From: Halosolutus amylolyticus
GTDB lineage: Archaea > Halobacteriota > Halobacteria > Halobacteriales > Natrialbaceae
Reading direction: 5' to 3'
Assembly: GCF_023566055.1 (NCBI RefSeq)
Contig: NZ_JALIQP010000003.1
Location: forward strand, 310,001 to 374,000
Length of the DNA: 64,000 nucleotides
The notes under the pieces were generated by a model. The model worked only from the letters and a program-made list of their open reading frames with translations. It did no database searches and had not been told where the DNA came from. The number at the start of each line of letters is the position of its first letter. The first letter of the stretch is position 1. This document shows positions 1 to 64,000 of the stretch, in pieces. A program made the translations under genes and the position numbers.

Positions 1-2415
1 AAACTGCGCGGCGACCGCGCGGTGACGACGAAGTGCGTCCTCGAGACGCCGTCGGAGACGATCGAGGGAGCACGCGACGTCCGCGGAGAGGTCACCAGAC
101 TCCTGCGGATGGACGCCGACGCGTTCGTCAACTGCGCGTACGTCCGGCAGGGCGAGGTGAACAAGCTCATCCACGCCTCGCCGAGCGATCGCCAGGACAT
201 GATCGACGACCTGCTCCAGCTCGGCGCGCTCGAGGAGTATCGCGAACGGGCGAGCGACGCCCGACTGGGCGTCGACGACGTGCTTCGCGAGGTCCGTGGC
301 GAACTGAAGAACCTCGAGGAGCAGATCGAACAGAAGGAAGCGAAGGACCTCCACGAGCGGCTGAACGGACTGGAGTCCCGACGCCAGGAGACGATCGACG
401 AGATCGACCACTACGAGCGCCAGCGCGAGCAGGCCGAGTCGACGCTCGAAGCCGCGACGGACGTCCTCGAGCGCCACGAGGAGACGCGCGAGGAGATCGA
501 GACGCTCGACGAGGAAATCGAGGCGCTCCGATCGAAGATTTCCGAGACCGAGAGCGAACGCGAGGAGGCCAGCGCCGAGATTCGGGACCTCCAGGACCGG
601 CGGGAGGAACTCGAAGCCGAGCGCGACGAACTGCTGGCCGAACTCGACCTCGACGAGACGGGCGAGGAGGCGGTCGAGAGCCGGATCGACGACCTCGAGG
701 CGCGGGACGACGACCTCCGGGACGACCTCGAGGACGTCCGGGTGACGATCACCGAGAAAAGCGGGACCGTCGAGCGGCTTCGCGAGGAGGCTGCGGACCT
801 CGACTCGCAGGCCGACGAGGCCCGCGAGGAGGCGGACGCGCTCGAGAGCCAACTCGACGACGACGAGGCGACGATCGCCGATCGGGAGGAGAAACTGGAA
901 GAACTCGACGAGGCGATCGACTCGGCGCGCGAGAAATTCGAGGACGCGCCGATCGCGTTCGGCGAGGCGGCCGATCACGTCGCGGAACTCGAGCGCGAAC
1001 GCGAGGGGGTGACCGACGAGACCGGCGACGTGACGGCCGACGTCAGGGCCGCCGAGAACGCGATCGAGGAGGCCGAAGCGCTGCTCGAGGAGGGGAACTG
1101 TCCCACCTGCGGTCAGCCGGTCGCGGACTCGCCACACGTCGACGTGCTGGACGAGAAACGCGAGGAACTCGCGACGCTCGAAGAGCGGCGTGCGGAACTC
1201 GAGGCCGAACGCGACGACATCGACGAGCGACTCGATCGCGCCGAGGCGTTGCGCGAGGCCGAACGGGAGGTCGAGCGACTCGAGACGAAGCGCGACGACG
1301 TCGACCGACTGCTCTCGGAGAAACGCGAGACGGTCGCGGAGCGCCGTGAGAAGTGCGATCAACTGCGCGAGTCGGCCGCGGAATACGAGCGCGAGGCCGA
1401 GACGAAACGCGCCGAAGCGGACGACCTCGAGGACGACGTCGCCGCCGCGCGGGAGGAACTCGGCGAGATCAACACCGAGCGCGGGGCGCTCAAAGCGACG
1501 CTGGAGACGCTCGAACGGATCGCCGAGATCGACGGCGAGCGGGCCGACCTCGCGACCCGGATCGAGTCCCTGCGGGACCGCCGATCGGACTGGGAGACGA
1601 TGAACGACGAGCGCCGGGAGACCCTCTCGGCGAAACGCGAGCGCAAGCGCGACCTCGAGTCGGAGTTCGACGAGGACCGGGTCGAGGAAGCACGGACCGA
1701 CCGACAGAACGCAGCGAACTACATCGAGAAGGTCGACGAGAAACTCGCCGAACTCGAGGAGCGACGCGACGAACTCGGGAACGCGATCGGTGCGGTCGAG
1801 AACGAGATCGAGGAACTCGAGGCCCGACGCGAGGAGCTAGAGACGGTCGAAAAACGGTGTGCGAAGCTGGAGTCGCTCTACGAGGAGGCCGAGACGCTCC
1901 AGGGAACGTACGGCGAACTCCGATCGGAGCTGCGCCAGCAGAACGTCGAGACGCTCGAACGGCTGTTGAACGAGACGTTCGATCTCGTCTACCAGAACGA
2001 CTCCTACGCGGGGATCGACCTGGACGGCGACTACCGGCTGACGGTCTACCAGAAGGACGGCGAACCCCTCGAACCGGAACAGCTGTCGGGCGGCGAACGG
2101 GCGCTGTTCAACCTGAGTCTGCGGTGTGCGATCTATCGCTTGCTCGCCGAAGGCGTCGAGGGGACGGCCCCGATGCCGCCGCTCATCCTGGACGAGCCGA
2201 CCGTCTTCCTCGACTCCGGACACGTCACGCAGCTCGTCTCGCTGGTCGAATCGATGCGGGATCTGGGCGTCGAACAGATCGTCGTCGTCAGTCACGACGA
2301 AGAACTCGTCGGCGCGGCGGACGCGCTGGTCCAGGTCGAAAAAGACGCGACGTCGAATCGCTCACGGCTCGATCACGGCGAACCGACGGAGTCGGCCCTG
2401 CTCGCGTCCGACTAG
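1..2415 (+). CDS. rad50: DNA double-strand break repair ATPase Rad50 (5' end missing)
   Basis: This is the ATPase and coiled-coil subunit of the Mre11-Rad50 complex, which binds and tethers DNA ends. The frame is open from base 1, so about 90 N-terminal residues with the Walker A loop lie outside the window; 804 codons are visible. A very long Glu/Arg-rich coiled coil is broken in the middle by the zinc hook CPTCG (Cys codons at 1099 and 1108). The C-terminal ATPase lobe carries the signature LSGGERALFNLSLR (from about 2083), Walker B LILDEPTVFLD (about 2185) and the switch VVVSHDE. The stop codon overlaps the stop of the convergent gene downstream. From memory, haloarchaea place mre11 just upstream and the following small genes and polB downstream, and the order here agrees with that. 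Confidence 0.97.
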   Translation, partial: KLRGDRAVTTKCVLETPSETIEGARDVRGEVTRLLRMDADAFVNCAYVRQGEVNKLIHASPSDRQDMIDDLLQLGALEEYRERASDARLGVDDVLREVRGELKNLEEQIEQKEAKDLHERLNGLESRRQETIDEIDHYERQREQAESTLEAATDVLERHEETREEIETLDEEIEALRSKISETESEREEASAEIRDLQDRREELEAERDELLAELDLDETGEEAVESRIDDLEARDDDLRDDLEDVRVTITEKSGTVERLREEAADLDSQADEAREEADALESQLDDDEATIADREEKLEELDEAIDSAREKFEDAPIAFGEAADHVAELEREREGVTDETGDVTADVRAAENAIEEAEALLEEGNCPTCGQPVADSPHVDVLDEKREELATLEERRAELEAERDDIDERLDRAEALREAEREVERLETKRDDVDRLLSEKRETVAERREKCDQLRESAAEYEREAETKRAEADDLEDDVAAAREELGEINTERGALKATLETLERIAEIDGERADLATRIESLRDRRSDWETMNDERRETLSAKRERKRDLESEFDEDRVEEARTDRQNAANYIEKVDEKLAELEERRDELGNAIGAVENEIEELEARREELETVEKRCAKLESLYEEAETLQGTYGELRSELRQQNVETLERLLNETFDLVYQNDSYAGIDLDGDYRLTVYQKDGEPLEPEQLSGGERALFNLSLRCAIYRLLAEGVEGTAPMPPLILDEPTVFLDSGHVTQLVSLVESMRDLGVEQIVVVSHDEELVGAADALVQVEKDATSNRSRLDHGEPTESALLASD

Positions 2416-2870
2416 GCGGCGTCTTCGGGGGACGCGGCGTCTCCCGCGTCCGCGGTGCGGATCGCGTCGAGGGCGCGCTCGCACGTCTCGGTGAGTTTGT
2501 AGCCCCGCTCGCCGGCGACGTCGGTCTCCGCGAGGAGCCCGGCAGCCGAGAGCACCGTGAGCCGACCGTGGAGGTCGCTCTCACAGACGTCGTACCGATC
2601 GAGGAGCGTTCGAATTCCGAGCGGGCCGCGCTCGTCGAGTTCGACCAGCAGCCCGAGCGTTTTCTCGTCGTGGACGGACGTCAGGAGCGTCCGAACTGGC
2701 GTGGGGACCGTCCGGGCAGCGGTCTTGAGCGCGGATTCGTCGACGGACTCGAGGCGATCGTTCTGGACGTAACATTCGTTACCGGTGTCCGGATCGCGAA
2801 CGAGGCTCGCGCTGTCGGACTGCTTGAGAAGCAGGTACCGCTTCCCGGTGTCGTCGCGTACGGTTTTCAT
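2412..2870 (-). CDS. Conserved haloarchaeal winged-helix-like protein next to rad50
   Basis: This is a 152-residue acidic protein. The start chosen is the internal ATG giving MKTVRDDTGKRYLLLKQS, because the eight residues upstream look non-homologous. The N-terminal half (about 1-50) looks like a small beta domain (KRYLLLKQSDSASLVRDPDTG). The C-terminal half (about 60-135) has the helix pattern of a winged helix (LLVELDERGPLGIRTLLDRYDV, then LTVLSAAGLLAE), as in haloarchaeal DUF7346-type proteins. It is convergent with rad50 and the two stop codons overlap inside the four bases CTAG. A regulatory or DNA-binding role is only inferred from the fold pattern; no function is known to me. Confidence 0.8.
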   Translation of the reverse strand: MKTVRDDTGKRYLLLKQSDSASLVRDPDTGNECYVQNDRLESVDESALKTAARTVPTPVRTLLTSVHDEKTLGLLVELDERGPLGIRTLLDRYDVCESDLHGRLTVLSAAGLLAETDVAGERGYKLTETCERALDAIRTADAGDAASPEDAA

Positions 2871-2946
2871 GGTGGGACGATCGTGCGGTAGCACTCATTC
2901 GTGGACGATCGTTCAATTAGGTTTCGCTCGGCCGGGAACCTCCAGG

Positions 2947-3522
2947 TCAGCCCGGGTCGTCGCTGTCGTCCGCGTCCGTGGTGTCGGCAGACCCCGGATC
3001 GCCACGATCCGCTTCCGACGCTCCGGGTTTCGTCCCGGTCTCGGATTCGGGGCTGGCGTCGGATCCGGGCCCGTCGTCGGGGGCTGCGCCATCGGCGGGT
3101 TCCGGCCCGTCGTCGCCCTCTGTCCCGGTCTCGCTGGTCCCGGACTGTCCGTCACCGATAGCCGACGCCTCGTAGACCCGGTATCGGCGGTACGCGAACA
3201 CGGACAGGACCGCGCCAGCGGCGAGCAGTGCGAGGCTCCGGGTGGTCCGTCCCTCGAAGAGCAAGAAGAGGAGGCCGAGCGACGCGACCAGGACCGCCGC
3301 GTTGAGCACGAGCACCAGCCCCCAGAAGTGCTCGAGGAGTTCGCCCGGAACGTCCGTCTCGCCGGTCGAGACCTCGGGGATCGGTACCGACGTCGACTCG
3401 TCGGTCGGCTCCTCACGCTCTCTGGTGACGTCGGGAATGGTCAACGAGTCGCTGTCGGGATCCCTGAACTCCTCCTCCGGATCGTACTCCTCCGGTTCGT
3501 GCTCGGTCCGATCGAACAGCAC
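2947..3522 (-). CDS. Small membrane protein with acidic tails (DUF7322-like)
   Basis: The GTG at 3522 is preferred: an A/T-rich TTTTGC box lies about 27 nt upstream (around 3548-3554), fitting a leaderless transcript. A TTG at 3549 would add nine residues. The 191-residue product begins LFDRTEHEPEEYDPEEEF. It has a long acidic N-terminal segment, two adjacent hydrophobic helices (FWGLVLVLNAAVLVASLGLLFLLF and SLALLAAGAVLSVFAY), and a disordered Asp/Ser/Gly-rich C-tail. It belongs to a haloarchaea-specific family that sits between rad50 and polB in other genomes as I recall. Its function is unknown; both tails probably face the cytoplasm. Confidence 0.78.
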   Translation of the reverse strand: MLFDRTEHEPEEYDPEEEFRDPDSDSLTIPDVTREREEPTDESTSVPIPEVSTGETDVPGELLEHFWGLVLVLNAAVLVASLGLLFLLFEGRTTRSLALLAAGAVLSVFAYRRYRVYEASAIGDGQSGTSETGTEGDDGPEPADGAAPDDGPGSDASPESETGTKPGASEADRGDPGSADTTDADDSDDPG

Positions 3523-3627
3523 AGCTAACCGGACGAGAAGCGGCCGCAAAAGGGTTCGCGTTCGGGTCGACCTGGTGGCCTGCTTCCGTGGGCCGACGTC
3601 TGGACCTGCGTGCCGACAGGCGGGCGT

Positions 3628-3816
3628 TCAGGCGATATCGTCGAGCGCGAGCGTCCGGGACGTTTCCACCCAGGCAAGCGGGTTCTCCGCGTCGTAGAAG
3701 ACCACCCCGTCTTCAGTCTCGTAGGATTCGATCGTCGCGGTGCCCTCGAGTTCGCCACGTGGTTCGCTACTATCCGTCGTCTCGTCGTCGTTCACACGGG
3801 TGGACACTTCGATCAC
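3628..3816 (-). CDS. Small conserved haloarchaeal protein (DUF7331-like)
   Basis: This 62-residue acidic protein contains the motif TEDGVVFYDAENPLAWVE near its C-terminus, which I recognise as typical of a short haloarchaeal family of unknown function. The start is GTG at 3816; a second GTG three codons on (3807) is the alternative. An AT-rich box (ACATATAATG, about 3841-3850 on the minus strand) lies about 25-30 nt upstream, which supports a leaderless start here. The gene is divergent from polB, and the two promoters share the 3817-3954 interval. Confidence 0.75.
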   Translation of the reverse strand: MIEVSTRVNDDETTDSSEPRGELEGTATIESYETEDGVVFYDAENPLAWVETSRTLALDDIA

Positions 3817-3921
3817 CTGATTGTATGCTAGGTGTTACCACATTATATGTCTTGTTGCCCTCACAAAATCACGTCGTACCTGCGGCGTCGGCGAGCCGCG
3901 GTTGCGGGACCGGAGTGCCGG

Positions 3922-3930
3922 GGTTTTTAT
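3922..3930 (+). promoter_or_regulatory. TATA box of polB
   Basis: GTTTTTAT sits 25-33 nt before the ATG at 3955, the usual spacing for a leaderless haloarchaeal transcript. It decides the polB start: an in-frame extension upstream (to 3832) would run through this promoter and lacks family-like sequence. Confidence 0.6.
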
Positions 3931-3954
3931 TCGCCGACTTCGAACCTCGGGACC

Positions 3955-6900
3955 ATGACTGAGGCGGGCCAGGCCGGACTCGCGGAGTTTGCGGAGGCGT
4001 CCGACGACCGGCCGGACGAAGAGGCAGTTGCCGTCGCCGGCAACGGCGGAACCGACGCCGCGGACGTGATCGACGTCGTCGAGGAGACCCTCCCGGAACC
4101 GGACGGCGATCTCGAACTCGCGGTCATGCAGGTAGATTACACGGTCGCCGGCTACGGGGACGAAGAACGGCCGATCATGCACGTCTTCGGACGGACCCCC
4201 GGCGGGGAACTGGAACACGTCCAGGTCGTCGGCTTCCGGCCGTACTTCTACGCGCCGACGGAGACGCTCGATCGGCCGCCGGAGGAGGAGTACGATCGAC
4301 TCACGGGCAGCCGCGAGGTCGACAGGAACGGCGAGCCATACGAGAGCATCCGCGGGGAGAAACTGACCAAGATCTTCGGCCAGACGCCCCGGGACGTCGG
4401 GCAGGTGCGCGACGACTTCGAGCACTACGAGGCGGACATCCTCTTCCCGAACCGGTTCCTCATCGACAAGGACGTCCGCAGCGGCATTCGCGTGCCGGAA
4501 CGTCGCGCGGAGGACGACTCCCTCGTCGTCCCCCACGAGGAAGTCGAGGCCACGGCCGTCGACGCCCAGCCCCGCGTCCAGACGTTCGACATCGAGGTCG
4601 ACGACCGATCGGGGTTCCCGGAGGACGGCGAGGAGCCGATCGTCTGTCTCACCAGCCACGACTCCTACCGCGACGAGTACGTCATGTGGCTCTACGAGGC
4701 CCCGATCGGCGACGGGGCGATTCCGGACGCCATCGAGGAGTACGACCCGATCGAGGGACCGCTCGATCACGAGATCCGAAGCTTCGAGGAAGAAGAAGCG
4801 ATGCTCGAGGCGTTCATCGAGTACATCGAACGGACCGATCCCGACGTCCTCACCGGGTGGAACTTCGAGGACTTCGACGCGCCGTACCTCCTCGATCGAC
4901 TCGAGGAACTCCAGGGCGGCCACGAGTACGACCTCTCGATCGATCGGCTCTCGCGGGTCGACGAGGTCTGGCGGAGCAACTGGGGCGGCCCGGACGTCAA
5001 GGGGCGGGTCGTCTTCGACCTGCTCTACGGCTACCAGCGGATGGTCTTCTCCGAACTGGATTCGTACCGGCTGGACGCCGTCGGCGAGGCGGAACTGGGC
5101 GTCGGCAAGGAGCGCTACGCCGGCGACATCGGCGACCTCTGGGAGGACGACCCGACGCAACTGCTCGCGTACAACCTGCGCGACGTCGAGATCTGCGTCG
5201 AACTCGATCGCCAGCAGGAGATCATCCCGTTCTGGGACGAGGTGCGATCGTTCGTCGGGTGTAAACTCGAGGACGCGCCGACGCCGGGGGACGCGGTCGA
5301 CATGTACGTCCTCCACGAGGCCCACGGCCGGTTCGCGCTTCCATCGAAGGGGCAGCAGGAGGCCGGCGAGGAGTACGAGGGCGGCGCGGTGTTCGAGCCG
5401 ATCACGGGCGTCAAGGAGAACGTCACCGTGCTCGACCTGAAGTCGCTGTACCCGATGTGCATGACGACGATCAACGCCTCGCCCGAGACGAAGGTCGATC
5501 CCGAGGAGTACGACGGAGAGACCTACGTCGCGCCGATGGACTCCGGCGGGATCCACTTCCGCAAGGAACCCGACGGCGTCATGCGCGAGATGATCACGGA
5601 ACTGCTCGCCGAACGCGAGGAGAAGAAAGAACTGCGAAACGAGTACGAACCCGGAACCCCCGAGTACGAACAGTACGATCGCCAGCAAGGGGCGGTGAAG
5701 GTTATTATGAATTCTCTTTACGGAGTGTCGGGTTGGGAACAATTCCGCTTATATGACAAAGAAGCCGCATCCGCGATCACAGCTACTGGGCGCGAGGTGA
5801 TCGAATTTACGGAGACTGCCGCAAACGAACTCGACTATCAGGTAGCGTATGGCGACAGCGTTACTGGCGATCGGCCGATAGTCGTCCGCGATCCCGACGG
5901 ATACGTTCGTATCACACCGATCGAAACGCTTTTCGACCGGGCGACTGGGACGACTGATTCGGCGGTCTTGATCACTGCCGACGGTGGCCCCGTCGCGTCT
6001 ACCGCTCTCGGGAAGGAACGACGTGAACTCGACGGGTGGGAAGCACTCTCGCTATCTGACGCGGGAACGTCGGAGTGGCAACCGATCGAACAGGTGATTC
6101 GCCACGAGACGGATGCGCCGGTCGTCACCCTCCAGCACAAGTTCGGGGAATCGACGACGACTCGCGATCACTCGTTCGTTGTCGAAGAGGATGGGAACTA
6201 CGTGGAGGCTGCACCAGCCGACGTCGACGAACCGCTCCGTATCCCGGGTCTTCCGGACGTAGATCCCGTCGAAACCATCGACGTATACGAGGCGTTGGCT
6301 GGATACGAGCGAACGTACGAGGACGGACGAAGCGTCGGGGCGGAACGCGCTACGACGAAGAAGAAACGCGTTCACGCGGACGAGGAATACGTTTGGTTCG
6401 GACACCAACACCACGGCGACATCGAGTCGACGATCAAGATCAAACGCTACATCGACCTCAACTCCGAGGATGGGAGAGCGCTCGTCCGATTGCTGGCAGC
6501 GTACGTGACAGAAGGGAGTGCGTCGACGGTCGAAACAGCTGACGCGAAATTTGGCGCGTCGATCGCCGAATCACGTCCCAAGTGGCTGCGGCAGATCAAG
6601 GCGGATTACGATCGACTCTTCGAAGGGGCAACGGCAACGATAATCGCATCAGACAGCCGTGACGAACGGACTATCGAATCGACATCACTGGACGATGGGC
6701 CAGCGATTGTGTACAATGACCTAACCCAGAAACTCCAGATGATGAACGAACTGTCGGCAGTGTTCTTCCGAGAGTTCGCAGGCCAAACGTCCCACGGAAA
6801 ACGGATCCCGTCGTTCGTCTTCCACCTCTCCGACGAACTTCAAGAACTCTTCCTGAATATTCTCATCGAAGGCGACGGATCTCGTGAGTTCCCGCGGTAC

Positions 6901-7998
6901 TCCGACGAATACTGTGAACGGAATTTCGACTACGAGACGGTGAGTCGCGAACTCGCTGCCGGCCTATCCACGCTGCTCACCCAACGCGACCGAAAACACT
7001 CGTTGAAGTATCGCAGCGAAAAGGGGAGCTATACGATCCGAACGTGTGATTACTATCGATCCGGCCGCGATCCGGTGATTCGCGAAACAGAGCACGACGG
7101 GTACGTATACGACCTCAGTGTTGCCGAAAACGAGAACTTCGTCGACGCGGTCGGCGGTGTCGTTCTCCACAATACCGACTCGGTCATGCTCGAACTCGGT
7201 CCCGACGTCTCGAAAGACGAGGCGCTCGAGCAGTCGTTCGAGATCGAGGAGTACCTCAACGATCGGTACGACGACTTCGCCCGCGAAGACCTGAACGCCG
7301 ACGAACACCGCTTCCAGATCGAGTTCGAGAAACTCTACCGGCGGTTCTTCCAGGCGGGCACGAAGAAACGCTACGCCGGCCACATCGTCTGGAAGGAGGG
7401 CAAAGACGTCGACGACGTCGACATCACCGGCTTCGAGTACAAGCGATCGGACATCGCACCGATCACCAAGGAGGTCCAGCACCGGGTCATCGAGATGATC
7501 GTCAAGGAGGGCGACGTCGAGGGCGCGAAGGAGTACGTCAACGGGGTCATCGAGGACGTGCTCGCGGGCGAGGTTTCCCTCGAAGAAATCGGCATTCCCG
7601 GCGGCATCGGCAAGCGACTGGATAATTACGACACCGACACGGCGCAGGTCCGGGGAGCGAAGTACGCGAACCTGTTACTCGGGACCAACTTCCAGCGCGG
7701 GAGCAAGCCCAAGCGACTCTACCTCGATCGGATCGACCCCGCGTTCTTCCGCCGGATGGAGGCCGAGGAAGGGTTCGATCCCCAGCGCGATCCCCTCTAC
7801 GGCGCGTTCAAGCGCGACCCCGACGTCATCTGCTTCGAGTACGACGACCAGATCCCCGACGAGTTCGAGGTCGACTACGAGAAGATGCTCGAGAAGACGC
7901 TGAAGGGACCGATCGAACGCATCCTCGAGGCGCTGGACGTCTCCTGGGAGGAAGTCAAGAGTGGCCAGGAGCAGACTGGGCTCGACAATTTCATGTAA
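3955..7998 (+). CDS. polB: Replicative DNA polymerase B, interrupted by an intein
   Basis: This is a family B DNA polymerase precursor of 1347 residues; removal of a 439-residue intein would leave about 908 residues, a normal length. The exonuclease motif Exo I (FDIEVD, D212/E214) and a YNLRDVEICVEL segment are present. Polymerase motif A is DLKSLYPMCMTT (about 494-505), motif B is KVIMNSLYGVSGW (about 581), and motif C YGD/TDS is split by the intein. KKRYAGHIVW follows. The extreme C-terminus QTGLDNFM looks like a PCNA-interacting peptide. The inteins often found at motifs A and B of haloarchaeal PolB are absent, so those sites are empty. The extein stretch just before the intein has unusual A/T-rich codons (see findings). 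Confidence 0.97.
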   Translation: MTEAGQAGLAEFAEASDDRPDEEAVAVAGNGGTDAADVIDVVEETLPEPDGDLELAVMQVDYTVAGYGDEERPIMHVFGRTPGGELEHVQVVGFRPYFYAPTETLDRPPEEEYDRLTGSREVDRNGEPYESIRGEKLTKIFGQTPRDVGQVRDDFEHYEADILFPNRFLIDKDVRSGIRVPERRAEDDSLVVPHEEVEATAVDAQPRVQTFDIEVDDRSGFPEDGEEPIVCLTSHDSYRDEYVMWLYEAPIGDGAIPDAIEEYDPIEGPLDHEIRSFEEEEAMLEAFIEYIERTDPDVLTGWNFEDFDAPYLLDRLEELQGGHEYDLSIDRLSRVDEVWRSNWGGPDVKGRVVFDLLYGYQRMVFSELDSYRLDAVGEAELGVGKERYAGDIGDLWEDDPTQLLAYNLRDVEICVELDRQQEIIPFWDEVRSFVGCKLEDAPTPGDAVDMYVLHEAHGRFALPSKGQQEAGEEYEGGAVFEPITGVKENVTVLDLKSLYPMCMTTINASPETKVDPEEYDGETYVAPMDSGGIHFRKEPDGVMREMITELLAEREEKKELRNEYEPGTPEYEQYDRQQGAVKVIMNSLYGVSGWEQFRLYDKEAASAITATGREVIEFTETAANELDYQVAYGDSVTGDRPIVVRDPDGYVRITPIETLFDRATGTTDSAVLITADGGPVASTALGKERRELDGWEALSLSDAGTSEWQPIEQVIRHETDAPVVTLQHKFGESTTTRDHSFVVEEDGNYVEAAPADVDEPLRIPGLPDVDPVETIDVYEALAGYERTYEDGRSVGAERATTKKKRVHADEEYVWFGHQHHGDIESTIKIKRYIDLNSEDGRALVRLLAAYVTEGSASTVETADAKFGASIAESRPKWLRQIKADYDRLFEGATATIIASDSRDERTIESTSLDDGPAIVYNDLTQKLQMMNELSAVFFREFAGQTSHGKRIPSFVFHLSDELQELFLNILIEGDGSREFPRYSDEYCERNFDYETVSRELAAGLSTLLTQRDRKHSLKYRSEKGSYTIRTCDYYRSGRDPVIRETEHDGYVYDLSVAENENFVDAVGGVVLHNTDSVMLELGPDVSKDEALEQSFEIEEYLNDRYDDFAREDLNADEHRFQIEFEKLYRRFFQAGTKKRYAGHIVWKEGKDVDDVDITGFEYKRSDIAPITKEVQHRVIEMIVKEGDVEGAKEYVNGVIEDVLAGEVSLEEIGIPGGIGKRLDNYDTDTAQVRGAKYANLLLGTNFQRGSKPKRLYLDRIDPAFFRRMEAEEGFDPQRDPLYGAFKRDPDVICFEYDDQIPDEFEVDYEKMLEKTLKGPIERILEALDVSWEEVKSGQEQTGLDNFM
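5857..7173 (+). mobile_element. PolB intein with LAGLIDADG homing endonuclease (pol-c site)
   Basis: In-frame intein of 439 residues (precursor residues 635-1073) between YGD and TDS of polymerase motif C. It begins with Ser1 (SVTGDRPIVVRDPDG), has a block-B-like VTLQHKFGESTTTRDHSFVV, and ends with block F/G YVYDLSVAENENFVDAVGG then VVLHN, followed by Thr+1 of the extein. Ser1, the terminal His-Asn and Thr+1 are all splicing-competent residues. Two LAGLIDADG motifs are visible, LLAAYVTEGS (about 846-855) and LNILIEGDGS (about 966-977), each keeping an acidic residue before the Gly, so the endonuclease may be active. Base composition is visibly more A/T-rich than the extein. The site is known in archaeal PolB as pol-c. 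Confidence 0.95.
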
Positions 7999-8153
7999 CC
8001 GATCGCGGATCGATCGGGCGCCCGCTCGAGCGGACGGTAGCGTCGAGCCGGAGTTTCTATTTCAATAAATAATCTTCGCCAATCGAAACCGTATGCAATC
8101 GGATACGAAACCGTTATCAGTCATACGACCCACCGTTCACACGACAGAGTACT

Positions 8154-9059
8154 ATGGCACGTCTCGAACTACGCAACCTGCACGCGGAAGTAGCGGAGGG
8201 CGACGAGAAGATTCTCGACGGGGTCGATCTGGAGGTCGAGTCCGGCGAGATCCACGCCCTCATGGGACCGAACGGTTCCGGGAAGTCGACGACCGCGAAG
8301 GTCATCGCTGGCCACCCGGCCTACGAGGTCACCGAGGGCGACGTCCTGATCCACCTCGAGGAGGGCGAGTTCGGCGACGACATCGAGATCGACGAGGACC
8401 AGCGCACCTGGGACCTGCTCGATCTCGAGCCCAACGAGCGCGCGGCGCTCGGCGTCTTCCTCGGCTTCCAGTACCCGGCCGAGATCGAGGGCGTCACGAT
8501 GACCAACTTCCTCCGGACGGCGCTCAACGCCAAGATCGAAGAGCGCGAGGAACTCTTCGAGGACGAGGAAACCGAGGAGGAAGAAGAAGACGAAGGCTTC
8601 GAGACCTCGCCGATGGAAGGCCCCGCGGACGAGGGCGAGATCGGCGTCGCCGAGTTCCAGGGGATCCTCCAGGAGAAGATGGAACAGCTGGACATGGACG
8701 AGAAGTTCGCCCAGCGCTACCTCAACGCCGGCTTCTCGGGCGGCGAGAAGAAGCAGAACGAAGTGCTGCAGGCCGCCATCCTCGAGCCCTCGGTCGCCGT
8801 CCTCGACGAGATCGATTCGGGGCTCGACATCGATCGCCTGCAGGACGTCTCGAACGGGATCAACGCCCTTCGCGACGAGCAGGGCACCGGGATCCTCCAG
8901 ATCACCCACTACCAGCGCATCCTCGACTACGTCGAACCCGATCACGTCCACGTGATGCTCGACGGCAAGATCGCCAAGAGCGGCGGTCCCGAACTCGCCG
9001 AGGAACTCGAGGACAAGGGGTACGACTGGGTCCGCGAAGAGGTCTACGGCACCGCGTAA
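8154..9059 (+). CDS. sufC: Fe-S cluster assembly ATPase SufC
   Basis: ABC-type ATPase of the SufBCD scaffold that builds Fe-S clusters in the cytoplasm; it has no membrane partner. Walker A is GPNGSGKST (about residues 38-46), the signature is FSGGEKKQNEVLQ, Walker B is VAVLDEIDSGLD, and the H-loop is ITHYQRIL. At 301 residues it is about 50 longer than bacterial SufC because of an acidic insert (about 125-165, rich in Glu), a common haloarchaeal adaptation. The ATG at 8154 is followed by the family start MARLELRNLHAEV. First gene of the sufC-sufB-sufD cluster, with 61 nt to sufB. Confidence 0.97.
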   Translation: MARLELRNLHAEVAEGDEKILDGVDLEVESGEIHALMGPNGSGKSTTAKVIAGHPAYEVTEGDVLIHLEEGEFGDDIEIDEDQRTWDLLDLEPNERAALGVFLGFQYPAEIEGVTMTNFLRTALNAKIEEREELFEDEETEEEEEDEGFETSPMEGPADEGEIGVAEFQGILQEKMEQLDMDEKFAQRYLNAGFSGGEKKQNEVLQAAILEPSVAVLDEIDSGLDIDRLQDVSNGINALRDEQGTGILQITHYQRILDYVEPDHVHVMLDGKIAKSGGPELAEELEDKGYDWVREEVYGTA

Positions 9060-9120
9060 CCGAATTCGGCTAGAACAACGGTAATAACCCTACAGCCGTA
9101 ACCATATACACAATCACATC

Positions 9121-10551
9121 ATGAGTTCCGAACAAGACCACCTCAAAGAAACTGACACTGAAGCGCGGTTCGAGTTCAAGAAAGAACAGAACGCCGCGGT
9201 GAAATCCGACAAGGGGCTGACCGAGGAAGTCATCCGCATGATCTCCGAGGACAAGGACGAGCCCGACTGGATGCTCGAGCGCCGCCTGCGCGCGCTCCAG
9301 CAGTACCAGAACATGCCGATGCCATCGGGCTGGCCCGGCATGCCCGACCTCTCCGAACTGGACGTCGAGGAGATCGTGCCGTACATCCGCCCGGACGTCG
9401 ACAAGCGCGAGGGCGTCGACGACTGGACGGAACTGCCCGACGAGATCAAGGACACCTTCGACAAGCTCGGCATTCCGGAGGCGGAGAAGAACGCCCTCTC
9501 CGGCGTCGGTGCCCAGTACGAGTCGGAGGTCGTCTACCAGAACATGCAAGAGCAGTGGGAGGAGAAGGGCGTCATCTTCATGAACATGGACCGCGCGGTC
9601 CAGGAGCACCCCGACCTCGTCAAGGAACACTTCATGACGACCTGCGTGCCGCCGAGCGACAACAAGTTCGCGGCGCTGCACGGGGCCGTCTGGTCCGGCG
9701 GATCGTTCGTCTACGTCCCCGAGGGCGTCACCGTCGAGATGCCCGTCCAGGCCTACTTCCGGATGAACTCCGAGGGGATGGGGCAGTTCGAGCACACGCT
9801 CATCATCGCCGAGGAAGGCTCGGAAGTCCACTACATCGAGGGCTGTTCCGCGCCGAAGTACGGCACCCACAACCTGCACTCCGGCGGCGTCGAAGTCTTC
9901 GTCGGCGAAGACGCACACGTCCAGTACTCCACGGTCCAGAACTGGTCGAAGAACACCTTCAACCTCAACACCAAGCGCGCCATCGTCGAAGAGAACGGCA
10001 CGATGGAGTGGGTCTCGGGCTCGATGGGCTCGAAAGCGACCATGCTCTACCCGTGCTCGATCCTCAAGGGTCGCGGCGCGACCGACACCCACATCACGAT
10101 CGCCTTCGCGGGCGAGGGCCAGGACATCGACACCGGCGCGAAGGTCTACCACAACGCGCCGAACACGAAGTCCACGATCGAGTCCAAGTCGATCTCCAAG
10201 GACGGCGGCCGCACCAACTACCGCGGTCTCGTTCACATCGCCGACGGCGCCGAGAACTCCTCGACCGCCGTCGAGTGCGACGCGCTGATGTTCGACAACG
10301 AGTCCACCTCGGACACCATGCCGTACATGGAGATCGAGGAGTCGAAGGTCGACGTCGCCCACGAGGCGACCGTCGGCAAGATCGGCGACGAGGACATCTT
10401 CTACCTCCAGAGCCGCGGTCTGGACGACGACGACGCCAAGAAGATGATCGTCGCCGGCTTCATCGAGCCGATCACGGAGGAACTGCCGATCGAGTACGCG
10501 GTCGAACTCAACCGCCTCATCGAACTCGAGATGGAAGGTAGCCTCGGATAA
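9121..10551 (+). CDS. sufB: Fe-S cluster assembly protein SufB
   Basis: Scaffold subunit of the SufBCD complex, 476 residues, close to the family length. It has the SufB right-handed beta-helix core with the typical stretch YIEGCSAPKYGTHNLHSGGVEVF and the C-terminal motif KIGDEDIFYLQSRGLDDDDA followed by GFIEPI. The start MSSEQDHLKETDTE matches haloarchaeal SufB. An AT-rich box (TAATAACC, about 9082-9090) lies 30-40 nt upstream, so sufB may also have its own promoter besides read-through from sufC. The sufB stop and the sufD ATG are separated by one base, implying co-translation. Confidence 0.97.
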   Translation: MSSEQDHLKETDTEARFEFKKEQNAAVKSDKGLTEEVIRMISEDKDEPDWMLERRLRALQQYQNMPMPSGWPGMPDLSELDVEEIVPYIRPDVDKREGVDDWTELPDEIKDTFDKLGIPEAEKNALSGVGAQYESEVVYQNMQEQWEEKGVIFMNMDRAVQEHPDLVKEHFMTTCVPPSDNKFAALHGAVWSGGSFVYVPEGVTVEMPVQAYFRMNSEGMGQFEHTLIIAEEGSEVHYIEGCSAPKYGTHNLHSGGVEVFVGEDAHVQYSTVQNWSKNTFNLNTKRAIVEENGTMEWVSGSMGSKATMLYPCSILKGRGATDTHITIAFAGEGQDIDTGAKVYHNAPNTKSTIESKSISKDGGRTNYRGLVHIADGAENSSTAVECDALMFDNESTSDTMPYMEIEESKVDVAHEATVGKIGDEDIFYLQSRGLDDDDAKKMIVAGFIEPITEELPIEYAVELNRLIELEMEGSLG

Positions 10552-10552
10552 T

Positions 10553-11818
10553 ATGAGCACGCAGGTACACGCCAATCTGACGGAAGAACAGGTCCGCGAA
10601 ATCAGCGGCGAACTGGACGAGCCCGAGTGGCTCCTCGAAACCCGCCTCGAAGCGCTCGAGGCACTCTCCGAGTTGGACATGCCCGACGTCATCCGGACGC
10701 CGGGTCGCGACTGGACGAACCTCCACGAGCTGGATTTCGAGTCGCTCGTCGATCCGCTGAACGCCGCCGAAGACAAGGACCAGGTCGGTCCCGCCGACGT
10801 CGAGGTCCTTCCGTGGGCCGAGGCGATCGCCGAGCACGAAGGGCTCGTCCGAGAGCACTTCGGCAGCGTCGTCGACCCGCAGGAGAACTACCTCACTGCG
10901 CTCTCCACGGCGCTGTTTAGCACCGGGACGGTCGTCTACGTCCCCGAGGGCGTCGACGCCGAGGACGTCACCATCCGGACCGAGCAGAACTCCCGATCGC
11001 TGTTCAACTACACGCTCGTCGTCACCGAGGAGTCGTCCTCGGTCACGATCCTCGAGCGCCAGTCGACGGGCGAGGACAGCGAGGCGCGTAGCGCCTCGAG
11101 CAGTGCGAGCGGCGATGAGCCGCGAGCAGGAGACGAGCAGTACTACAGCGGTATCGTCGAGGTCGTCGCGGGCGAGAACAGTTCGGTCCAGTACGGAAGC
11201 CTCCAGAACCTCTCGGAGGAGGCCTACAACTTCGCGCTCAAACGCGGCGAGGCCGACACCTACGCGACGATCGACTGGATCGAGGTCAACCTCGGGACGC
11301 AGCTGACGAAATCCGGCGTCTCGACGACGCTCAGCGGCGACAGCTCCGAGACGCAGATCGTCGGGGCCTTCTACGGCCACGAGGACCAGCACTTCGACCT
11401 CGACGCGAAGGTCTGGCACCGTGCCGAGCACACGACGGCGGACCTCGTCACGCGCGGCGTCACCGACGACGTCGCCCGATCGGTCTACGAGGGCGTCCAG
11501 GACGTCGGGCCGGACGCGTGGGACACCAGCTCCTACCAGCGCGAGAACACGCTGATGCTGTCCGACGAGTCCGAGGCCGACGCCTCGCCGAAGCTGATCA
11601 TCAACAACCACGACACCGAGGCCAGCCACTCCGCGACGGTCGGCCAGATCGACAAGGAGGACCTGCTGTACATGACCTCCCGCGGGATCGACCCGCGATC
11701 GGCCCGTAACATGCTCGTCGAGGGCTTCTTCGTGCCGGTCCTCGAGGAAATCGCGGTCGACGAACTGCGCGACGACCTCGAAGAGCTGATTCAGACGCGC
11801 CTTCGCCAGCGCGAGTAA
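10553..11818 (+). CDS. sufD: Fe-S cluster assembly protein SufD, with a low-complexity insert
   Basis: Second scaffold subunit of SufBCD, paralogous to SufB, 421 residues. The beta-helix and the C-terminal block ATVGQIDKEDLLYMTSRGID followed by RNMLVEGFF are clear. Between ILERQSTGED and YYSGIVEVV there is a Ser/Ala/Arg-rich stretch (about residues 175-193) that I do not expect in SufD. It corresponds to a DNA segment full of short inverted repeats (11081-11123) and keeps the frame open. It probably lies in a surface loop of the beta-helix, so function should be kept. Confidence 0.95.
   Translation: MSTQVHANLTEEQVREISGELDEPEWLLETRLEALEALSELDMPDVIRTPGRDWTNLHELDFESLVDPLNAAEDKDQVGPADVEVLPWAEAIAEHEGLVREHFGSVVDPQENYLTALSTALFSTGTVVYVPEGVDAEDVTIRTEQNSRSLFNYTLVVTEESSSVTILERQSTGEDSEARSASSSASGDEPRAGDEQYYSGIVEVVAGENSSVQYGSLQNLSEEAYNFALKRGEADTYATIDWIEVNLGTQLTKSGVSTTLSGDSSETQIVGAFYGHEDQHFDLDAKVWHRAEHTTADLVTRGVTDDVARSVYEGVQDVGPDAWDTSSYQRENTLMLSDESEADASPKLIINNHDTEASHSATVGQIDKEDLLYMTSRGIDPRSARNMLVEGFFVPVLEEIAVDELRDDLEELIQTRLRQRE
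11081..11123. repeat. Hairpin-forming in-frame insert within sufD
   Basis: Two adjacent inverted repeats: GAGGCGC-GTA-GCGCCTC (11081-11097) and GCGGC-GATGA-GCCGC (11109-11123). They lie inside sufD at the point where the protein shows a Ser/Ala-rich segment unlike its family. This looks like a small palindromic insertion that kept the reading frame. Confidence 0.55.
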
Positions 11819-11984
11819 GCCGACGACGCCGAGTCACGGCCCCTCTCTGCGATCGGCTCTCGCTCGTCTCGGCGACCCCGTCCCGATCGCACCGGCGCTG
11901 ATCGCGCGGGTTTTCTCCCGTAGAAAGCGGGCGAGGAAATCGTCTGACGACCCTTTTAGTGTGCCAGTGTAGTACCGGGTCTCG

Positions 11985-13013
11985 ATGCGGTCCCTGCCAG
12001 TCGAACTCGACGAGGAGACGTTCGAGGCGCTCGAGATGGAGCGGCGGCTGATCGGGTTCGACAGTCGTGCCGCGTACGTCGAGTGGATCGTCGAGCACCG
12101 CGCCTCGATTACCGAGGAAGCCGACGGAGCGGAACGGCTCCTCGAGACGTACCGCGAACGGATCGCCCAACTCGAGGCGCGTCTCGCGGAGCAGGCCGAT
12201 CGAGACGGACGGAACGCTCGATCGATCGATTCGGACCCGGAATCGGCCCCCGACCTGGATCGCGACGGCTCCGTGCCCGCGGACCGGTCGGCCGACACCG
12301 CGGCGGAGGACGACGACGAGACGACGGGCCCGAACGAGTCGAGACCGCGAGCGGACGCCGACGGCGGGTGGACCCGTTCGAAGAGTCACCCGTCGATCGA
12401 GGTCCGGGGCTCTCCGCGAACCACGATTTCGCGCGATCGGTCCGGGGACGCCGTCGACGCCACCGGTACCACGGGCTGCGAGTCGAAACCGACCGGCGAC
12501 GATGGGAACGGCGGATCTGCCGGGGCCGACGCGTCCGGACTCACACCGGAACGCGTCGTGCGCATCTCGGAGGATCCGGTCTCGGAGGACGCGGACGTCC
12601 TCGAGACGGTCGCGTTCGATCGGCTGGACGAACTCTCGCGGCGCGCGGTGGCCAAGACGCGCTCCCGGCTGAACCGGTCGGTCGAAACGGGGCTCGAGTA
12701 CCGCTCGTCGACGGCGCTGGTCGACGACTCCGTCCGGCCGGGCGAAGACGTGGTCGACCTCGACTCGCTATCCGTTCCCGGCCACGACGACGAGGTGACC
12801 GCGGCCCGTCGGGAGGTTGCCGGGCGAGCGGTCGCGTTCCTCCGGGACGAGGGCCGGGCGCGCAAATCCGACTTCGTGGACGCGCTCTACGAGAGCCACC
12901 CCGCGGGCTACGAGACGGCCGATAGCTGGTGGGCCTGTCTGAAGCGCGCGCTCAAGCAAGTCGATGCGATCGAGGGCGGCGACGGAAGTCGAGTCTGGCG
13001 GTTCACCGGCTGA
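11985..13013 (+). CDS. Unknown haloarchaeal protein: N-terminal coiled coil, C-terminal winged-helix-like domain
   Basis: This is 342 residues; I do not recognise a named family. The N-terminus (LPVELDEETFEALEMERRLIG, then AAYVEWIVEHRASI) resembles a ribbon-helix-helix or a short helical module and runs into a coiled coil (about 45-75). A long disordered acidic middle (about 75-200) follows. The C-terminal about 80 residues look folded: VAGRAVAFLRDEGRARKSDF, then a conserved-looking SWWACLKRALKQVDAI and a short wing SRVWRF, as in winged helices. A TTTTAG box 26-32 nt before the ATG (about 11953) suggests a leaderless transcript. It lies downstream of sufD but has its own promoter. A role in DNA binding is plausible but unproven. 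The stop codon overlaps a palindromic element. Confidence 0.75.
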   Translation: MRSLPVELDEETFEALEMERRLIGFDSRAAYVEWIVEHRASITEEADGAERLLETYRERIAQLEARLAEQADRDGRNARSIDSDPESAPDLDRDGSVPADRSADTAAEDDDETTGPNESRPRADADGGWTRSKSHPSIEVRGSPRTTISRDRSGDAVDATGTTGCESKPTGDDGNGGSAGADASGLTPERVVRISEDPVSEDADVLETVAFDRLDELSRRAVAKTRSRLNRSVETGLEYRSSTALVDDSVRPGEDVVDLDSLSVPGHDDEVTAARREVAGRAVAFLRDEGRARKSDFVDALYESHPAGYETADSWWACLKRALKQVDAIEGGDGSRVWRFTG

Positions 13014-13095
13014 TACGGATCGCTGTGACGATTTACCGGCGCAACTGCGATTCCGGGCGGCGGTTGCGCCGGAAATGACGTACAGTAACCCGTAT
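13013..13095. repeat. Palindromic intergenic element, copy A
   Basis: Outer ends ATACGGATCGCTGT and ACAGTAACCCGTAT are imperfect inverted repeats. Inside them is a strong stem CCGGCGCAAC / GTTGCGCCGG. The element begins at the last base of the TGA stop of the preceding gene. Same organisation as copies at 57876 and 59163. Confidence 0.8.
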
Positions 13096-13178
13096 AAGAC
13101 TGCGCTCCGAGCGACGACGGCGATCGTGACGACCGTCGGATGCCGGAAGTTAAGTACCATGCCCACCGAAAGCCACCT

Positions 13179-13673
13179 ATGAGTCTGGGACAGCGCGTCT
13201 CGAGCGATCACCAGCTCGCCCGACTCCTCCAGATCGGGGTCGTGCTGGAAGAGGTCGTCGAGTCACGCGCCGCCCACCACCTCGAGTCGCTGCCCGACGA
13301 CGAACGGGAGGCGGTCGACGAGGCGGTGCGGGAGTTGCTCGCCGAGGCCGCCGACGAATCGGCGGCGCATCGCGAGCGGCTCGAGGCGCTGATCGACGAC
13401 CTGGACGCCGAGACGGTCGCCTACGAGGAGATCAACGCACTGGTCGACGCCCAGTACGGCCCGCCGGAGGACACCGACGGCGTCCTCTACGATCAACTGG
13501 CCAACGAGGAGACGGCCTACAAGTTCTACGACGACCTGATCGAGGCGATCGAGGCCTCCGACGCCACGTTCGCGATCGATCGCGATCGACTCCTCGAGAC
13601 GCTCTCGGACATTCGCGAAGAGGAGAAAGAGGGAGTCCAGGACGTGACCGAGATCATGGAGCATATAGCATGA
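13179..13673 (+). CDS. Ferritin-like (rubrerythrin-type) helical protein
   Basis: 164 residues, all-helical. The start at 13179 (MSLGQRVSSDHQLARLLQIG) fits a leaderless transcript, with TTAAGTA about 26-30 nt upstream (13150). Four amphipathic helices are apparent, with HHLESLPDDEREAVDEA, AHRERLEALIDDL, DQLANEETAYKFYDDLIEAI and a final Glu-rich helix. E/H pairs (EVVES..AAHH, ESAAHRE, NEETAYKFY) resemble the di-iron ligands of rubrerythrin-like proteins, but I cannot assign all ligands. It is followed by a DtxR-family metalloregulator, which fits a role in iron or manganese storage or oxidative stress. Function inferred. Confidence 0.75.
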   Translation: MSLGQRVSSDHQLARLLQIGVVLEEVVESRAAHHLESLPDDEREAVDEAVRELLAEAADESAAHRERLEALIDDLDAETVAYEEINALVDAQYGPPEDTDGVLYDQLANEETAYKFYDDLIEAIEASDATFAIDRDRLLETLSDIREEEKEGVQDVTEIMEHIA

Positions 13674-13782
13674 TCGGAGCGACGACCTCGCGGACGTACG
13701 CCGTCGGCCCGCGTTCGCCCCGGTGGAACCAGCGACGCGCAACGACCACAGACAGCGACCTCGCGACCGATGGAGGGACGCA

Positions 13783-14217
13783 ATGAACACTGCAGACCAG
13801 TATCTCAAAGCGATCTATCTCGCCCAGCGCATCGAAGACGGCCCCGCCTCGACCGGGACGCTCGCGGACCTGCTCGAGGTCAGCCCCGCGAGCGTCAACG
13901 AGATGATCGGCAAACTGGAGGGGCGCGGCCTCGTCGACCACGAGAAGTACAAGGGGGCCAGCCTGACCGACGAAGGGCTCGAACGCGCCCACGACGCACT
14001 ACAGACCTACTGCATCATCGAGCGCTTCCTCGCGAACGTCCTCGAGGTCGAGGAGTTCCGGGAGGAGGCCCGCGCCCTCGAGAGCGTCATCGACGACACC
14101 GTCGCCGAGCGTCTCGACACCATCATCGATCGCCCCCCGGAGTGTCCCGACTGTTTCGACCCCGAACGGGACTGCTGTGAACGGCTGGAACTCGAAGTCG
14201 GCGGCTGTGCGGATTGA
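13783..14217 (+). CDS. sirR: DtxR/MntR-family metal-dependent repressor (SirR-type)
   Basis: 144 residues. A winged helix at the N-terminus (QYLKAIYLAQRIEDGPASTG, then LADLLEVSPASVNEMIGKLE with the recognition helix) is followed by the dimerisation/metal domain (TYCIIERFLANVLEVEEFREE). The short C-tail is cysteine-rich (ECPDCFDP, DCCE, GGC), common in haloarchaeal SirR and absent from DtxR. The ATG at 13783 is supported by a Shine-Dalgarno-like GGAGG five bases upstream. Such proteins sense Fe(II) or Mn(II) and repress metal uptake; which metal cannot be said here. The ferritin-like gene just upstream, 109 nt away, is a likely functional partner. Confidence 0.92.
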   Translation: MNTADQYLKAIYLAQRIEDGPASTGTLADLLEVSPASVNEMIGKLEGRGLVDHEKYKGASLTDEGLERAHDALQTYCIIERFLANVLEVEEFREEARALESVIDDTVAERLDTIIDRPPECPDCFDPERDCCERLELEVGGCAD

Positions 14218-14256
14218 GCCGTCGACGCGTTCGTTTTCGACCGACCCGATGCCCAG

Positions 14257-16137
14257 TCAGTTCCGGTCTCGTGACGCCACGCTCCCCGCGTCACCGAACC
14301 GGACGTACCGCCGACCGACGATCGCGGCCCCGACCAGGGCGGCCACGACGACGGCCGATAGTTCGATCGGGAGCGACCACGTCTCGCCGGCCCAGTCGTC
14401 CTCGAAGACCGTCGCGTAGTAGGTCGCGATTTCCTCGCCGTGTACGGCGAGAAGCACCTCGCGATTCTCCCGGAGCGAGTTGTCGTTCCAGTTCGCGCTC
14501 CCGACGACCGCCGTCTCCCGATCGACGACGAGGCCCTTGGTGTGAATCTTCTCGAACGCGTCGGTGTCGTCGGCGAGTCGGACCTCGAAGTCGAGGTCGT
14601 CCCTGGCGGCGGTTCGCTCGAGGTCTGCGGCCAGTCGTTCGTGGTCGTCTTCGACGTACCACGACGAGTCGAGCAGGAGTCGGACCGTGACGCCACGACG
14701 AGCGGCCGCGATGGTCGCCTCGAGCAGGGAGACGTCGGGATCGACGGTGGCCTGCTGGACGAGCAACTCGTCCTCCGCCGACGCGACGAGGGACTCGAGT
14801 CGCGATTCGGCGTTGTCGGGCACGAGCAGGAGTTCGGCCGACTCGATCGGGACGGTGGCCGGTTCGTGATCGGCCTCGAACGATCGCGGCGGCGGCGGGT
14901 CGTCAGCGACGAACGACGCGTTCGCGAGGTACGCGGCCCCGGATTCGGTGTCCCACCCTCGGAAGTCGGTCCGGAACACCGACGCGAGGTCGGCCGCGAG
15001 GGCGGCGTCGGTGAGCCGAACGCCCCAGCCACGACTCGATGCCCCACCGACGCCTGAGGGTTTCCAGTTCTCGGTCGTCACGAGGACCGCATCGTCGGCG
15101 ACGAGGTACTTCGGGTGGTGGTACCGGTAGCGCGCCCCCTCGCCGCCGACGGCGCGAACCTCGACGCCCGCAGTACGCAACGTCTCGATCCGCGATCGGG
15201 TCTCCGACGGCGCGCCGCCGACCGGGCCCGACTCGAGGAGGACGGCGACGTCGACGCCGCGTGCCGCCGCGTTCGCCAGCGCGGCGGCGATATCGGGATC
15301 GGTGAAGGTGTACCCCGCGAGCAGGAGCCGATCGTCGGCCTCGCGGATCGTCTCGAGCGGCACCGCGGGCGCGTCGGGGAGGACGAACGCGGTCGCGTCG
15401 TCCGGGTCGAACGTCGAGACCGGGCGGCAGGTCGCGTCTCGGGGCCACCACTGGCCACGCGGTTGGCCGCCACCGTCGGCGATTGCCGTGTCGGCCGCGC
15501 GTGAGTCCGCCTCGCCGCCGGGTTCGGCCCGGTACCATCGTTCCGCGAGGGGTGCCCGATCGTAGGCCACCTCGTCGACGACGCCCGTCCCGTTTCGGAG
15601 TGTGAGGGCGTCGCCGTCGTCCGCGAGTCGGAGGGTCCCGTCGAGTTCGAGGACGGGAGCGTCGGTCAACGCGTCGGTTGCCGCAGGGTCGGTACTGGCG
15701 GCGACCCGCCCCGAAACGGTCTCGTTCGGGAGCGTCGCCGTCGTGTGACCGTCGGTGATCGTCCAGTTCGCCAGCCGCGTTCCGGGCGGCGTCTCGAGGA
15801 CGAGATGCTCGCCGACGTCCCCTCGAGCCGTCGGGTTCGGGTAGAGTTCCACGATCCGGGCGTCCGTGGTCGCCGTCGACGTCGATCCGGCTCCGGCCTC
15901 CCGATGGCCCTCGATCGGACACTCGGCGTCAGTCGCTGGCGTCGACGTCTTGTCGCCCTCTCCGATCGGAGCGATCGTCCGCGGCGCTGTCGGTCCGGAC
16001 TCGTCGATCGCCACCGGCTTCGAGGATGTCTCGCTCCCGGCCGTCGCCGGCGTGCCGAGAGCGAGCGGGCCGACGATCGCAACGCTCGCGACGAGTGCGA
16101 GCGCGAGCGCGGTGACTGTCCGGCGTCGATCGACCAT
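14257..16137 (-). CDS. Secreted lamin-tail / phospholipase-D-like protein, C-terminally membrane anchored
   Basis: 626 residues. A Sec-type signal peptide (RRRTVTALALALVASVAIVG) is followed by a lamin-tail-like beta domain (about 85-190: ARIVELYPNPTARGDVGEH, LVLETPPGTRLANWTITDG). Two PLD half-domains follow: HHPKYLVADDAVLVTTENW (about 340) and IHTKGLVVDRETAVVGSANWNDNS (about 545). Both keep HxK; the first has no downstream D in the usual place. A C-terminal hydrophobic helix (ELSAVVVAALVGAAIVG) precedes a short basic tail. The lamin-tail plus PLD layout suggests an extracellular nuclease or phosphodiesterase held on the cell surface. Substrate unknown. Confidence 0.88.
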   Translation of the reverse strand: MVDRRRTVTALALALVASVAIVGPLALGTPATAGSETSSKPVAIDESGPTAPRTIAPIGEGDKTSTPATDAECPIEGHREAGAGSTSTATTDARIVELYPNPTARGDVGEHLVLETPPGTRLANWTITDGHTTATLPNETVSGRVAASTDPAATDALTDAPVLELDGTLRLADDGDALTLRNGTGVVDEVAYDRAPLAERWYRAEPGGEADSRAADTAIADGGGQPRGQWWPRDATCRPVSTFDPDDATAFVLPDAPAVPLETIREADDRLLLAGYTFTDPDIAAALANAAARGVDVAVLLESGPVGGAPSETRSRIETLRTAGVEVRAVGGEGARYRYHHPKYLVADDAVLVTTENWKPSGVGGASSRGWGVRLTDAALAADLASVFRTDFRGWDTESGAAYLANASFVADDPPPPRSFEADHEPATVPIESAELLLVPDNAESRLESLVASAEDELLVQQATVDPDVSLLEATIAAARRGVTVRLLLDSSWYVEDDHERLAADLERTAARDDLDFEVRLADDTDAFEKIHTKGLVVDRETAVVGSANWNDNSLRENREVLLAVHGEEIATYYATVFEDDWAGETWSLPIELSAVVVAALVGAAIVGRRYVRFGDAGSVASRDRN

Positions 16138-16209
16138 CGGGGCGTCTGGCCGCCCCTTCGTACTTAAACTGTGAGGAGAGCCGCGGTCGCCGACTGTCGT
16201 CGCGTGCGC

Positions 16210-17541
16210 CTAGGCGGCCGGCTCGAGGTCGACGTTCTCGGCCTCGGCCTGGACGAGGTACGCGCGGTCGTCGTCGTACTCGGCGACGATCTCGAGCGCG
16301 TCCCGCGTCCCGATCCGGGTGAGCGCCCACGCGGCGCTGGCACGGACGCGATCGGCCTCGTCGTCCGCGAGAACGTCGGCCAGCGGGTCGATCGCGCGGG
16401 TATCGCCGATCAGTCCGAGCGCGCGGGCGGCCCAGCTACGGACGTCGGGGTTCTCGTCGACGAGCTGGTTGGCGATCGGCTGGACGGCCTCCGCGGTACC
16501 GATCTCCCCGAGCGCGCGGAACGCCGGCTGTTGCAGGTTCGGGTTGGAGTCGACGTAGTCGAGCAGGGTGTCGACGACCTCGTCGTCGTCGACGCCGATC
16601 TTGCCGAGGACGGCCATTGCCGCCTGGTCGCGGCGGTTGGCCTTCTGGAGCATCGGCTCGATGGCCTCCTCGGGGCCCATTCGTTCGAGGGCCTCCATGC
16701 AGTGTTCCTCCATGAAGTCCGAGCCGAACGTCTCCAGCGCCAGCAGGATCATGTCGACGTTGCCCCGCTTCTCGTGGACCTTGAGCGCGTGCCACTCGGG
16801 CGGGAAGTCCTTGACGTGATCGAGCACGTCGTAGAACCCCTCCCGCCGGAGCTGTTCGCGGATCTGGAGGTCCGTCCACTCGGTCGCGTCGTCGACGTCG
16901 CTCTCGAGGCCGTCGGTCGCCTCGAGCAGTCCGGCGATCGTCTCCGCGTCGTCGTCCGGGTCCAGGTCGGCCGCCTCCACCGCGTCGACCGCGTTCTCGA
17001 GGGTCGCCTCGAGCTGTTCGGGAACGGTCTCGCCCTCGTTGACCAGCGTGACGGAACTCCCGAGGAGGTCGTTCAGGTCGTCGAGGAAGTCGTCGACGGC
17101 CTCGATCAGCTCCGCGTTCCCTTCCTCGGTCCAGCGGGTGCCTGTGATCGTGCCGCTCACGCCGTTGATTTCGCCGATAACGTCTTCGGCGTAGGGGCCA
17201 CGCTGGTCCTCGAGATCGGACTCGAGGTCCGATACGTCGCTCTCGATGTCGTCGTAGCGCTCCTGCAGTTCTTCTTCCGGCGTGACCGTCTCTTCGTCTT
17301 CGTCCTCGTCCTCTTCCTCCTCCGGCGGCTCCGGAATCTCGATCGGCTCGAGTTCCGATCGGAACGCCTCGATGTCGGCCTCGACGACGTCCAGGTCGGC
17401 CTCGGTCTCGGCGGCCTCGAGGTCCGCTTCGAGGGCCCCGAGGTCGTCCTCGAGGGACGCGAGGTCCGATCGGATCGCGTCGAGATCGACCGGTTCGTCC
17501 GCCGCTTCGGCTGGCTTGTCGGGTGACTCCTCGTCACTCAT
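16210..17541 (-). CDS. HEAT-repeat protein with acidic coiled-coil N-terminus
   Basis: 443 residues. The first about 150 residues are an acidic coiled coil (DLASLEDDLGALEADLEAAE and a run of Glu/Asp around 75-90). The C-terminal half (about 240-430) is a row of HEAT/PBS-lyase-type helical repeats, for example EAIEPMLQKANRRDQAAMAV, AVQPIANQLVDENPDVRSWA and AIDPLADVLADDEADRVRAS. Such proteins serve as protein-interaction scaffolds. No enzyme motif is visible, and no operon partner is evident (66 nt after it to the archaetidylserine synthase start side, separate promoters likely). Conserved in haloarchaea; role unknown. Confidence 0.88.
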   Translation of the reverse strand: MSDEESPDKPAEAADEPVDLDAIRSDLASLEDDLGALEADLEAAETEADLDVVEADIEAFRSELEPIEIPEPPEEEEDEDEDEETVTPEEELQERYDDIESDVSDLESDLEDQRGPYAEDVIGEINGVSGTITGTRWTEEGNAELIEAVDDFLDDLNDLLGSSVTLVNEGETVPEQLEATLENAVDAVEAADLDPDDDAETIAGLLEATDGLESDVDDATEWTDLQIREQLRREGFYDVLDHVKDFPPEWHALKVHEKRGNVDMILLALETFGSDFMEEHCMEALERMGPEEAIEPMLQKANRRDQAAMAVLGKIGVDDDEVVDTLLDYVDSNPNLQQPAFRALGEIGTAEAVQPIANQLVDENPDVRSWAARALGLIGDTRAIDPLADVLADDEADRVRASAAWALTRIGTRDALEIVAEYDDDRAYLVQAEAENVDLEPAA

Positions 17542-17607
17542 CGTCCCACCTCGTGACGGCTCCGACGCGTGACAGTGTCCATAGCTACAGGTCGTGTCAG
17601 CACGTTC

Positions 17608-18336
17608 CTAAGCGTTTCCATGCAGGCCCGTCTCGGCCGGCCGTGGCTCGTCCTCGCGCCAGTAGAACCAGGGACTCAGCGTCATGTACGCGATGCCGAG
17701 CATCAGGAGGGCGTAGGGGAACGTTCGTCCCGCGAAACTGGGGACGAGTATCGCGAGCGCGTGAACGACGCCCATGATGGCGGCGTCGCGCGCGAGCAGA
17801 TCGGGGTACTGGATCCGCGAGACCATCAGGTAACAGAACGCGCCGGTGACCGCGAGCACGAGCCGGGGGTCGGCCACGCCCGCGAGGATGGCCGCACCGA
17901 GAATCGTTGCCGCGAGCGTCGTCTGGACGCCCTCGGTGTAGCTTCCCGCCGTGTCGTAGGCCGTGTACAGCCCCAGCCGTGCGACCGCCATCGCGACGAA
18001 CAGGGCACAGATCGCCGTCACGAGCAGGAGTTCGGGCGTCACCGTCTCGAATCCGATTTCGAGGCCGTCGCTGACCACCACGAACGCGAGCACCGCGGGC
18101 GCGACCGCAAAGGAGGCGACGTCGGCGAGCGAGTCCAGGTACGGGCCGGCCTCGGAGCCGCCGTAGCGGCGGGCAAGGATCCCGTCCAGTCCGTCGGCGA
18201 TCGCCGCCAGCAGGATGAGACGGGCGGCGAGTCGAATGTCGGCGAACGCGACGACGACGGCGACGAACCCGAGTGCGGCGTTCGCGATCGTCACCGCGTC
18301 GGCGACGCCCAGTCGGCCGACGAACCGGGGGAGCAT
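17608..18336 (-). CDS. pssA: CDP-alcohol phosphatidyltransferase, archaetidylserine synthase type
   Basis: 242-residue integral membrane enzyme. The CDP-alcohol motif is complete: DGLDGILARRYGGSEAG followed by PYLDSLADVASF (pattern DGxxARxxxxxxxxGxxxDSxxD). About seven further hydrophobic helices follow. The start at 18336 (MLPRFVGRLGVADAVTIANA) is the first Met before the conserved N-terminus; upstream frame is arginine-rich and not family-like. It condenses a CDP-archaeol donor with serine to give archaetidylserine. In Haloferax volcanii the PssA enzyme is tied to archaeosortase-dependent protein anchoring (established knowledge). From memory the gene lies near the eS1/uS15 operon in other haloarchaea, as here. 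Confidence 0.9.
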   Translation of the reverse strand: MLPRFVGRLGVADAVTIANAALGFVAVVVAFADIRLAARLILLAAIADGLDGILARRYGGSEAGPYLDSLADVASFAVAPAVLAFVVVSDGLEIGFETVTPELLLVTAICALFVAMAVARLGLYTAYDTAGSYTEGVQTTLAATILGAAILAGVADPRLVLAVTGAFCYLMVSRIQYPDLLARDAAIMGVVHALAILVPSFAGRTFPYALLMLGIAYMTLSPWFYWREDEPRPAETGLHGNA

Positions 18337-18573
18337 ACACCGGGGTACGTCCGGCGGGTACCTTACGTGTTTTCGTTCGGATCGGGAGCGGTGTCGATCG
18401 ATCGGGGGTATCGCTCTCAGCCGGGAGGAGGCGACGCGGTCCCTCTCGCGCGAGCGTCGCCTGCTCGACACCACCGATCGACCCGATCATCTTCGGCAGT
18501 TCTCGACGGGGACGATTACCGATTCGAGAGATGAACCGGGCCGGTTATATCGCGAGTGTCCCAACGTTCGGGT

Positions 18574-19011
18574 ATGAACCGGCGCGTCCTGCTCGCCGCT
18601 CTCGGAACGGGGGCCGCTTCTGGACTGGCAGGCTGTTCGTCCGTCCTCTCGCTCTCCGAGGACGACCCCTGTGGCGGCGACGAGTGTGACATCGGGATGA
18701 CGCGAAACGAGTTCCTCCCCGAAACCTACGAGGCGACGGTCGGCGAGACCGTCGTCTGGAAGAACACGAGCGGCGCGGATCACACGATCACGGCCCTCGA
18801 GAGCAGTCTCCCCGACGGCGCCGAGTATTTCGCCACCGGCGGCTTCGAGGACGAGGAGACGGCCAGGATCGCCTGGGAGGGAAATCGCGGCGGTCGGCTG
18901 GGAACCCGCGAGACCTACGAACACACGTTCGACGTCCCGGGGACCTACCCGTACATTTGCATCCCGCACGTGGGGGGCGGCATGGTCGGCGAGATCGTCG
19001 TGACAGAGTAA
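18574..19011 (+). CDS. Blue copper (halocyanin/plastocyanin-like) lipoprotein
   Basis: 145 residues. The N-terminus has a twin-Arg-like MNRRVLLAALGTGAASG leading to a lipobox LAGC (Cys21), so it is exported and lipid anchored on the outer face. The cupredoxin domain (about 40-145) has all type-1 copper ligands: His70 (GADHTITAL), Cys129, His132 and Met137 (YICIPHVGGGM). It probably carries electrons to or from a respiratory complex, as halocyanin does. A TATATCGC box 24-30 nt upstream of the ATG supports a leaderless start. It is convergent with the eS1 operon. Confidence 0.93.
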   Translation: MNRRVLLAALGTGAASGLAGCSSVLSLSEDDPCGGDECDIGMTRNEFLPETYEATVGETVVWKNTSGADHTITALESSLPDGAEYFATGGFEDEETARIAWEGNRGGRLGTRETYEHTFDVPGTYPYICIPHVGGGMVGEIVVTE

Positions 19012-19089
19012 CACACTCTACAGAAAGTATTTATGATCGTGGGCGAATCTGTGAACTACCTCGGGTAGGGGTACACGAGGTCTGCGGTA

Positions 19090-19095
19090 TTTTTT
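19090..19095 (+). terminator. Poly-T terminator of the copper-protein gene
   Basis: A run of six T about 80 nt after the stop at 19011, in an otherwise G+C-rich stretch. Archaeal transcription commonly ends at such U-tracts. Confidence 0.4.
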
Positions 19096-19126
19096 GGGAC
19101 CCAGCGAACGAGCCAGGACTCCGCCG

Positions 19127-19218
19127 ATCGGCCGAACCCGACGCTGACAATCGGCCGAACCCGACGAAGACGATCGGCCGAACCCGACGCCGACGATCGG
19201 CCGAACCTGACACCGTCG
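19127..19218. repeat. Four tandem 23-bp repeats
   Basis: Units start at 19127, 19150, 19173 and 19196; each begins ATCGGCCGAACCCGACG and the last unit is diverged. They lie between two convergent genes, downstream of both the copper protein and the eS1 operon. There are no unique spacers, so this is not CRISPR. Confidence 0.9.
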
Positions 19219-19254
19219 ATGCACAGACCGCCAGCTATCCGGACGTGGTGGATC

Positions 19255-19260
19255 AAAAAA
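19255..19260 (-). terminator. Poly-U terminator of the uS15-eS1 operon
   Basis: A6 on the plus strand, T6 in the direction of transcription, 36 nt after the eS1 stop. Confidence 0.45.
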
Positions 19261-19295
19261 GCTCGACGTCTCGCGTTCGCCGGTTCCCGCACCGA

Positions 19296-19940
19296 TCAGT
19301 CGTCGCCGGCGGCGACGTCCTCTTCGTCGACGTCGACCGCGGTCGCTTCCTCTTCGGCGACCTCTTCGGGGTAAGCCTCGAGCGTCGCCTTCTGGATCTC
19401 GACGCGTCGCAGCGGATAGATCGTCTTGGCCTCGCCGTAGATGGCCGAGGAGAGTCGGCCCTCGACGACGCTGTCGACGAGTTCTTCGAAGGATCGTTCG
19501 GCCGCGGCGTCTTCGACCATCTCGACCATCTGCTCGCGGATGGCCTTCTCCTGGCTCGCATCGGCCTTTTTCGTCGTGAAGGCGACGGGCTGGATCTGGA
19601 CGCGGTAGTCGTCCGTCGTGAGGACGGTGACGTAGGCCTCGATCTTCGAGGCACCGCGACGGACCAGCGATCGGAGGTAGTCACGGGTCAGGGAGTGTTC
19701 CACGAACTCCGTGTACGCCGAGTCGCTGCCGACGTCGGTGATCTTGAAGGTCAGCTTCGTGTTGTTCTCGCTGGCGTTGTTGGTGAGTTCGCCGAGCGTC
19801 GTTTCGATGGTTCGGTCGTAGACTTTCTCCGGTTCGTCAGCGGGGGTCTCGCCGAGTTCCTGGCGGTCGAACTGCTCGGGTGCCAGGACGGTGTACCACC
19901 GCTTCTCCTGTTTCGCGCGTGAAACTGATCGTTCACTCAT
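19296..19940 (-). CDS. rps3ae: Small ribosomal subunit protein eS1 (S3Ae)
   Basis: 214 residues, family length. The typical N-terminus SVSRAKQEKRWYTVLAPEQF and the core VYDRTIETTLGELTNN and LTRDYLRSLVRRGASKIEAY are clear. The acidic C-tail is typical of halophiles. It is the last gene of the four-gene unit uS15 - RecJ-like - pcc1 - eS1; its ATG overlaps the end of pcc1 by 8 nt. Confidence 0.97.
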   Translation of the reverse strand: MSERSVSRAKQEKRWYTVLAPEQFDRQELGETPADEPEKVYDRTIETTLGELTNNASENNTKLTFKITDVGSDSAYTEFVEHSLTRDYLRSLVRRGASKIEAYVTVLTTDDYRVQIQPVAFTTKKADASQEKAIREQMVEMVEDAAAERSFEELVDSVVEGRLSSAIYGEAKTIYPLRRVEIQKATLEAYPEEVAEEEATAVDVDEEDVAAGDD

Positions 19941-20214
19941 TGTTGGTATCTGGATTTGTATCGGACACAGGTCCCGTGTCCGTCGGTTCCGCGTGCTGTA
20001 CCACCTGCATCGCGACGTCGACGTTGACCACGTAGTCGTCGACCGTCGAAAGAAGGCCGCTTGTCGACTCGCGATCGATCCGCGTGACGACCGCGCCGTC
20101 GTCGGCGTCGACGGTCGTCTCCATCTCGTCGGTGTTGTCCGGGTCGATCGCCCGTGCGATCCGCTCGGGATCGTCGTGTTCCGTCCGGACGATCGCGGTC
20201 GCGCGCCGGGTCAT
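19933..20214 (-). CDS. pcc1: KEOPS complex subunit Pcc1
   Basis: 93 residues. The N-terminal about 75 residues match Pcc1: a beta strand AIVRTEHDD, then RIARAIDPDN, and the C-terminal helix LLSTVDDYVVNVDVAMQVVQ. Pcc1 is the dimerisation subunit of KEOPS, which makes the t6A37 modification of tRNAs. The gene overlaps its upstream neighbour by 4 nt (ATGA) and eS1 by 8 nt, so it is translationally coupled. Confidence 0.9.
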   Translation of the reverse strand: MTRRATAIVRTEHDDPERIARAIDPDNTDEMETTVDADDGAVVTRIDRESTSGLLSTVDDYVVNVDVAMQVVQHAEPTDTGPVSDTNPDTNNE

Positions 20215-21407
20215 TGGAGCGCCCTCACTGTCTCGACGATCGTCGACTCGTCCACCGCGGCGTCGTACCGCAGGAAGCCGCGCCGTCTGGCGGCGTCGTA
20301 CTCGACGGTCCGATCGGTCTCGCCCGCGAGTTCGCGAGCGACGGCCTCGACGGTCGCGCCGAGGGACTCGTCGTGTGCGGCGAGTGCCGCTTCACCGTTA
20401 CCGACCGCGAGGACGACCGGTTCCAGCGAGCGATAGCCCGCGACGACGCGAGCGATCGCTTCGACGGGCCCGTCCGCGACGCCGACGACGAACAGCCCGT
20501 CGTACCGTCCGGTCGAGGCGTCCGCGAGCGCGGCGTGGGCCCGACGGCCGTAGTCGCACCAGGCCGACCGCGCCGCATCGGCCGCGTCGTGTCCCATCGC
20601 GAGCGCTGCGCCGGTTCCGGGTTCGGTCCGCGCCGTCGCCGCGAGCACGTCGGCGTAGCCGCCGATCGTCGCGAACGGTCCGTCCGGAGTCGCGTACGGC
20701 CGCAACGCGCGCTGGATCGTCTCCGCGGCGGTCGCGGTCGCGTCGTCCGCGCCCACGACGTCGAGCGCCACGGCCGAGCCGATCGCCCGGTGGCCGTCCG
20801 CGTCGAGCGCGTCCGGATCGTCGACCGCCGCGGGTGCGACGGCCGCGAGCGCCTTGCGAGTCGCCGACGGGTCGCCCGACCACGGCGCGCGAACGCGCGT
20901 GGAGTGTGCGATCCCGTCGATCGGATCCCGAGTTGGGACGACGAGTCCGGGGCGTCGTTCGACGAGGTCCCGATCGCGGGCGGCCTCGAGGAGCCACTCG
21001 CTCTCGCCGGCCCCGGGATCGGTCCCGGCGGCCGTGAGTCCCGCGAGCGCGAGGACCGGATCCGGCGTCGCGCCGAGGTCCCGCACGATCTCGCAGGCGT
21101 CGAGCGTGGCGGGGCGGTCCGTCGCCCCGATCTGGGGCCGATCCGCGTCCGCGGTGCCGACGACGAGTGTGACGTCACCGCTCCGATCGGTTTCGGGGTC
21201 GCTCGCCGCGGCGCGATCGGTCCGTTCCGCCACGGTCCGGCCGATCGTCACCTGAAACGGCGTGGCGCGATCGGCGAGCGCGCGGGCGACGAGCCCGCTC
21301 GCCGCGAGCGCGTCGCCGTCGGCCCGCGCGACGAGCCGGACGAAGCCGGCGCTCTCGATCGCGCGGGCGGCGGACGGCGGCTCGGCGGTTCGACCGTCGG
21401 TGGACAT
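20211..21407 (-). CDS. RecJ/Cdc45-like protein lacking the DHH motif
   Basis: 398 residues. The overall layout matches the archaeal RecJ-like/GAN family, related to bacterial RecJ and eukaryotic Cdc45. Motif I survives only as VARADGDALAASGLV; no DHH tripeptide is visible anywhere, and the C-terminal DHHA1-like half contains GIYAD-type sequence (TIGGYADVLAATAR, FVVGVADGPVEAIARV). The missing metal ligands suggest a structural rather than nuclease role, as in Cdc45. Located between uS15 and pcc1, an arrangement I recall from other haloarchaea, where it is annotated as a RecJ paralogue. ATG at 21407, 6 nt after the uS15 stop. Confidence 0.8.
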   Translation of the reverse strand: MSTDGRTAEPPSAARAIESAGFVRLVARADGDALAASGLVARALADRATPFQVTIGRTVAERTDRAAASDPETDRSGDVTLVVGTADADRPQIGATDRPATLDACEIVRDLGATPDPVLALAGLTAAGTDPGAGESEWLLEAARDRDLVERRPGLVVPTRDPIDGIAHSTRVRAPWSGDPSATRKALAAVAPAAVDDPDALDADGHRAIGSAVALDVVGADDATATAAETIQRALRPYATPDGPFATIGGYADVLAATARTEPGTGAALAMGHDAADAARSAWCDYGRRAHAALADASTGRYDGLFVVGVADGPVEAIARVVAGYRSLEPVVLAVGNGEAALAAHDESLGATVEAVARELAGETDRTVEYDAARRRGFLRYDAAVDESTIVETVRALQ

Positions 21408-21413
21408 TCCGTG

Positions 21414-21881
21414 TTAGTCCTCGAGGAGTTCCTTCGCCGTCTCGAAGGAGTACGTGAAGTCGGGCTCGAGTTCGTCGCCGCGGTAGTAGTCGACCAGTCG
21501 GCGCACCTTCGACTCGGTGTTCTGCAGGGCGCGCTTGTTCTGGTGGTCCTGCGGGTTAGCCTGGACGTGCTCGCGCAGGCGCACGGCACGGTCCATCAGG
21601 TTCCGGAGGTCCTCGGGGATGTCGGCTTTCGCGTCGTTCTCCTCGAGGATCTCGGTGATCTTCTTGCCGGTCGCCAGCTTGACGTCCGGCACGGGCGTGC
21701 CCGTGACGCCTTCGTCACGCAGTTTGATCCCGATCTGGCTGGGATCGTGGCCCTGTTCCGCCAGTTCGACGACCCGCTCTTCGATCTTCTCGGGGTCGAC
21801 GTCGCTCCACTCCGGGGGTTCGTCTGCCGCCGGCTTGTCCGAACCGGACGAGCCTCGGCGGCGGGTGTGCATTCGTGCCAT
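21414..21881 (-). CDS. rps15: Small ribosomal subunit protein uS15
   Basis: 155 residues, the archaeal length. The start at 21881 gives the family start MARMHTRRRGSS. The conserved EERVVELAEQGHDPSQIGI, IPEDLRNLMDRAVRLREHV and NKRALQNTESKVRRLVDYYR are present. First gene of the operon; its upstream leader contains two strong inverted repeats (21919-21943 and 21964-21985), a possible autoregulatory structure. Confidence 0.97.
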   Translation of the reverse strand: MARMHTRRRGSSGSDKPAADEPPEWSDVDPEKIEERVVELAEQGHDPSQIGIKLRDEGVTGTPVPDVKLATGKKITEILEENDAKADIPEDLRNLMDRAVRLREHVQANPQDHQNKRALQNTESKVRRLVDYYRGDELEPDFTYSFETAKELLED

Positions 21882-21918
21882 TGGTGAGGATAGGAACCGC
21901 ACTGACCGCCTCCGTACG

Positions 21919-21985
21919 CGACAGCCGAGTGACTCGGCTGTCGATGCACTTCCGCAATCCCGAGCTACCCCGAATAGCGGGTAGC
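21919..21985 (-). promoter_or_regulatory. Two hairpins in the leader of the uS15 operon
   Basis: A perfect 12-bp inverted repeat with one-base loop (arms CGACAGCCGAGT and ACTCGGCTGTCG, 21919-21943) lies 38-62 nt before the uS15 ATG. A second repeat (GCTACCC / GGGTAGC, 21964-21985) lies just upstream. A TATA-like CCCTTTAG (about 22038-22048 on the minus strand) could start transcription so that both lie in the 5' leader. Ribosomal-protein autoregulation is a guess. Confidence 0.5.
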
Positions 21986-22054
21986 AGAGTCAGATTTGCG
22001 GCCGTGCGCTTCCCGCTGGAGCCTTCCGGTCGAACGGACTAAAGGGTTTCTAGA

Positions 22055-22182
22055 CCGGCCCCGTGCCGATCGGACTCTACGCCGGCCCCGTGCCGATCGG
22101 ACTCTACGCCGGCCCCGTGCCGATCGGACTCTACGCCGGCCCCGTGCCGATCGGACTCTACGCCGGCCCCGCGCCGATCGGA
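22055..22182. repeat. Tandem 27-bp repeats (about 4.7 copies)
   Basis: Unit starts CCGGCCCCGTGCCGATCGGA and ends CTCTACG; full units at 22055, 22082, 22109 and 22136, and a partial unit at 22163. The full units are identical, so the array is recent. It lies upstream of the uS15 leader and downstream of the acyl-CoA synthetase. The whole 382-bp gap 21882-22263 holds only this array, the hairpins and the short duplication below. Confidence 0.95.
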
Positions 22183-22237
22183 TGCGATCGACGTCCATCG
22201 GCCTGGACTGGTCGTCCCGTCGGATCGGCTGTGCCGA

Positions 22238-22289
22238 CTACTGCTGGCCGACTCGAGTCCCCTCTACTGCTGGCCGACTCGCGTCTCCT
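22238..22289. repeat. 26-bp tandem duplication across the acyl-CoA synthetase stop codon
   Basis: CTACTGCTGGCCGACTCG occurs at 22238 and again at 22264, within a 26-bp unit repeated with two differences. The second copy encodes the last residues (RVGQQ) and stop of the synthetase, and the first is its copy beyond the stop. Confidence 0.85.
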
Positions 22290-23862
22290 CTTCGTCCCAG
22301 TACTCCTCGCGCAGTTCGTACTTCTGGACCTTTCCGGTGGCCGTTTCGGGCAGGTCGTCGACGAAGTCGACGCTCGTCGGTTTCTTGTAGCCGGCCAGCT
22401 GTTCGCCGACGAAGTCGACGATCTCGTCTGCCGTCGGGTCGGCGTCCCCTCTCGGGACGACCAGCGCCTTGGGCGTCTCGCCCCACTGCTCGCTCGGCAC
22501 GGGAATGACGGCGGCCTTCAGGACGTCCGGGTGGTCGTAGAGGACGTCCTCGACCTCGATGCTCGAGATGTTCTCCCCGCCCGAGATGATGATGTCCTTC
22601 TTCCGGTCCTGGATCGCGACCATCCCGTCCGCGTCGATCGTCGCGAGATCACCGGTGTGGAAGTAGCCCTCGACGCGCTCGTTGAACGCCTCTTCGGTGA
22701 TCTCCGGCTTGTTCAGGTAGCCGTCCATCACTTGGTTCCCCTGGACGACGATCTCGCCGATCGTCTCCCCGTCGCGCGGAACGTCGCTCCCGTCCTCGTT
22801 GACGACCCTGACGTCGGTACACAGCGTCTCGGCGCCCTGCTTGACCTTGAGGTCGCGGCCCCGCTGGGCGAGTCGCCGGGGCGAGTTACTCGTCGTGATG
22901 ATCGGCGCGGTCTCGGTGAGGCCGTAGATATGGATGATCCGCCAGCCAAACTCGTCCTCGACGGTCTCGATGGTGGCCGTCGCGGGCGCGCTCCCCGCGG
23001 TCGCGATCCGGACGTCTCGATCGCCCATCGTCTCGACGCTGTCGTTGCTCTCGTAGTGGGCGATGAGGTTGTTGAGCACCGTGGGCGCGCCGCACAGGAA
23101 CGTCACGTCGTAGTCGCGGACGCGCCGGAAGACCCCCTCCGCGTCGAACGTGCGCTGGCAGACGTGCGTGCCGCCGGTCCCCGTGATGGCGTAGGTGTGT
23201 CCCCAGCCGTTGCAGTGGAACATCGGTAGCGTCCAGAGATACGTGTCGTCGTCCCGGATCTCCATGTGCTGGTTGAGCACCAGCGCGTGCCAGTGTTCGG
23301 TGCGGTGGGTCCGGACCACGCCCTTCGGATCGCCCGTCGTCCCCGAGGTGTAGTTGATGCTGGCGTCGTCGTCCTCGCTTATCGCCGGCCGATCGGGTTC
23401 CGCCGTCGATCCGCCGTCGAGGAAGTCCTCGTAGTCGATCCAATCGCCGGTAATGTCGGCGGCTTCGTACCCGACGAACGTCTCTGCCGGAATCTCGTCC
23501 CGGATCGGTTCCACCTTCTCGGCGTAGTCGTAATCCGCGATCAGCGTCCCCGCCTCGCAGTCGTTCAGGATGTACTCGTACTCGCCCGTCGCCAGCCGGT
23601 AGTTCAGCGGCACGAACACGGCCCCGAGTTTGTTCGTCGCGTACAGCGTCTCGATGAAGTAGTGGGTGTTCGGCGCGAGCAACGCGACCCGATCGCCCTG
23701 CTCGACGCCGCTCTCTGCCAGTGCGTGGGCCAGCCGGTTGACCCGATCGTTCACCTCCGCGTAGGTGTACTCCGTCCCGTCGTGCGCGACGACCCCCGTG
23801 ACGTCGTCGTACAGGTCCACCGCCCGATCGAGGAAGTCCGTCGTGAGCATCTCCCGTTTCAT
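22264..23862 (-). CDS. AMP-forming acyl-CoA synthetase (fatty-acyl-CoA ligase type)
   Basis: 532 residues. It activates a carboxylic acid with ATP and CoA through an acyl-adenylate. The AMP-binding motif is INYTSGTTGDPKGVVRTHR; other family motifs are IYGLTETAP, GYFHTGDLATIDADGMVAIQDRKKD and the C-terminal lysine region TATGKVQKYELREEYW. The start ATG at 23862 (MKREMLTTDFLDRAVDLY) is preferred; a GTG at 23871 adds three residues and is nearly as well placed behind an AAATTAG box (about 23898-23906). The substrate (fatty, aryl or propionyl-type acid) cannot be told. It stands alone in its transcription unit. Confidence 0.93.
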   Translation of the reverse strand: MKREMLTTDFLDRAVDLYDDVTGVVAHDGTEYTYAEVNDRVNRLAHALAESGVEQGDRVALLAPNTHYFIETLYATNKLGAVFVPLNYRLATGEYEYILNDCEAGTLIADYDYAEKVEPIRDEIPAETFVGYEAADITGDWIDYEDFLDGGSTAEPDRPAISEDDDASINYTSGTTGDPKGVVRTHRTEHWHALVLNQHMEIRDDDTYLWTLPMFHCNGWGHTYAITGTGGTHVCQRTFDAEGVFRRVRDYDVTFLCGAPTVLNNLIAHYESNDSVETMGDRDVRIATAGSAPATATIETVEDEFGWRIIHIYGLTETAPIITTSNSPRRLAQRGRDLKVKQGAETLCTDVRVVNEDGSDVPRDGETIGEIVVQGNQVMDGYLNKPEITEEAFNERVEGYFHTGDLATIDADGMVAIQDRKKDIIISGGENISSIEVEDVLYDHPDVLKAAVIPVPSEQWGETPKALVVPRGDADPTADEIVDFVGEQLAGYKKPTSVDFVDDLPETATGKVQKYELREEYWDEEETRVGQQ

Positions 23863-24242
23863 GGTTGCCACACAGTCACAGCCGACGACAATCTCGCCCT
23901 AATTTGTTGTCGTTCATATACTATTTCTGTCACCCTGTGGGTGCGGCCCGTCCTGGATCGAACTCGCTGGCGTCCGCGTACCTACCTCACGTCGGCGCTC
24001 GGGCCGCAACAGTCGCGCGTCGTTCGTACGACTCCGGTCCGGATCGATCGGCTCGGCCGGGTTCTGCTCTATCATCCACCGCGATCGGAGCCGGTGCGCT
24101 CGACGGACAGTTCGCTGACGACGTACCGCGTGCGCGATCAGGCTGGGGAACGTGATCGATACCCACGACAGTCGGTCCCGCCGCAGTCGGCGGATATCGA
24201 GGGGTTTATACTCGAGTGTGTGAAAGCAGTGAGTGCGAACGC
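23863..24242. other. Intergenic region with the tRNA-Ala promoter
   Basis: No credible gene. It holds the acyl-CoA synthetase promoter (AAATTAG on the minus strand near 23900) and, at its right end, a GTTTATA box (24204-24210) about 33 nt before the tRNA, the likely tRNA promoter. The rest shows no feature I can support. Confidence 0.5.
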
Positions 24243-24314
24243 GGGCTCGTAGATCAGAGGTAGATCACTCCCTTGGCATGGGAGAGGCCCCGGGTTCAAA
24301 TCCCGGCGAGTCCA
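24243..24314 (+). tRNA. tRNA-Ala (GGC)
   Basis: 72 nt; the acceptor stem GGGCTCG pairs with CGAGTCC, with discriminator A. The D stem is GATC/GATC, the anticodon stem CTCCC/GGGAG with loop TTGGCAT (anticodon GGC at 24275-24277), and the T arm is CCCGG-GTTCAAAT-CCCGG. CCA is not encoded. Its last 28 nt are repeated at 25953-25980, marking it as the attachment site of an integrated element. Confidence 0.95.
24287..24314 (+). repeat. Left attachment site (inside tRNA-Ala)
   Basis: T-arm and acceptor 3' half of the tRNA; direct repeat partner of 25953-25980, 27 of 28 bases identical. Confidence 0.85.
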
Positions 24315-24606
24315 TCAGCGATATCTCCCTGAACAATAGGAAGGCGGCGCGGCTTCTTTAAATACTTCCCTCAATACTCAGCGCACGCTTTGCCGCTAAA
24401 ACGGGGTGTATAGATACCTTGTAGGTGGAACCCGTCACGGGTTAGTCACTCCGCCGTATGGCGTTTTTCAACAAGTCATAATTTTCATTGACACATCACC
24501 GCGCTACGGAAGGATGTGTAGGTCGGTCGTCAGAATCACACTCATCTCACTCTCCAGCCGAGAACGAAGCTTGCCCCTATGCGGCCCGTAGTTGCGGGGG
24601 TACTAA
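24315..24606. other. Left end of the integrated element, no gene seen
   Basis: A/T-rich, no plausible coding frame. Two small inverted repeats are visible: AACCCGTCACGGGTT (about 24429-24443) and CGCCGTATGGCG (24452-24463) followed by five T. They may be a regulatory or termination signal of the element. Confidence 0.4.
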
Positions 24607-24738
24607 CTGCCACACGACCCGAAGAAGCAGAGACAGACAGTCGCCCGCCGCTTCCGGTTCTTTATCGACGCGTATCTGGCAAATTACGAGGTATCGCCCG
24701 CTGTCTATAAGGAATTAGAATACGCGGGTGTCGTATGA
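24607..24738 (+). pseudogene. Fragment of an element gene without a start codon
   Basis: A frame of 43 codons, open from a stop at 24604 to TGA at 24738. It reads LPHDPKKQRQTVARRF then FIDAYLANYEVSPAVYKELE, which looks like real protein sequence, but has no start codon. Its stop overlaps the ATG of the next gene (GTATGA), as in a coupled operon. Probably the C-terminus of a decayed gene; too short to name. Confidence 0.4.
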
Positions 24739-25022
24739 GACTCGAGTTTCTTGATCACCGTTTGGAGCCCGGCTGGGCCGAGGACGACGGTGTTACCTAT
24801 ACGTGGTCTTACGATGGAGCGACCACCGAGATCACCGATTCTCTTACGGAGGCCGAGGACTGGTCGGAGATCGACACGGGTGATGTAACGAGCACTAATG
24901 TCGACGGTGACGGTACTGTGTGGGGAGAGACTCACGTCGCGATCTCCCCAGAGGCCCGGATCGACCGCCTTCGGCGTCTCTTGGAGTTCTACCCGATAGT
25001 TGAAATGAACGTGTATGACTGA
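24735..25022 (+). CDS. Unknown acidic protein of the integrated element
   Basis: 95 residues, ATG overlapping the stop of the preceding fragment. Rich in Asp, Glu and Thr with several Trp (EPGWAEDDGVTYTWSYDG, VTSTNVDGDGTVWGETHVAI), suggesting a small beta-rich domain. The C-terminus (PEARIDRLRRLLEFYPIVEM) looks helical. I do not recognise it. Codon use is less G+C-biased than in chromosomal genes. Confidence 0.55.
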   Translation: MRLEFLDHRLEPGWAEDDGVTYTWSYDGATTEITDSLTEAEDWSEIDTGDVTSTNVDGDGTVWGETHVAISPEARIDRLRRLLEFYPIVEMNVYD

Positions 25023-25119
25023 CGACCTAAGCAAGGACCCAGAGATCGTCTACGAGGCTTTCTGGTCTCAAGAACGGGTTTTAGGTGTGTCCTTCGCGCT
25101 ATTCATTCAGGTTATCTAA
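25015..25119 (+). CDS. Possible 34-residue peptide overlapping the preceding gene
   Basis: ATG at 25015 overlaps the end of the 95-residue gene by 8 nt, reading MTDDLSKDPEIVYEAFWSQE then RVLGVSFALFIQVI. The overlap and the hydrophobic end hint at a real small protein, but there is no other support. Confidence 0.3.
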   Translation: MTDDLSKDPEIVYEAFWSQERVLGVSFALFIQVI

Positions 25120-25168
25120 AAATATTAAAAATATATAACAAATCCTACAGAAAGACACAAACAAAACC

Positions 25169-25681
25169 ATGAAAGTGAACGAGCCATACGAAGAACAAGC
25201 TATCCCAATCCCCTACGTCGCTGGCGTGTTTGACGGGATGGGAAGCATAATCCTCGCAATTCAAGAAAAGAAGAGAACCGGAGTGGGATACCAAGTACAA
25301 CCGTGGCTCAGGATCACAACCAATTCTGAGCCCCTGGCTGGCCTGCTGGATGAGTTTGCGCTACAGCATGGGTTGAGACACCAATTCAATGAAACTGAGG
25401 CTGGCTCGATCCGGTGGCAGATCCAGGCGGTTGAAGATTGTGAACGATTCCTCGATCTCGTCATGCCCTATCTGGTCAAGGAGTACGAACGGGCTGAGAT
25501 CATGCGGAACGACATACTCCCATTGCTCAAGGATCAGGACCACCACACGAAGCAAGGGATGATCCGGCTGGCTGGCTTGGGCGGCGAGCTTACTGCAACC
25601 AGAAATCGACAACGAGAAAGAAAGTATACGGAGGACTACTTCAGAGAGCTGTGGGAAGACGACCTCACTGGTACTTCTTGA
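25169..25681 (+). CDS. LAGLIDADG-like protein with a degenerate catalytic motif
   Basis: 170 residues. Near the N-terminus, PYVAGVFDGMGSIILAI (about 15-31) aligns with the LAGLIDADG helix (LAGLIDADGS), but the catalytic acidic residue before the last Gly is Met. One motif only, so any enzyme would be a dimer; the change suggests loss of cleavage and perhaps a DNA-binding role. The rest (SEPLAGLLDEFALQHGLRHQ, WQIQAVEDCERFLDLVMPYL) matches the alpha-beta pattern of such domains. An AAATATATAAC box about 30-40 nt upstream (25129-25138) is the promoter. The base composition marks it as foreign. Confidence 0.7.
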   Translation: MKVNEPYEEQAIPIPYVAGVFDGMGSIILAIQEKKRTGVGYQVQPWLRITTNSEPLAGLLDEFALQHGLRHQFNETEAGSIRWQIQAVEDCERFLDLVMPYLVKEYERAEIMRNDILPLLKDQDHHTKQGMIRLAGLGGELTATRNRQRERKYTEDYFRELWEDDLTGTS

Positions 25682-26178
25682 TGACCTCTTCAAGCCGTTC
25701 TGCGACGTGGTAGGCCGTGACCTCTACATCTCGTCCATGTCTCACTCGTGGCTTCCTGCGGAGAGATCGGTTCTAACATCGTATGAGAGCAAACACAGCG
25801 GCGGGCAGATCAGGCAGTTCACAAATCTGCATGGCTGTGTCGTGTCAGGAAGATATCACACTGTCCCACCGGAGCGCAAGCGACGGTGGTGGATTCGGGG
25901 ATCTGTCATGTTACGCCGGTTGACGCGAGCACCCCGTAGGGAGCGCGAGCGTGCCCCGGGTTCAAATCCCGGTGAGTCCACTCAGAATTTTCCCGATCGA
26001 AATCTTCGACGGCGTCACGTCGCCGGTCCAGTTTTCCACGGTCCGTATGGCGATCGTCTTCCTGGGGCCGATCGCTGGGGTGATCATCGCACTGATTTGA
26101 ACACTCCGCTTGAAATGCCGTTTGCAGATGGTGGTACGAGACAGCGGTCCCTACATGTGCTCGTGACGCGTCTCGATT
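25682..26178. other. Right end of the integrated element and flank
   Basis: No well-supported gene. On the minus strand, 25665-25745 could encode a 26-residue peptide (from GTG: RHGRDVEVTAYHVAERLEEV), possibly a gene remnant. The attachment repeat is at 25953-25980. Chromosomal sequence resumes after it; a 17-codon frame at 26046 (MAIVFLGPIAGVIIALI) is hydrophobic but too short to claim. Confidence 0.4.
25953..25980 (+). repeat. Right attachment site (tRNA 3'-end copy)
   Basis: Copy of 24287-24314 with one mismatch; preceded by unrelated sequence, so it is not part of a second tRNA gene. Confidence 0.85.
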
Positions 26179-26937
26179 CTACTCTGCGACGGCTTCGTCA
26201 GCGACGAACGCATCGAGTACGTGGTCAGTGTCCCCGCTCCGGGACAGCACCGTCACGATGTCGTCCGGTTGGATGACGGTCGTTCCGTGGGGCGTCAGCA
26301 CGCGGTCGCCCCGCTCGATCGCGATGACCAGCGAGTCGTCGTCGAGGACGTCGTTTCGAACGGCTTCTTCGAGGGTCTGTTCGACGATCGGGGCGTCGGC
26401 TTCGACGGTCACGTCGACGACGTTCGCATCACCGGCGAGACTGATAACGTCCGTCGCCCTGGGCGTCGAAATCTCTTCGTCGGGTCCGAATGCGGTATAG
26501 GGGCTGTGAGTTTCGGACTCGACGAGCGTCTCGTCTTCGATCTCGATCCCCAGTCGCGAGAGGGCCCGTGCGATCCGCCTGAGGTGTTCCGTGTCTTCGC
26601 CGACGGCCAAAACGTGCAGGTTTCGGCGGCCGGTCATCAACTGGCGGACGTTGATGACTCCGGGGACGGTGCTGGCCTCCTGTGCGAGCGCGTTGCGTTC
26701 GGAGACGGGCGCGTTGCAGACGTAGAGGGTCGTCAAATGGCCCTCCGCCCGTTCGAAGTCGATCTCGGTGGTATAGCTTCGAATGATATCGTGGTCCTCG
26801 AGGTTGGCAATTCGATTTCGTATCGTTCCCGGCGAGACGTTGACCTGTTCGGCGATCGTCGGTGCGGAGGTGTTTCGGGCATCACGCATCAACTCGTAGA
26901 TGATGCGTCGATCGATCTCGTCGAGCCGATAATCCAT
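26179..26937 (-). CDS. Lrp/AsnC-family regulator with C-terminal TrkA-C (RCK_C) domain
   Basis: 252 residues in three parts. An AsnC-type HTH (about 1-60: LDEIDRRIIYELMRDARNTS, IAEQVNVSPGTIRNRIANLE) comes first. A ligand/oligomerisation domain follows (about 65-140: VPGVINVRQLMTGRRNLHVL). A TrkA-C domain is last (about 165-248: VDVTVEADAPIVEQTLEEAV, RGDRVLTPHGTTVIQPDDIV, TVLSRSGDTDHV). RCK_C domains in K+ channels and transporters bind small ligands such as c-di-AMP in bacteria. The gene is divergent from an amino-acid permease-UspA fusion over a 137-bp gap, so it probably controls that transporter in response to salt, K+ or nucleotide signals (inference). Confidence 0.9.
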   Translation of the reverse strand: MDYRLDEIDRRIIYELMRDARNTSAPTIAEQVNVSPGTIRNRIANLEDHDIIRSYTTEIDFERAEGHLTTLYVCNAPVSERNALAQEASTVPGVINVRQLMTGRRNLHVLAVGEDTEHLRRIARALSRLGIEIEDETLVESETHSPYTAFGPDEEISTPRATDVISLAGDANVVDVTVEADAPIVEQTLEEAVRNDVLDDDSLVIAIERGDRVLTPHGTTVIQPDDIVTVLSRSGDTDHVLDAFVADEAVAE

Positions 26938-27044
26938 GCCACTCGTATCGGTGTGCAGTCCTTTATATCGTTCCGAAAGAGCGAGTTGCGCAATACGTAA
27001 TTAACCGGACTGATTATTACTGATACAGCAATCCTACCGACGTT

Positions 27045-27052
27045 GTTATATG
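27045..27052 (+). promoter_or_regulatory. TATA box of the permease-UspA gene
   Basis: TTATATG centred about 27 nt before the ATG at 27075, consistent with a leaderless mRNA. The adjoining 26938-27044 interval is shared with the divergent Lrp-type gene and is where its operator would be expected. Confidence 0.5.
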
Positions 27053-27074
27053 TGCCCTGTCCGATTTTCCGGGT

Positions 27075-29351
27075 ATGAGCCACGGCGAGAGCAACGAGGA
27101 ACTCGCGAAGGACCTCGGTCTCATTTCGGCGATGACGATCGGGATCGGGACGATGATCGGTGCCGGCATCTTCGTCTTACCCGGCGTCGCCGCCAACGCG
27201 GCGGGACCGATCGTCGTCGTCTCGTTCGTCGTCGGCGGCCTGATCGCGATGGTGAACGCGCTGTCGGTCTCGGAACTCGGCACCGCGATGCCGAAAGCCG
27301 GCGGCGGCTACTACTACATCAACAAGTCGCTCGGGCCGATGTTCGGATCGATCGCCGGCATGGGCGACTGGATGGGGCTGGCATTCGCCTCCGCGTTCTA
27401 CTGCATCGGCTTCGGCCAGTATCTCGCCGTCTTCGTCCCGTTACCGGAAGTTGCGTTCCTCAGTCCGATTCAGGTCGGCGCGCTCATCGCAGGAGCGGTC
27501 TTCGTCGGCGTCAACTACATCGGAGCGAAGGAGACCGGCGGCGTCCAGACGATCATCGTGTTCACATTGCTCGCGATTCTCACCGCGTTTGCACTCGCCG
27601 GTTTCTCATCGTTCGACTACGCGACGCTGACCGACGAGGGCGGCCTCGCGCCGTTCGGGGCGGGCGCGATTCTACCAGCGACCGCGCTCGTGTTCGTCTC
27701 GTTCCTCGGCTACGCGAAGATCGCGACCGTCGCCGAAGAATTGAAGAATCCGGGCCGGAACCTCCCGATCGCTATCATCGGGAGCGTCGGAATCGTGACC
27801 GTCATCTACGCGATCCTCGTGACGACCATGCTCGGGGTCGTCTCGTGGCCCGAACTCAGCGAGGACGCGCCGGTCGCACAGGCCGCCGAGCTCGCGTTCC
27901 CGGCCTCGATCGGTCCCGTCGGGGGCGTCGCGGCCGTCGCCGCGGCGTTGATGACCGTCGGCGCACTGCTGGCGACGGCGTCGTCGGCCAACGCCTCGAT
28001 CCTCGCCTCGGCGCGTATCAACTTCGCGATGGGCCGCGACAAGATCGTCACCAACTGGCTCAACGAGATCCATCCGAACTTCGCGACGCCCTATCGATCG
28101 ATTCTGGTCACCGGCGCGCTCATCATCGCGTTCATTGCGTTCCTGGGGAGGGAGATCGAGGTGCTCGCGAAAGCCGCGAGCGTTCTCCACCTCATCGTCT
28201 ACGCGCTGATGAACGTCGGACTCATCGTGTTTCGGGAGGCTGACGTCCCGGAATACGATCCCGACTTCGAGGTCCCGTTCTATCCCGTCACGCCGATCCT
28301 CGGCGCGGTCCTCTCGCTCGGCCTCGTCGCGTTCATGGACGGCTACGAGATCGCGCTGTCGGCGGCCTTCGTTCTCGCGGCTGTACTCTGGTACTTCCTC
28401 TACGCCCGCGACAAAACGGTCCAGCAGGGCGTGCTCTCGGATTACATTCGCCACCGCGAGGAGGAGATGCCGGATCGCGTCGTCGAGGCCGCCGACGCAG
28501 TCGCGCCGAGCGGGACGGAGGGACCGACGATCATGGTCGCGCTGGCCAATCCGCGAACCGAACGCGCGCTCATCACGCTCGCCAGCGCGCTCGCCGAACA
28601 CGAGGGTGGTCGCGTACTCGCGACACATATCGTGACCGTCCCCGATCAGACGTCGCTCGCCGCCGCCGCCGAAAACAACGACCGGATCGATGCTGTCTCG
28701 GAGTCGCTTCTCGACGACGCCAAGGCGGACGCCGCGGCGTTCGACGTCCCGATCGAGACGAAGACGATCCTGTCCCATCGCGGTCTTGAAGAAGTGTACG
28801 ACGCGGCACAGACGAACGACGCGGACACGGTCGTGATGGGCTACGGCGGCACACGGTTTACCGGGGGTCGTGCGGAGAGTACGCTCGACGAACTGACCCA
28901 CGATCTGCCGTGTGACTTCCTCGTGCTGGATGCAACGGAGTTCGATCCGACCGATATCGTCGTCCCCACGGCCGGTGGGGCGTCGTCCGACCTCTCCGCG
29001 GAGGTCGCCCGCGCGCTCCACGACACGATCGACGCCGAGGTGACGTTGTTACACGTCGCCGAGGAGGGAGCGGAAGCGGAGGGACGGGAGTTCCTGCGCG
29101 ACTGGGCCAACGACCACCAGCTGTCGGACGCCGCGTTACACGTCGAGACCGGAGACGTCGAGCACGCGATCGAGCGCTTCGGTGCCGATCATGGGCTCGT
29201 CATCGTCGGTGCGACCGAGCGTGGACTCCTGTCGCGAATCGTCCGGGGGTCGCTCGCGTTCGACGTGATCGAAAAACTCGACACGCCTGTGCTGTTGGCC
29301 GAACGGCCGTCGTCGCGGTCGCTCCGCGATCGGGTTTTTGGCCGGCGCTGA
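27075..29351 (+). CDS. APC-family amino-acid permease fused to two UspA domains
   Basis: 758 residues. Residues 1 to about 440 form an APC-superfamily transporter with about 12 helices. TM1 has the unwound GIGTMIGAGIFVLPG motif, and SAREL-like positions follow (ALSVSELGTAMPKAGGGYYY). Two cytoplasmic UspA-like domains follow (about 475-610 and 620-745); the second keeps much of the nucleotide loop (GATERGLLSRIVRGS), while in the first it is diverged (GYGGTRFTGGRAES). Such fusions are common in haloarchaea and probably gate uptake by nucleotide or stress state. The substrate, likely an amino acid or other cationic or osmotic amine, is not determined. Confidence 0.93.
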   Translation: MSHGESNEELAKDLGLISAMTIGIGTMIGAGIFVLPGVAANAAGPIVVVSFVVGGLIAMVNALSVSELGTAMPKAGGGYYYINKSLGPMFGSIAGMGDWMGLAFASAFYCIGFGQYLAVFVPLPEVAFLSPIQVGALIAGAVFVGVNYIGAKETGGVQTIIVFTLLAILTAFALAGFSSFDYATLTDEGGLAPFGAGAILPATALVFVSFLGYAKIATVAEELKNPGRNLPIAIIGSVGIVTVIYAILVTTMLGVVSWPELSEDAPVAQAAELAFPASIGPVGGVAAVAAALMTVGALLATASSANASILASARINFAMGRDKIVTNWLNEIHPNFATPYRSILVTGALIIAFIAFLGREIEVLAKAASVLHLIVYALMNVGLIVFREADVPEYDPDFEVPFYPVTPILGAVLSLGLVAFMDGYEIALSAAFVLAAVLWYFLYARDKTVQQGVLSDYIRHREEEMPDRVVEAADAVAPSGTEGPTIMVALANPRTERALITLASALAEHEGGRVLATHIVTVPDQTSLAAAAENNDRIDAVSESLLDDAKADAAAFDVPIETKTILSHRGLEEVYDAAQTNDADTVVMGYGGTRFTGGRAESTLDELTHDLPCDFLVLDATEFDPTDIVVPTAGGASSDLSAEVARALHDTIDAEVTLLHVAEEGAEAEGREFLRDWANDHQLSDAALHVETGDVEHAIERFGADHGLVIVGATERGLLSRIVRGSLAFDVIEKLDTPVLLAERPSSRSLRDRVFGRR

Positions 29352-29383
29352 ACCGACGAGCGTATTCGATCGGTCGGCCCGGC

Positions 29384-29824
29384 TTACTCGTCTGTCTCCG
29401 TCCGCGGCAGTGCGATGACGGGCCGATCGGCCCTGGTAACGAGTTTGAGCGAGTGGTCACCGGACAGAAACTGCATGAGGCGGTTTCCACCGCGGGCACG
29501 GTACGCGACGGCGCTCGCGTCGACGTCGTCGGCAGCCTCGAAGATCGCCCCTACGACGTTCCGAGCGTAGGCAGTGTGATCGTCGGCGTCGGGAAACACC
29601 CTGCGGACGGCAGTGGACGATTCCGCAGCCAGCTCCTCGGACTGCTCGACAGGTGTTTTATCCGGGACGCCCTCGCCCTTTTCGACGACGTGCAGAGCCG
29701 TCACGTGGTCGGGATCGTACGGTTCGAGTGCCATCGCCGTCTTCTCGGCATCGGTCTCGTTCGCGACCGGAACGAGCACGTGAGCGAGAAGGTCGTCCTG
29801 GGAGGAATCGTGTCCACTACCCAT
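29384..29824 (-). CDS. UspA-like protein without a clear nucleotide loop
   Basis: 146 residues; start at 29824 (MGSGHDSSQDDLLAHVLVPV) chosen because the upstream extension is hydrophobic and unlike UspA. The fold pattern is UspA (HVLVPVANETDAEKTAMALE, VTALHVVEKGEG, LVTRADRPVIALP), but the ATP loop G-x2-G-x9-G-S/T is replaced by RARGGNRLMQFLSGDHS. Likely a non-ATP-binding Usp. Its stop is close to the convergent permease-UspA gene. Confidence 0.85.
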   Translation of the reverse strand: MGSGHDSSQDDLLAHVLVPVANETDAEKTAMALEPYDPDHVTALHVVEKGEGVPDKTPVEQSEELAAESSTAVRRVFPDADDHTAYARNVVGAIFEAADDVDASAVAYRARGGNRLMQFLSGDHSLKLVTRADRPVIALPRTETDE

Positions 29825-30100
29825 ACAACGAAAAAGGAAAACGAACCTCATATCGATTCGGTAGGACAGCCCAGACACCGCTCAGTATGAACTGCATACA
29901 CCGTCTGGTCTCCCTTCGTTACTGATTCCGCGTATACCGGTCTCGTCGACCCCGGTCAAGCCGGTTGTGACCCGACTCGGTGTCAACTCGTACCGCCTGC
30001 AAACCATCCCGCGTCCGTGATCCGTGGGACGCGAACCGATGCGTTCGTCTCGACGCCGACGTCCACCAGAGGTAAGCAGGTCGGAAGCGAACTCCGTCGC

Positions 30101-30979
30101 ATGGCTACGCGCATTCTCGTGGCGACCGACGGGAGCGACGCCGCGACGGTGGCGCTCGACCACGCGCTGGACGTCGCCGCCGATCGAGACGCGATCGTCC
30201 ACGTGCTCAACGTAGCGGATACGAACCGGCCGAGCCTCGCCCGACTCGGGACCGACGTGGTCGACGTGCTCGAGCAGGAGGGAGAAGAGATCGTCTCGGC
30301 GGCCGCCGATCGGGCCGACGAACGCGGCGTGACCGTCAGTACGCACGTCGTTCAGGGTGAACCGCGGGAGGCGATCGTCGACGCGATAGCGGAAACGGAG
30401 TTCGACCTCGTGGTCATGGGTGCCCACGGGCGGCGTGGACTGGGGGAGTACGTCCTCGGGAGCGTCACGGACTACGTCGTCAACAGGAGTCCGGTTCCGG
30501 TCCTGACGGTTCGGGCGGCCGAGGACGCGACGCAACCGTTCCCCTACGAAGACGTGGTCGTGCCGACCGACGGGAGCGTTCACGCGAGTGCGGCGGTGGA
30601 CCTGGGCGCGACGGTCGCCGCGCGACACGATGCGACGCTCCACCTGCTGTCAGTCGTGGACGAACTCCCGGAACTACCCGACGATCGAATGAGCCAGCTC
30701 TCGGAGCAGGTCACGGAGAACCTGCAGGAAATCCTCGACGAGGACGTCGACACCGTCAGGAGTGCGGGCGTCGAGGACGTCACGACCGCCATCGCGTCCG
30801 GGTCGGTACCCCGCGAGGTCACGTCCTACGTCGACGAGGAAGGGATCGATCTCGTGGTCATGGGAACGCACGGCCGGACCGGCATCGACCGTCACCTGCT
30901 CGGGAGCTTTACGGAACGAGTGATCCGCACGTCGCCGGTCCCGGTTCTCACGACGAGACGACTCGGGGAGATGGACTGA
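30101..30979 (+). CDS. Double universal stress protein (two UspA domains)
   Basis: 292 residues made of two UspA domains (about 1-142 and 148-285). Both keep the nucleotide loop: GAHGRRGLGEYVLGS and GTHGRTGIDRHLLGS (G-x2-G-x9-G-S). The N-terminus TRILVATDGSDAATVALDHA is the usual first strand. ATG at 30101 taken because upstream codons lack family sequence. It is divergent from the single UspA gene over 276 bp. Cytoplasmic stress protein; ATP binding predicted. Confidence 0.92.
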   Translation: MATRILVATDGSDAATVALDHALDVAADRDAIVHVLNVADTNRPSLARLGTDVVDVLEQEGEEIVSAAADRADERGVTVSTHVVQGEPREAIVDAIAETEFDLVVMGAHGRRGLGEYVLGSVTDYVVNRSPVPVLTVRAAEDATQPFPYEDVVVPTDGSVHASAAVDLGATVAARHDATLHLLSVVDELPELPDDRMSQLSEQVTENLQEILDEDVDTVRSAGVEDVTTAIASGSVPREVTSYVDEEGIDLVVMGTHGRTGIDRHLLGSFTERVIRTSPVPVLTTRRLGEMD

Positions 30980-31133
30980 GTTCCGGGCCCCGCTGATTCC
31001 ACGACCGACGCCGATCGGCCGCCGATTCGTGACGGTCCTCTCGGATCAGCTAGAAAAGACACTACTCGTTCCATTCAGAAACGGACACTAATGAATATCC
31101 AACTGGCTTCCCACAGTCGGGAGTGGCCGAACC

Positions 31134-32546
31134 GTGACTGACCGCTGGCGTGCGTCGCTCGCGCGCGGCCGATCGTCGATTTCGCGGAACCGACTCCGGG
31201 TCGCGTTCGCCGTCGTGATCCTCCTCTCGGCCGCCATGGTCGCGAGCGCGTCGACCGGTAATAGCCTCTCGACGGCCTCGGAGGCGGACGTGCCGGAGGC
31301 ACCGCCGACGGACAACCACACGGTCGTCACCGAATCGGGGCGTGCGGGGACGATCACCGCCTACGATCCCGACGGCGAGGTGCTCTACTACAACAACACG
31401 CGGACGAAGTACTTCGATGTCGACCCCGTCGAGGACGATCCGCTGACCGTCGAGTACGCGGCGACGGACACGATCCACACCGAGGGGCCGACCTGTTCCG
31501 ACCCGCCGTGTGCGCTGAACGTCATCGAGCGCGCCGACCTCGAGACCGGCGAGGTCGAGGTGCTCTACGAGCGCTACGACTACAAGGAACTCGCCGGCGA
31601 GTGGCACGACACCGATCGGATCAACGAAACGCACGTCGTCGTCGCAGACATCGTCGCGGACCAGGTGTTCGTCGTGAACACCGAGACGGAGATCGTCGAC
31701 TGGCTCTGGGACGCCCAGAGCGACTTCCCGGTCGAGGGCGGTGGGCCGTATCCCCGCGACTGGGCCCACATCAACGACGTCGAGTACATCGACGACGGTC
31801 AACACGAAGGGCGGATCATGGCCAGTCTGCGCAACCAGGACCAGGTCGTCTTCCTCGATCGAGAGGAGGGCCTGCTCGAGAACTGGACGCTCGGGAGCGA
31901 GGACGACTACGACGTCCAGTACGAACAGCACAACCCCGACTACATCCCCGAGAGCCAGGGCGGACCCGCCGTCGTCGTCGCCGACTCCGAGAACGGCCGC
32001 GTCCAGGAGTTCCAGCGCGAGGGCGGCGAGTGGACCCGCTCCTGGGAGTGGGAAGACGATCGGATCCAGTGGCCCCGCGACGCCGATCGACTCCCCAACG
32101 GGAACACGCTGATCACCGACACCCACGGCAATCGCGTCATCGAGGTCGACGAGTCCGGCGAAATCGTCTGGCAGGTCGAATCGACGCTCCCCTACGAGGC
32201 CGAACGCCTCGAGACGGGTCCCGAGAGCGAGGGTGGCCAGAGCGCGGCCGCGCTCGGACTCGAATCCCGGACCGCCGCCGACGGCGGAGGCGGCGGTGAC
32301 GGTGGAAGTACCCTCGGGATCAGTCCGCTCGGGTACGTCGGCGATCTCATCGAGTCGATCCTCCCACACCGGGTGTACAACGGCCTCCTCTTCGTGAGCC
32401 CGGTCTGGATGGGCCAGACCGAGTTCGCCGCGGTCGCGATCGCACTCCTGACGGGGCTAGCGTGGGTCGGCCTGGAGATCAGGTGGCGAGTCCGCGACGC
32501 CGGGATCAGGTTCCGGTTGCCCGTCTATCGGCGGAAGGACGAATAG
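31134..32546 (+). CDS. Arylsulfotransferase-like (ASST) surface protein
   Basis: 470 residues, GTG start. An N-terminal membrane helix (LRVAFAVVILLSAAMVASAS) and a C-terminal one (EFAAVAIALLTGLAWVGLEI) enclose a large extracellular beta-propeller-like domain. ASST-type repeats are visible: WEWEDDRIQWPRDADRLPNG then NTLITDTHGNRVIEVDESG, and DWAHINDVEYID. Several Asn-X-Thr sequons fit an exported glycoprotein. Bacterial ASSTs move sulfate between phenols without PAPS; in archaea the substrate is unknown, and a role in envelope sugar or lipid chemistry is inference from the neighbours. Confidence 0.85.
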   Translation: MTDRWRASLARGRSSISRNRLRVAFAVVILLSAAMVASASTGNSLSTASEADVPEAPPTDNHTVVTESGRAGTITAYDPDGEVLYYNNTRTKYFDVDPVEDDPLTVEYAATDTIHTEGPTCSDPPCALNVIERADLETGEVEVLYERYDYKELAGEWHDTDRINETHVVVADIVADQVFVVNTETEIVDWLWDAQSDFPVEGGGPYPRDWAHINDVEYIDDGQHEGRIMASLRNQDQVVFLDREEGLLENWTLGSEDDYDVQYEQHNPDYIPESQGGPAVVVADSENGRVQEFQREGGEWTRSWEWEDDRIQWPRDADRLPNGNTLITDTHGNRVIEVDESGEIVWQVESTLPYEAERLETGPESEGGQSAAALGLESRTAADGGGGGDGGSTLGISPLGYVGDLIESILPHRVYNGLLFVSPVWMGQTEFAAVAIALLTGLAWVGLEIRWRVRDAGIRFRLPVYRRKDE

Positions 32547-32673
32547 CCGATCCAGTCGACGGCGGATTCGTCGGCTACCGTTCGTCGGGAACGCCCCGCC
32601 CACTCCGGACGGGAATCGTCCATCGCGTACGTACCGACAGAACACTCATATCGAATCGTCTACTCACCCCTGT

Positions 32674-32892
32674 ATGGGCACGAACCCCGTCGAAGAGAAT
32701 TTCGTGACGCGATTTCTCCTCGGGTTCGCGGTGATCGTCGCGATGGCGATCGGCGGCCGAGCGGTGGCCGCGGCCTTCGTGTCCGCTGGGATTCCGTACG
32801 CGAACTGGCTCGGCGTCGCAGTCGGGGCGGTCCTCGTGTTCGCCGCGTTCACCGTACTGTACCGGCGCTACGATGCGTCGTACGGGGAGTAG
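32674..32892 (+). CDS. Small two-helix membrane protein
   Basis: 72 residues with two hydrophobic helices (FLLGFAVIVAMAIGGRAVAA and WLGVAVGAVLVFAAFTVLY) and a short RRYD-containing end. A CATATCG box about 26 nt before the ATG supports a leaderless start. Family unknown to me. Confidence 0.7.
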   Translation: MGTNPVEENFVTRFLLGFAVIVAMAIGGRAVAAAFVSAGIPYANWLGVAVGAVLVFAAFTVLYRRYDASYGE

Positions 32893-32996
32893 CGGCACCC
32901 GTCTCTGGATACCAACGTTCGGGGAGGCCAACTCCCGTCCGTCCCGCCGGCGGAGTCGCCCTCCGACGGCGACGGCTCTCGACGCTCGAGTGGCCC

Positions 32997-33518
32997 TCAG
33001 ACCACGAGGTAGCCGCCGAACAGGTACAGGCCCGCCAGGATCGACTGGAAGGACAGCGACCCCACCGCGGACAGCACGACGAACGCTCGGCCGTTCATCT
33101 CCGACAGTCCGGCGGGCACGGTGAGCAGTCCGCGAACGAACAGCATCGTGTTGCTCACGGGGACGGCGATGGGCCCCCACCGATCGAACCAGCCGTCGAA
33201 CCGCTCGAGTCGTGACTCAGTGATCGGGAACCAGCGCTTTTGCAGGACGTACTCGCGACCGGCCCGGCGGACGAGGTAGAACAGGAACACCTGACCGATC
33301 GTCGTGCCGACGACGGCGATGACGACGATCGAGGCTGCTTCCGGGACCGAGGATCCGATCAACGCCAGCGCGGCCGGCACGACGAGTTCGCTGGGCATAA
33401 ACCGGAGCATCATCGCTCCTTCGAGGATACAGATCCCGAACAGGACTGCGAACCCGACCTCCGACGTGAACATCGATTCGAGCCAGGACGGCGTGCCCTC
33501 GATCTGGAGCGGTTCCAT
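32997..33518 (-). CDS. DedA/VTT-domain membrane protein
   Basis: 173 residues. It has the DedA-type pattern: the hydrophobic entry GFAVLFGICILEGAMMLRFM, the re-entrant motif PSELVVPAALALIG, VGTTIGQVFLFYLVRRAGRE, and the conserved R-G arrangement MLFVRGLLTVPAGLSEMN. DedA proteins are proposed flippases or transporters that recycle lipid carriers such as undecaprenyl phosphate in bacteria. In this envelope-type neighbourhood a lipid-carrier role is attractive but not proven. Confidence 0.85.
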   Translation of the reverse strand: MEPLQIEGTPSWLESMFTSEVGFAVLFGICILEGAMMLRFMPSELVVPAALALIGSSVPEAASIVVIAVVGTTIGQVFLFYLVRRAGREYVLQKRWFPITESRLERFDGWFDRWGPIAVPVSNTMLFVRGLLTVPAGLSEMNGRAFVVLSAVGSLSFQSILAGLYLFGGYLVV

Positions 33519-33646
33519 CAGTTATTCGTACTCGATCCCGGACATAAGCGTTGCTGGTTCGTTACCGATTCCGAACGTGTTGGCGGATCCGGACTGGCAG
33601 GGGCCAGCCACAAGCTATGTTACGGTATCGGCCGAATGGCGGGTCG

Positions 33647-34099
33647 ATGGAGATCGGCCGAGCACTGTTCCTCGCGGGCGCGTTCGCCACCCACGCGTTC
33701 GTCGGCTACGCGCTGGTTCGCGCGTTCACCAGGGCCGATCCGCGGATCGGGGTCGTCCTCGGTCTCCTGCCGGACGTCGATTTTCTCTTTCCTGCGGGAA
33801 TGGGGTGGCCGTTCGTCCACCGCGGGATTACGCACACGCTCGTGTTCGCGCTGGCCGTCGCCGCCGGACTGTACGTGCTCCGCCGGGATCGATCGATCGC
33901 GCTCGCCGCCGGACTGGCGATCGGTTCACACCTCGCGATCGACTCGCTCTCGCCGAAGGGGGTCGTCCTGTGCTACCCGATCGAGGCGACCTGGAGCCCC
34001 GGACTCGCGGTTCACGGGCCGACTGCGACGGCCCTGCTCTGGACAGCCATGATTGGACTCCTGGTGTGGCGGACGGAGGGGCGGTCGCCGGTCAGATAA
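33647..34099 (+). CDS. Membrane-bound metal-dependent hydrolase (YdjM/DUF457-like), paralogue 1
   Basis: 150 residues, about four membrane helices. The putative metal ligands are in order: THAFVG, LLPDVDFL, HRGITHTL and GSHLAIDSLSPKGV. These are the His/Asp positions of the YdjM-type family of predicted membrane hydrolases. ATG at 33647 chosen; an ATG at 33617 would add ten unlike residues. A second family member lies on the opposite strand at 34136-34654. Confidence 0.85.
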   Translation: MEIGRALFLAGAFATHAFVGYALVRAFTRADPRIGVVLGLLPDVDFLFPAGMGWPFVHRGITHTLVFALAVAAGLYVLRRDRSIALAAGLAIGSHLAIDSLSPKGVVLCYPIEATWSPGLAVHGPTATALLWTAMIGLLVWRTEGRSPVR

Positions 34100-34135
34100 C
34101 GGTCCCCGCGAGACGGGATCGGGTCGGTCCGGTCG

Positions 34136-34654
34136 TCATCCCGACGGGGCGACCCAGAGAAGCGACACGATCGTCAGCCCCAGTGACGCGAGCAACGCGC
34201 CGGTGCCGACGAGAAAGACGGCGCGGTTGATTCGACCGTTCTTCGATTTGAACAGGTCGAACGTGACGTGCGCTCGCGAGAGGGGTTCGAGGGGGCTGAT
34301 CCCCATCGGGGTCACGATGTCGCCCGCCAGGTGAGCGACGATTCCGCAGGTGCCAACGACGAACCCGAACGTGAAGCCCAGGCCGGAACTGACGCCGAAG
34401 CGGGGACTCGCGCCGACGAGAAGGGCCGTCGCGCCGCCGACGACCAGCCCGGTCACGATGGCGAACCAGACGGTGTGGGTCGGACCCCGGTGGTCGATCC
34501 GATCGATGACTTCGTCGATGTCGGGGACGGTGGCCGTGCTAACCGCGAGGAGCGCTCCCCAGACGGCGAGTGCGAGCGACCACCTGTCGGTCACGATCGG
34601 TACGACGGGTGCGTAGAGCAGGGCATTGAATCCGGCGTGGCCTCCCCGGTACAT
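34136..34654 (-). CDS. Membrane-bound metal-dependent hydrolase (YdjM/DUF457-like), paralogue 2
   Basis: 172 residues with about five hydrophobic helices. The family signature is better preserved than in paralogue 1: GHAGFNALLYAPV, VPDIDEVIDRIDHRGPTHTV and VAHLAGDIVTPMGISPLEPL. The predicted active site faces the membrane. Convergent with paralogue 1, stops 37 nt apart; the pair suggests an ancient duplication and related roles. Substrate unknown. Confidence 0.88.
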   Translation of the reverse strand: MYRGGHAGFNALLYAPVVPIVTDRWSLALAVWGALLAVSTATVPDIDEVIDRIDHRGPTHTVWFAIVTGLVVGGATALLVGASPRFGVSSGLGFTFGFVVGTCGIVAHLAGDIVTPMGISPLEPLSRAHVTFDLFKSKNGRINRAVFLVGTGALLASLGLTIVSLLWVAPSG

Positions 34655-34718
34655 CGCGGACGGTTACCGTCCCTCGGGCCTCGGACGGCTTAACCGCTCG
34701 GATGCGAGTCGTCTCGGC

Positions 34719-35738
34719 TCACTCCAGCGATCGGACGCCGAACGCCGACACCGAGACGCCGCCGATCAGGATCGGCATCCAGTAGATCGCTCCGCGGAAG
34801 ATGAGGACGGCGGCGGTGACCGCCGATGCCGGGATCCCGGTCGTCGGCACGAGCAGCGTGACGAATGCGGCCTCGATCCCGCCGAGACCGCCCGGGAGCG
34901 GGGCGGCGCCCGCGAGGTTCGCGAGCGGGATCACGAACAGCAGGACGTACGGCGGGACGCTGTAGCCGAGGGCGGCGAACGCGAGCATGAGCGCGGCCGT
35001 CTGGAAGAGCCAGCCACACAGCGACAGCCCGATCACCGCCGAAAGTCGCCACCGATCCGTCCCGACGCGCTCGATGTTCTCGAAGAACCGACCCAGCCGA
35101 TCCCGGATGTCTCCCTCGAGCGTCTCGGAGTCGAATCGATCGAGACCGAGGCGGCCGATCCGGGGAGCGACGACGGCGGGGAGGCGATCGACGATCGCGT
35201 ATCGGTATCGCCACACGACCACCATAACGAGGACGATGCCGCCGATCAGCGCGACCGCCGATCCGACCGCCGTCTCGAGGCGATCGCCCAGAGCGGCGGT
35301 GGTCGCGTAGTAGCTGACGCCGACGAGGACGAGCGAGATCGAGGGGACGACGTTGATGACGTCGACGCTCGCGATCCCGACGAGGCCGGTCTCGTACCGT
35401 GCGTCGGAGACCTTCGAGATGAGAAGCGCCGCGATCGGTTCACCGCCGGCCTGGCCGAACGGGGTGACGTTGTTGGCGAAGACGGCCCCGGCGTAGACGA
35501 AGAAGGACTTGGCGAGCGGGATGTCGACCCCGAGGGTTGCCAGGACGGTCCGGAGCATGAGACTCCAGGCGGCCAGCCAGCAGAGCGCGAGCGCGAACGT
35601 CGCGGCGACCAGGGAGAGATCCGCCGTCAACAGCGTGTCGACGACGCTCCGCGCGCCGACGGCGAAAAGCAGGACGGCGAACACCGCGATCGCCCCGAAG
35701 ACGCCGATAAAAAACGCGCGCCGGTTTCGCTCGTTCAT
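34719..35738 (-). CDS. UPF0104 membrane protein (AglD / lysyl-PG-synthase TM-like)
   Basis: 339 residues, eight or so membrane helices. The UPF0104 hallmarks are visible: FFVYAGAVFANNVTPFGQAGG then EPIAALL, and IPLANLAGAAPLPGGLGGIEA. This domain is the membrane part of AglD-type glycosyltransferases and MprF flippases. No glycosyltransferase domain is attached here, so it may work as a lipid flippase or partner. It faces a sulfatase-like gene divergently. Confidence 0.9.
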   Translation of the reverse strand: MNERNRRAFFIGVFGAIAVFAVLLFAVGARSVVDTLLTADLSLVAATFALALCWLAAWSLMLRTVLATLGVDIPLAKSFFVYAGAVFANNVTPFGQAGGEPIAALLISKVSDARYETGLVGIASVDVINVVPSISLVLVGVSYYATTAALGDRLETAVGSAVALIGGIVLVMVVVWRYRYAIVDRLPAVVAPRIGRLGLDRFDSETLEGDIRDRLGRFFENIERVGTDRWRLSAVIGLSLCGWLFQTAALMLAFAALGYSVPPYVLLFVIPLANLAGAAPLPGGLGGIEAAFVTLLVPTTGIPASAVTAAVLIFRGAIYWMPILIGGVSVSAFGVRSLE

Positions 35739-35826
35739 GGCTCGTATGAATCATCAGCGAACTTGAAACGTCTGATCGACGGCGGCGGGAGACCGACGGG
35801 TCCTGCCGCCACCCGTCTCTTCAATC

Positions 35827-35834
35827 GTTTTATT
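35827..35834 (+). promoter_or_regulatory. TATA box of the sulfatase-like gene
   Basis: GTTTTATT lies 26-33 nt before the ATG at 35860, so that start is preferred over in-frame codons upstream at 35833. Confidence 0.5.
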
Positions 35835-35859
35835 GCCATGGGACGGATTGTCGACAGTA

Positions 35860-37434
35860 ATGGACAGGACTCGTCAGTCGAACGTGCTCTTCGTCGTGCT
35901 GGACACGGTCCGGAAGGATCGTCTCGGACCGTACGGGTACGAGCGGGAGACGACGCCCGCGCTCTCGGCGTTCGCGTCGGAAGCGACCGTCTTCGAGTCG
36001 GCGGTTGCACCCGCACCGTGGACCCTGCCGGTCCACGCGTCGCTGTTTACCGGCCGCTACCCGAGCCAGCACGGGGCCGACCAGGGGAGTCCGTACCTCG
36101 AAGACGCGACGACGCTCGCGTCGATCCTCTCGGCGGGCGGCTACGACACGGCGTGTTACTCCTCGAACGCCTGGATCACGCCCTACACGGGACTCACCGA
36201 CGGCTTCGACGCACAGGACTCGTTCTTCGAGGTGCTCCCCGGCGACGTCCTCTCGGGGCCGCTCGCGGGCGCATGGCAGGCCGTCAACGACAACGCATAC
36301 CTCCGCGACCTGGCGTCGTCGATCGTCCACATCGGGGCCAAGGCCCACGCCAAACTCGCCAGCGGCGACGGGGCGGACTCGAAGACGCCGTCAGTCATCG
36401 ATCGAACGAAATCGTTCGTCGAGGACAGCGAGAGCGAACAGGGCTGGTTCGCGTTCGTCAACCTGATGGACGCCCACCTTCCCTACTACCCGCCCGAGGA
36501 GTACCGCGAGGAGTTCGCCCCCGGCGTCGACCCCGACGAGGTGTGCCAGAACTCCAAGGAGTTCAATTCGGGCGCACGCGACGTCGACGACGAGGAGTGG
36601 GCGGCCATCCGCGACCTCTACGACGCCGAGATCGCCCACATGGACGCCGAACTCGGCCGCCTGTTCGACTGGCTCCGCGAGACCGGCCAGTGGGAGGAGA
36701 CGACCGTCGTCGTGTGTGCCGACCACGGCGAACTCCACGGCGAACACGACCTCTACGGCCACGAGTTCGCCCTCTACGACGAACTGATCAACGTCCCCCT
36801 CATGGTGAAACACCCGGCCCTCGAGGCCGATCGCCGCGAGGATCTCGTCGAGTTGCTCGACTGCTATCACACGCTGCTCGACGTGCTGGACGTCGATCCC
36901 GACGCCGTGGCAGAGACGGGTGACGGGGACGCCGTCGCGTTCGATCCGACGCGATCGCTGCTCTCGAGCGAGTACCGGGCGTTCGACGGAGTGGCGCAAC
37001 CGGGCCCCGGCCAGCGTGCCGTCCTCGAGGCGGACGACGATACCGACTACGCGTTCGTCGAGTACGCCCAGCCGGTCATCGAACTCCACCACCTAGAGGA
37101 GAAGGCGAGCGAGGCCGGTATCGACCTGCCCGACGATCACCGTGCCTACTCGCGGCTGCGCGCCGCCCGGAGCACCGACGCGAAGTACGTCCGCGCCGAT
37201 CGGATTCCCGACGAGGGGTACCGACTCGACGACGACCCGGACGAGGGGACACCGATCGGCCCGGCCGAGGACGATCGCGTCGCCGCCGCGGAACGGGCGC
37301 TCGCCCGCTTCGAGGACGGCGTCGGCGGTGCGTGGGAGACCCCGGCCGAAACCGACGCCGACGGGGCCGACGCCCTGGCCGAGGCCGACGAGGAAACGCG
37401 CGATCGGTTGCGCGAACTCGGCTATCTGGAGTGA
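35860..37434 (+). CDS. Alkaline-phosphatase-superfamily (sulfatase-like) enzyme, Thr at the nucleophile
   Basis: 524 residues. Metal and active-site motifs: VLFVVLDTVRKDRLGPYG, PWTLPVHASLFTGRYPSQHG, FVNLMDAHLPYYPPEEY, TTVVVCADHGELHGEHDLYG and HEFALYDELINVPLMVKH. In true sulfatases the middle motif reads CxPSR; here it is TLPVH, so the formylglycine Cys is replaced by Thr. That is the pattern of phosphodiesterases and phosphoglycerol transferases, not of sulfatases. No signal peptide is visible. It may transfer or hydrolyse a phosphodiester in envelope glycan synthesis. The acidic C-terminus (from about 450) looks disordered. Confidence 0.85.
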   Translation: MDRTRQSNVLFVVLDTVRKDRLGPYGYERETTPALSAFASEATVFESAVAPAPWTLPVHASLFTGRYPSQHGADQGSPYLEDATTLASILSAGGYDTACYSSNAWITPYTGLTDGFDAQDSFFEVLPGDVLSGPLAGAWQAVNDNAYLRDLASSIVHIGAKAHAKLASGDGADSKTPSVIDRTKSFVEDSESEQGWFAFVNLMDAHLPYYPPEEYREEFAPGVDPDEVCQNSKEFNSGARDVDDEEWAAIRDLYDAEIAHMDAELGRLFDWLRETGQWEETTVVVCADHGELHGEHDLYGHEFALYDELINVPLMVKHPALEADRREDLVELLDCYHTLLDVLDVDPDAVAETGDGDAVAFDPTRSLLSSEYRAFDGVAQPGPGQRAVLEADDDTDYAFVEYAQPVIELHHLEEKASEAGIDLPDDHRAYSRLRAARSTDAKYVRADRIPDEGYRLDDDPDEGTPIGPAEDDRVAAAERALARFEDGVGGAWETPAETDADGADALAEADEETRDRLRELGYLE

Positions 37435-37530
37435 GGGCGCTTCTCACGCCCCTCGTGGGAGAGTGCGGCACGTATCACGGTTGCTGAACCAATAAGAATA
37501 CGTAGGTTCACTCGAAAGACAGGCCAACTG

Positions 37531-38388
37531 ATGAAAGACCAGCACTTCCTCGAGTCGGAGTGGGACTACTGTCTCGTGCTGGACGCGTGCCGGTACGACG
37601 TGTTCAGCGAGGTCTACGACGACTATCTCGACGGTACGCTGGAAAAACGCTGGAGTACCGGGTCGTCGACGCCGGAGTGGGCCTACCGGACGTTTACCGG
37701 CGACCACGACATCGCCTACTTCTCGGGGAACCCCTTCATCAACGATCTCGGAATTCCGCTGAACGAACTGAAGTGGGGGGCCAGTTGCGACTACGAGTGG
37801 ACGGCGTCGAACCACATCAGCGACGTCTACGACGTCTGGAAGACCGGCTGGGACGACGACCTCGGCACGGTCCCGCCGGAGAGCCTCGCGGAGGCGTTCC
37901 GGGAGAATCAGGCGGCTATCGCAGGGGCCGATCGGACGGTCCTCCACTACATGCAGCCACACGCTCCCTACCTCTCCCGGGGGAAAGGCGGGAAACTCGA
38001 GCAGATACAGAAGGGGATCCGCGAGCAGGAGGAAGCCGAGAACGGGGGCGACGACGGCGGCGCGCTCTCGTCGCTCGGCGATTCGCTCCGGCCCAAGGTC
38101 GAGAGCCGACTCGAGGACAGCGAACTCGCCCAGAAAGCGGGGCTCTGGCTCGAACTCGACCCGGCCGAACTCGTCAAGAACGGGACCAGGGAGGCCGCGC
38201 TCGCACTGTACGAGGAGAACCTGCGGATCGCACTCGAGTCCGTCGCGGACCTGGTCGAGCGACTGGACGGTCGGGTCGTCGTGACCGCCGACCACGGCGA
38301 GGCCTTCGGCGAGGAGGGCGTCTGGGAGCACCACATCGAGACGCACATCCCGCCGCTCATGGAGGTGCCGTGGCTCGAAGTCGAGTAG
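37531..38388 (+). CDS. Second alkaline-phosphatase-superfamily protein
   Basis: 285 residues, ATG at 37531 with AATAAGAATA about 30 nt upstream. It starts with WDYCLVLDACRYDVFSEVYD, the first metal motif, followed by a likely nucleophile region STGSSTPEWAYRTFTG, HYMQPHAPYLSRGKGG, and the metal motif VVVTADHGEAFGEEGVWEHH. It is shorter than its neighbour and belongs to the archaeal AlkP subgroup that often sits in polysaccharide clusters. Soluble and cytoplasmic as predicted. Followed closely by two glycosyltransferases on the same strand. Confidence 0.85.
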   Translation: MKDQHFLESEWDYCLVLDACRYDVFSEVYDDYLDGTLEKRWSTGSSTPEWAYRTFTGDHDIAYFSGNPFINDLGIPLNELKWGASCDYEWTASNHISDVYDVWKTGWDDDLGTVPPESLAEAFRENQAAIAGADRTVLHYMQPHAPYLSRGKGGKLEQIQKGIREQEEAENGGDDGGALSSLGDSLRPKVESRLEDSELAQKAGLWLELDPAELVKNGTREAALALYEENLRIALESVADLVERLDGRVVVTADHGEAFGEEGVWEHHIETHIPPLMEVPWLEVE

Positions 38389-38467
38389 CGCCCACGAATT
38401 CGAGCGCTCGCCGGCCCCGTCCCGCGGACCCGATCGGCCGACGGAACCAGTTCCGGTGTCCCCAGGT

Positions 38468-39451
38468 ATGAAAATCAGCCACTACTTCGAACTCGAGGCC
38501 CACGTCACCGGCGGCATCCGCGAATCGGTCAAGAACCAGCGGAAGATGCTGGATCGGCTGGACCTGCAGTACACGACCGAACCGACTCTCGACGCCGACG
38601 TCTTCCACTGTAACCTCATGGGCCCGCGTTCCGTCTGGTACGCGAAACGCGCTCGATCGCGAGGGATCCCCGTCGTCGCACACACCCACGTGACCGCGGA
38701 GGACTTCGGCGACAGTTTCCGGTTCACGAACGCGCTCGCGAAGCCGCTGAAACCGTACCTCGAGCGCGCGTACGGACTGGCCGACGCTCTGGTCTGTCCC
38801 TCCGAGTACAATCGTCGGCTGCTCGAAACGTACACCGACGTGCCGACGACCGTCATCTCGAACGGCGTCGATCGCGAGAAACTCGAGGGGTTCGAGTCGC
38901 TCGCGGACGAGTACCGCGAGCGGTACGATCTGCGTCCGCCGGTCGTCTTCCTCGTCGGCCACGTCATCAAACGCAAGGGGCTGGCGACGTTCGTCGAACT
39001 GGCCCGGCGGCGACCGGACCTGGACTTCGCGTGGTTCGGCCCGCTCGACCGATCGCTGAAGGGGCGGGAAACGCTCTCGCTGATCGACAACGCCCCGGAC
39101 AACTGCACGTTCACCGGCTACGTCGACGACGTCCGCGGTGCGTACGCGGCGGGCGACATCTTCTGTTTCCCGACCCACGAGGAGAACGAGGGGATCGCGC
39201 TCCTGGAGGCGATGACGGCCGGCAAACCGATCCTCGTCCGGGACATCGAGACCTTCTCGTGGCTCGAGGACGGCGAAGACTGCCTGAAGGTGTCGGGATC
39301 GGGCGTCGACGCGTTCGCGGACGCGATCGACCGACTCGAAGATCCCGATCGGCGCCGGGAACTCGGCGCGGCGGCGGCGGACCGGAGCGACGCGTTCTCG
39401 CTCTCGGCGGTCGCCGATCGCTACGAAACGCTGTACGCGGAGGTGGCCTGA
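38468..39451 (+). CDS. GT4-family glycosyltransferase 1
   Basis: 327 residues with the GT-B fold. Donor-side motifs: VVFLVGHVIKRKGLATFVEL (Lys for the nucleotide phosphate) and CFPTHEENEGIALLEAMTAG (E-x7-E type). It has only a short acceptor domain (HCNLMGPRSVWYAKRARSRG). ATG at 38468 gives MKISHYFELEAHVTGGIRES. Its stop TGA is directly followed by the ATG of the next gene, so the pair is translated together. Substrates unknown; probably a nucleotide-sugar to lipid or glycan transfer. Confidence 0.9.
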   Translation: MKISHYFELEAHVTGGIRESVKNQRKMLDRLDLQYTTEPTLDADVFHCNLMGPRSVWYAKRARSRGIPVVAHTHVTAEDFGDSFRFTNALAKPLKPYLERAYGLADALVCPSEYNRRLLETYTDVPTTVISNGVDREKLEGFESLADEYRERYDLRPPVVFLVGHVIKRKGLATFVELARRRPDLDFAWFGPLDRSLKGRETLSLIDNAPDNCTFTGYVDDVRGAYAAGDIFCFPTHEENEGIALLEAMTAGKPILVRDIETFSWLEDGEDCLKVSGSGVDAFADAIDRLEDPDRRRELGAAAADRSDAFSLSAVADRYETLYAEVA

Positions 39452-40546
39452 ATGAAGATCGGATTCTTCACGGACAGTTACTTCCCCGAGATCGACGGCG
39501 TAACGTACACGATCGACCTCTGGCGCGAGAAGCTAGAACGCGACGGACACGAGGTGTACGTCGTCTATCCCGACGGCGACTACGACCCCGACGACCGGGA
39601 GATCCCCGTCAGGTCGCTTCCGAACCCGTTCTACGCCGGCTACCGGATCCCGCTGGTCAAACGGACCGCGTCGCTTCCCGACCTCGACGTCGTCCACTGT
39701 CACGGGCCGGCACCGGTCGGTCTCCTCGGGCGATACTACGCGTGGAAACACGACTTGCCGGCGATCTACACCCACCACACGCCCATCGAGGAGTACTTCC
39801 ACCAGAGCGTCAGATCGGAGTCGATCGCGGCGCTCCTCAGGAAGGGGTACGTCCCCTGGGAGAACTCGTTGCTCCGGAGCTTCGACGTCGTGACCGCCTC
39901 GACGACCCGGATCAACCGCGACGTCGAGCACGTCCAGTTGCCGGTCGGCATCGACATGGAGTTCTTCCAGCCGACCGAGACGGACTGGTATCCCGACCCC
40001 GATCGGCCGGTGATCGGCTACAGCGGCCGGCTCAGCATGGAGAAAAACGTCGACGAGATCCTCCGCGTCGCCGACGAGATGCCCGACTACGAGTTCGTCA
40101 TCGTCGGCGAGGGGCCGTTCCGCGACCAGCTCGAGCGCGACGCCCCGGACAACGTGACGATCCGGGACTTCCTCCCCAGGGAAGCGTTGCCGATCTTCTA
40201 CTCCTCGATCGACGTCTTCGTGACCGCCTCGACCGCGGACACCCTGGGTCTCTCGACACTCGAGGCCAACGCCTGTGCCACCCCCGTCGTCGCCGCCGAC
40301 GTCGCGCCGTTCGATCGAACGATCGGGTCCGAAAACGGTGCCCGATTCCCGTACGGGGATCTCGAGGCGATGGCCGCCGAAATCGAGGGCTGTCTGGACG
40401 CCGAGTGGGACACCCGGGCGGCCGTCGAACAGTACGCCGTGCACCGAACCGTCGCCGATCTCGAGCAGCTGTACCACGAAACCTCGCTCTCGACGGACGA
40501 AGCGCCGGTCGAAACCGGGAGCCGCTGGCAACCCACGGACGATTAG
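39452..40546 (+). CDS. GT4-family glycosyltransferase 2
   Basis: 364 residues, PimB/MgdA-like. Acceptor domain MKIGFFTDSYFPEIDGVTYT, VVHCHGPAPVGLLGRYYAWK, YTHHTPIEEYFHQS; donor domain GYSGRLSMEKNVDEILRVAD and TASTADTLGLSTLEANACAT. The closest biochemically known relatives glycosylate membrane diacyl- or dialkyl-glycerol, so a role in haloarchaeal glycolipid (for example sulfated diglycosyl archaeol) synthesis is plausible. The gene starts with no gap after its partner. Confidence 0.9.
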   Translation: MKIGFFTDSYFPEIDGVTYTIDLWREKLERDGHEVYVVYPDGDYDPDDREIPVRSLPNPFYAGYRIPLVKRTASLPDLDVVHCHGPAPVGLLGRYYAWKHDLPAIYTHHTPIEEYFHQSVRSESIAALLRKGYVPWENSLLRSFDVVTASTTRINRDVEHVQLPVGIDMEFFQPTETDWYPDPDRPVIGYSGRLSMEKNVDEILRVADEMPDYEFVIVGEGPFRDQLERDAPDNVTIRDFLPREALPIFYSSIDVFVTASTADTLGLSTLEANACATPVVAADVAPFDRTIGSENGARFPYGDLEAMAAEIEGCLDAEWDTRAAVEQYAVHRTVADLEQLYHETSLSTDEAPVETGSRWQPTDD

Positions 40547-40591
40547 CCGTCCTGGGGGCACGCGACCGGGAGACGAGTGTACGACCGCGTT

Positions 40592-43500
40592 TCACTCGAC
40601 GATCCCGTCGTCGGCACAGCCGAGCGACGTGTGCGTACAGTCCCGGCAGTGGAGCCCACACTGGGCGGTCCCGAACTCGCTCTCGTCCGCAGCGCGGAGA
40701 TCCGCCGTCAACTGCGGGCGCATGTCCAGCAACTGCGCGGCAGAAAACAGCTGGACGTCGGGGCCGTTCGGCCCGACGTAGACGTAGCCGGCCGTTCGGA
40801 TCGGGGTCGAGAACACGTCCCTGGCGGCGAGGAGGTACAGCAGCAACTGGTAGCTCTCACCGAGTTCCTTGCGCTGGCTCCCCGTCTTGTAGTCGAGGAT
40901 CACGACCTCGCCGTCGTCGGTCCGCGCAATCGCGTCGATCGAGCCGACGATCGGGCCGCCGACGCTCGCGTCGTAGTCGGCGAGTTCGAACGGGACCTCC
41001 GCGCCGAGGGTCTCCCAGTCGGACGCCGGGGTTGCGAAGTAGCGATCGACGCAGGCTCTGGCCGCCGGAACGGCGTCCTCGAGGCCGTGGAGCCGCCCGA
41101 GTCGATCGCAGGCGGCCCGCCACTCGTCGGGCCCGGTGTAGTCCCGCCAGAACGCCTCTTCGGCGACGAAGTGGAACAGGGTCCCGATCGCGATGGGTGA
41201 GGCGCCGGTCGCGTCGGACGAATCCGGGAGGCCGTACGCGAGCGGGTCCGCGAACGCATCGACGACGTGGTCGAGCACGTGGCGACGCTCGCACTGGCCG
41301 ACCGTCTCGACGGAACTGTGACTGTGACGGCGCTCCAGTTCCCGGCCGACCCCGCCCGTGAGGTCGGTCCGGTAGCCGACCGTCTCGGGATCGATCGTCG
41401 AGAGTGTCCCGGCGCGGAGTTGCCGGGCCAACTCCAGCGTCTCGTCGATCGCGTCCTCGAGCGCGATGGGCGTCTCGAAGTACTGGAGCGAGACCGATTC
41501 GCGGTCCAGCCCGGCGTCGATCTCGTCGGTCAGATCCGTCCGGAACCGATCGTCGAGTTGCTCGTAGCTGTCGGTGATCCGATCCCAGACGTCCATGTGC
41601 GGGCCGCCGACGCTCCACTCGACGCCGGCGAGGTACTCGTCGAGCTGGCTCGCCGGCACGTCGGGCTCGTCCGGGTCGGTGCCGAAGAGGAACAGCCGCT
41701 CCTTCGCTCGCGTCAGGCCCACGTGGAGCACCCGCCATTCCTCGGGCACCTCGCCCACCGAGTGGTCGGTCCACAGCGAGGTGGCCCGATCGGCGTCGAC
41801 GAGGTCCGCGAGCGCCGAAAACGAGTGGGTCGACCGGGGGTAGGGATTGGGGAACGTCCCGGGCGGGAGCGGCGGCCAGTGGTCGGCGCTCAGGAACGGG
41901 AGCATCACGACGTCGAACTCCAGGCCCTTGGCCTGGAAGATCGTCATGACGTCGATCTTGTCGTCCGATCCCGCCGCCGTCTCCAGGTCGCCGCCCGATT
42001 CCCGGCCGCTGATCTCGCCCTGCAGTTCGAGATACGAGACGAACTCCTCGGTGAGTCGCGACTGCGTGACACGACCCTCGTCGAACGACTCCATCAGCCG
42101 TTCGATCGCCGCGAGTTCCCGCCGCTCGCCGGCCGTCAGGAACCACTCGAACCGCGTCTCCCGCTTGAGTTCGGCGTAGAGCTCCGAGATCGACAGCCGG
42201 TGGCGCTTCGATCGCAGCGTCTCGACGTCCGAACGGGCCCGCTCGAGGCGCTCGGGTGCGTCGAACTCATTCGCCGGCCGATCGGAAAGCGCGCGATAGG
42301 TGCTCGTCTCCGCGCGGTTGAGCCGGTCCAGGTCGGCCGCGGGAACGCGGTAGAACATCGTCAGGACCCGGTTCAGGCTGACGTCGTCGTGTGGATCGAC
42401 GAGCACCCGGAGGTACGCGAGGACGGTCTCGATCCCCGGGGACGTCTCGCCGCCCATGTCGTGGGCCAGTTCGTAGGGGAGGCAAGCCTCGTCGAGCTGG
42501 GCGGCGACCAGGTCGGCCTGCCGTTTGGTCCGGACGAGCACCGCGACGTCCCCCAGGTCGGCCGCCTCGATCGCGGGGAGGGTTCCCTTGACGAGCTTCG
42601 AGATGGCCGTGCTGACCTGGGCCGCCTGCTCTTCTTCCTCGTCGGCCGCGTCGACCGTGACGACGGCGTTCTCGACGTCGTCCTTGAACGCCGACAGCCC
42701 CTGGCTGTCGGCCGGCAGGTCGGCGACGAGGTCGAGGATCGCGTCCGGCGACCGGAAGTTCAGGTCCAGGGAGTAGCGTTCGAACCCCTCGAGTTCGTCG
42801 CTGATCCGGTCCATGTTCTCGGGGTGGGCACCCCGCCACTCGTAGATCGCCTGGTCCTGGTCGCCGATGACGAACAGCTCCGTCTCGGCGCCCAGCGCGG
42901 CGATCAGCTCCAGTTGCGCGTCGTCGGTGTCCTGGAACTCGTCACAGAGGATCAGGTCCCACTGGTCGACGATCCCCGATCGGACGGTTTCGTCCGAAAG
43001 CAACGTCGTGGCCCACCGGATGAGGTCGTCGTAATCGAGCGCCTGCTGGAACGCGCCCTCGCCGGCGAGTTCCCGCTCGTAGGCCCGGTAGCCGGGCAGG
43101 AAGTCGTGGGTCTGCTGGAGCATCTCGACGAACGCGACGAGTCGCCCGATCGGCGTCTGGTAGGTATCGGAGAAGAAGGTGGGCACGTTCCCGGCGAGGA
43201 GGGCCTGCGGGACGAACCGTTCGTACCAGCTCGAGGCCCCGTTCAGGAGTAACGCCTCGAGTTCGTCGACGAGGTCGAGCATCGTCCCGAGGTAGTCGGC
43301 TACCTCCGCCTCGACGGGCGTGCCGGATTCGAGTTGTCCTCGCTTGTGCCGGAGGACCGTCCGGTACTTCTGGAAGCGATCCTGGAACGCGAGCGGGTCG
43401 TCCGTGAGGGTCGGGTTCCGATCGGTGTCGAACAGCCGCCGGCCGAGCGCGTGCAGTTCCCGGGCCAGCGTCGACAGCCTGGCGATCGTCCCGGTTTCGG

Positions 43501-44071
43501 GGAGCGACGAGGCGACCTCGTCGGGGGTGACGCCCGCCCGTTTGAGGTCCTCGATGAACTCGATGAGGTCGCGCTCGACCCGGTCGGCCCCGGTCCGGGC
43601 GTCGATCGGTTCGACGAACCGGTACTCGAGGTCGTCGACGAGCGACTGGACGATCGCCCGCCGATCGTCGTCCGTGACGAGGTCGAACTCCGGCGCGAGG
43701 TCGAAGTAGTAGGCGTACTCGCCGAGCAACTGCTGGCAGAACGCGTGGTAGGTGTACGCGTCGACGTCGTACCCCCGCCCGTCCGCGAGCAGGTCGCCGA
43801 GGTCGTCCTTGATGGCGTGGGCGGCCTCGTTCGCGAACGTCAACACGAGGACGCGCTCGGGGGCGACGCCGCGGTTCTCGATCGCGTCCTCGATCCGCCA
43901 GGCCATCGTCTGGGTCTTGCCGGTACCCGCGCCGGCGCTGACGATGAGCCGATCGTCGGTCGCGGCGACGACGTCGCGCTGGGTGCCTCGCGGGCGGAGC
44001 GTCGCCGGTTCGTCTGCTGTCGCCGCGCCGTCGTCCGTCTCGGGTTCGTCCGTCCAGTCTCCGTCGGTCAT
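40592..44071 (-). CDS. UvrD/AddA-like helicase with C-terminal RecB-type Fe-S nuclease domain
   Basis: 1159 residues. SF1A helicase: Q motif region RGTQRDVVAA, Walker A VSAGAGTGKTQ (47-53), Walker B LILCDEFQDTDDAQ (about 375), motif III-like VIGDQDQAIYEWRGAHPENM and motif VI VLHVGLTRAKERLFLF. A PD-(D/E)XK nuclease follows, with VGSIDAIARTDDGEVVILDY then KTG (about 1050-1062) and QLLLYLLAARD. The last residues form a Cys cluster C-x3-C-x2-C-x6-C, with a further Cys at VETVGQCERRHV, as expected for a [4Fe-4S] nuclease. Start at 44071; the upstream frame lacks family sequence. Last gene of the three-gene unit, 26 nt after its partner. An AddA/RecB-like DNA end-processing enzyme is the best reading. 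Confidence 0.92.
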   Translation of the reverse strand: MTDGDWTDEPETDDGAATADEPATLRPRGTQRDVVAATDDRLIVSAGAGTGKTQTMAWRIEDAIENRGVAPERVLVLTFANEAAHAIKDDLGDLLADGRGYDVDAYTYHAFCQQLLGEYAYYFDLAPEFDLVTDDDRRAIVQSLVDDLEYRFVEPIDARTGADRVERDLIEFIEDLKRAGVTPDEVASSLPETGTIARLSTLARELHALGRRLFDTDRNPTLTDDPLAFQDRFQKYRTVLRHKRGQLESGTPVEAEVADYLGTMLDLVDELEALLLNGASSWYERFVPQALLAGNVPTFFSDTYQTPIGRLVAFVEMLQQTHDFLPGYRAYERELAGEGAFQQALDYDDLIRWATTLLSDETVRSGIVDQWDLILCDEFQDTDDAQLELIAALGAETELFVIGDQDQAIYEWRGAHPENMDRISDELEGFERYSLDLNFRSPDAILDLVADLPADSQGLSAFKDDVENAVVTVDAADEEEEQAAQVSTAISKLVKGTLPAIEAADLGDVAVLVRTKRQADLVAAQLDEACLPYELAHDMGGETSPGIETVLAYLRVLVDPHDDVSLNRVLTMFYRVPAADLDRLNRAETSTYRALSDRPANEFDAPERLERARSDVETLRSKRHRLSISELYAELKRETRFEWFLTAGERRELAAIERLMESFDEGRVTQSRLTEEFVSYLELQGEISGRESGGDLETAAGSDDKIDVMTIFQAKGLEFDVVMLPFLSADHWPPLPPGTFPNPYPRSTHSFSALADLVDADRATSLWTDHSVGEVPEEWRVLHVGLTRAKERLFLFGTDPDEPDVPASQLDEYLAGVEWSVGGPHMDVWDRITDSYEQLDDRFRTDLTDEIDAGLDRESVSLQYFETPIALEDAIDETLELARQLRAGTLSTIDPETVGYRTDLTGGVGRELERRHSHSSVETVGQCERRHVLDHVVDAFADPLAYGLPDSSDATGASPIAIGTLFHFVAEEAFWRDYTGPDEWRAACDRLGRLHGLEDAVPAARACVDRYFATPASDWETLGAEVPFELADYDASVGGPIVGSIDAIARTDDGEVVILDYKTGSQRKELGESYQLLLYLLAARDVFSTPIRTAGYVYVGPNGPDVQLFSAAQLLDMRPQLTADLRAADESEFGTAQCGLHCRDCTHTSLGCADDGIVE

Positions 44072-44097
44072 GGTGTGTCCTCTCGATCGATCATCGC

Positions 44098-45030
44098 TCA
44101 GAACTGTACCTCCCGATTGAGGTGGTCCAGGCACATCGACTGGTACTTGCAGTTGCGACAGGACCGGGCGACGACCTCGTCCCACCGATCGCCCGGATTC
44201 CAGTCCCCGTCGACGATCCGTCGGGCCGCCTCGGCGAGGACGTCGTCACACGCGTCGTCGGCCTCCCAGCAGGCGTCCGTCGCGTCCCGTCGGTCCGAGA
44301 CTACCTCCGGTCCCGATCCGTCGTTCCCGTAGTCCGGGTAGGTTTCCTGCGCGATCGCGTAGTAGCGGTAGACGACGTTGTGAGCGTCGATCCCGTGGGC
44401 CGCCGCGACGGCGTGGATCGTCGCGTACGCCCGGAGGACGCTCCCGACCTGTCGGGGGTAAAACGCCTCGCAATCCCGGTACTGGGCGACCGGATCGCTG
44501 TAAGGGTTCTCCCAGACGACCCCGTCCAACGTCGTGACGAACCGGGCGATCTCGTACCGCTCGCCGTCGGTCCGGAAACAGTCGACCGGACAGGCGAACG
44601 CGTGCCCGTCCGCCGCGTACGTGTAGGTCTCGTCGATCGCGATCGCGCCCTCGGCGTGGGCCTGGCCGTACTCGGCGACGTAGTTCGCGACCGCGTTCCG
44701 GATGCTGGCCTCGTCGTACCGCCGGTGGTGGCCGGTCGCGCCTCCGGCCTCGGCCGTCGTCGCCTCCAGCCGGTCCTGCAGGCACGCCATGGCCGTCTCG
44801 CGAAGCGTCGCCTCGTCCGGGTCACACCGATCGAGCGTCGACGTGAGGACGGTCCTGTAGAGTTCGGTCCGCCGATCGATCGCGTCACGGGCCGTCCGCG
44901 TTCGAATCGTCTGGCGGTGTTCGTACTGGTACTGGCGGGGACAGCGGAGGTACGTCTCGACCTCGTCGAGCCCGATCGGGGCGTCCGCGGTCGCGTCCGG
45001 AGCCGCCGCAACATCTCGCTCACTCGCCAT
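44098..45030 (-). CDS. RecB/Cas4-like Fe-S protein with apparently lost nuclease residues
   Basis: 310 residues. An early Cys (VETYLRCPRQYQYEHRQT) and a C-terminal cluster SCRNCKYQSMCLDHL (C-x2-C-x5-C) give the four ligands of an AddB/Cas4-type [4Fe-4S] cluster. Where active nucleases have GxID...VxDYK, this protein has CPVDCFRTDGERYEIARFVT, without the Asp and Lys pair, so it is probably not a nuclease. It is 26 nt ahead of the helicase-nuclease gene and overlaps the preceding gene by 11 nt. Read with its upstream neighbour it looks like the C-terminal half of an AddB protein. Confidence 0.8.
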   Translation of the reverse strand: MASERDVAAAPDATADAPIGLDEVETYLRCPRQYQYEHRQTIRTRTARDAIDRRTELYRTVLTSTLDRCDPDEATLRETAMACLQDRLEATTAEAGGATGHHRRYDEASIRNAVANYVAEYGQAHAEGAIAIDETYTYAADGHAFACPVDCFRTDGERYEIARFVTTLDGVVWENPYSDPVAQYRDCEAFYPRQVGSVLRAYATIHAVAAAHGIDAHNVVYRYYAIAQETYPDYGNDGSGPEVVSDRRDATDACWEADDACDDVLAEAARRIVDGDWNPGDRWDEVVARSCRNCKYQSMCLDHLNREVQF

Positions 45031-47221
45031 CGCGACCCACCCCGGTTTCGTCCTCGCCGTCGCCGCGTCTCACCGCGTCCTCATCGCCGTCGCGTCCCAC
45101 GTCACCGAGCGCTCGGTCGATCTGTGCGTACACCGCCTGTTCGAACCGCGGATCGAGGTCGTCGGACTCCAGTAACGCGCCGATCGCCCCAAACGATCGC
45201 TCGGCCCGGCGGAGGTCGTACTCGGAGCCGGTGCTGGCCGCACCCTGGATCCGTTCGAGCTGGTCCCACGGTTCCGACAGCACCGCCGTGCTCGCCTCGC
45301 CGTGCGTGTAGATCCCCCGTTCGGCCGCCTCCGAGCCGACCTCGACGATCGGGACCTCCTCTCGCGCTTCCAGGTCCGTGAGGTAGCGCGAGCGGTGCTG
45401 ACGTTTCCCGAGTGCCGACTCGTTCGTCCGGGACGTACAGCAATAGAGGCGCTCGCTCGCGGCTCGCGCCCCGATCGCCAGCTGCCGTCTGGCGAGTTCG
45501 GCGTAGTAGGCGTCGTAGGGTTCGTCGATCGTCGCGGGTGCGGTCTCGAACGTGGCCCGCACGTCCGCGGCGGTGGGCGTCGTCACGCCGGGGTAGCCCG
45601 GCATCTCACGGACCCACTGGCGGGGAAACAGCTGGGTCAGCTGTCTCGATTCGGGATACTGACCCTCGTGGACGTTGACCAGGAACACGGCTTTCCGCCG
45701 ATCGTGTTTGCAGATCCGGACGGCGTCGACGAGCACGCCGTTCTCCTCGACGTCGACGGCCGTCGAGTACGTGTCCGAGGCGACGTAGGTGATCGCCCGT
45801 TCGAGCATCCGCAGGAACCCGTCCCAGGTGTCGGGCAGGGAGTCGGCCGTCTCGACGAACGCCGCGATGCCGAGTACCCGCTCGACGTGGTGAAACTGGG
45901 CACGCGCCTCGATCGGTTCGCTCTCCGCGATCCGGTGCTTGAGATCCGTCTCGAGGATCCAGCGGCCGAGTTGCTCGCGAACGCCGGACTCGTCGGCCAC
46001 GGCGGCGAGCGCGTCGTCGGGCCACCCGCCCAGCCGATCGGCGAGGATCTGGCCCGCGCGCTCGCGGGTCTCGCGATCGGTCGCGGCGTGGTACGCGGCG
46101 AGCGCGTGGAGTTCGCGCACCGCCCGGTCGCCACTCAGGCCGGTCACCGTCGCGGACGCGGTCGGGATCCCGGCCCGCTGGAGCACCCGCCGTGCCGTCC
46201 CGATCGGCCCGGTCGAGTCCTTGACGAGGACGGCCACGTCGTCGTAGGTCAGGTCGTGCTCCGTCCGGAGGTAGCCGATCTCGTTCGCGATCGTCGCGAG
46301 TTGATCGTAGAGGGTGTCCCCGGCGATCGTGTAGATCGGGTCCTCGAGGCCGTCCAGCACGGAATCGTCGTCGGTCGCGAGATAGCGCGCGACCGCGTCG
46401 GGCGTCCTGGAGCGGTCGCGACGCCGGCCTGCGGATTCGATCGCCATCGCGGACCCGAGATCCTCGACCGAGCCGGGTTCGTTCCAGACTCTCGCGATGC
46501 TCGCGTGCGCCTCGCCGAGACACACGAGTTCGGCGTTCTCGGCCAGCGCCGCGAGATAGTCGCGTTCGACCGCGCCGAACTCCTCGAAGCCGACGGCGAC
46601 GATCGCCTCGAACTCCCGCTCGATCGTCGATCGGACCGCGTCGTCCTCGAGCGCCGTGATGGCCCGCGAGAGCACGTCGGGGCGTTCGACCCACCCCTGC
46701 GACGCGAGCCAGTCGTGGAACCGATCGCGAACGGCCGCCAGTTCCGCGAGTAACTCCGTGTGCGGTCCCCGGTCCGGCCCCTTCGGGAGGTCGAAACCGC
46801 CGCCGTAGCTCGCGGCGAGCAGCACCCGACCGACGTCGCGGCCGAACGACTCGTGGCTCGCCGCGCCGGCGAAGTAGTCGTGCTCCCACGTGTGGCCCTC
46901 GAGGACCATCGAGAGGGTCTCGATCCGCTCCACGTCGGAGAGGATGCGCGCGTCCGGGGCGTGCTCGGTCACGACGCGCGACGCGTGTCGCGAGATGGTC
47001 TTGACGTTCGGCCGTCCGAGGAGGTCGAGTTCCTCGACGAGAGCCGCCGCGAAGTCCTCGATACCGGTTGGAAACCGCTTCAGGACCAGAATATCGGTCA
47101 CGTCGTAGCCGCGATCGGTGAGCAGTTCCTCGTACACCGTCGCCACCTGCGAGACCAGCGTGCCGCCTTCGAACGGGAGGATTCGCAGGTCGCCCCGTAG
47201 CGGGGCCGACTCAGCGGCCAT
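45020..47221 (-). CDS. SF1-helicase-like protein without a P-loop (AddB/RecC-like)
   Basis: 733 residues from the ATG at 47221; a GTG at 47248 is possible. The SF1 architecture is recognisable from FEAIVAVGFEEFGAVERDYL, GYLRTEHDLTYDDVAVLVKD (C-terminal domain entry), AVFLVNVHEGQYPESRQLTQ and QLAIGARAASERLYCCTSRT (motif VI). The N-terminus LRILPFEGGTLVSQVATVYE has no GxGKT, so it cannot bind ATP in the normal way. This is what RecC and many AddB proteins look like. A promoter-like TATTTAT lies near 47288-47298. First gene of the unit; acidic C-tail. Confidence 0.8.
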   Translation of the reverse strand: MAAESAPLRGDLRILPFEGGTLVSQVATVYEELLTDRGYDVTDILVLKRFPTGIEDFAAALVEELDLLGRPNVKTISRHASRVVTEHAPDARILSDVERIETLSMVLEGHTWEHDYFAGAASHESFGRDVGRVLLAASYGGGFDLPKGPDRGPHTELLAELAAVRDRFHDWLASQGWVERPDVLSRAITALEDDAVRSTIEREFEAIVAVGFEEFGAVERDYLAALAENAELVCLGEAHASIARVWNEPGSVEDLGSAMAIESAGRRRDRSRTPDAVARYLATDDDSVLDGLEDPIYTIAGDTLYDQLATIANEIGYLRTEHDLTYDDVAVLVKDSTGPIGTARRVLQRAGIPTASATVTGLSGDRAVRELHALAAYHAATDRETRERAGQILADRLGGWPDDALAAVADESGVREQLGRWILETDLKHRIAESEPIEARAQFHHVERVLGIAAFVETADSLPDTWDGFLRMLERAITYVASDTYSTAVDVEENGVLVDAVRICKHDRRKAVFLVNVHEGQYPESRQLTQLFPRQWVREMPGYPGVTTPTAADVRATFETAPATIDEPYDAYYAELARRQLAIGARAASERLYCCTSRTNESALGKRQHRSRYLTDLEAREEVPIVEVGSEAAERGIYTHGEASTAVLSEPWDQLERIQGAASTGSEYDLRRAERSFGAIGALLESDDLDPRFEQAVYAQIDRALGDVGRDGDEDAVRRGDGEDETGVGRDGE

Positions 47222-47343
47222 GCTCCGGCGGCGATCGGCTCGTGTCACTGCGGGGACCGTACATATGCCGCCAAATCGGAAGGTCTCGATAAATAGTTTG
47301 TGGACCGGTGACAGTCCGATCGATCGGGCCCGTCGGCGATCCG

Positions 47344-47532
47344 TCACCCGGCCGGGGGATCCGATTCCGGGTCACCGGCATCGTCGACGACGTCGAACTC
47401 GGTCGACCCACACGAACAGCCGTCCTGTCCGATGATTCGCGTTTCGCCGTCCGGCCACTGTCGCGCAGCGTAGACGGAGTCACACGCCGTACACGCCGCG
47501 AGCACTCGTCGCACGTCGTCGTTGTGCGCCAT
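47344..47532 (-). CDS. Small zinc-ribbon-like protein
   Basis: 62 residues. Cys pairs CTACDSVYAARQWPDGE and QDGCSCGSTEFDVV (C-x2-C and C-x-C) suggest a zinc ribbon. Acidic C-terminus. It precedes the helicase-like unit on the same strand by 122 nt. Function unknown; many haloarchaea have such small zinc-finger proteins. Confidence 0.75.
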   Translation of the reverse strand: MAHNDDVRRVLAACTACDSVYAARQWPDGETRIIGQDGCSCGSTEFDVVDDAGDPESDPPAG

Positions 47533-47795
47533 CGCTGTCGGCCGGCTACGTATACCAGTGAAATGAACGTTTCTACTCGCAAAGATGAGACCGTACTGCC
47601 ACGTTCTGCCGGGGGAGCCGTCCGCGAGCGTAATCGGTCGTCGCCGCCGGGAAAGCGCGCCTCGCGTTCGTTATCGCGACGAGTGTGGCTTTCCTGTCAA
47701 TTCGACGCTCCGGTATCGAAAGTCGATCGATCGGCCGACTGCAGTGCGGACTCGATCGCGGCCCCGATCGACCGCTGGGCCGATCGAACGGCCCC

Positions 47796-47942
47796 TCACA
47801 GCAGCAGGGAGAGGACGGCGAGGACCAGGAACACCAGGACGAGCCACTTCCCGATCGCCATGCTGAGTCCGGCGACGCCGCCCGCGCCGAGTGCGCCCGC
47901 GATGATCGCGATCACGAAGAACAGCAGTGCGAGTTCTAACAT
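47796..47942 (-). CDS. DUF1328-type 48-residue membrane protein
   Basis: 48 residues, [20 protein letters not shown] then [20 protein letters not shown], two hydrophobic helices with the [11 protein letters not shown] motif typical of DUF1328 (UPF0391). The ATG at 47942 is the family start; the longer frame upstream is not coding-like. Widespread in bacteria and haloarchaea, often tied to stress; role unknown. Confidence 0.9.
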
Positions 47943-48232
47943 GTCCTTACAGAGGATAGTGTGTCGGAAGTGAGTTGAGCATGCACACGCCGCCCGTGCG
48001 GTCCCGTCCCGACCGATCCGGCCTGGGGCTCTGCCCTCGGGTGCGCGACCGACGCTGTAACCCGGTTCCGCGACCGAACCCGTGTCGCGGACACCGGTGG
48101 GGTCTCGTCGGTGATGCTCCTGCGGGTCGCGGACTGGGACCGTACGGAAACGACCGAAAGAACGGGACACGAACGCGGACTCGCCGACCGCATGCGTTCC
48201 GATGGGACGACCTCGAGGTGCTCGGCGATGCG
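47943..48232. other. Intergenic, nothing found
   Basis: 290 bp between two minus-strand genes. I see no convincing gene, repeat or RNA here apart from the expected promoter of the DUF1328 gene at its left end. Confidence 0.4.
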
Positions 48233-48631
48233 TTACTCGTTGAGGTGGCCGCGATACCCCTTGGGTTCGAACCCGCGGCGGCAGATCACGCGCTTGCGAC
48301 CGACGGTGATCGCGCTGATCTGGTCGTCGTCTTCCATCCGATCGATGACTGCCTCGAGTCGGTCCTCCGTCCAGCCGGTTTCCTCCCGGACCGTCGACTG
48401 GTCGACGCGCCCGCCGCGTTTCACGAGGAGTCTGAGCACTTTGTCCTCGTCGGGGAGGTCGCGTTCGTCGACGCCGTACTCGATCTGTTCCGCGTAGCTC
48501 AACGTTTCGTCGTCGTCTTCCCCGGCCGATTCCTCGGACGCGGTCGCCGCGGATTCGGTCGATTCATCCTCGTCGGCGGTGTTCGAAGACCAGAGGGACG
48601 AGAGTCGAGTTCGAAGTGCACTGAATACCAT
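48233..48631 (-). CDS. Winged-helix protein (DUF7343-like)
   Basis: 132 residues; start at 48631 ([17 protein letters not shown]). A disordered acidic N-terminal half is followed by a winged helix (about 70-130: [20 protein letters not shown] then [19 protein letters not shown]), with a basic wing [19 protein letters not shown]. Likely a DNA-binding regulator. A strong AATATATAAAT box lies far upstream (about 48702-48714 on the minus strand), implying a leader of around 45 nt. Confidence 0.75.
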
Positions 48632-48820
48632 GTGTCGATCACCCTCCACTGAGACTATCGTTGCTTGGACGCGCTTCTACCTTGATCTTGTGTTCTTCCA
48701 TTTATATATTTCCACTCCAAACCGTTCGGGATAGCTATCGTAACGCCCGCGTCACCGAATAGCACCGGCCTTGCGACCCGCAAGTCGGTTTTGTCTCATC
48801 ATTCCGACATCCGGGCGGCG

Positions 48821-49051
48821 CTAGAGCTGTTCCCTGACGGTACGGACGATCTCGTCGACGTCGTACTCGTCTCGGTGCTTGTCGAAGACGACGTCGTCGT
48901 CGGCCCTGACGATGAAGACGCCCTGATCGCCCGTCTCGAGCGTGACGGCGTCGAGTTCCTCACCGAACGACGTCAGGAGGGCGTGCTGGACTTCCTCCGC
49001 CCGGTTCAGGAAGCCACACGGGACGCAGTACTCGATTTCGACGGTCGTCAT
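48821..49051 (-). CDS. Rdx/SelW-family redox protein (CxxC)
   Basis: 76 residues. MTTVEIEYCVPCGFLNRAEE carries the CVPC redox motif, followed by helix AEEVQHALLTSFGEEL and strands VTLETGDQGVFIVRADDD and the DEYDVDEIVRTVREQL end, the thioredoxin-like SelT/SelW/SelH fold. ATG at 49051 is the family start; the longer frame upstream is not coding-like. Function in thiol redox; partner unknown. Confidence 0.88.
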   Translation of the reverse strand: MTTVEIEYCVPCGFLNRAEEVQHALLTSFGEELDAVTLETGDQGVFIVRADDDVVFDKHRDEYDVDEIVRTVREQL

Positions 49052-49161
49052 ACCCGACGGTTCGATTCCCTGGTATAAACCGTTCCGGGTCGACGGAGAC
49101 GCGTCGCGAGTCGGACCGACCGGTCCGACCGCCCGGCGTGCGATCGGGTGTCCACCGACGG

Positions 49162-49953
49162 TCACTGGCTCCGATACGCCGCCGCGAGCTCTTCGAGGAT
49201 CTCGTGGTGGTTCGTCGCGTGAGGCGCCGTCAGCGGGGAGACGCTGATCCGTCCCTCGACGACGGCCCGCCGATCGGTCCCCTCGGGATCCGGTAGCGAC
49301 TCGGGGTCCATCGACTCCCAGACGCGGTCCGTGAGGTGGACGGCGTCGCCGTTTCGCTCGGCGTCCATCTCGTAGCGCTTCGAGGGGCGGGTGATCTCGA
49401 TCGGGGCCGGGTCGCCGTCCGGCAGCGGGACGTTGACGTTGAGATAGGCGGCGTGGTCGAAGACGCCAGCGTCGAGGGCGTGTTCGGCGAGGAACGTCGT
49501 CACGCGCGCCGCTTCGGCGAAGTCGTCGGTCGTGACGTCGAACTCGTAGTAGGGCGTCTCGTCGTCGGCGGGAACGTACAGCGAGGTCGCGATCGCGGGC
49601 ACGTCGAAGAAGGCGGCCTCGACGGCCGCGCTGATCGTCCCCGATCGCCCGAGAACGTACTCCCCCAGGTTCGCCCCCTCGTTACAGCCCGCGACGACGA
49701 GGTCGGGGAAGGGGCCGAGTTCGGCCAGTCCGGCGACGACGCAGTCCGCGGGCGTCCCCTCGACCGCGTAGCCCAGGTCGTGCTCGTGGACGTCCACCGC
49801 GTGCGAGATCGATCGGCCGCAGGCGCTCCTGTCGCTGGCCGGGGCGACGACGGTCACGTTGGCGTGCTCGCTCAGGGCGTCGTACAGCGCCCGGATTCCA
49901 GTACTCCTGATCCCGTCGTCGTTCGTCAACAGGATCTCGAGGTCGTCGCTCAT
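49162..49953 (-). CDS. surE: 5'-nucleotidase SurE
   Basis: 263 residues. SurE motifs are clear: ILLTNDDGIRSTGIRALYDA (metal-binding Asp pair), VVAPASDRSACGRSISH, VAGCNEGANLGEYVLGRSGT and a SGTISAAVEAAFFDVPAIAT core. It hydrolyses nucleoside 5'- and 3'-monophosphates with a divalent metal. ATG at 49953 chosen at the family start. Divergent from an SDR gene over 225 nt. Confidence 0.95.
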   Translation of the reverse strand: MSDDLEILLTNDDGIRSTGIRALYDALSEHANVTVVAPASDRSACGRSISHAVDVHEHDLGYAVEGTPADCVVAGLAELGPFPDLVVAGCNEGANLGEYVLGRSGTISAAVEAAFFDVPAIATSLYVPADDETPYYEFDVTTDDFAEAARVTTFLAEHALDAGVFDHAAYLNVNVPLPDGDPAPIEITRPSKRYEMDAERNGDAVHLTDRVWESMDPESLPDPEGTDRRAVVEGRISVSPLTAPHATNHHEILEELAAAYRSQ

Positions 49954-50178
49954 GGTCGTTCGATTCGTCGGCGACGCGAAAAGGCCACCGCTTCCGGAGA
50001 CCCAGTCGGATCCGATAGGAGAGCGTTCTTGCGATCGCCGGCACGACGACCGATCGCAGGACGGTCGTGCGATCGGACCGACGTTGCCGCGTCTGGATCG
50101 AAACGAACGGAACGGGAACGAATCCGTGGCGGGTGTGCGCCGAGAGCGTTTTTTGGCTGTGGCCATGGTAGCGGTCGC

Positions 50179-50883
50179 ATGACCGAGACGAAGGTCGCGG
50201 TAGTGACAGCGGCGGGAAGCGGTATCGGAGAAGCCTGTGCCCGGCGACTGGACGAGAACGGATACGTGCCGGTACTGTTGTCGCGGTCGGGAAGCGCCGT
50301 CGAGGTCGCGAACGACCTCGGTGGAGACGGGTTCGAAGGCTCGGTGACCGATCCCGACGACCTGGCAGCCCTCGTCGAGACGACGTACGAACGCTACGGA
50401 CGTATCGACGCGGTGGTGAACAACACGGGTCACCCGCCGTCCGGCGACCTCCTCGAAATCTCCGACGAAGAGTGGCACGAGGGGCTGGACCTCGTCCTGT
50501 TGAACGCCGTCCGGATGGCCCGACTGGTCACGCCCATCATGGAAAAGCAAGATCGGGGGGCGATCGTGAACATCTCTACGTTCTCGGCGTTCGAACCGTC
50601 GAGCGAGTTCCCCGTGTCGTCGGTGCTTCGGGCTGGACTCGGGAGTTTCACCAAACTCTACGCCGACCAGTACGCAGCGACTGGAATCCGGATGAACACG
50701 GTTCAGCCCGGGTTCGTCGATAGCTACGACGTAGACGTGGAAACGAGGGAGCGAATCCCGATGGGACGACCGGCACAGACCGCAGAGATCGCGGATGCGG
50801 TCGCCTACCTGCTTTCATCTGCTTCGAGCTACATCACCGGTCAGAACATCCGCGTCGATGGTGGACTTACAGCGTCCGTCTAG
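50179..50883 (+). CDS. Short-chain dehydrogenase/reductase with altered catalytic residues
   Basis: 234 residues with the Rossmann motif VVTAAGSGIGEACARRL and NNTGHPPSGDLLEIS (NNAG variant). The catalytic Ser (NISTFSAFEP) is present, but the usual Tyr-x3-Lys is replaced by FPVSSVLRAGLGSFTKLYAD, with Phe and Ser instead of Tyr and Lys. A C-terminal QPGFVDSYDVD and GQNIRVDGG follow. This Phe/Ser variant occurs in a recognised group of SDRs; its reaction is unknown and classical oxidoreductase activity is doubtful. ATG at 50179. Confidence 0.85.
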   Translation: MTETKVAVVTAAGSGIGEACARRLDENGYVPVLLSRSGSAVEVANDLGGDGFEGSVTDPDDLAALVETTYERYGRIDAVVNNTGHPPSGDLLEISDEEWHEGLDLVLLNAVRMARLVTPIMEKQDRGAIVNISTFSAFEPSSEFPVSSVLRAGLGSFTKLYADQYAATGIRMNTVQPGFVDSYDVDVETRERIPMGRPAQTAEIADAVAYLLSSASSYITGQNIRVDGGLTASV

Positions 50884-50997
50884 ACGCCGCAGGCTCTGCC
50901 AGCGCCTCGTTTCTATCGCACCCGGACGCCGCCGGCGACACGTCCTCTCAGTACCCCCGTCGCGGCGAGTTTCTCCATACCTTCCCACCGATCGAAC

Positions 50998-52482
50998 CTA
51001 TGCGATCCGATCGACGATCGTCTCCTCGTCGACGACGAGGTTGTAGGCCTCCTCGTCGTCGTTCCAGAGGGCGAGGATCCGCTCGAAGGCCAGGATCGCG
51101 CCGTAGTCGGCCTCGAGCAGCGCCCGGTTGAGCGACGTCTCCTTCGTGAGGACGGCGTAGTGGTCGATCGACTCGCTCCCGTCGCTGATCTTGAACAGGG
51201 GGTTGGCGTCGCCCTCGCTCAGCGAGCGACTGAGTTTCGCCGCGACGAGATCGATCCGGTTCGTGACGTGGCGGTCCATCTCGGACATCCGCGCCCACTC
51301 CTCGCGATCGAGGTCGAGTTCGATCCGCCGTCGGCCGTCCAGTCGCAACTGGGAGTAGGCGAACTGGACGTCGACGTTGACGAACTCGCCGGGGGCGTGG
51401 TCGTCGTCGCTCTCGGGCGCGGCCTCGTCCAGTTTGCGCTGGAACGACGGCACGGCGAGGTCCGGCCGGACGTCGAACGACCAGCCCCGATCGGACGGGG
51501 TGTGGCCGGGCCAGAGCCGGACCGTGGGGCCGTAGACGGTGACGGTACCGGTCCCGTCGTCGATCGGCCGCCCCTCCAGCGATCGTTCGAGGTCGCGCAA
51601 CTGGATCGCGGTGTTCCTGTCCGCGGGTGCCATCGCGAGGACGGTCCCGTCCGGAGCGAGCAGTTCGAGGTAGCGCTCGGCGACGGCCTCCGGGTCGTCG
51701 AGTTCGCTCAGGACGTTACACGCCAGCACGAGGTCGAATCCGTCGTCGGATGCGGTCGGGTCGAAGCCGTCGGCGGCGTTCGCGTCGGTCACCGCGGTTG
51801 GGTCGAACGCCTCGGCGGTCGTCCGGTGGATCGCCGTGTGGACGTTCCGGCCCGTCTCGGCGAGCAACTCCTCGAGGACGTCCGCTGCCGCGCTGGGTTC
51901 GATCGCGTGGTAGTCGAGCAGGGCATCGTCAGGCAGGTAGTCACAGAGTCCGAGCGCGGGGCCGCCGACGCCCGCCCCGACGTCGAGCACGCGCAAGTTC
52001 CGGTCGAGCAGGCCCCGATCGGCCAGGTCGTCCAGCGCGTACTGCACCGCCGCGTAGTAGGCCGGCAGGTGGTAGATCGCGTACCCCGCCGCGACGTCGT
52101 CGTCGTACTCGACCGGCTGCCGCTCGAGGTAGCGCTCCTTGAACCGGCGGATCGTCGATCGGAGCAGGTCACCCGTGCCGTCCTCGTGCCAGTTCACGCC
52201 GTAGCGATCGACCAGCAGGTCCTCGAGTCGGGTCTCGTAATCGGCGGGGAACCGTTCGACTGGACCGCGATGGGGGGCGATCGGTTCCTCGTCGACCGGG
52301 ACGAACGTCCCGTCGTCGCGTTCGATCAGCCCGAGGGAGGGGGCGTCCTCACGAAGGTGCTGGCGGACGACGGCCGGATGCGGATTCCCCTCGACGTAGT
52401 CGCAGATCTCCTCCGGATCGATCGGGCGGACGTTGCGCAGGTACTTCGCGTTCGATCGAATCGCATCGCGCTGGTCGCTCAC
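50998..52482 (-). CDS. Class I SAM methyltransferase, Rsm22-like
   Basis: 494 residues. N-terminal helical part (about 1-120) with a conserved YLERQPVEYDDDVAAGYAIY, a SAM-binding motif VLDVGAGVGGPALGLC (about 165-180), ACNVLSELDDPEAVAERYLE and a beta C-terminal domain. The Rsm22 family contains archaeal relatives of mitochondrial ribosome methyltransferases; its target here is unknown. ATG overlaps the end of tyrA by 4 nt, so the two genes are coupled. Confidence 0.83.
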   Translation of the reverse strand: MSDQRDAIRSNAKYLRNVRPIDPEEICDYVEGNPHPAVVRQHLREDAPSLGLIERDDGTFVPVDEEPIAPHRGPVERFPADYETRLEDLLVDRYGVNWHEDGTGDLLRSTIRRFKERYLERQPVEYDDDVAAGYAIYHLPAYYAAVQYALDDLADRGLLDRNLRVLDVGAGVGGPALGLCDYLPDDALLDYHAIEPSAAADVLEELLAETGRNVHTAIHRTTAEAFDPTAVTDANAADGFDPTASDDGFDLVLACNVLSELDDPEAVAERYLELLAPDGTVLAMAPADRNTAIQLRDLERSLEGRPIDDGTGTVTVYGPTVRLWPGHTPSDRGWSFDVRPDLAVPSFQRKLDEAAPESDDDHAPGEFVNVDVQFAYSQLRLDGRRRIELDLDREEWARMSEMDRHVTNRIDLVAAKLSRSLSEGDANPLFKISDGSESIDHYAVLTKETSLNRALLEADYGAILAFERILALWNDDEEAYNLVVDEETIVDRIA

Positions 52483-53285
52483 CGATCGTCACCCCCGGTC
52501 GATCCGCCGGTGACCGCTGACGAGTCGTCCCCCGTGCCCGTTCCGTCGTCGGGGTGCCACCGGGTCGCCGCCTCCCGGTACAGCGCCGCGAATTCGTCGG
52601 CGTCGGCGGCGGCGACGTCGGCGGCGGCCTCGGCGACGGATTGGGCACCGTCGAACGTCTCCTGGATGTCCGCGTAGACGCGCGGCGTCCCCTCGGTCAT
52701 CGTTTCGGCGAGCGTCCGCAGGTCCGCGTAGATCGGCGTCTCGAACCCCTTCGGAACCGACTCCGCCGCGAGGGCGAAGGAGAGCACGGCGGCGTGGGTC
52801 GCCGCCTGCACGGACTCCATCGCCTCGTCGTGTTCGGCCGCCGTCGTTTCGACGAGGTCGTTCTCCCGGGCCGCGAGCGCCTCGAGCACGGCGTCCGTGG
52901 TCGGGCCGGGTTCGTCGCGGACAACGGCGATCGATCCCGGGGCCCGTTCGGGGGCGAAGAGCGGGTGCAGACTCGCTCGCTCGAGCGCCGGGGCGTGTCG
53001 CGCCATCGCCTCGAGCGGCGGCCCCATCACGCCGGAGACGTCGAAGATTGCCCGCTCGGCCCGATCGGCGTGGCTCGCGATCGCGTTGGCGGCGTGGGCC
53101 ATCGGCACCGCGACGCAGACAATGTCGTAGCTGTCGGTCCCCTCGAGATCGGCGACGTCGCCGCCGACGGCGTCGGCTGCCGCGGTCGCGGCGTCGGGAT
53201 CGACGTCGGCGAACGCGACATCGGCGTCGACGGCACCCCCGACCCACGTCCCCATCGACCCCGCGCCGACGATCAGTACCTCCAT
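52479..53285 (-). CDS. tyrA: Prephenate dehydrogenase TyrA
   Basis: 268 residues. NAD(P) motif MEVLIVGAGSMGTWVGGAVD, followed by VCVAVPMAHAANAIASHADR and a conserved IFDVSGVMGPPLEAMARHAP. It contains the substrate loop HPLFAPERAPGSIAVV. It oxidatively decarboxylates prephenate in tyrosine synthesis. Acidic C-tail of halophile type. First gene of the tyrA-methyltransferase pair; aroA of the same pathway is at 60596. Confidence 0.9.
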   Translation of the reverse strand: MEVLIVGAGSMGTWVGGAVDADVAFADVDPDAATAAADAVGGDVADLEGTDSYDIVCVAVPMAHAANAIASHADRAERAIFDVSGVMGPPLEAMARHAPALERASLHPLFAPERAPGSIAVVRDEPGPTTDAVLEALAARENDLVETTAAEHDEAMESVQAATHAAVLSFALAAESVPKGFETPIYADLRTLAETMTEGTPRVYADIQETFDGAQSVAEAAADVAAADADEFAALYREAATRWHPDDGTGTGDDSSAVTGGSTGGDDR

Positions 53286-53439
53286 CGGGCACGTCTACCG
53301 CCCGCCGTCGCAAAAGCCGTTCGATCGATCGGCTGGCGGTGCGTGCTGTCCCAACGCCGATCGTCCAGGGCTGCCGTGGTATCGGCTTCGACGAAGGCGT
53401 GTGATCAGGTCGGATACCCGTCACCGCGCCACGGGCGGC

Positions 53440-53739
53440 TCAGCGGATCGAAACGACTGTCAGGAACACGAGTGCGAGGAACTGCAGGCCCCGCATGCCA
53501 AGCACAGCCAGCTGTGCCGTGCGCGATCCGGAATAGAGCATTCCCATGCTAACGAAGAACGAGAGGGCGACGAGGTTCTCGAGGAGCAGTATCGCGGCGA
53601 ACCCGAGCAGTCCGAGCGTGAGCGGCGTTCGGAATTCCAGGTAATTTCGCACCCAGACGCTCCCCAGTACGAGGAGGAGAACGATATTCAGCCCGGAAAG
53701 GACGGTCGCAACCGTCATCAATGAGGTCATTTCGGCCAT
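53440..53739 (-). CDS. Small membrane protein paired with an ArsR-like regulator
   Basis: 99 residues from the ATG at 53739, with three hydrophobic helices (LSGLNIVLLLVLGSVWVRNY, TLGLLGFAAILLLENLVALS, LRGLQFLALVFLTVV-type end). I recall haloarchaeal proteins of this size (DUF7521-like) always next to a small winged-helix gene, as here (40 nt downstream of it). It may be the membrane partner of that regulator. No enzymatic motif. Confidence 0.75.
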   Translation of the reverse strand: MAEMTSLMTVATVLSGLNIVLLLVLGSVWVRNYLEFRTPLTLGLLGFAAILLLENLVALSFFVSMGMLYSGSRTAQLAVLGMRGLQFLALVFLTVVSIR

Positions 53740-53778
53740 TGTCAATTCGGTGTGTCAGTGTCCATGTGTATCGTGTTG

Positions 53779-54084
53779 CTACGGTGATCCGTCGTCGTTC
53801 GGGCGGTCGGTATCGACGCGATCGGTGATTCGTTCGAACGCGTCGCGGTTCCGTTCGAATCGGTCGGTGAGGAAATACAGTGCGCCGTAGTCTTCGTTTC
53901 CCGCTTCGACCACGTCGTGATCGACGAGCATGTCGAGGTGGTGACGGACGGTGTTGTAGTCGAGTTCGAGTTCCTCGGCGATCTGGTTGGCGTTCCGTGG
54001 CCGATCGTCGAGCTGGCGGATGATGCGCGTCCGGTTCGGTCCGCCGCGCGTTCCCGCCAGCAAGTACCACAGCGCCTTCTCCAT
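53779..54084 (-). CDS. ArsR-like winged-helix regulator
   Basis: 101 residues. HTH with RTRIIRQLDDRPRNANQIAE then ELELDYNTVRHHLDMLVDHDVVE and a short C-terminal wing/dimer part. ATG at 54084; the upstream frame is arginine-rich and not family-like. No metal-binding Cys is present, so it is not a classical ArsR. First gene of the regulator-membrane-protein pair; 61 nt from the sulfite-oxidase-like gene. Confidence 0.85.
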   Translation of the reverse strand: MEKALWYLLAGTRGGPNRTRIIRQLDDRPRNANQIAEELELDYNTVRHHLDMLVDHDVVEAGNEDYGALYFLTDRFERNRDAFERITDRVDTDRPNDDGSP

Positions 54085-54145
54085 CGCCAGTCCGGTAATC
54101 GTACACCGATGTGCGGTAAAGTACTCCCGCCGTCGCGGCCGAGAA

Positions 54146-55621
54146 TCACGGGGCGATCGTTTTCGAGACCCACCCCGTCGCCCCGCTCGGGAACGCCTTC
54201 GATCGGTCTTCGGGCTGACGCGCCCCGGTACCGTCGATCGCCCGGACGACGACCTCGTGTTTCCCCTCCTGCTCGAAGACGTATCGCCACTGGCGCCAGA
54301 CGTCGTCTCCGGGTAACGGCTGCGAGAGTTCGGCATCCGCCCACGTGTCGCCCCCGTCGGTCGACACTTCCACGCGATCGATGCCGCGCGTCCCGGCGTA
54401 TGCGTGGCCGGCGACCTCGAGACGGCCGTCATCGAGGCGCACGTGGTCCCAGAGTTTGGCGACGGTGTTTACGGGCCCGGTCCCGTGCCATCCCCGCTGT
54501 TCCCAGTAGCCGTCCATCTCCTCGTCGAGCAACTCGATTTCGTCGAGCCACTTGACGTTCGTCTCCCCCCAGTGGCCGGGAACGAGGACGCGCACGGGAT
54601 GGCCGTGGGACCGCGGGAGCGGCTGTCCGTTCATCTCCCAGGCGAGGAACGCGTCCTCGAGCGCGTCGATCGGGAACTGGACGAAGTAGCCGTCTTCGGC
54701 CCGGAGCATCGCACAGCCACACGCTCCGTCGGGATCGGCCTCGTCCAGGATCGGCTCGATCGGCGTCCCGGTCCAGACGGCCGTGTCCATCTTCCGGCCG
54801 TTCAGATCCTCGCCGACGCACCGCAAGGTCACGTATCGGTGTTCGATCGGCATGTCGGTCAACTCCGCGAACGTGACCGTCACGTCGTTCTCGACGGTTC
54901 CGGTGACCGTCATCGACCAGTCGTCGGCCGGCACGCGGGGATCGAACTCCGCGATGTCGACGTTGTAGAACTCGTCGATCGAACTGACGAGTCCGGGCAG
55001 GTCGTCGCTGGCGACGTCGAGGGCGTACTCGTCGGCCTGCCGGAGCAATTGTTCCACGGCATCGCTTCGCTCCACGTTCGTACCGTAGCCGGGGTCGGGT
55101 TCGGACACCAGGCGACCGAAGACGGCAGAGAGGCCGACGAACGCGAGTACACCTGCCCCGGAGACGAGTACTTGCCGCCGGGAGGGATCGAATCGGTCTG
55201 CTGTACGCGAACCGATGCCGATCCCGGAGAACGCGGCCACTGGAACGGCCGCCGCGACGGCGACCAGCGGATCCGTCGTGAGCGCTGCGGTCGTTCCCCA
55301 GGCGAGGACGCCCGCGAATCCGACGCCGACGATCGGTCGATCGAGCCATCGTGCGGTCAGGAGACCGATCAGGGCCGCGCCGGCGAGCAACCCGATCGCG
55401 ATGGCGAACGAAAGCGCGACGTGCAAGAGGTGGGCCTCCTCGCCGACGTTCTGAATCATCCAGGCGACGATCGCTCCCGGCGTCGCGCGAACGACGAGCG
55501 CGTCGATGGGCGCGACGACGAACCGTCTCGTATACCCCGTGAACGCAAACGAGCTGGCGACGCCGGTGATTCCGGCCAGGATGGCGAATACTACGTCGCT
55601 ACGGGACGGGGACGTGTGCAT
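54146..55621 (-). CDS. Membrane-anchored molybdopterin (sulfite-oxidase-like) enzyme
   Basis: 491 residues. About five N-terminal membrane helices (about 12-165) are followed by an external molybdopterin domain whose cofactor Cys is in VTLRCVGEDLNGRKMDTAVW (about residue 265). The substrate pocket SHGHPVRVLVPGHWGETNVK and a C-terminal Ig-like dimerisation domain (about 400-490: IDRVEVSTDGGDTWADAEL) follow, as in sulfite oxidase. It probably oxidises sulfite or reduces a related oxo-acid outside the membrane. A TATA-like AAAAAGCC lies about 30 nt before the ATG at 55621. Confidence 0.9.
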   Translation of the reverse strand: MHTSPSRSDVVFAILAGITGVASSFAFTGYTRRFVVAPIDALVVRATPGAIVAWMIQNVGEEAHLLHVALSFAIAIGLLAGAALIGLLTARWLDRPIVGVGFAGVLAWGTTAALTTDPLVAVAAAVPVAAFSGIGIGSRTADRFDPSRRQVLVSGAGVLAFVGLSAVFGRLVSEPDPGYGTNVERSDAVEQLLRQADEYALDVASDDLPGLVSSIDEFYNVDIAEFDPRVPADDWSMTVTGTVENDVTVTFAELTDMPIEHRYVTLRCVGEDLNGRKMDTAVWTGTPIEPILDEADPDGACGCAMLRAEDGYFVQFPIDALEDAFLAWEMNGQPLPRSHGHPVRVLVPGHWGETNVKWLDEIELLDEEMDGYWEQRGWHGTGPVNTVAKLWDHVRLDDGRLEVAGHAYAGTRGIDRVEVSTDGGDTWADAELSQPLPGDDVWRQWRYVFEQEGKHEVVVRAIDGTGARQPEDRSKAFPSGATGWVSKTIAP

Positions 55622-55923
55622 AGTATCCCCATTCGAGGATGTGCGCAAGTGGCTTTTTCAAAGTCCAACCAAATTCCGTTCAGGTTCGACTCAAATCCCC
55701 GCCAAATCCAGTCCGAAGGCTTTCGAACGGTCCGCGGAACGGAGGTTCGAACTACGTCGATCAGCGGCGGCACGCGCTTCGCACCGCTCGGCGGTGATCT
55801 CGGCGTCGCGTTCGTCGATCCGCGCCTGTAGATCCTCGCTCCAATCCCTCGATGGGGACCCGACGGTCACTCTCCCGTCGATCGACCAAATCTTTGTGGG
55901 ATAGCCGATCCAACGACCACCCG
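55622..55923. other. Divergent promoter region
   Basis: 302 bp between the sulfite-oxidase-like gene and the rhomboid gene. A minus-strand AAAAAGCC box is at about 55653-55660. On the right, AATCTTTG (about 55888-55895) lies about 30 nt before the ATG at 55924. No gene seen between. Confidence 0.5.
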
Positions 55924-57876
55924 ATGCCGATCACACCGACGCAGGTCGTTCTCGTGGTGGCGGTGCTCGTCGCGCTGGGGTTCGTCTGGTACACGGGGGG
56001 TCGGGGGCGCTGGCGATCGCTCGTCGCGGACCGGTTCGTCTACGGGGTCCCGTGGGGGACCGCCGTCACCGTCGCGATCGTCGTCGCGTTCTACGTGCTG
56101 GTCCAGAGCAACGTCCGCCACGTGTCCGATCCGGTCACGCTCCCGTTCGTCACGTGGTCGTACTTCTACCCGACCGGACTCCTCACGGCCGGGATCGCTC
56201 ACGGCTCGCCGGGCCACATCGCCTCGAACATGGCCGGGACGCTCGCGTTCGCGCCGATCGCCGAGTACGCGTGGGGCCACTACCCGCCGTCGACCCGATC
56301 GAGGGGCGTGCACGGAACAGGCGCGGACGGCACACGCGCGGAGGGATGGCTCGCCCGCCCGTGGGTTCGGGCCGTCGTCGTGTTCCCGGCCGCGCTCCTC
56401 GCCGCCGCGTTCCTGACCGCGGTGTTCGGGCTGGGGCCGGGCCTCGGGTTCTCCGGCGCGGTGTTCGCGATCGCCGGCTTCGCCGTCGTGACCTACCCGA
56501 TCTCGACGGTCGTCGCCATCGTCGCGGCGAGCGCGCTCCAGACGCTGTACCTGGCGCTTTCCCAGCCGATCGTCCGGGAGACGATCGAGCCCGGCACGCC
56601 CGCGCCGCCGGCGTGGGCCGGGATCGGCTTCCAGGCCCACCTGCTCGGCTTCCTGCTGGGCGTCGTCGTCGGGGCCGTCCTGCTGGGCCACCGCGGACGG
56701 CGGCCGGCGGCCGAACGCGTGTTCTTCGCGGCGCTGTTGCTCGGCCTCGTCCAGTCGCTCTGGCTGCTCGTCTCGAGCGGCGACGACGTCTACACCCTCT
56801 ATCGCGGTGCGGGCGTCGTCCTCGTGATCGGCCTGACGCTTCTGCTCACCGTCGCGATCGCGGGACGCGCCCGACCGTTGCCGCGTCCCCTCTCCGTCCT
56901 CCCTCGCGCCCCCACGCGGCGCCGGCTCGCGATCGGCTGGCTCGCCGTCCTCACGATCGGGGTGATCGCAGGTATCGTCGCGGGCGTGGTCCGGGACGAC
57001 GTCCCGCTCGCCCCGGCGGTGGGGGCCTCGCTCGTCGCCGCCGTCGTGCTCGCGCTACCGGCACTCCCGCCGATCGTCCCCGATCGAATCTACGCGGGCC
57101 CGGTGACCCGTCGCGGGGCCGCGTTCGCGCTCCTGGTCGGTCTGACCGTTCTCGTCGCGCTCCCGAGCGTGCCGTTCAACCTGCTGGTCGTCGGGAGCGA
57201 CGCCGTGCCCGGTTCCGGGGGCGTCGCGGTCGGCGGCTACACGGTCACCTACGAGGAGAACGCGACCCCCGGCCAGACCCCGATCGTCGCCCCGGACGAC
57301 GTGGACGATGACGAGGAACTCCTCGACGTCCAGCAGAGCGGGCTGTTTGTCGTCAACGACAATCGCGAGATCTGGACCGTCGGGGAGCGCGCGGCCGTCA
57401 TCGCCCACGAGGGCACCGCGTCGGTCGAACTCGGCGGGATCGGCTGGCGAGAGACCGTTCACGCCGAGCGCACCGGCTGGGACGTCGTCGGCAACGACAG
57501 CGCCTACGTCGTCGATCTCACGCACGACGGCGAGACGACTCGCTCGTTCGCGTCGGATCCGGTGCGGGCCGCGGCCACGATCGACGGGCACGCGATCGAC
57601 GTCGCCCCGACCGACGACGCGTTCCTGCTTCGGGTCACGAGCGACGGGGACCTCGTCGGCGAAACCGAGATTCCCGCGGTGAACGGGACGGCGACGGTCG
57701 GCGACGTCCAGTTCGCGACCGAGCGCCCGGAGACCGACGACGGCGACGGGAGCGGCGGCGATGACACGGCGGGCAACGACACCGATGGCGACGCGGCCGA
57801 CGAGCGCGTGCGCGTGTTCGCGTCGATCGACGACACCGAGGTCCTGATCGCCGAGCGGGAGACGTACGCCGACTGA
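55924..57876 (+). CDS. Rhomboid-family intramembrane protease with a C-terminal external domain
   Basis: 650 residues. Rhomboid core (about 30-260): HGSPGHIASNMAGTLAFAPI resembles the conserved L-H-N region, the catalytic Ser is in GLGFSGAVFAIAGFAVVTYP (Ser177), and the catalytic His in FQAHLLGFLLGV (His239). More membrane helices follow (about 265-440), then an about 200-residue external beta-rich domain (YTVTYEENATPGQTP onward) with an Asp/Gly-rich linker. Longer than typical rhomboids; the extra helices and domain are probably substrate or partner modules. It acts on membrane proteins in the lipid bilayer. Stop TGA overlaps palindromic element copy B. Confidence 0.88.
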   Translation: MPITPTQVVLVVAVLVALGFVWYTGGRGRWRSLVADRFVYGVPWGTAVTVAIVVAFYVLVQSNVRHVSDPVTLPFVTWSYFYPTGLLTAGIAHGSPGHIASNMAGTLAFAPIAEYAWGHYPPSTRSRGVHGTGADGTRAEGWLARPWVRAVVVFPAALLAAAFLTAVFGLGPGLGFSGAVFAIAGFAVVTYPISTVVAIVAASALQTLYLALSQPIVRETIEPGTPAPPAWAGIGFQAHLLGFLLGVVVGAVLLGHRGRRPAAERVFFAALLLGLVQSLWLLVSSGDDVYTLYRGAGVVLVIGLTLLLTVAIAGRARPLPRPLSVLPRAPTRRRLAIGWLAVLTIGVIAGIVAGVVRDDVPLAPAVGASLVAAVVLALPALPPIVPDRIYAGPVTRRGAAFALLVGLTVLVALPSVPFNLLVVGSDAVPGSGGVAVGGYTVTYEENATPGQTPIVAPDDVDDDEELLDVQQSGLFVVNDNREIWTVGERAAVIAHEGTASVELGGIGWRETVHAERTGWDVVGNDSAYVVDLTHDGETTRSFASDPVRAAATIDGHAIDVAPTDDAFLLRVTSDGDLVGETEIPAVNGTATVGDVQFATERPETDDGDGSGGDDTAGNDTDGDAADERVRVFASIDDTEVLIAERETYAD

Positions 57877-57955
57877 TACGGACTGCTGTAGTCAATTACC
57901 GCCGATCACCAGGACGGGGTCGGCGATCGGCGGTAAATAGTTACAGCAATCCGTA
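57876..57955. repeat. Palindromic intergenic element, copy B
   Basis: Ends ATACGGACTGCTGTAG and TTACAGCAATCCGTA, with an inner stem TTACCGCCGATC / GATCGGCGGTAA that differs from copies A and C yet still pairs. Starts within the stop codon of the rhomboid gene. Confidence 0.85.
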
Positions 57956-58065
57956 CGAGTCGCCGTCCGACCGACCTGTCCGATCGCCTCGCGTGGTCCC
58001 GTCGCCCGCTCCGGCCGACACTGTTAGTACACGGGTTCTTCAGGTGCCGGCCTCGAACACCGACT

Positions 58066-59121
58066 ATGACACGGATCGGAATCGTCGGCGCGGGCGCGGC
58101 CGCGGCGGCCGCGACGTACGCCCTCGAGGAGACGATTGACGACGCGTCGGTGACGGTTCTCGAGAAGTCCCGGGGCGTCTGCGGCCGGGCCGCGACGCGA
58201 CGGCACGACGGCGTCGTCTACGACTACGGCGCGAACTACATCAAGTCCGACGACGATCGGGTGGTCGATCTCCTGACCGAAACGCTCGATACCGATGGAC
58301 TGGTCGACATCGAAGAACCGATCTGGACGTTCGACCGCGACGGAACCGTTTCGGAGGGCCGGGACGCCGACGAGCACAAGTGGACCTACCGGCGGGGCCT
58401 CACCCAGCTCGCCAAGCGGCTGTTCGCCCGGACCGACGCGACCGTCCACCGGGAGACACGGGTAGAACGGCTGATCCGCGAAACCGGCGACGGCACCAGC
58501 ACTCCGCAGTGGCGACTCGAGGACGACGACGGCGAGTCGTGGGGCCCCTTCGACGTCCTCTGTCTGAACCCGCCGGCACCCCAGACGGCCGATCTGCTCC
58601 GATCGGCCGCGTGGGACGCCGACCTGCGCCCGCGACTCGTCGAGGCGATCGAGGCCGTCCCCTACCGGACGGTCTGGACGGGAGTCCTGCACTACCCGTT
58701 CGAACTCGAGACGCCCTACTACGCGCTGGTGAACACGGACAAGGCCCACGAGATCGGGTGGATCGCCCGCGAAGAGTGCAAACCCGGCCACGTCCCCGTC
58801 GGCGAGTCGGTGCTGATCGTGCAGGCGAACCACGACTGGTCGGTCGATCACTACGACGCCGACCCCGAGTCGAACCTCGACGAACTCGCGGCGATGACCG
58901 CCGACGTGCTCGACGACGATCGGCTCGCGAATCCCGACTGGACCGACTACCAGGGGTGGCGGTACGCGCAGCCGGAGGGGCAGGTGCGCGAGGAACCGAT
59001 TCGCGCGGCCGAGGACGCGAACTGCTACTGTCTCGGCGACTGGGTCGCCGGCGAGCCGCGGGTCCACGCCGCGGTCGGAAACGGACTCAACGTCGCCGAG
59101 CGGATCGCGCGCTCGCGGTGA
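58066..59121 (+). CDS. FAD-dependent amine-oxidase-like oxidoreductase
   Basis: 351 residues, renalase-like. Dinucleotide motif RIGIVGAGAAAAAATYALEE, a second VLEKSRGVCGRAATRRHDGV with the Arg-rich pyrophosphate part, and a C-terminal FAD loop GDWVAGEPRVHAAVGNGLNV. ATG at 58066. It stands alone and its substrate is unknown. TATA-like GTTAGTAC near 58023. Confidence 0.88.
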   Translation: MTRIGIVGAGAAAAAATYALEETIDDASVTVLEKSRGVCGRAATRRHDGVVYDYGANYIKSDDDRVVDLLTETLDTDGLVDIEEPIWTFDRDGTVSEGRDADEHKWTYRRGLTQLAKRLFARTDATVHRETRVERLIRETGDGTSTPQWRLEDDDGESWGPFDVLCLNPPAPQTADLLRSAAWDADLRPRLVEAIEAVPYRTVWTGVLHYPFELETPYYALVNTDKAHEIGWIAREECKPGHVPVGESVLIVQANHDWSVDHYDADPESNLDELAAMTADVLDDDRLANPDWTDYQGWRYAQPEGQVREEPIRAAEDANCYCLGDWVAGEPRVHAAVGNGLNVAERIARSR

Positions 59122-59162
59122 GCGGATACTCGATCGACGGCTCGTTCGATATCCGCGCCCTC

Positions 59163-59244
59163 ATACGGATTGCTGTACCGATGTACCGGCGCAACCGCGA
59201 TCCGGGCGGCGGTTGCGCCGGAACTGACTTACAGTAAACCGTAT
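59163..59244. repeat. Palindromic intergenic element, copy C
   Basis: Ends ATACGGATTGCTGT and ACAGTAAACCGTAT around a CCGGCGCAAC / GTTGCGCCGG stem as in copy A. Between two convergent genes; its right end forms the stop codon of the peptidase gene on the minus strand. Confidence 0.85.
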
Positions 59245-60428
59245 CACTCGATCGTCGGCCCGGATCCGATCGGGTAGTCGGTCAGGTTCTCGTAGCCGTC
59301 CTCGGTGACGACGATCAGGTCCTCGATGCGGACGCCGCCGACTGCGGGGTCGTAGATCCCGGGTTCGATCGTGATCACGTGACCGGGTTCGAGGTCGCCG
59401 CCGGCGGGGGCGACGCTCGGCTGTTCGTGGATGTCCAGGCCGACGCCGTGGCCGGTGCTGTGGATAAAGCCCGTCTCCGTCCCCGGATCGCTCCGCAGGG
59501 TCTCGTAGCCGGCGTCCTCGATCACGTCACAGGCCGCGTCGTGGACGTCGGCCCCGGTTACGCCGGGTTCGATCGCGTCGAGGGCGGCCTCGTAGGCCTC
59601 CCTCGTGACCTCGTACCGTCGTCGGGCCTCGTCGTCCGGGTCGCCGACGGCGACGGTTCGGGTCATGTCGGCGAAGTACTTCGTCTCCTTGTCCCGCGGG
59701 AAGATGTCGATCACGATCAGTTCGTCCGCCTCGAGCGGCCCGCTCCCGCGATCGTGCGGGTCGGCGGCGTCGGCCCCGCAGGCGACGATCGTGTCGTCGA
59801 GCGCACAGCCGTGACGGATCAGCGTGATCTCGATCTCCTCTTTGACGCGTTCGCTGGTGAGTGGGTCGCCCTCGTGGACGAGGACGCCGTCCTCGACGTC
59901 CGCGGACGCGATGAGGTCCTCTGCAGCCGCCATCGCGGCCTCGTTGGCCCGCTGGGTCGCCCGGATCTGCTCGATCTCCCACTCGGTCTTGGTCGCGCGG
60001 ACGTCCTCGACGATCCCGTCTGACTCGACCGTGACCGCGAGGCCGCGATCGCGGAGGCCGTCGGCGGTTCCCGTCGGGAACGATCGCGGGACGGCGATCG
60101 ACTCGGCGTCGCGATCGGCGAGGAATGCGGCCACGCCCCGGATTCGACCCCCGTACTGCCCGTACTCTGCGACCAGGTCCTGGTAGTCGTAGGCCGATCG
60201 GCGCGTGACGGTGTCCGCGTCCGCGTCCGAACTGGCGCGGCCGTACTCGAGACCCGAGATCAGCAGGTGGACCCCGCCGTCCGCGGTGACGAGCGTCTGG
60301 TAAGCGTCCGGCGCGTCGAAGCCGGAGACGTACCGCTGGTCCGAGTCCGAAGCATCGTCGTCGATGAGATAGCCGTCCAGTCCCTCCTCGTCCAGGTACG
60401 AGAGAAGCGGCGAGAGATCGGTCTCCAT
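59244..60428 (-). CDS. pepQ: M24-family Xaa-Pro dipeptidase/aminopeptidase
   Basis: 394 residues; start at 60428. N-terminal creatinase-like domain (about 1-150) and a C-terminal pita-bread peptidase with the five metal ligands in order: Asp in IVIDIFPRD, Asp in DMTRTVAVG, His in HSTGHGVGLDIHEQ, Glu in ITIEPGIYDP and Glu in VRIEDLIVV. It removes N-terminal residues before proline or splits Xaa-Pro dipeptides. Its stop is supplied by palindromic element copy C. Divergent from aroA. Confidence 0.93.
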   Translation of the reverse strand: METDLSPLLSYLDEEGLDGYLIDDDASDSDQRYVSGFDAPDAYQTLVTADGGVHLLISGLEYGRASSDADADTVTRRSAYDYQDLVAEYGQYGGRIRGVAAFLADRDAESIAVPRSFPTGTADGLRDRGLAVTVESDGIVEDVRATKTEWEIEQIRATQRANEAAMAAAEDLIASADVEDGVLVHEGDPLTSERVKEEIEITLIRHGCALDDTIVACGADAADPHDRGSGPLEADELIVIDIFPRDKETKYFADMTRTVAVGDPDDEARRRYEVTREAYEAALDAIEPGVTGADVHDAACDVIEDAGYETLRSDPGTETGFIHSTGHGVGLDIHEQPSVAPAGGDLEPGHVITIEPGIYDPAVGGVRIEDLIVVTEDGYENLTDYPIGSGPTIE

Positions 60429-60595
60429 GTCCGGTGATGTGCGATCGGCCCACATAATTGCCCGGATTCCGGCGGTGGGCGGACACTGCGACGGCCGACC
60501 CCGACGGCGCGCACCCCGCGGACCGTCGGGCCTCCGCCCCCGACGTATACTACCACCACCGGTATCGTGATAGGGCGGCCGGACGAGGACCCCGT

Positions 60596-61888
60596 ATGGA
60601 CGTTACCATCTCCCCGTCCCGTGTTCGCGGACGGGCCCGCGCGCCGCCGTCGAAGAGCTACACCCACCGGGCGATCCTCGCCTCGGGCTACGCCGACAGC
60701 GCGATCGTTCACGACGCGCTCTGGAGTGCGGACACGCGAGCGACCGCCCGCGCAGTGACCCTGTTCGGTGGCGATGTCTCGCGATCGGCCGACGGCACCC
60801 TCGAAATCTCGGGCTTCGACGGCCGGCCGGACGTCCCCGCGGACGTGATCGACTGCGACAACAGCGGCACGACGATGCGACTGGTCACTGCGGCGGCCGC
60901 ACTCGCCGACGGTACGTCGGTGCTTACGGGCGACGAGTCGCTCCGATCGCGCCCGCAGGGGCCGCTCCTCGAGGCGATTTCGGATCTCGGCGGCGAGGCG
61001 GAAAGCACCCGCGGGAACGGCCAGGCGCCGCTGGTCGTCACCGGACCCGTAGAGGGCGGCACGGTCTCGATCCCCGGCGACGTCTCCTCGCAGTACATCA
61101 CGGCACTCCTGATGGCAGGCGCGGTCACCGACGAGGGGATCGAGATCGACCTCGAGACGGAACTCAAGTCCGCGCCGTACGTCGATATCACGATCGAGGT
61201 GCTCGAGGCCTTCGGCGTCGAGGCCCGCCACACCGACGACGGGTTCGCGGTCCCGGGCGGCCAGCAGTACCGACCCGCCGACGGCGAGTACCACGTCCCC
61301 GGTGACTTCTCGTCGATCTCCTACCTCCTCGCGGCGGGCGCGATCGCCGGCGACGGGACGGTCACGATCGAGGGCGCACAGCCGAGCGCGCAGGGCGACA
61401 CCGCTATCGTCGACGTCGTCGATCGGATGGGCGCCGACGTCGACTGGGATCGCGACGCGGGGACGATCAACGTGTCGGCGGCACCGCTATCGGGGATCGA
61501 GGTCTCCGTCGCGGACACGCCGGACCTCCTGCCGACGATCGCGACGCTCGGCGCGGTCGCGGACGGCGACACCCGGATCGTGGACGCCGAACACGTCCGC
61601 TACAAGGAGACCGATCGCGTGAGCGCGATGGCGGAGGAACTCGGCTCGATGGGCGTCGAGACGACCGAGGAACACGATTCGCTGACGATCCACGGCGGCG
61701 AGTCGACGCTCGAGGGAGCGACCGTCGACGGCCGGGCCGACCACCGGATCGTCATGGCGCTCGCACTGGCCGGCCTCGTTGCCGACGGCGAGACGACGAT
61801 CGAGGGGGCCGAGCACGTGGACGTCTCCTTCCCCGGCTTTTTCGACGTGCTGTACGACCTGGGCGCGACGGTCGATCGCAACGACTAG
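60596..61888 (+). CDS. aroA: 3-phosphoshikimate 1-carboxyvinyltransferase (EPSP synthase)
   Basis: 430 residues, family length. Conserved motifs: [16 protein letters not shown] (catalytic Lys region), [38 protein letters not shown] and [17 protein letters not shown], then [13 protein letters not shown]. It makes EPSP from shikimate-3-phosphate and PEP in aromatic amino acid synthesis. The ATG at 60596 is the family start. It is class I by sequence and would be glyphosate-sensitive in that class. Confidence 0.96.
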
Positions 61889-62208
61889 ACTACTGGTATC
61901 CGTCAATTCTCGATCGGACCGGGCCCCGGTCGAACCCTCGAGACCATCGACGCGTCGTCGGCGTGTCGTCGACAGCGATATCTCGGCCGACCCCGCTACC
62001 CTGCGAGCGGCGATCGCGATCGATCTTCCAGACGTCCGTGTGGCAGTCTCTCGGTCGGGGCCGAACTCCGTGACCCCCGTCCTGCATCAACGAGTACGGC
62101 GAGTTAGTCGCCGATGTATCTCGCCCGTCCGTTAGATTATTTCCACAACGAGTTATTACTGATCGCTGTCGCGTGAAGTATTATCCATGTTGCTAGCTAG
62201 GTACTACC
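61889..62208. other. Intergenic region upstream of livH
   Basis: 320 bp. The right end holds a TATA-like GTATTATCC (about 62178-62186), about 25-30 nt before livH. The rest shows no gene, repeat or RNA that I can support. Confidence 0.5.
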
Positions 62209-63315
62209 ATGGCACTCGCAGCTGGTCGACGGTACCTCACGGGGGTGACGATCGAGCAGTGGTTCGGGATCGTGCTGCTGGCGGGCCTGGGCGTATTGCT
62301 CCTCGATCTCGCGCGTCGACTCGTCCTCGGTGACCTCCGATTCGGTACGTTCTCGCTGTTCCTCTGGCGCGGTCTCGTCGACGGGTTGATCGTCGCGCTC
62401 GCGGCCGCCGGGCTCTCGATGACGTACGCCATTCTCAAGTTCGCAAACTTTTCGCACGGCGATCTCGTCACTACCGGTGCGTTCACCGGCTGGACCGCCG
62501 CGTACGTCGTGGGAGGGACCGGAGTCGCCGAGTTCGGGTCGCGAATACTCCTGAACGCCAATCGCGGGACCTCCGCCCGCGAACTCGATATGCACCTGTT
62601 CGGGGCACCGATCGCGATCGGCATCGGCTTGCTCGTCGCGGCAGTCGGAACGATTCTCGTGGCGCTGGCGATCGATCGCCTGGTGTACAGGCGGATGCGA
62701 AACGCGGGCGGCATACCGCTGTTGATCGCGAGCGTCGGCGTCGCGCTGGCACTGCGATACCTGATCGTGTTCGTGTACGGTGAGCAGACGCGCGGCGTGA
62801 CGCGGAGTTCGCCGTCGCTCGAACACGGCCTCGTCTTCTGGACCGATTCGTTGCACGTCCATCAGTTCACGCTCGTCGTGATCGGGGTGACACTGATGAT
62901 CGCGCTCCATCTCCTGTTACAACACACCAAGCTCGGGACGTCGATGCGGGCGATGGCCGACAACCGGGATCTCGCACTGGTCACCGGCATCCCGACCGAG
63001 CGAGTGATCCTGATGACCTGGATCATCGGTGCGGGACTGACCGGCATGGCTGGCTATCTGGTCGTCTTAGAGCAGGGGACGCTCAGCTTCAACACGGGAT
63101 GGTTCCTGCTCCTGTTGATCTTCTCGGCGGTCATCCTCGGTGGAATCGGGTCGGTCTACGGTGCGATAGCCGGCGGATTGATCATCGGACTGGCGACGAA
63201 CGTCTCGCTGGTGTGGATTCCGGGTGATCTGACCAACGTCGCCGCGTTCACGCTCATGATCCTGATCCTCATCTTTCGGCCGTCCGGGATCTTCGGGGGG
63301 GTGGAGACGGCATGA
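62209..63315 (+). CDS. livH: Branched-chain amino-acid ABC transporter permease LivH
   Basis: 368 residues, about eight to nine membrane helices. BPD_transp_2 motifs: GLVDGLIVALAAAGLSMTYA, ILKFANFSHGDLVTTGAFTG, the EAA-like MRAMADNRDLALVTGIPTER and the C-terminal SAVILGGIGSVYGAIAGGLI. With LivM, LivG, LivF and a binding protein it imports branched-chain amino acids or similar compounds; the last three lie outside the window. It overlaps livM by 4 nt. Confidence 0.93.
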   Translation: MALAAGRRYLTGVTIEQWFGIVLLAGLGVLLLDLARRLVLGDLRFGTFSLFLWRGLVDGLIVALAAAGLSMTYAILKFANFSHGDLVTTGAFTGWTAAYVVGGTGVAEFGSRILLNANRGTSARELDMHLFGAPIAIGIGLLVAAVGTILVALAIDRLVYRRMRNAGGIPLLIASVGVALALRYLIVFVYGEQTRGVTRSSPSLEHGLVFWTDSLHVHQFTLVVIGVTLMIALHLLLQHTKLGTSMRAMADNRDLALVTGIPTERVILMTWIIGAGLTGMAGYLVVLEQGTLSFNTGWFLLLLIFSAVILGGIGSVYGAIAGGLIIGLATNVSLVWIPGDLTNVAAFTLMILILIFRPSGIFGGVETA

Positions 63316-64000
63316 CCCGCGATCGCCGCTTCTCGACGGACGGGGGCGACGTCACCGGGAAGGCGGAGGTTCCGGCCGCTTCCGACCCGGACGGACGCCC
63401 CCGCTGGCTCCAGGACGTCATCATCATCGGCGAGGCCACGATCACGGTGTACGGCCTCTTCATCGTCCTCGGTCTCGCGGTGGGACTGGACTTCAACGGC
63501 ATCGTCAGCACCCTCCAGCAGGTCACGCTGCTCGCGGCGTCGTTCGCGCTGGTCGTCCTGGCGCTCAACCTCCACTGGGGGTACACGGGCCTGTTCAACA
63601 TCGGGGTCGCCGGCTTCATGGCCGTCGGCGCCTACACGATGGCGCTGACGACGGCCGCACCGGACGCCACCTTCCCCGGACTCGGACTGCCGCTGTGGAT
63701 CGGCATTCCGGCGGGAATCGTGGCCGCCGCACTCGTCGGGTTCGTGGCCGCGCTACCGGCGTTGCGCCTCCGTGCGGACTACTTCGCGATCGTCACCCTG
63801 GCGTTCGCGGAGGTGATCCGTCTGCTGTACAACTCGAGCCTGCTCAGGGAGTTCGAACTGTTCGGCACCGAGTTCGGAACCGGCGGCGGACAGGGAATGT
63901 CCTTCCCGAACCTGCGGAACACGATTTCCCGGCGGCTCCTGTACGTCGGCGGGGATCCGGAAGCGGGCCCCACCCTCGTCGGACGACCGTTCCTGGCAGT
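63312..64000 (+). CDS. livM: Branched-chain amino-acid ABC transporter permease LivM (3' end missing)
   Basis: The first 229 residues are visible and the frame runs off the right edge. The start MTRDRRFSTDGGDVTGKAEV overlaps the livH stop (ATGA). Membrane helices of the LivM type follow: NLHWGYTGLFNIGVAGFMAV and LRADYFAIVTLAFAEVIRLL. Partner of LivH in the inner-membrane pore. Confidence 0.92.
   Translation, partial: MTRDRRFSTDGGDVTGKAEVPAASDPDGRPRWLQDVIIIGEATITVYGLFIVLGLAVGLDFNGIVSTLQQVTLLAASFALVVLALNLHWGYTGLFNIGVAGFMAVGAYTMALTTAAPDATFPGLGLPLWIGIPAGIVAAALVGFVAALPALRLRADYFAIVTLAFAEVIRLLYNSSLLREFELFGTEFGTGGGQGMSFPNLRNTISRRLLYVGGDPEAGPTLVGRPFLA

Follow-up and report, generated by a model that had tools for sequence, protein, structure and literature searches.

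Three consecutive genes on the minus strand of a 64,000-nucleotide stretch of the Halosolutus amylolyticus genome (the window, meaning the whole stretch of DNA analysed) raise the question whether haloarchaea possess an AddAB/RecBC-like enzyme for DNA ends whose second subunit is encoded by two genes. The genes are designated C, N and A in the direction of transcription:

45020..47221, minus strand: C, a 733-residue SF1A pseudo-helicase resembling the helicase part of AddB/RecC; Walker A absent, motif II degenerate (VGFEEFGAVERDYL)
44098..45030, minus strand: N, a 310-residue PD-(D/E)XK domain of the Cas4/AddB type; four Fe-S-type cysteines (C30, C291, C294, C300); catalytic D-x-K, H and QxxxY lost
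40592..44071, minus strand: A, a 1159-residue UvrD/AddA-like SF1A helicase fused with an intact PD-(D/E)XK nuclease; four Fe-S-type cysteines

Architecture and conservation of the three-gene unit

Translation of the window ORFs bore out the head-to-tail arrangement given in the original prediction, with C and N overlapping by 11 nt and N and A separated by 26 nt; none of the three is a RecD-type gene. Comparison of the window with two congeners gave dN/dS values of 0.22-0.48 for C, N and A, and all three are under purifying selection. Since order and strand are also conserved across haloarchaea, they are not chance ORFs.

Complete units in a single order were found at 122 of the 126 loci examined. 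Two of the four incomplete loci are truncated by contig ends (L033 and L139), one carries a partial C only (L099) and in one A is split into two frames (L167). Neighbouring coding sequences usually share 4-8 nt (in most cases a spacing of -4 or -8 nt, with start codons picked by script), and the helicase-like and nuclease parts that AddB holds in one polypeptide are encoded by separate genes in all complete loci. Homologues of C were detected in 31 of 61 related genomes, mostly of the window's family, and N was detected in the same 31, which is the co-occurrence proposed as a check on the original prediction. In the sample of the phylum C was present in 31 haloarchaeal genomes, and the seven weak matches outside them were other SF1 proteins. 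The unit is patchy outside the Natrialbaceae and absent from many haloarchaea. Methanogen ORFs matched by the C profile were considered as fused C-N proteins; this was ruled out, all being P-loop-bearing UvrD-Cas4 or UvrD-type proteins except one AddB (G420). A pattern-based scan of viral contigs revealed no relatives, and a viral origin of the unit was dropped.

Analysis of C revealed no P-loop in the window copy or in 125 homologues (first 120 residues checked), and the window copy gave no match to Pfam/NCBIfam; on these grounds C was ruled out as a plain UvrD protein. The AlphaFold2 model of C (pLDDT 83, pTM 0.82) fell by Foldseek in the UvrD/AddB/AdnAB/RecB/RecC group. UvrD had the best E-value, while AddB was best by query-normalised TM-score (chain 3u4q_B, TMq 0.63, versus about 0.5 for UvrD). 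The overall rmsd of these alignments was high (6-9 A), so that they give the fold and not the detail. The description of the first gene as SF1-helicase-like and lacking a P-loop, as in RecC/AddB, agrees with these results.

In the window N the cysteines follow the pattern C30 and C291-x2-C294-x5-C300, as in the signature of the AddB nuclease part, where they would hold a putative Fe-S cluster. D150 is retained, but A-R-F-V stands in place of the D-x-K pair, and neither the H nor the QxxxY motif is left; the match to PDDEXK_1 is marginal (E 7e-4, below the cut-off). The four-Cys signature of AddB/Cas4 and the missing catalytic Asp/Lys pair had both been recognized in the original prediction. 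The AlphaFold2 model of N (pLDDT 88, pTM 0.86) matched the nuclease domains of RecE, AdnA and AddB modestly (best E 5e-4), AdnA of AdnAB (PDB 6ppu) being among the joint-best and AddB among the four matches with E <= 0.001. The structural comparison thus placed C nearest to AddB by TM-score and N in the PD-(D/E)XK fold. A pseudogene was ruled out for N, given dN/dS of 0.45-0.48 and the conserved cysteines.

The window A carries an intact Walker A, DEFQD, motifs III-VI, the nuclease H, D, DYK and QxxxY and four Cys, as had been claimed for the third gene, and strongly matches the UvrD helicase and PDDEXK_1 models of Pfam/NCBIfam. All A proteins, where aligned, retain the sampled positions of Walker A, motifs II-VI, the nuclease H, D, D, K, Q and Y and the four Cys. 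A therefore shows the intact SF1A motifs fused to an intact PD-(D/E)XK nuclease that characterize AddA, and equally the UvrD helicase fused to a four-Cys Cas4-like nuclease that characterizes the UvrD-Cas4 family.

Two classes of the unit and their genomic neighbours

Alignment of the N proteins revealed two classes of C-N-A unit, which are new here. In class I (n=45) the H, D, D-x-K and QxxxY motifs of N are all intact, whereas in class II (n=80), to which the window N belongs, the first Asp alone is retained; the four Cys are retained in nearly all N of both classes. The intact nuclease active site of AddB thus has its counterpart in class I and not in class II, the window included. The class label switches once on the FastTree phylogeny of C and the A tree yielded the same two clades; inactivation of the N active site therefore looks like one old event, its direction being our reading of a tree whose root is not fixed.

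Class II was retained mainly in Natrialbaceae genomes, and units of class I type are plasmid-borne in many records. A PLD gene and an Argonaute gene are often located directly upstream of class I C-N-A. A full-length Argonaute was present at 13 of 40 non-redundant class I loci versus 0 of 70 class II loci, and a full-length PLD gene at 17 of 40 versus 0 of 70 (Fisher tests; the values ignore phylogeny and the classes are clades). The original reader could not have seen that N has an intact active site in many relatives, nor that these adjoin Argonaute genes. No Argonaute, PLD or AAA/DUF4143 defence genes were found beside class II loci, whose neighbours are ordinary genes such as those of the CBS, NUDIX and alcohol dehydrogenase families.

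At one locus (L059:15674-17368) and further class I loci a protein of the AAA_14/DUF4143 type, matching the PADLOC candidate family PDC-S01, lies upstream in the opposite orientation. On a Natrinema zhouii plasmid (L216:3263-7508) an annotated DNA repair exonuclease and an AAA ATPase (Mre11/Rad50-like) are located directly upstream of a C-N-A with a predicted active N.

The pAgo-PLD pair of haloarchaea (APAP) is a shown defence system, and the report describing it notes a helicase-encoding gene near some ago-agaP operons, the sole remark on such a neighbour (PMC11442185); UvrD-type neighbours of pAgo were listed by Ryazansky et al. (PMC6299218). In many loci the Argonaute-PLD pair is immediately followed by class I C-N-A; the window locus is class II and no Argonaute was found in its genome. 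Both classes might serve primarily as an anti-virus or anti-plasmid nuclease and not in recombination or repair, class II being the genome-resident immune version; we consider this plausible but slightly disfavour it. The counts of Argonaute and PLD genes given above speak for it, uncorrected for phylogeny as they are, as do the order Piwi-PLD-C-N-A on a Salinigranum marinum plasmid, the unit of Haloplanus rubicundus that adjoins BREX-5 and restriction genes, and the assignment of UvrD-Cas4 fusions to defence (PMC5704561). On the contrary, class II loci lack adjoining defence genes and have ordinary neighbours, and the Natrinema unit adjoins genes of the Mre11/Rad50 type instead.

Relationship to AddAB, UvrD-Cas4, RecBC and AdnAB

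Profile alignment with hhalign showed that C covers AddB residues 18-579 (E 9e-16) and N residues 727-1062 (E 4e-8), and A matched the archaeal AddA profile over about 1000 columns (E 2e-76); reversed-sequence and unrelated-protein profile controls gave no match to C, N or A. However, UvrD-Cas4 profiles matched C, N and A equally well as the AddAB profiles (for A, E 1e-79 with the profile of stand-alone fusions), and the comparison was dropped as proof of descent from AddB. Since AddB, too, is strongly similar to UvrD-Cas4 (E 3e-28), the profile test of descent is weak, and "split AddB" denotes an architecture and not a proven descent.

The original prediction had read the unit as AddA plus an AddB cut in two. 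As an architecture this is well supported by the collinearity of C and N on AddB and by the TMq of C. As descent from AddAB it lacks such support: the UvrD-Cas4 matches are equal, the four-Cys set of A is absent in all but one of 19 archaeal AddAs inspected, and A branches outside the archaeal AddA clade in a motor tree obtained from a short search and having long branches. The same observations would fit an origin of both subunits from UvrD-Cas4-type fusions, of which A has the typical Cys set, with one copy decayed and split, so that the AddAB/RecBC architecture would have arisen independently, in the manner of AdnAB. With the limits of that tree, with some C members matching AddB-specific models, albeit weakly, and with the AddB to UvrD-Cas4 match leaving little test power, such an ancestry falls somewhat short of probable. 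It is compatible with one-enzyme AddAB/RecBC-like function.

Compared with AddAB (Bacillus subtilis type, PDB 3u4q; archaeal pairs L199-L212 and L214-L226), the unit shares one active UvrD-type motor-nuclease and a second subunit in which a helicase-like part precedes a nuclease-like one bearing Cys of the C-x2-C-x5-C type; in both, the motor gene is immediately preceded by that of the second subunit. The unit differs in that the second subunit is divided between two genes, in that class II N is catalytically dead as predicted from its motifs, and in the Cys set and tree position of A. Both the helicase and nuclease parts of RecC are dead. Absence of the helicase site from C and of the nuclease active site from class II N is a likeness to RecBC of the E. 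coli RecBCD, in which the only active nuclease is also on the motor subunit, whereas the haloarchaeal unit is without a RecD gene, RecC is one chain and N retains its Cys set. AdnAB of mycobacteria likewise has two subunits, each with a UvrD-like and a RecB-like nuclease part; AdnA, however, is a single chain, not split, with an active nuclease. The architecture of A is identical to that of the UvrD-Cas4 fusions (PMC5704561), and A is about equally close to these and to AddA, but has two near-invariant partners.

The original reader did not know such a layout from archaea. In so far as this implied that archaea lack AddAB-like enzymes, it is not supported in view of two-gene AddB-AddA operons, of which 13 pairs were found in methanogens (L199-L207, L209, L211, L212 and L094), and by unsplit AddB-AddA pairs on haloarchaeal plasmids (L214, L215, L223, L224, L225 and L226), some adjoining BREX or ParA genes, Halobacterium salinarum PHS3 being one example. 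AddAB-like enzymes in archaea are therefore not unique to the C-N-A unit. The P-loop is absent from these AddBs in the stretch tested, and most keep the nuclease motif and the Cys set. No published description of archaeal two-gene AddB-AddA operons was found in the literature covered, which excluded most subscription journals.

Possible role in DNA-end processing

Analysis of the host genome revealed an Mre11/SbcD-type match just left of the window (G000:C3:308409) and, at window positions 1-2415 on the plus strand and about 40 kb from C-N-A, a Rad50 gene whose CPTCGQ hook was read directly. The search with the Rad50 zinc-hook family gave zero matches and is uninformative, as it was silent even in Haloferax volcanii. 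Two pairs of HerA-type ATPase and NurA exceeded the Pfam cut-offs (G000:C1:612921-615725 and G000:C5:132857-136931). The NurA model also matches in Haloferax volcanii, although herA and nurA have been stated to be not apparent in halophiles (PMC12977600, PMC7776575). C-N-A thus adds to the other end-processing systems of the host, Mre11-Rad50 and HerA-NurA, and their presence, together with its patchy distribution, rules it out as a universal resection enzyme. Deletion of mre11-rad50 in Haloferax volcanii increased, and did not abolish, resistance and recombination (as reported in PMC10117719).

The host also carries a second, class I copy (L033, G000:C2:1-4266) with an intact A and an N cut at the contig edge beside a transposase-like sequence; no class I C was found in its genome. 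The window further encodes a family B DNA polymerase (3832-7998, plus strand), a 1388-residue ORF interrupted between YGDSV and HNTDSVM that appears to be intein-bearing.

C, N and A probably constitute one AddAB/RecBC-like DNA-end helicase-nuclease, a view in which the complex, its activity, the Fe-S occupancy and the biological role are all deduced. A would be the sole motor, a 3'-5' SF1A translocase, and in class II also the sole nuclease. By analogy with AddB/RecC, C may act as a catalytically dead helicase that holds, splits and steers the second strand, and N would be the separately encoded nuclease-fold domain of the second subunit. Because its catalytic residues are lost and the Fe-S-type Cys set is kept, class II N most likely has a structural role, clamping the duplex or end. 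Once loaded on a double-strand end, the machine would unwind the DNA and either degrade or resect it, thereby supplying RadA recombination or eliminating linear DNA of foreign origin. The one-motor, two-nuclease AddAB-like version would be class I, used in mobile defence that is often Argonaute-linked, and class II would be the one-motor, one-nuclease version; a RecBC-like single-nuclease enzyme is the mechanism that we favour for class II.

That there is no single enzyme, with A working alone as a UvrD-Cas4 helicase-nuclease and with C and N as accessory or regulatory products of the same operon, is unlikely, for although A is close to the stand-alone fusions, which in archaea occur alone or in non-conserved contexts (Hudaiberdiev et al., PMC5704561), C, N and A show near-invariant co-occurrence and order, the class splits of the C and A trees agree, and C and N are collinear with AddB.

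We tentatively propose, and with some doubt, that haloarchaea have a three-subunit enzyme of the AddAB/RecBC type which was assembled independently. The form with two nucleases would serve Argonaute-PLD immunity, either by opening up duplex targets or by producing guide fragments; the form with one, its second nuclease inactivated once, would be a resident end processor, a replay of the passage from AddAB to RecBC.

DNA-end processing in haloarchaea is unsettled and poorly understood, and C-N-A, a widely conserved AddAB-like unit, is a concrete and deletable candidate for it, with resection as its putative function. Through the unit an AddAB-like machine and Argonaute defence are linked within one gene cluster, and its two classes are sister systems that allow direct study of the loss of a nuclease.
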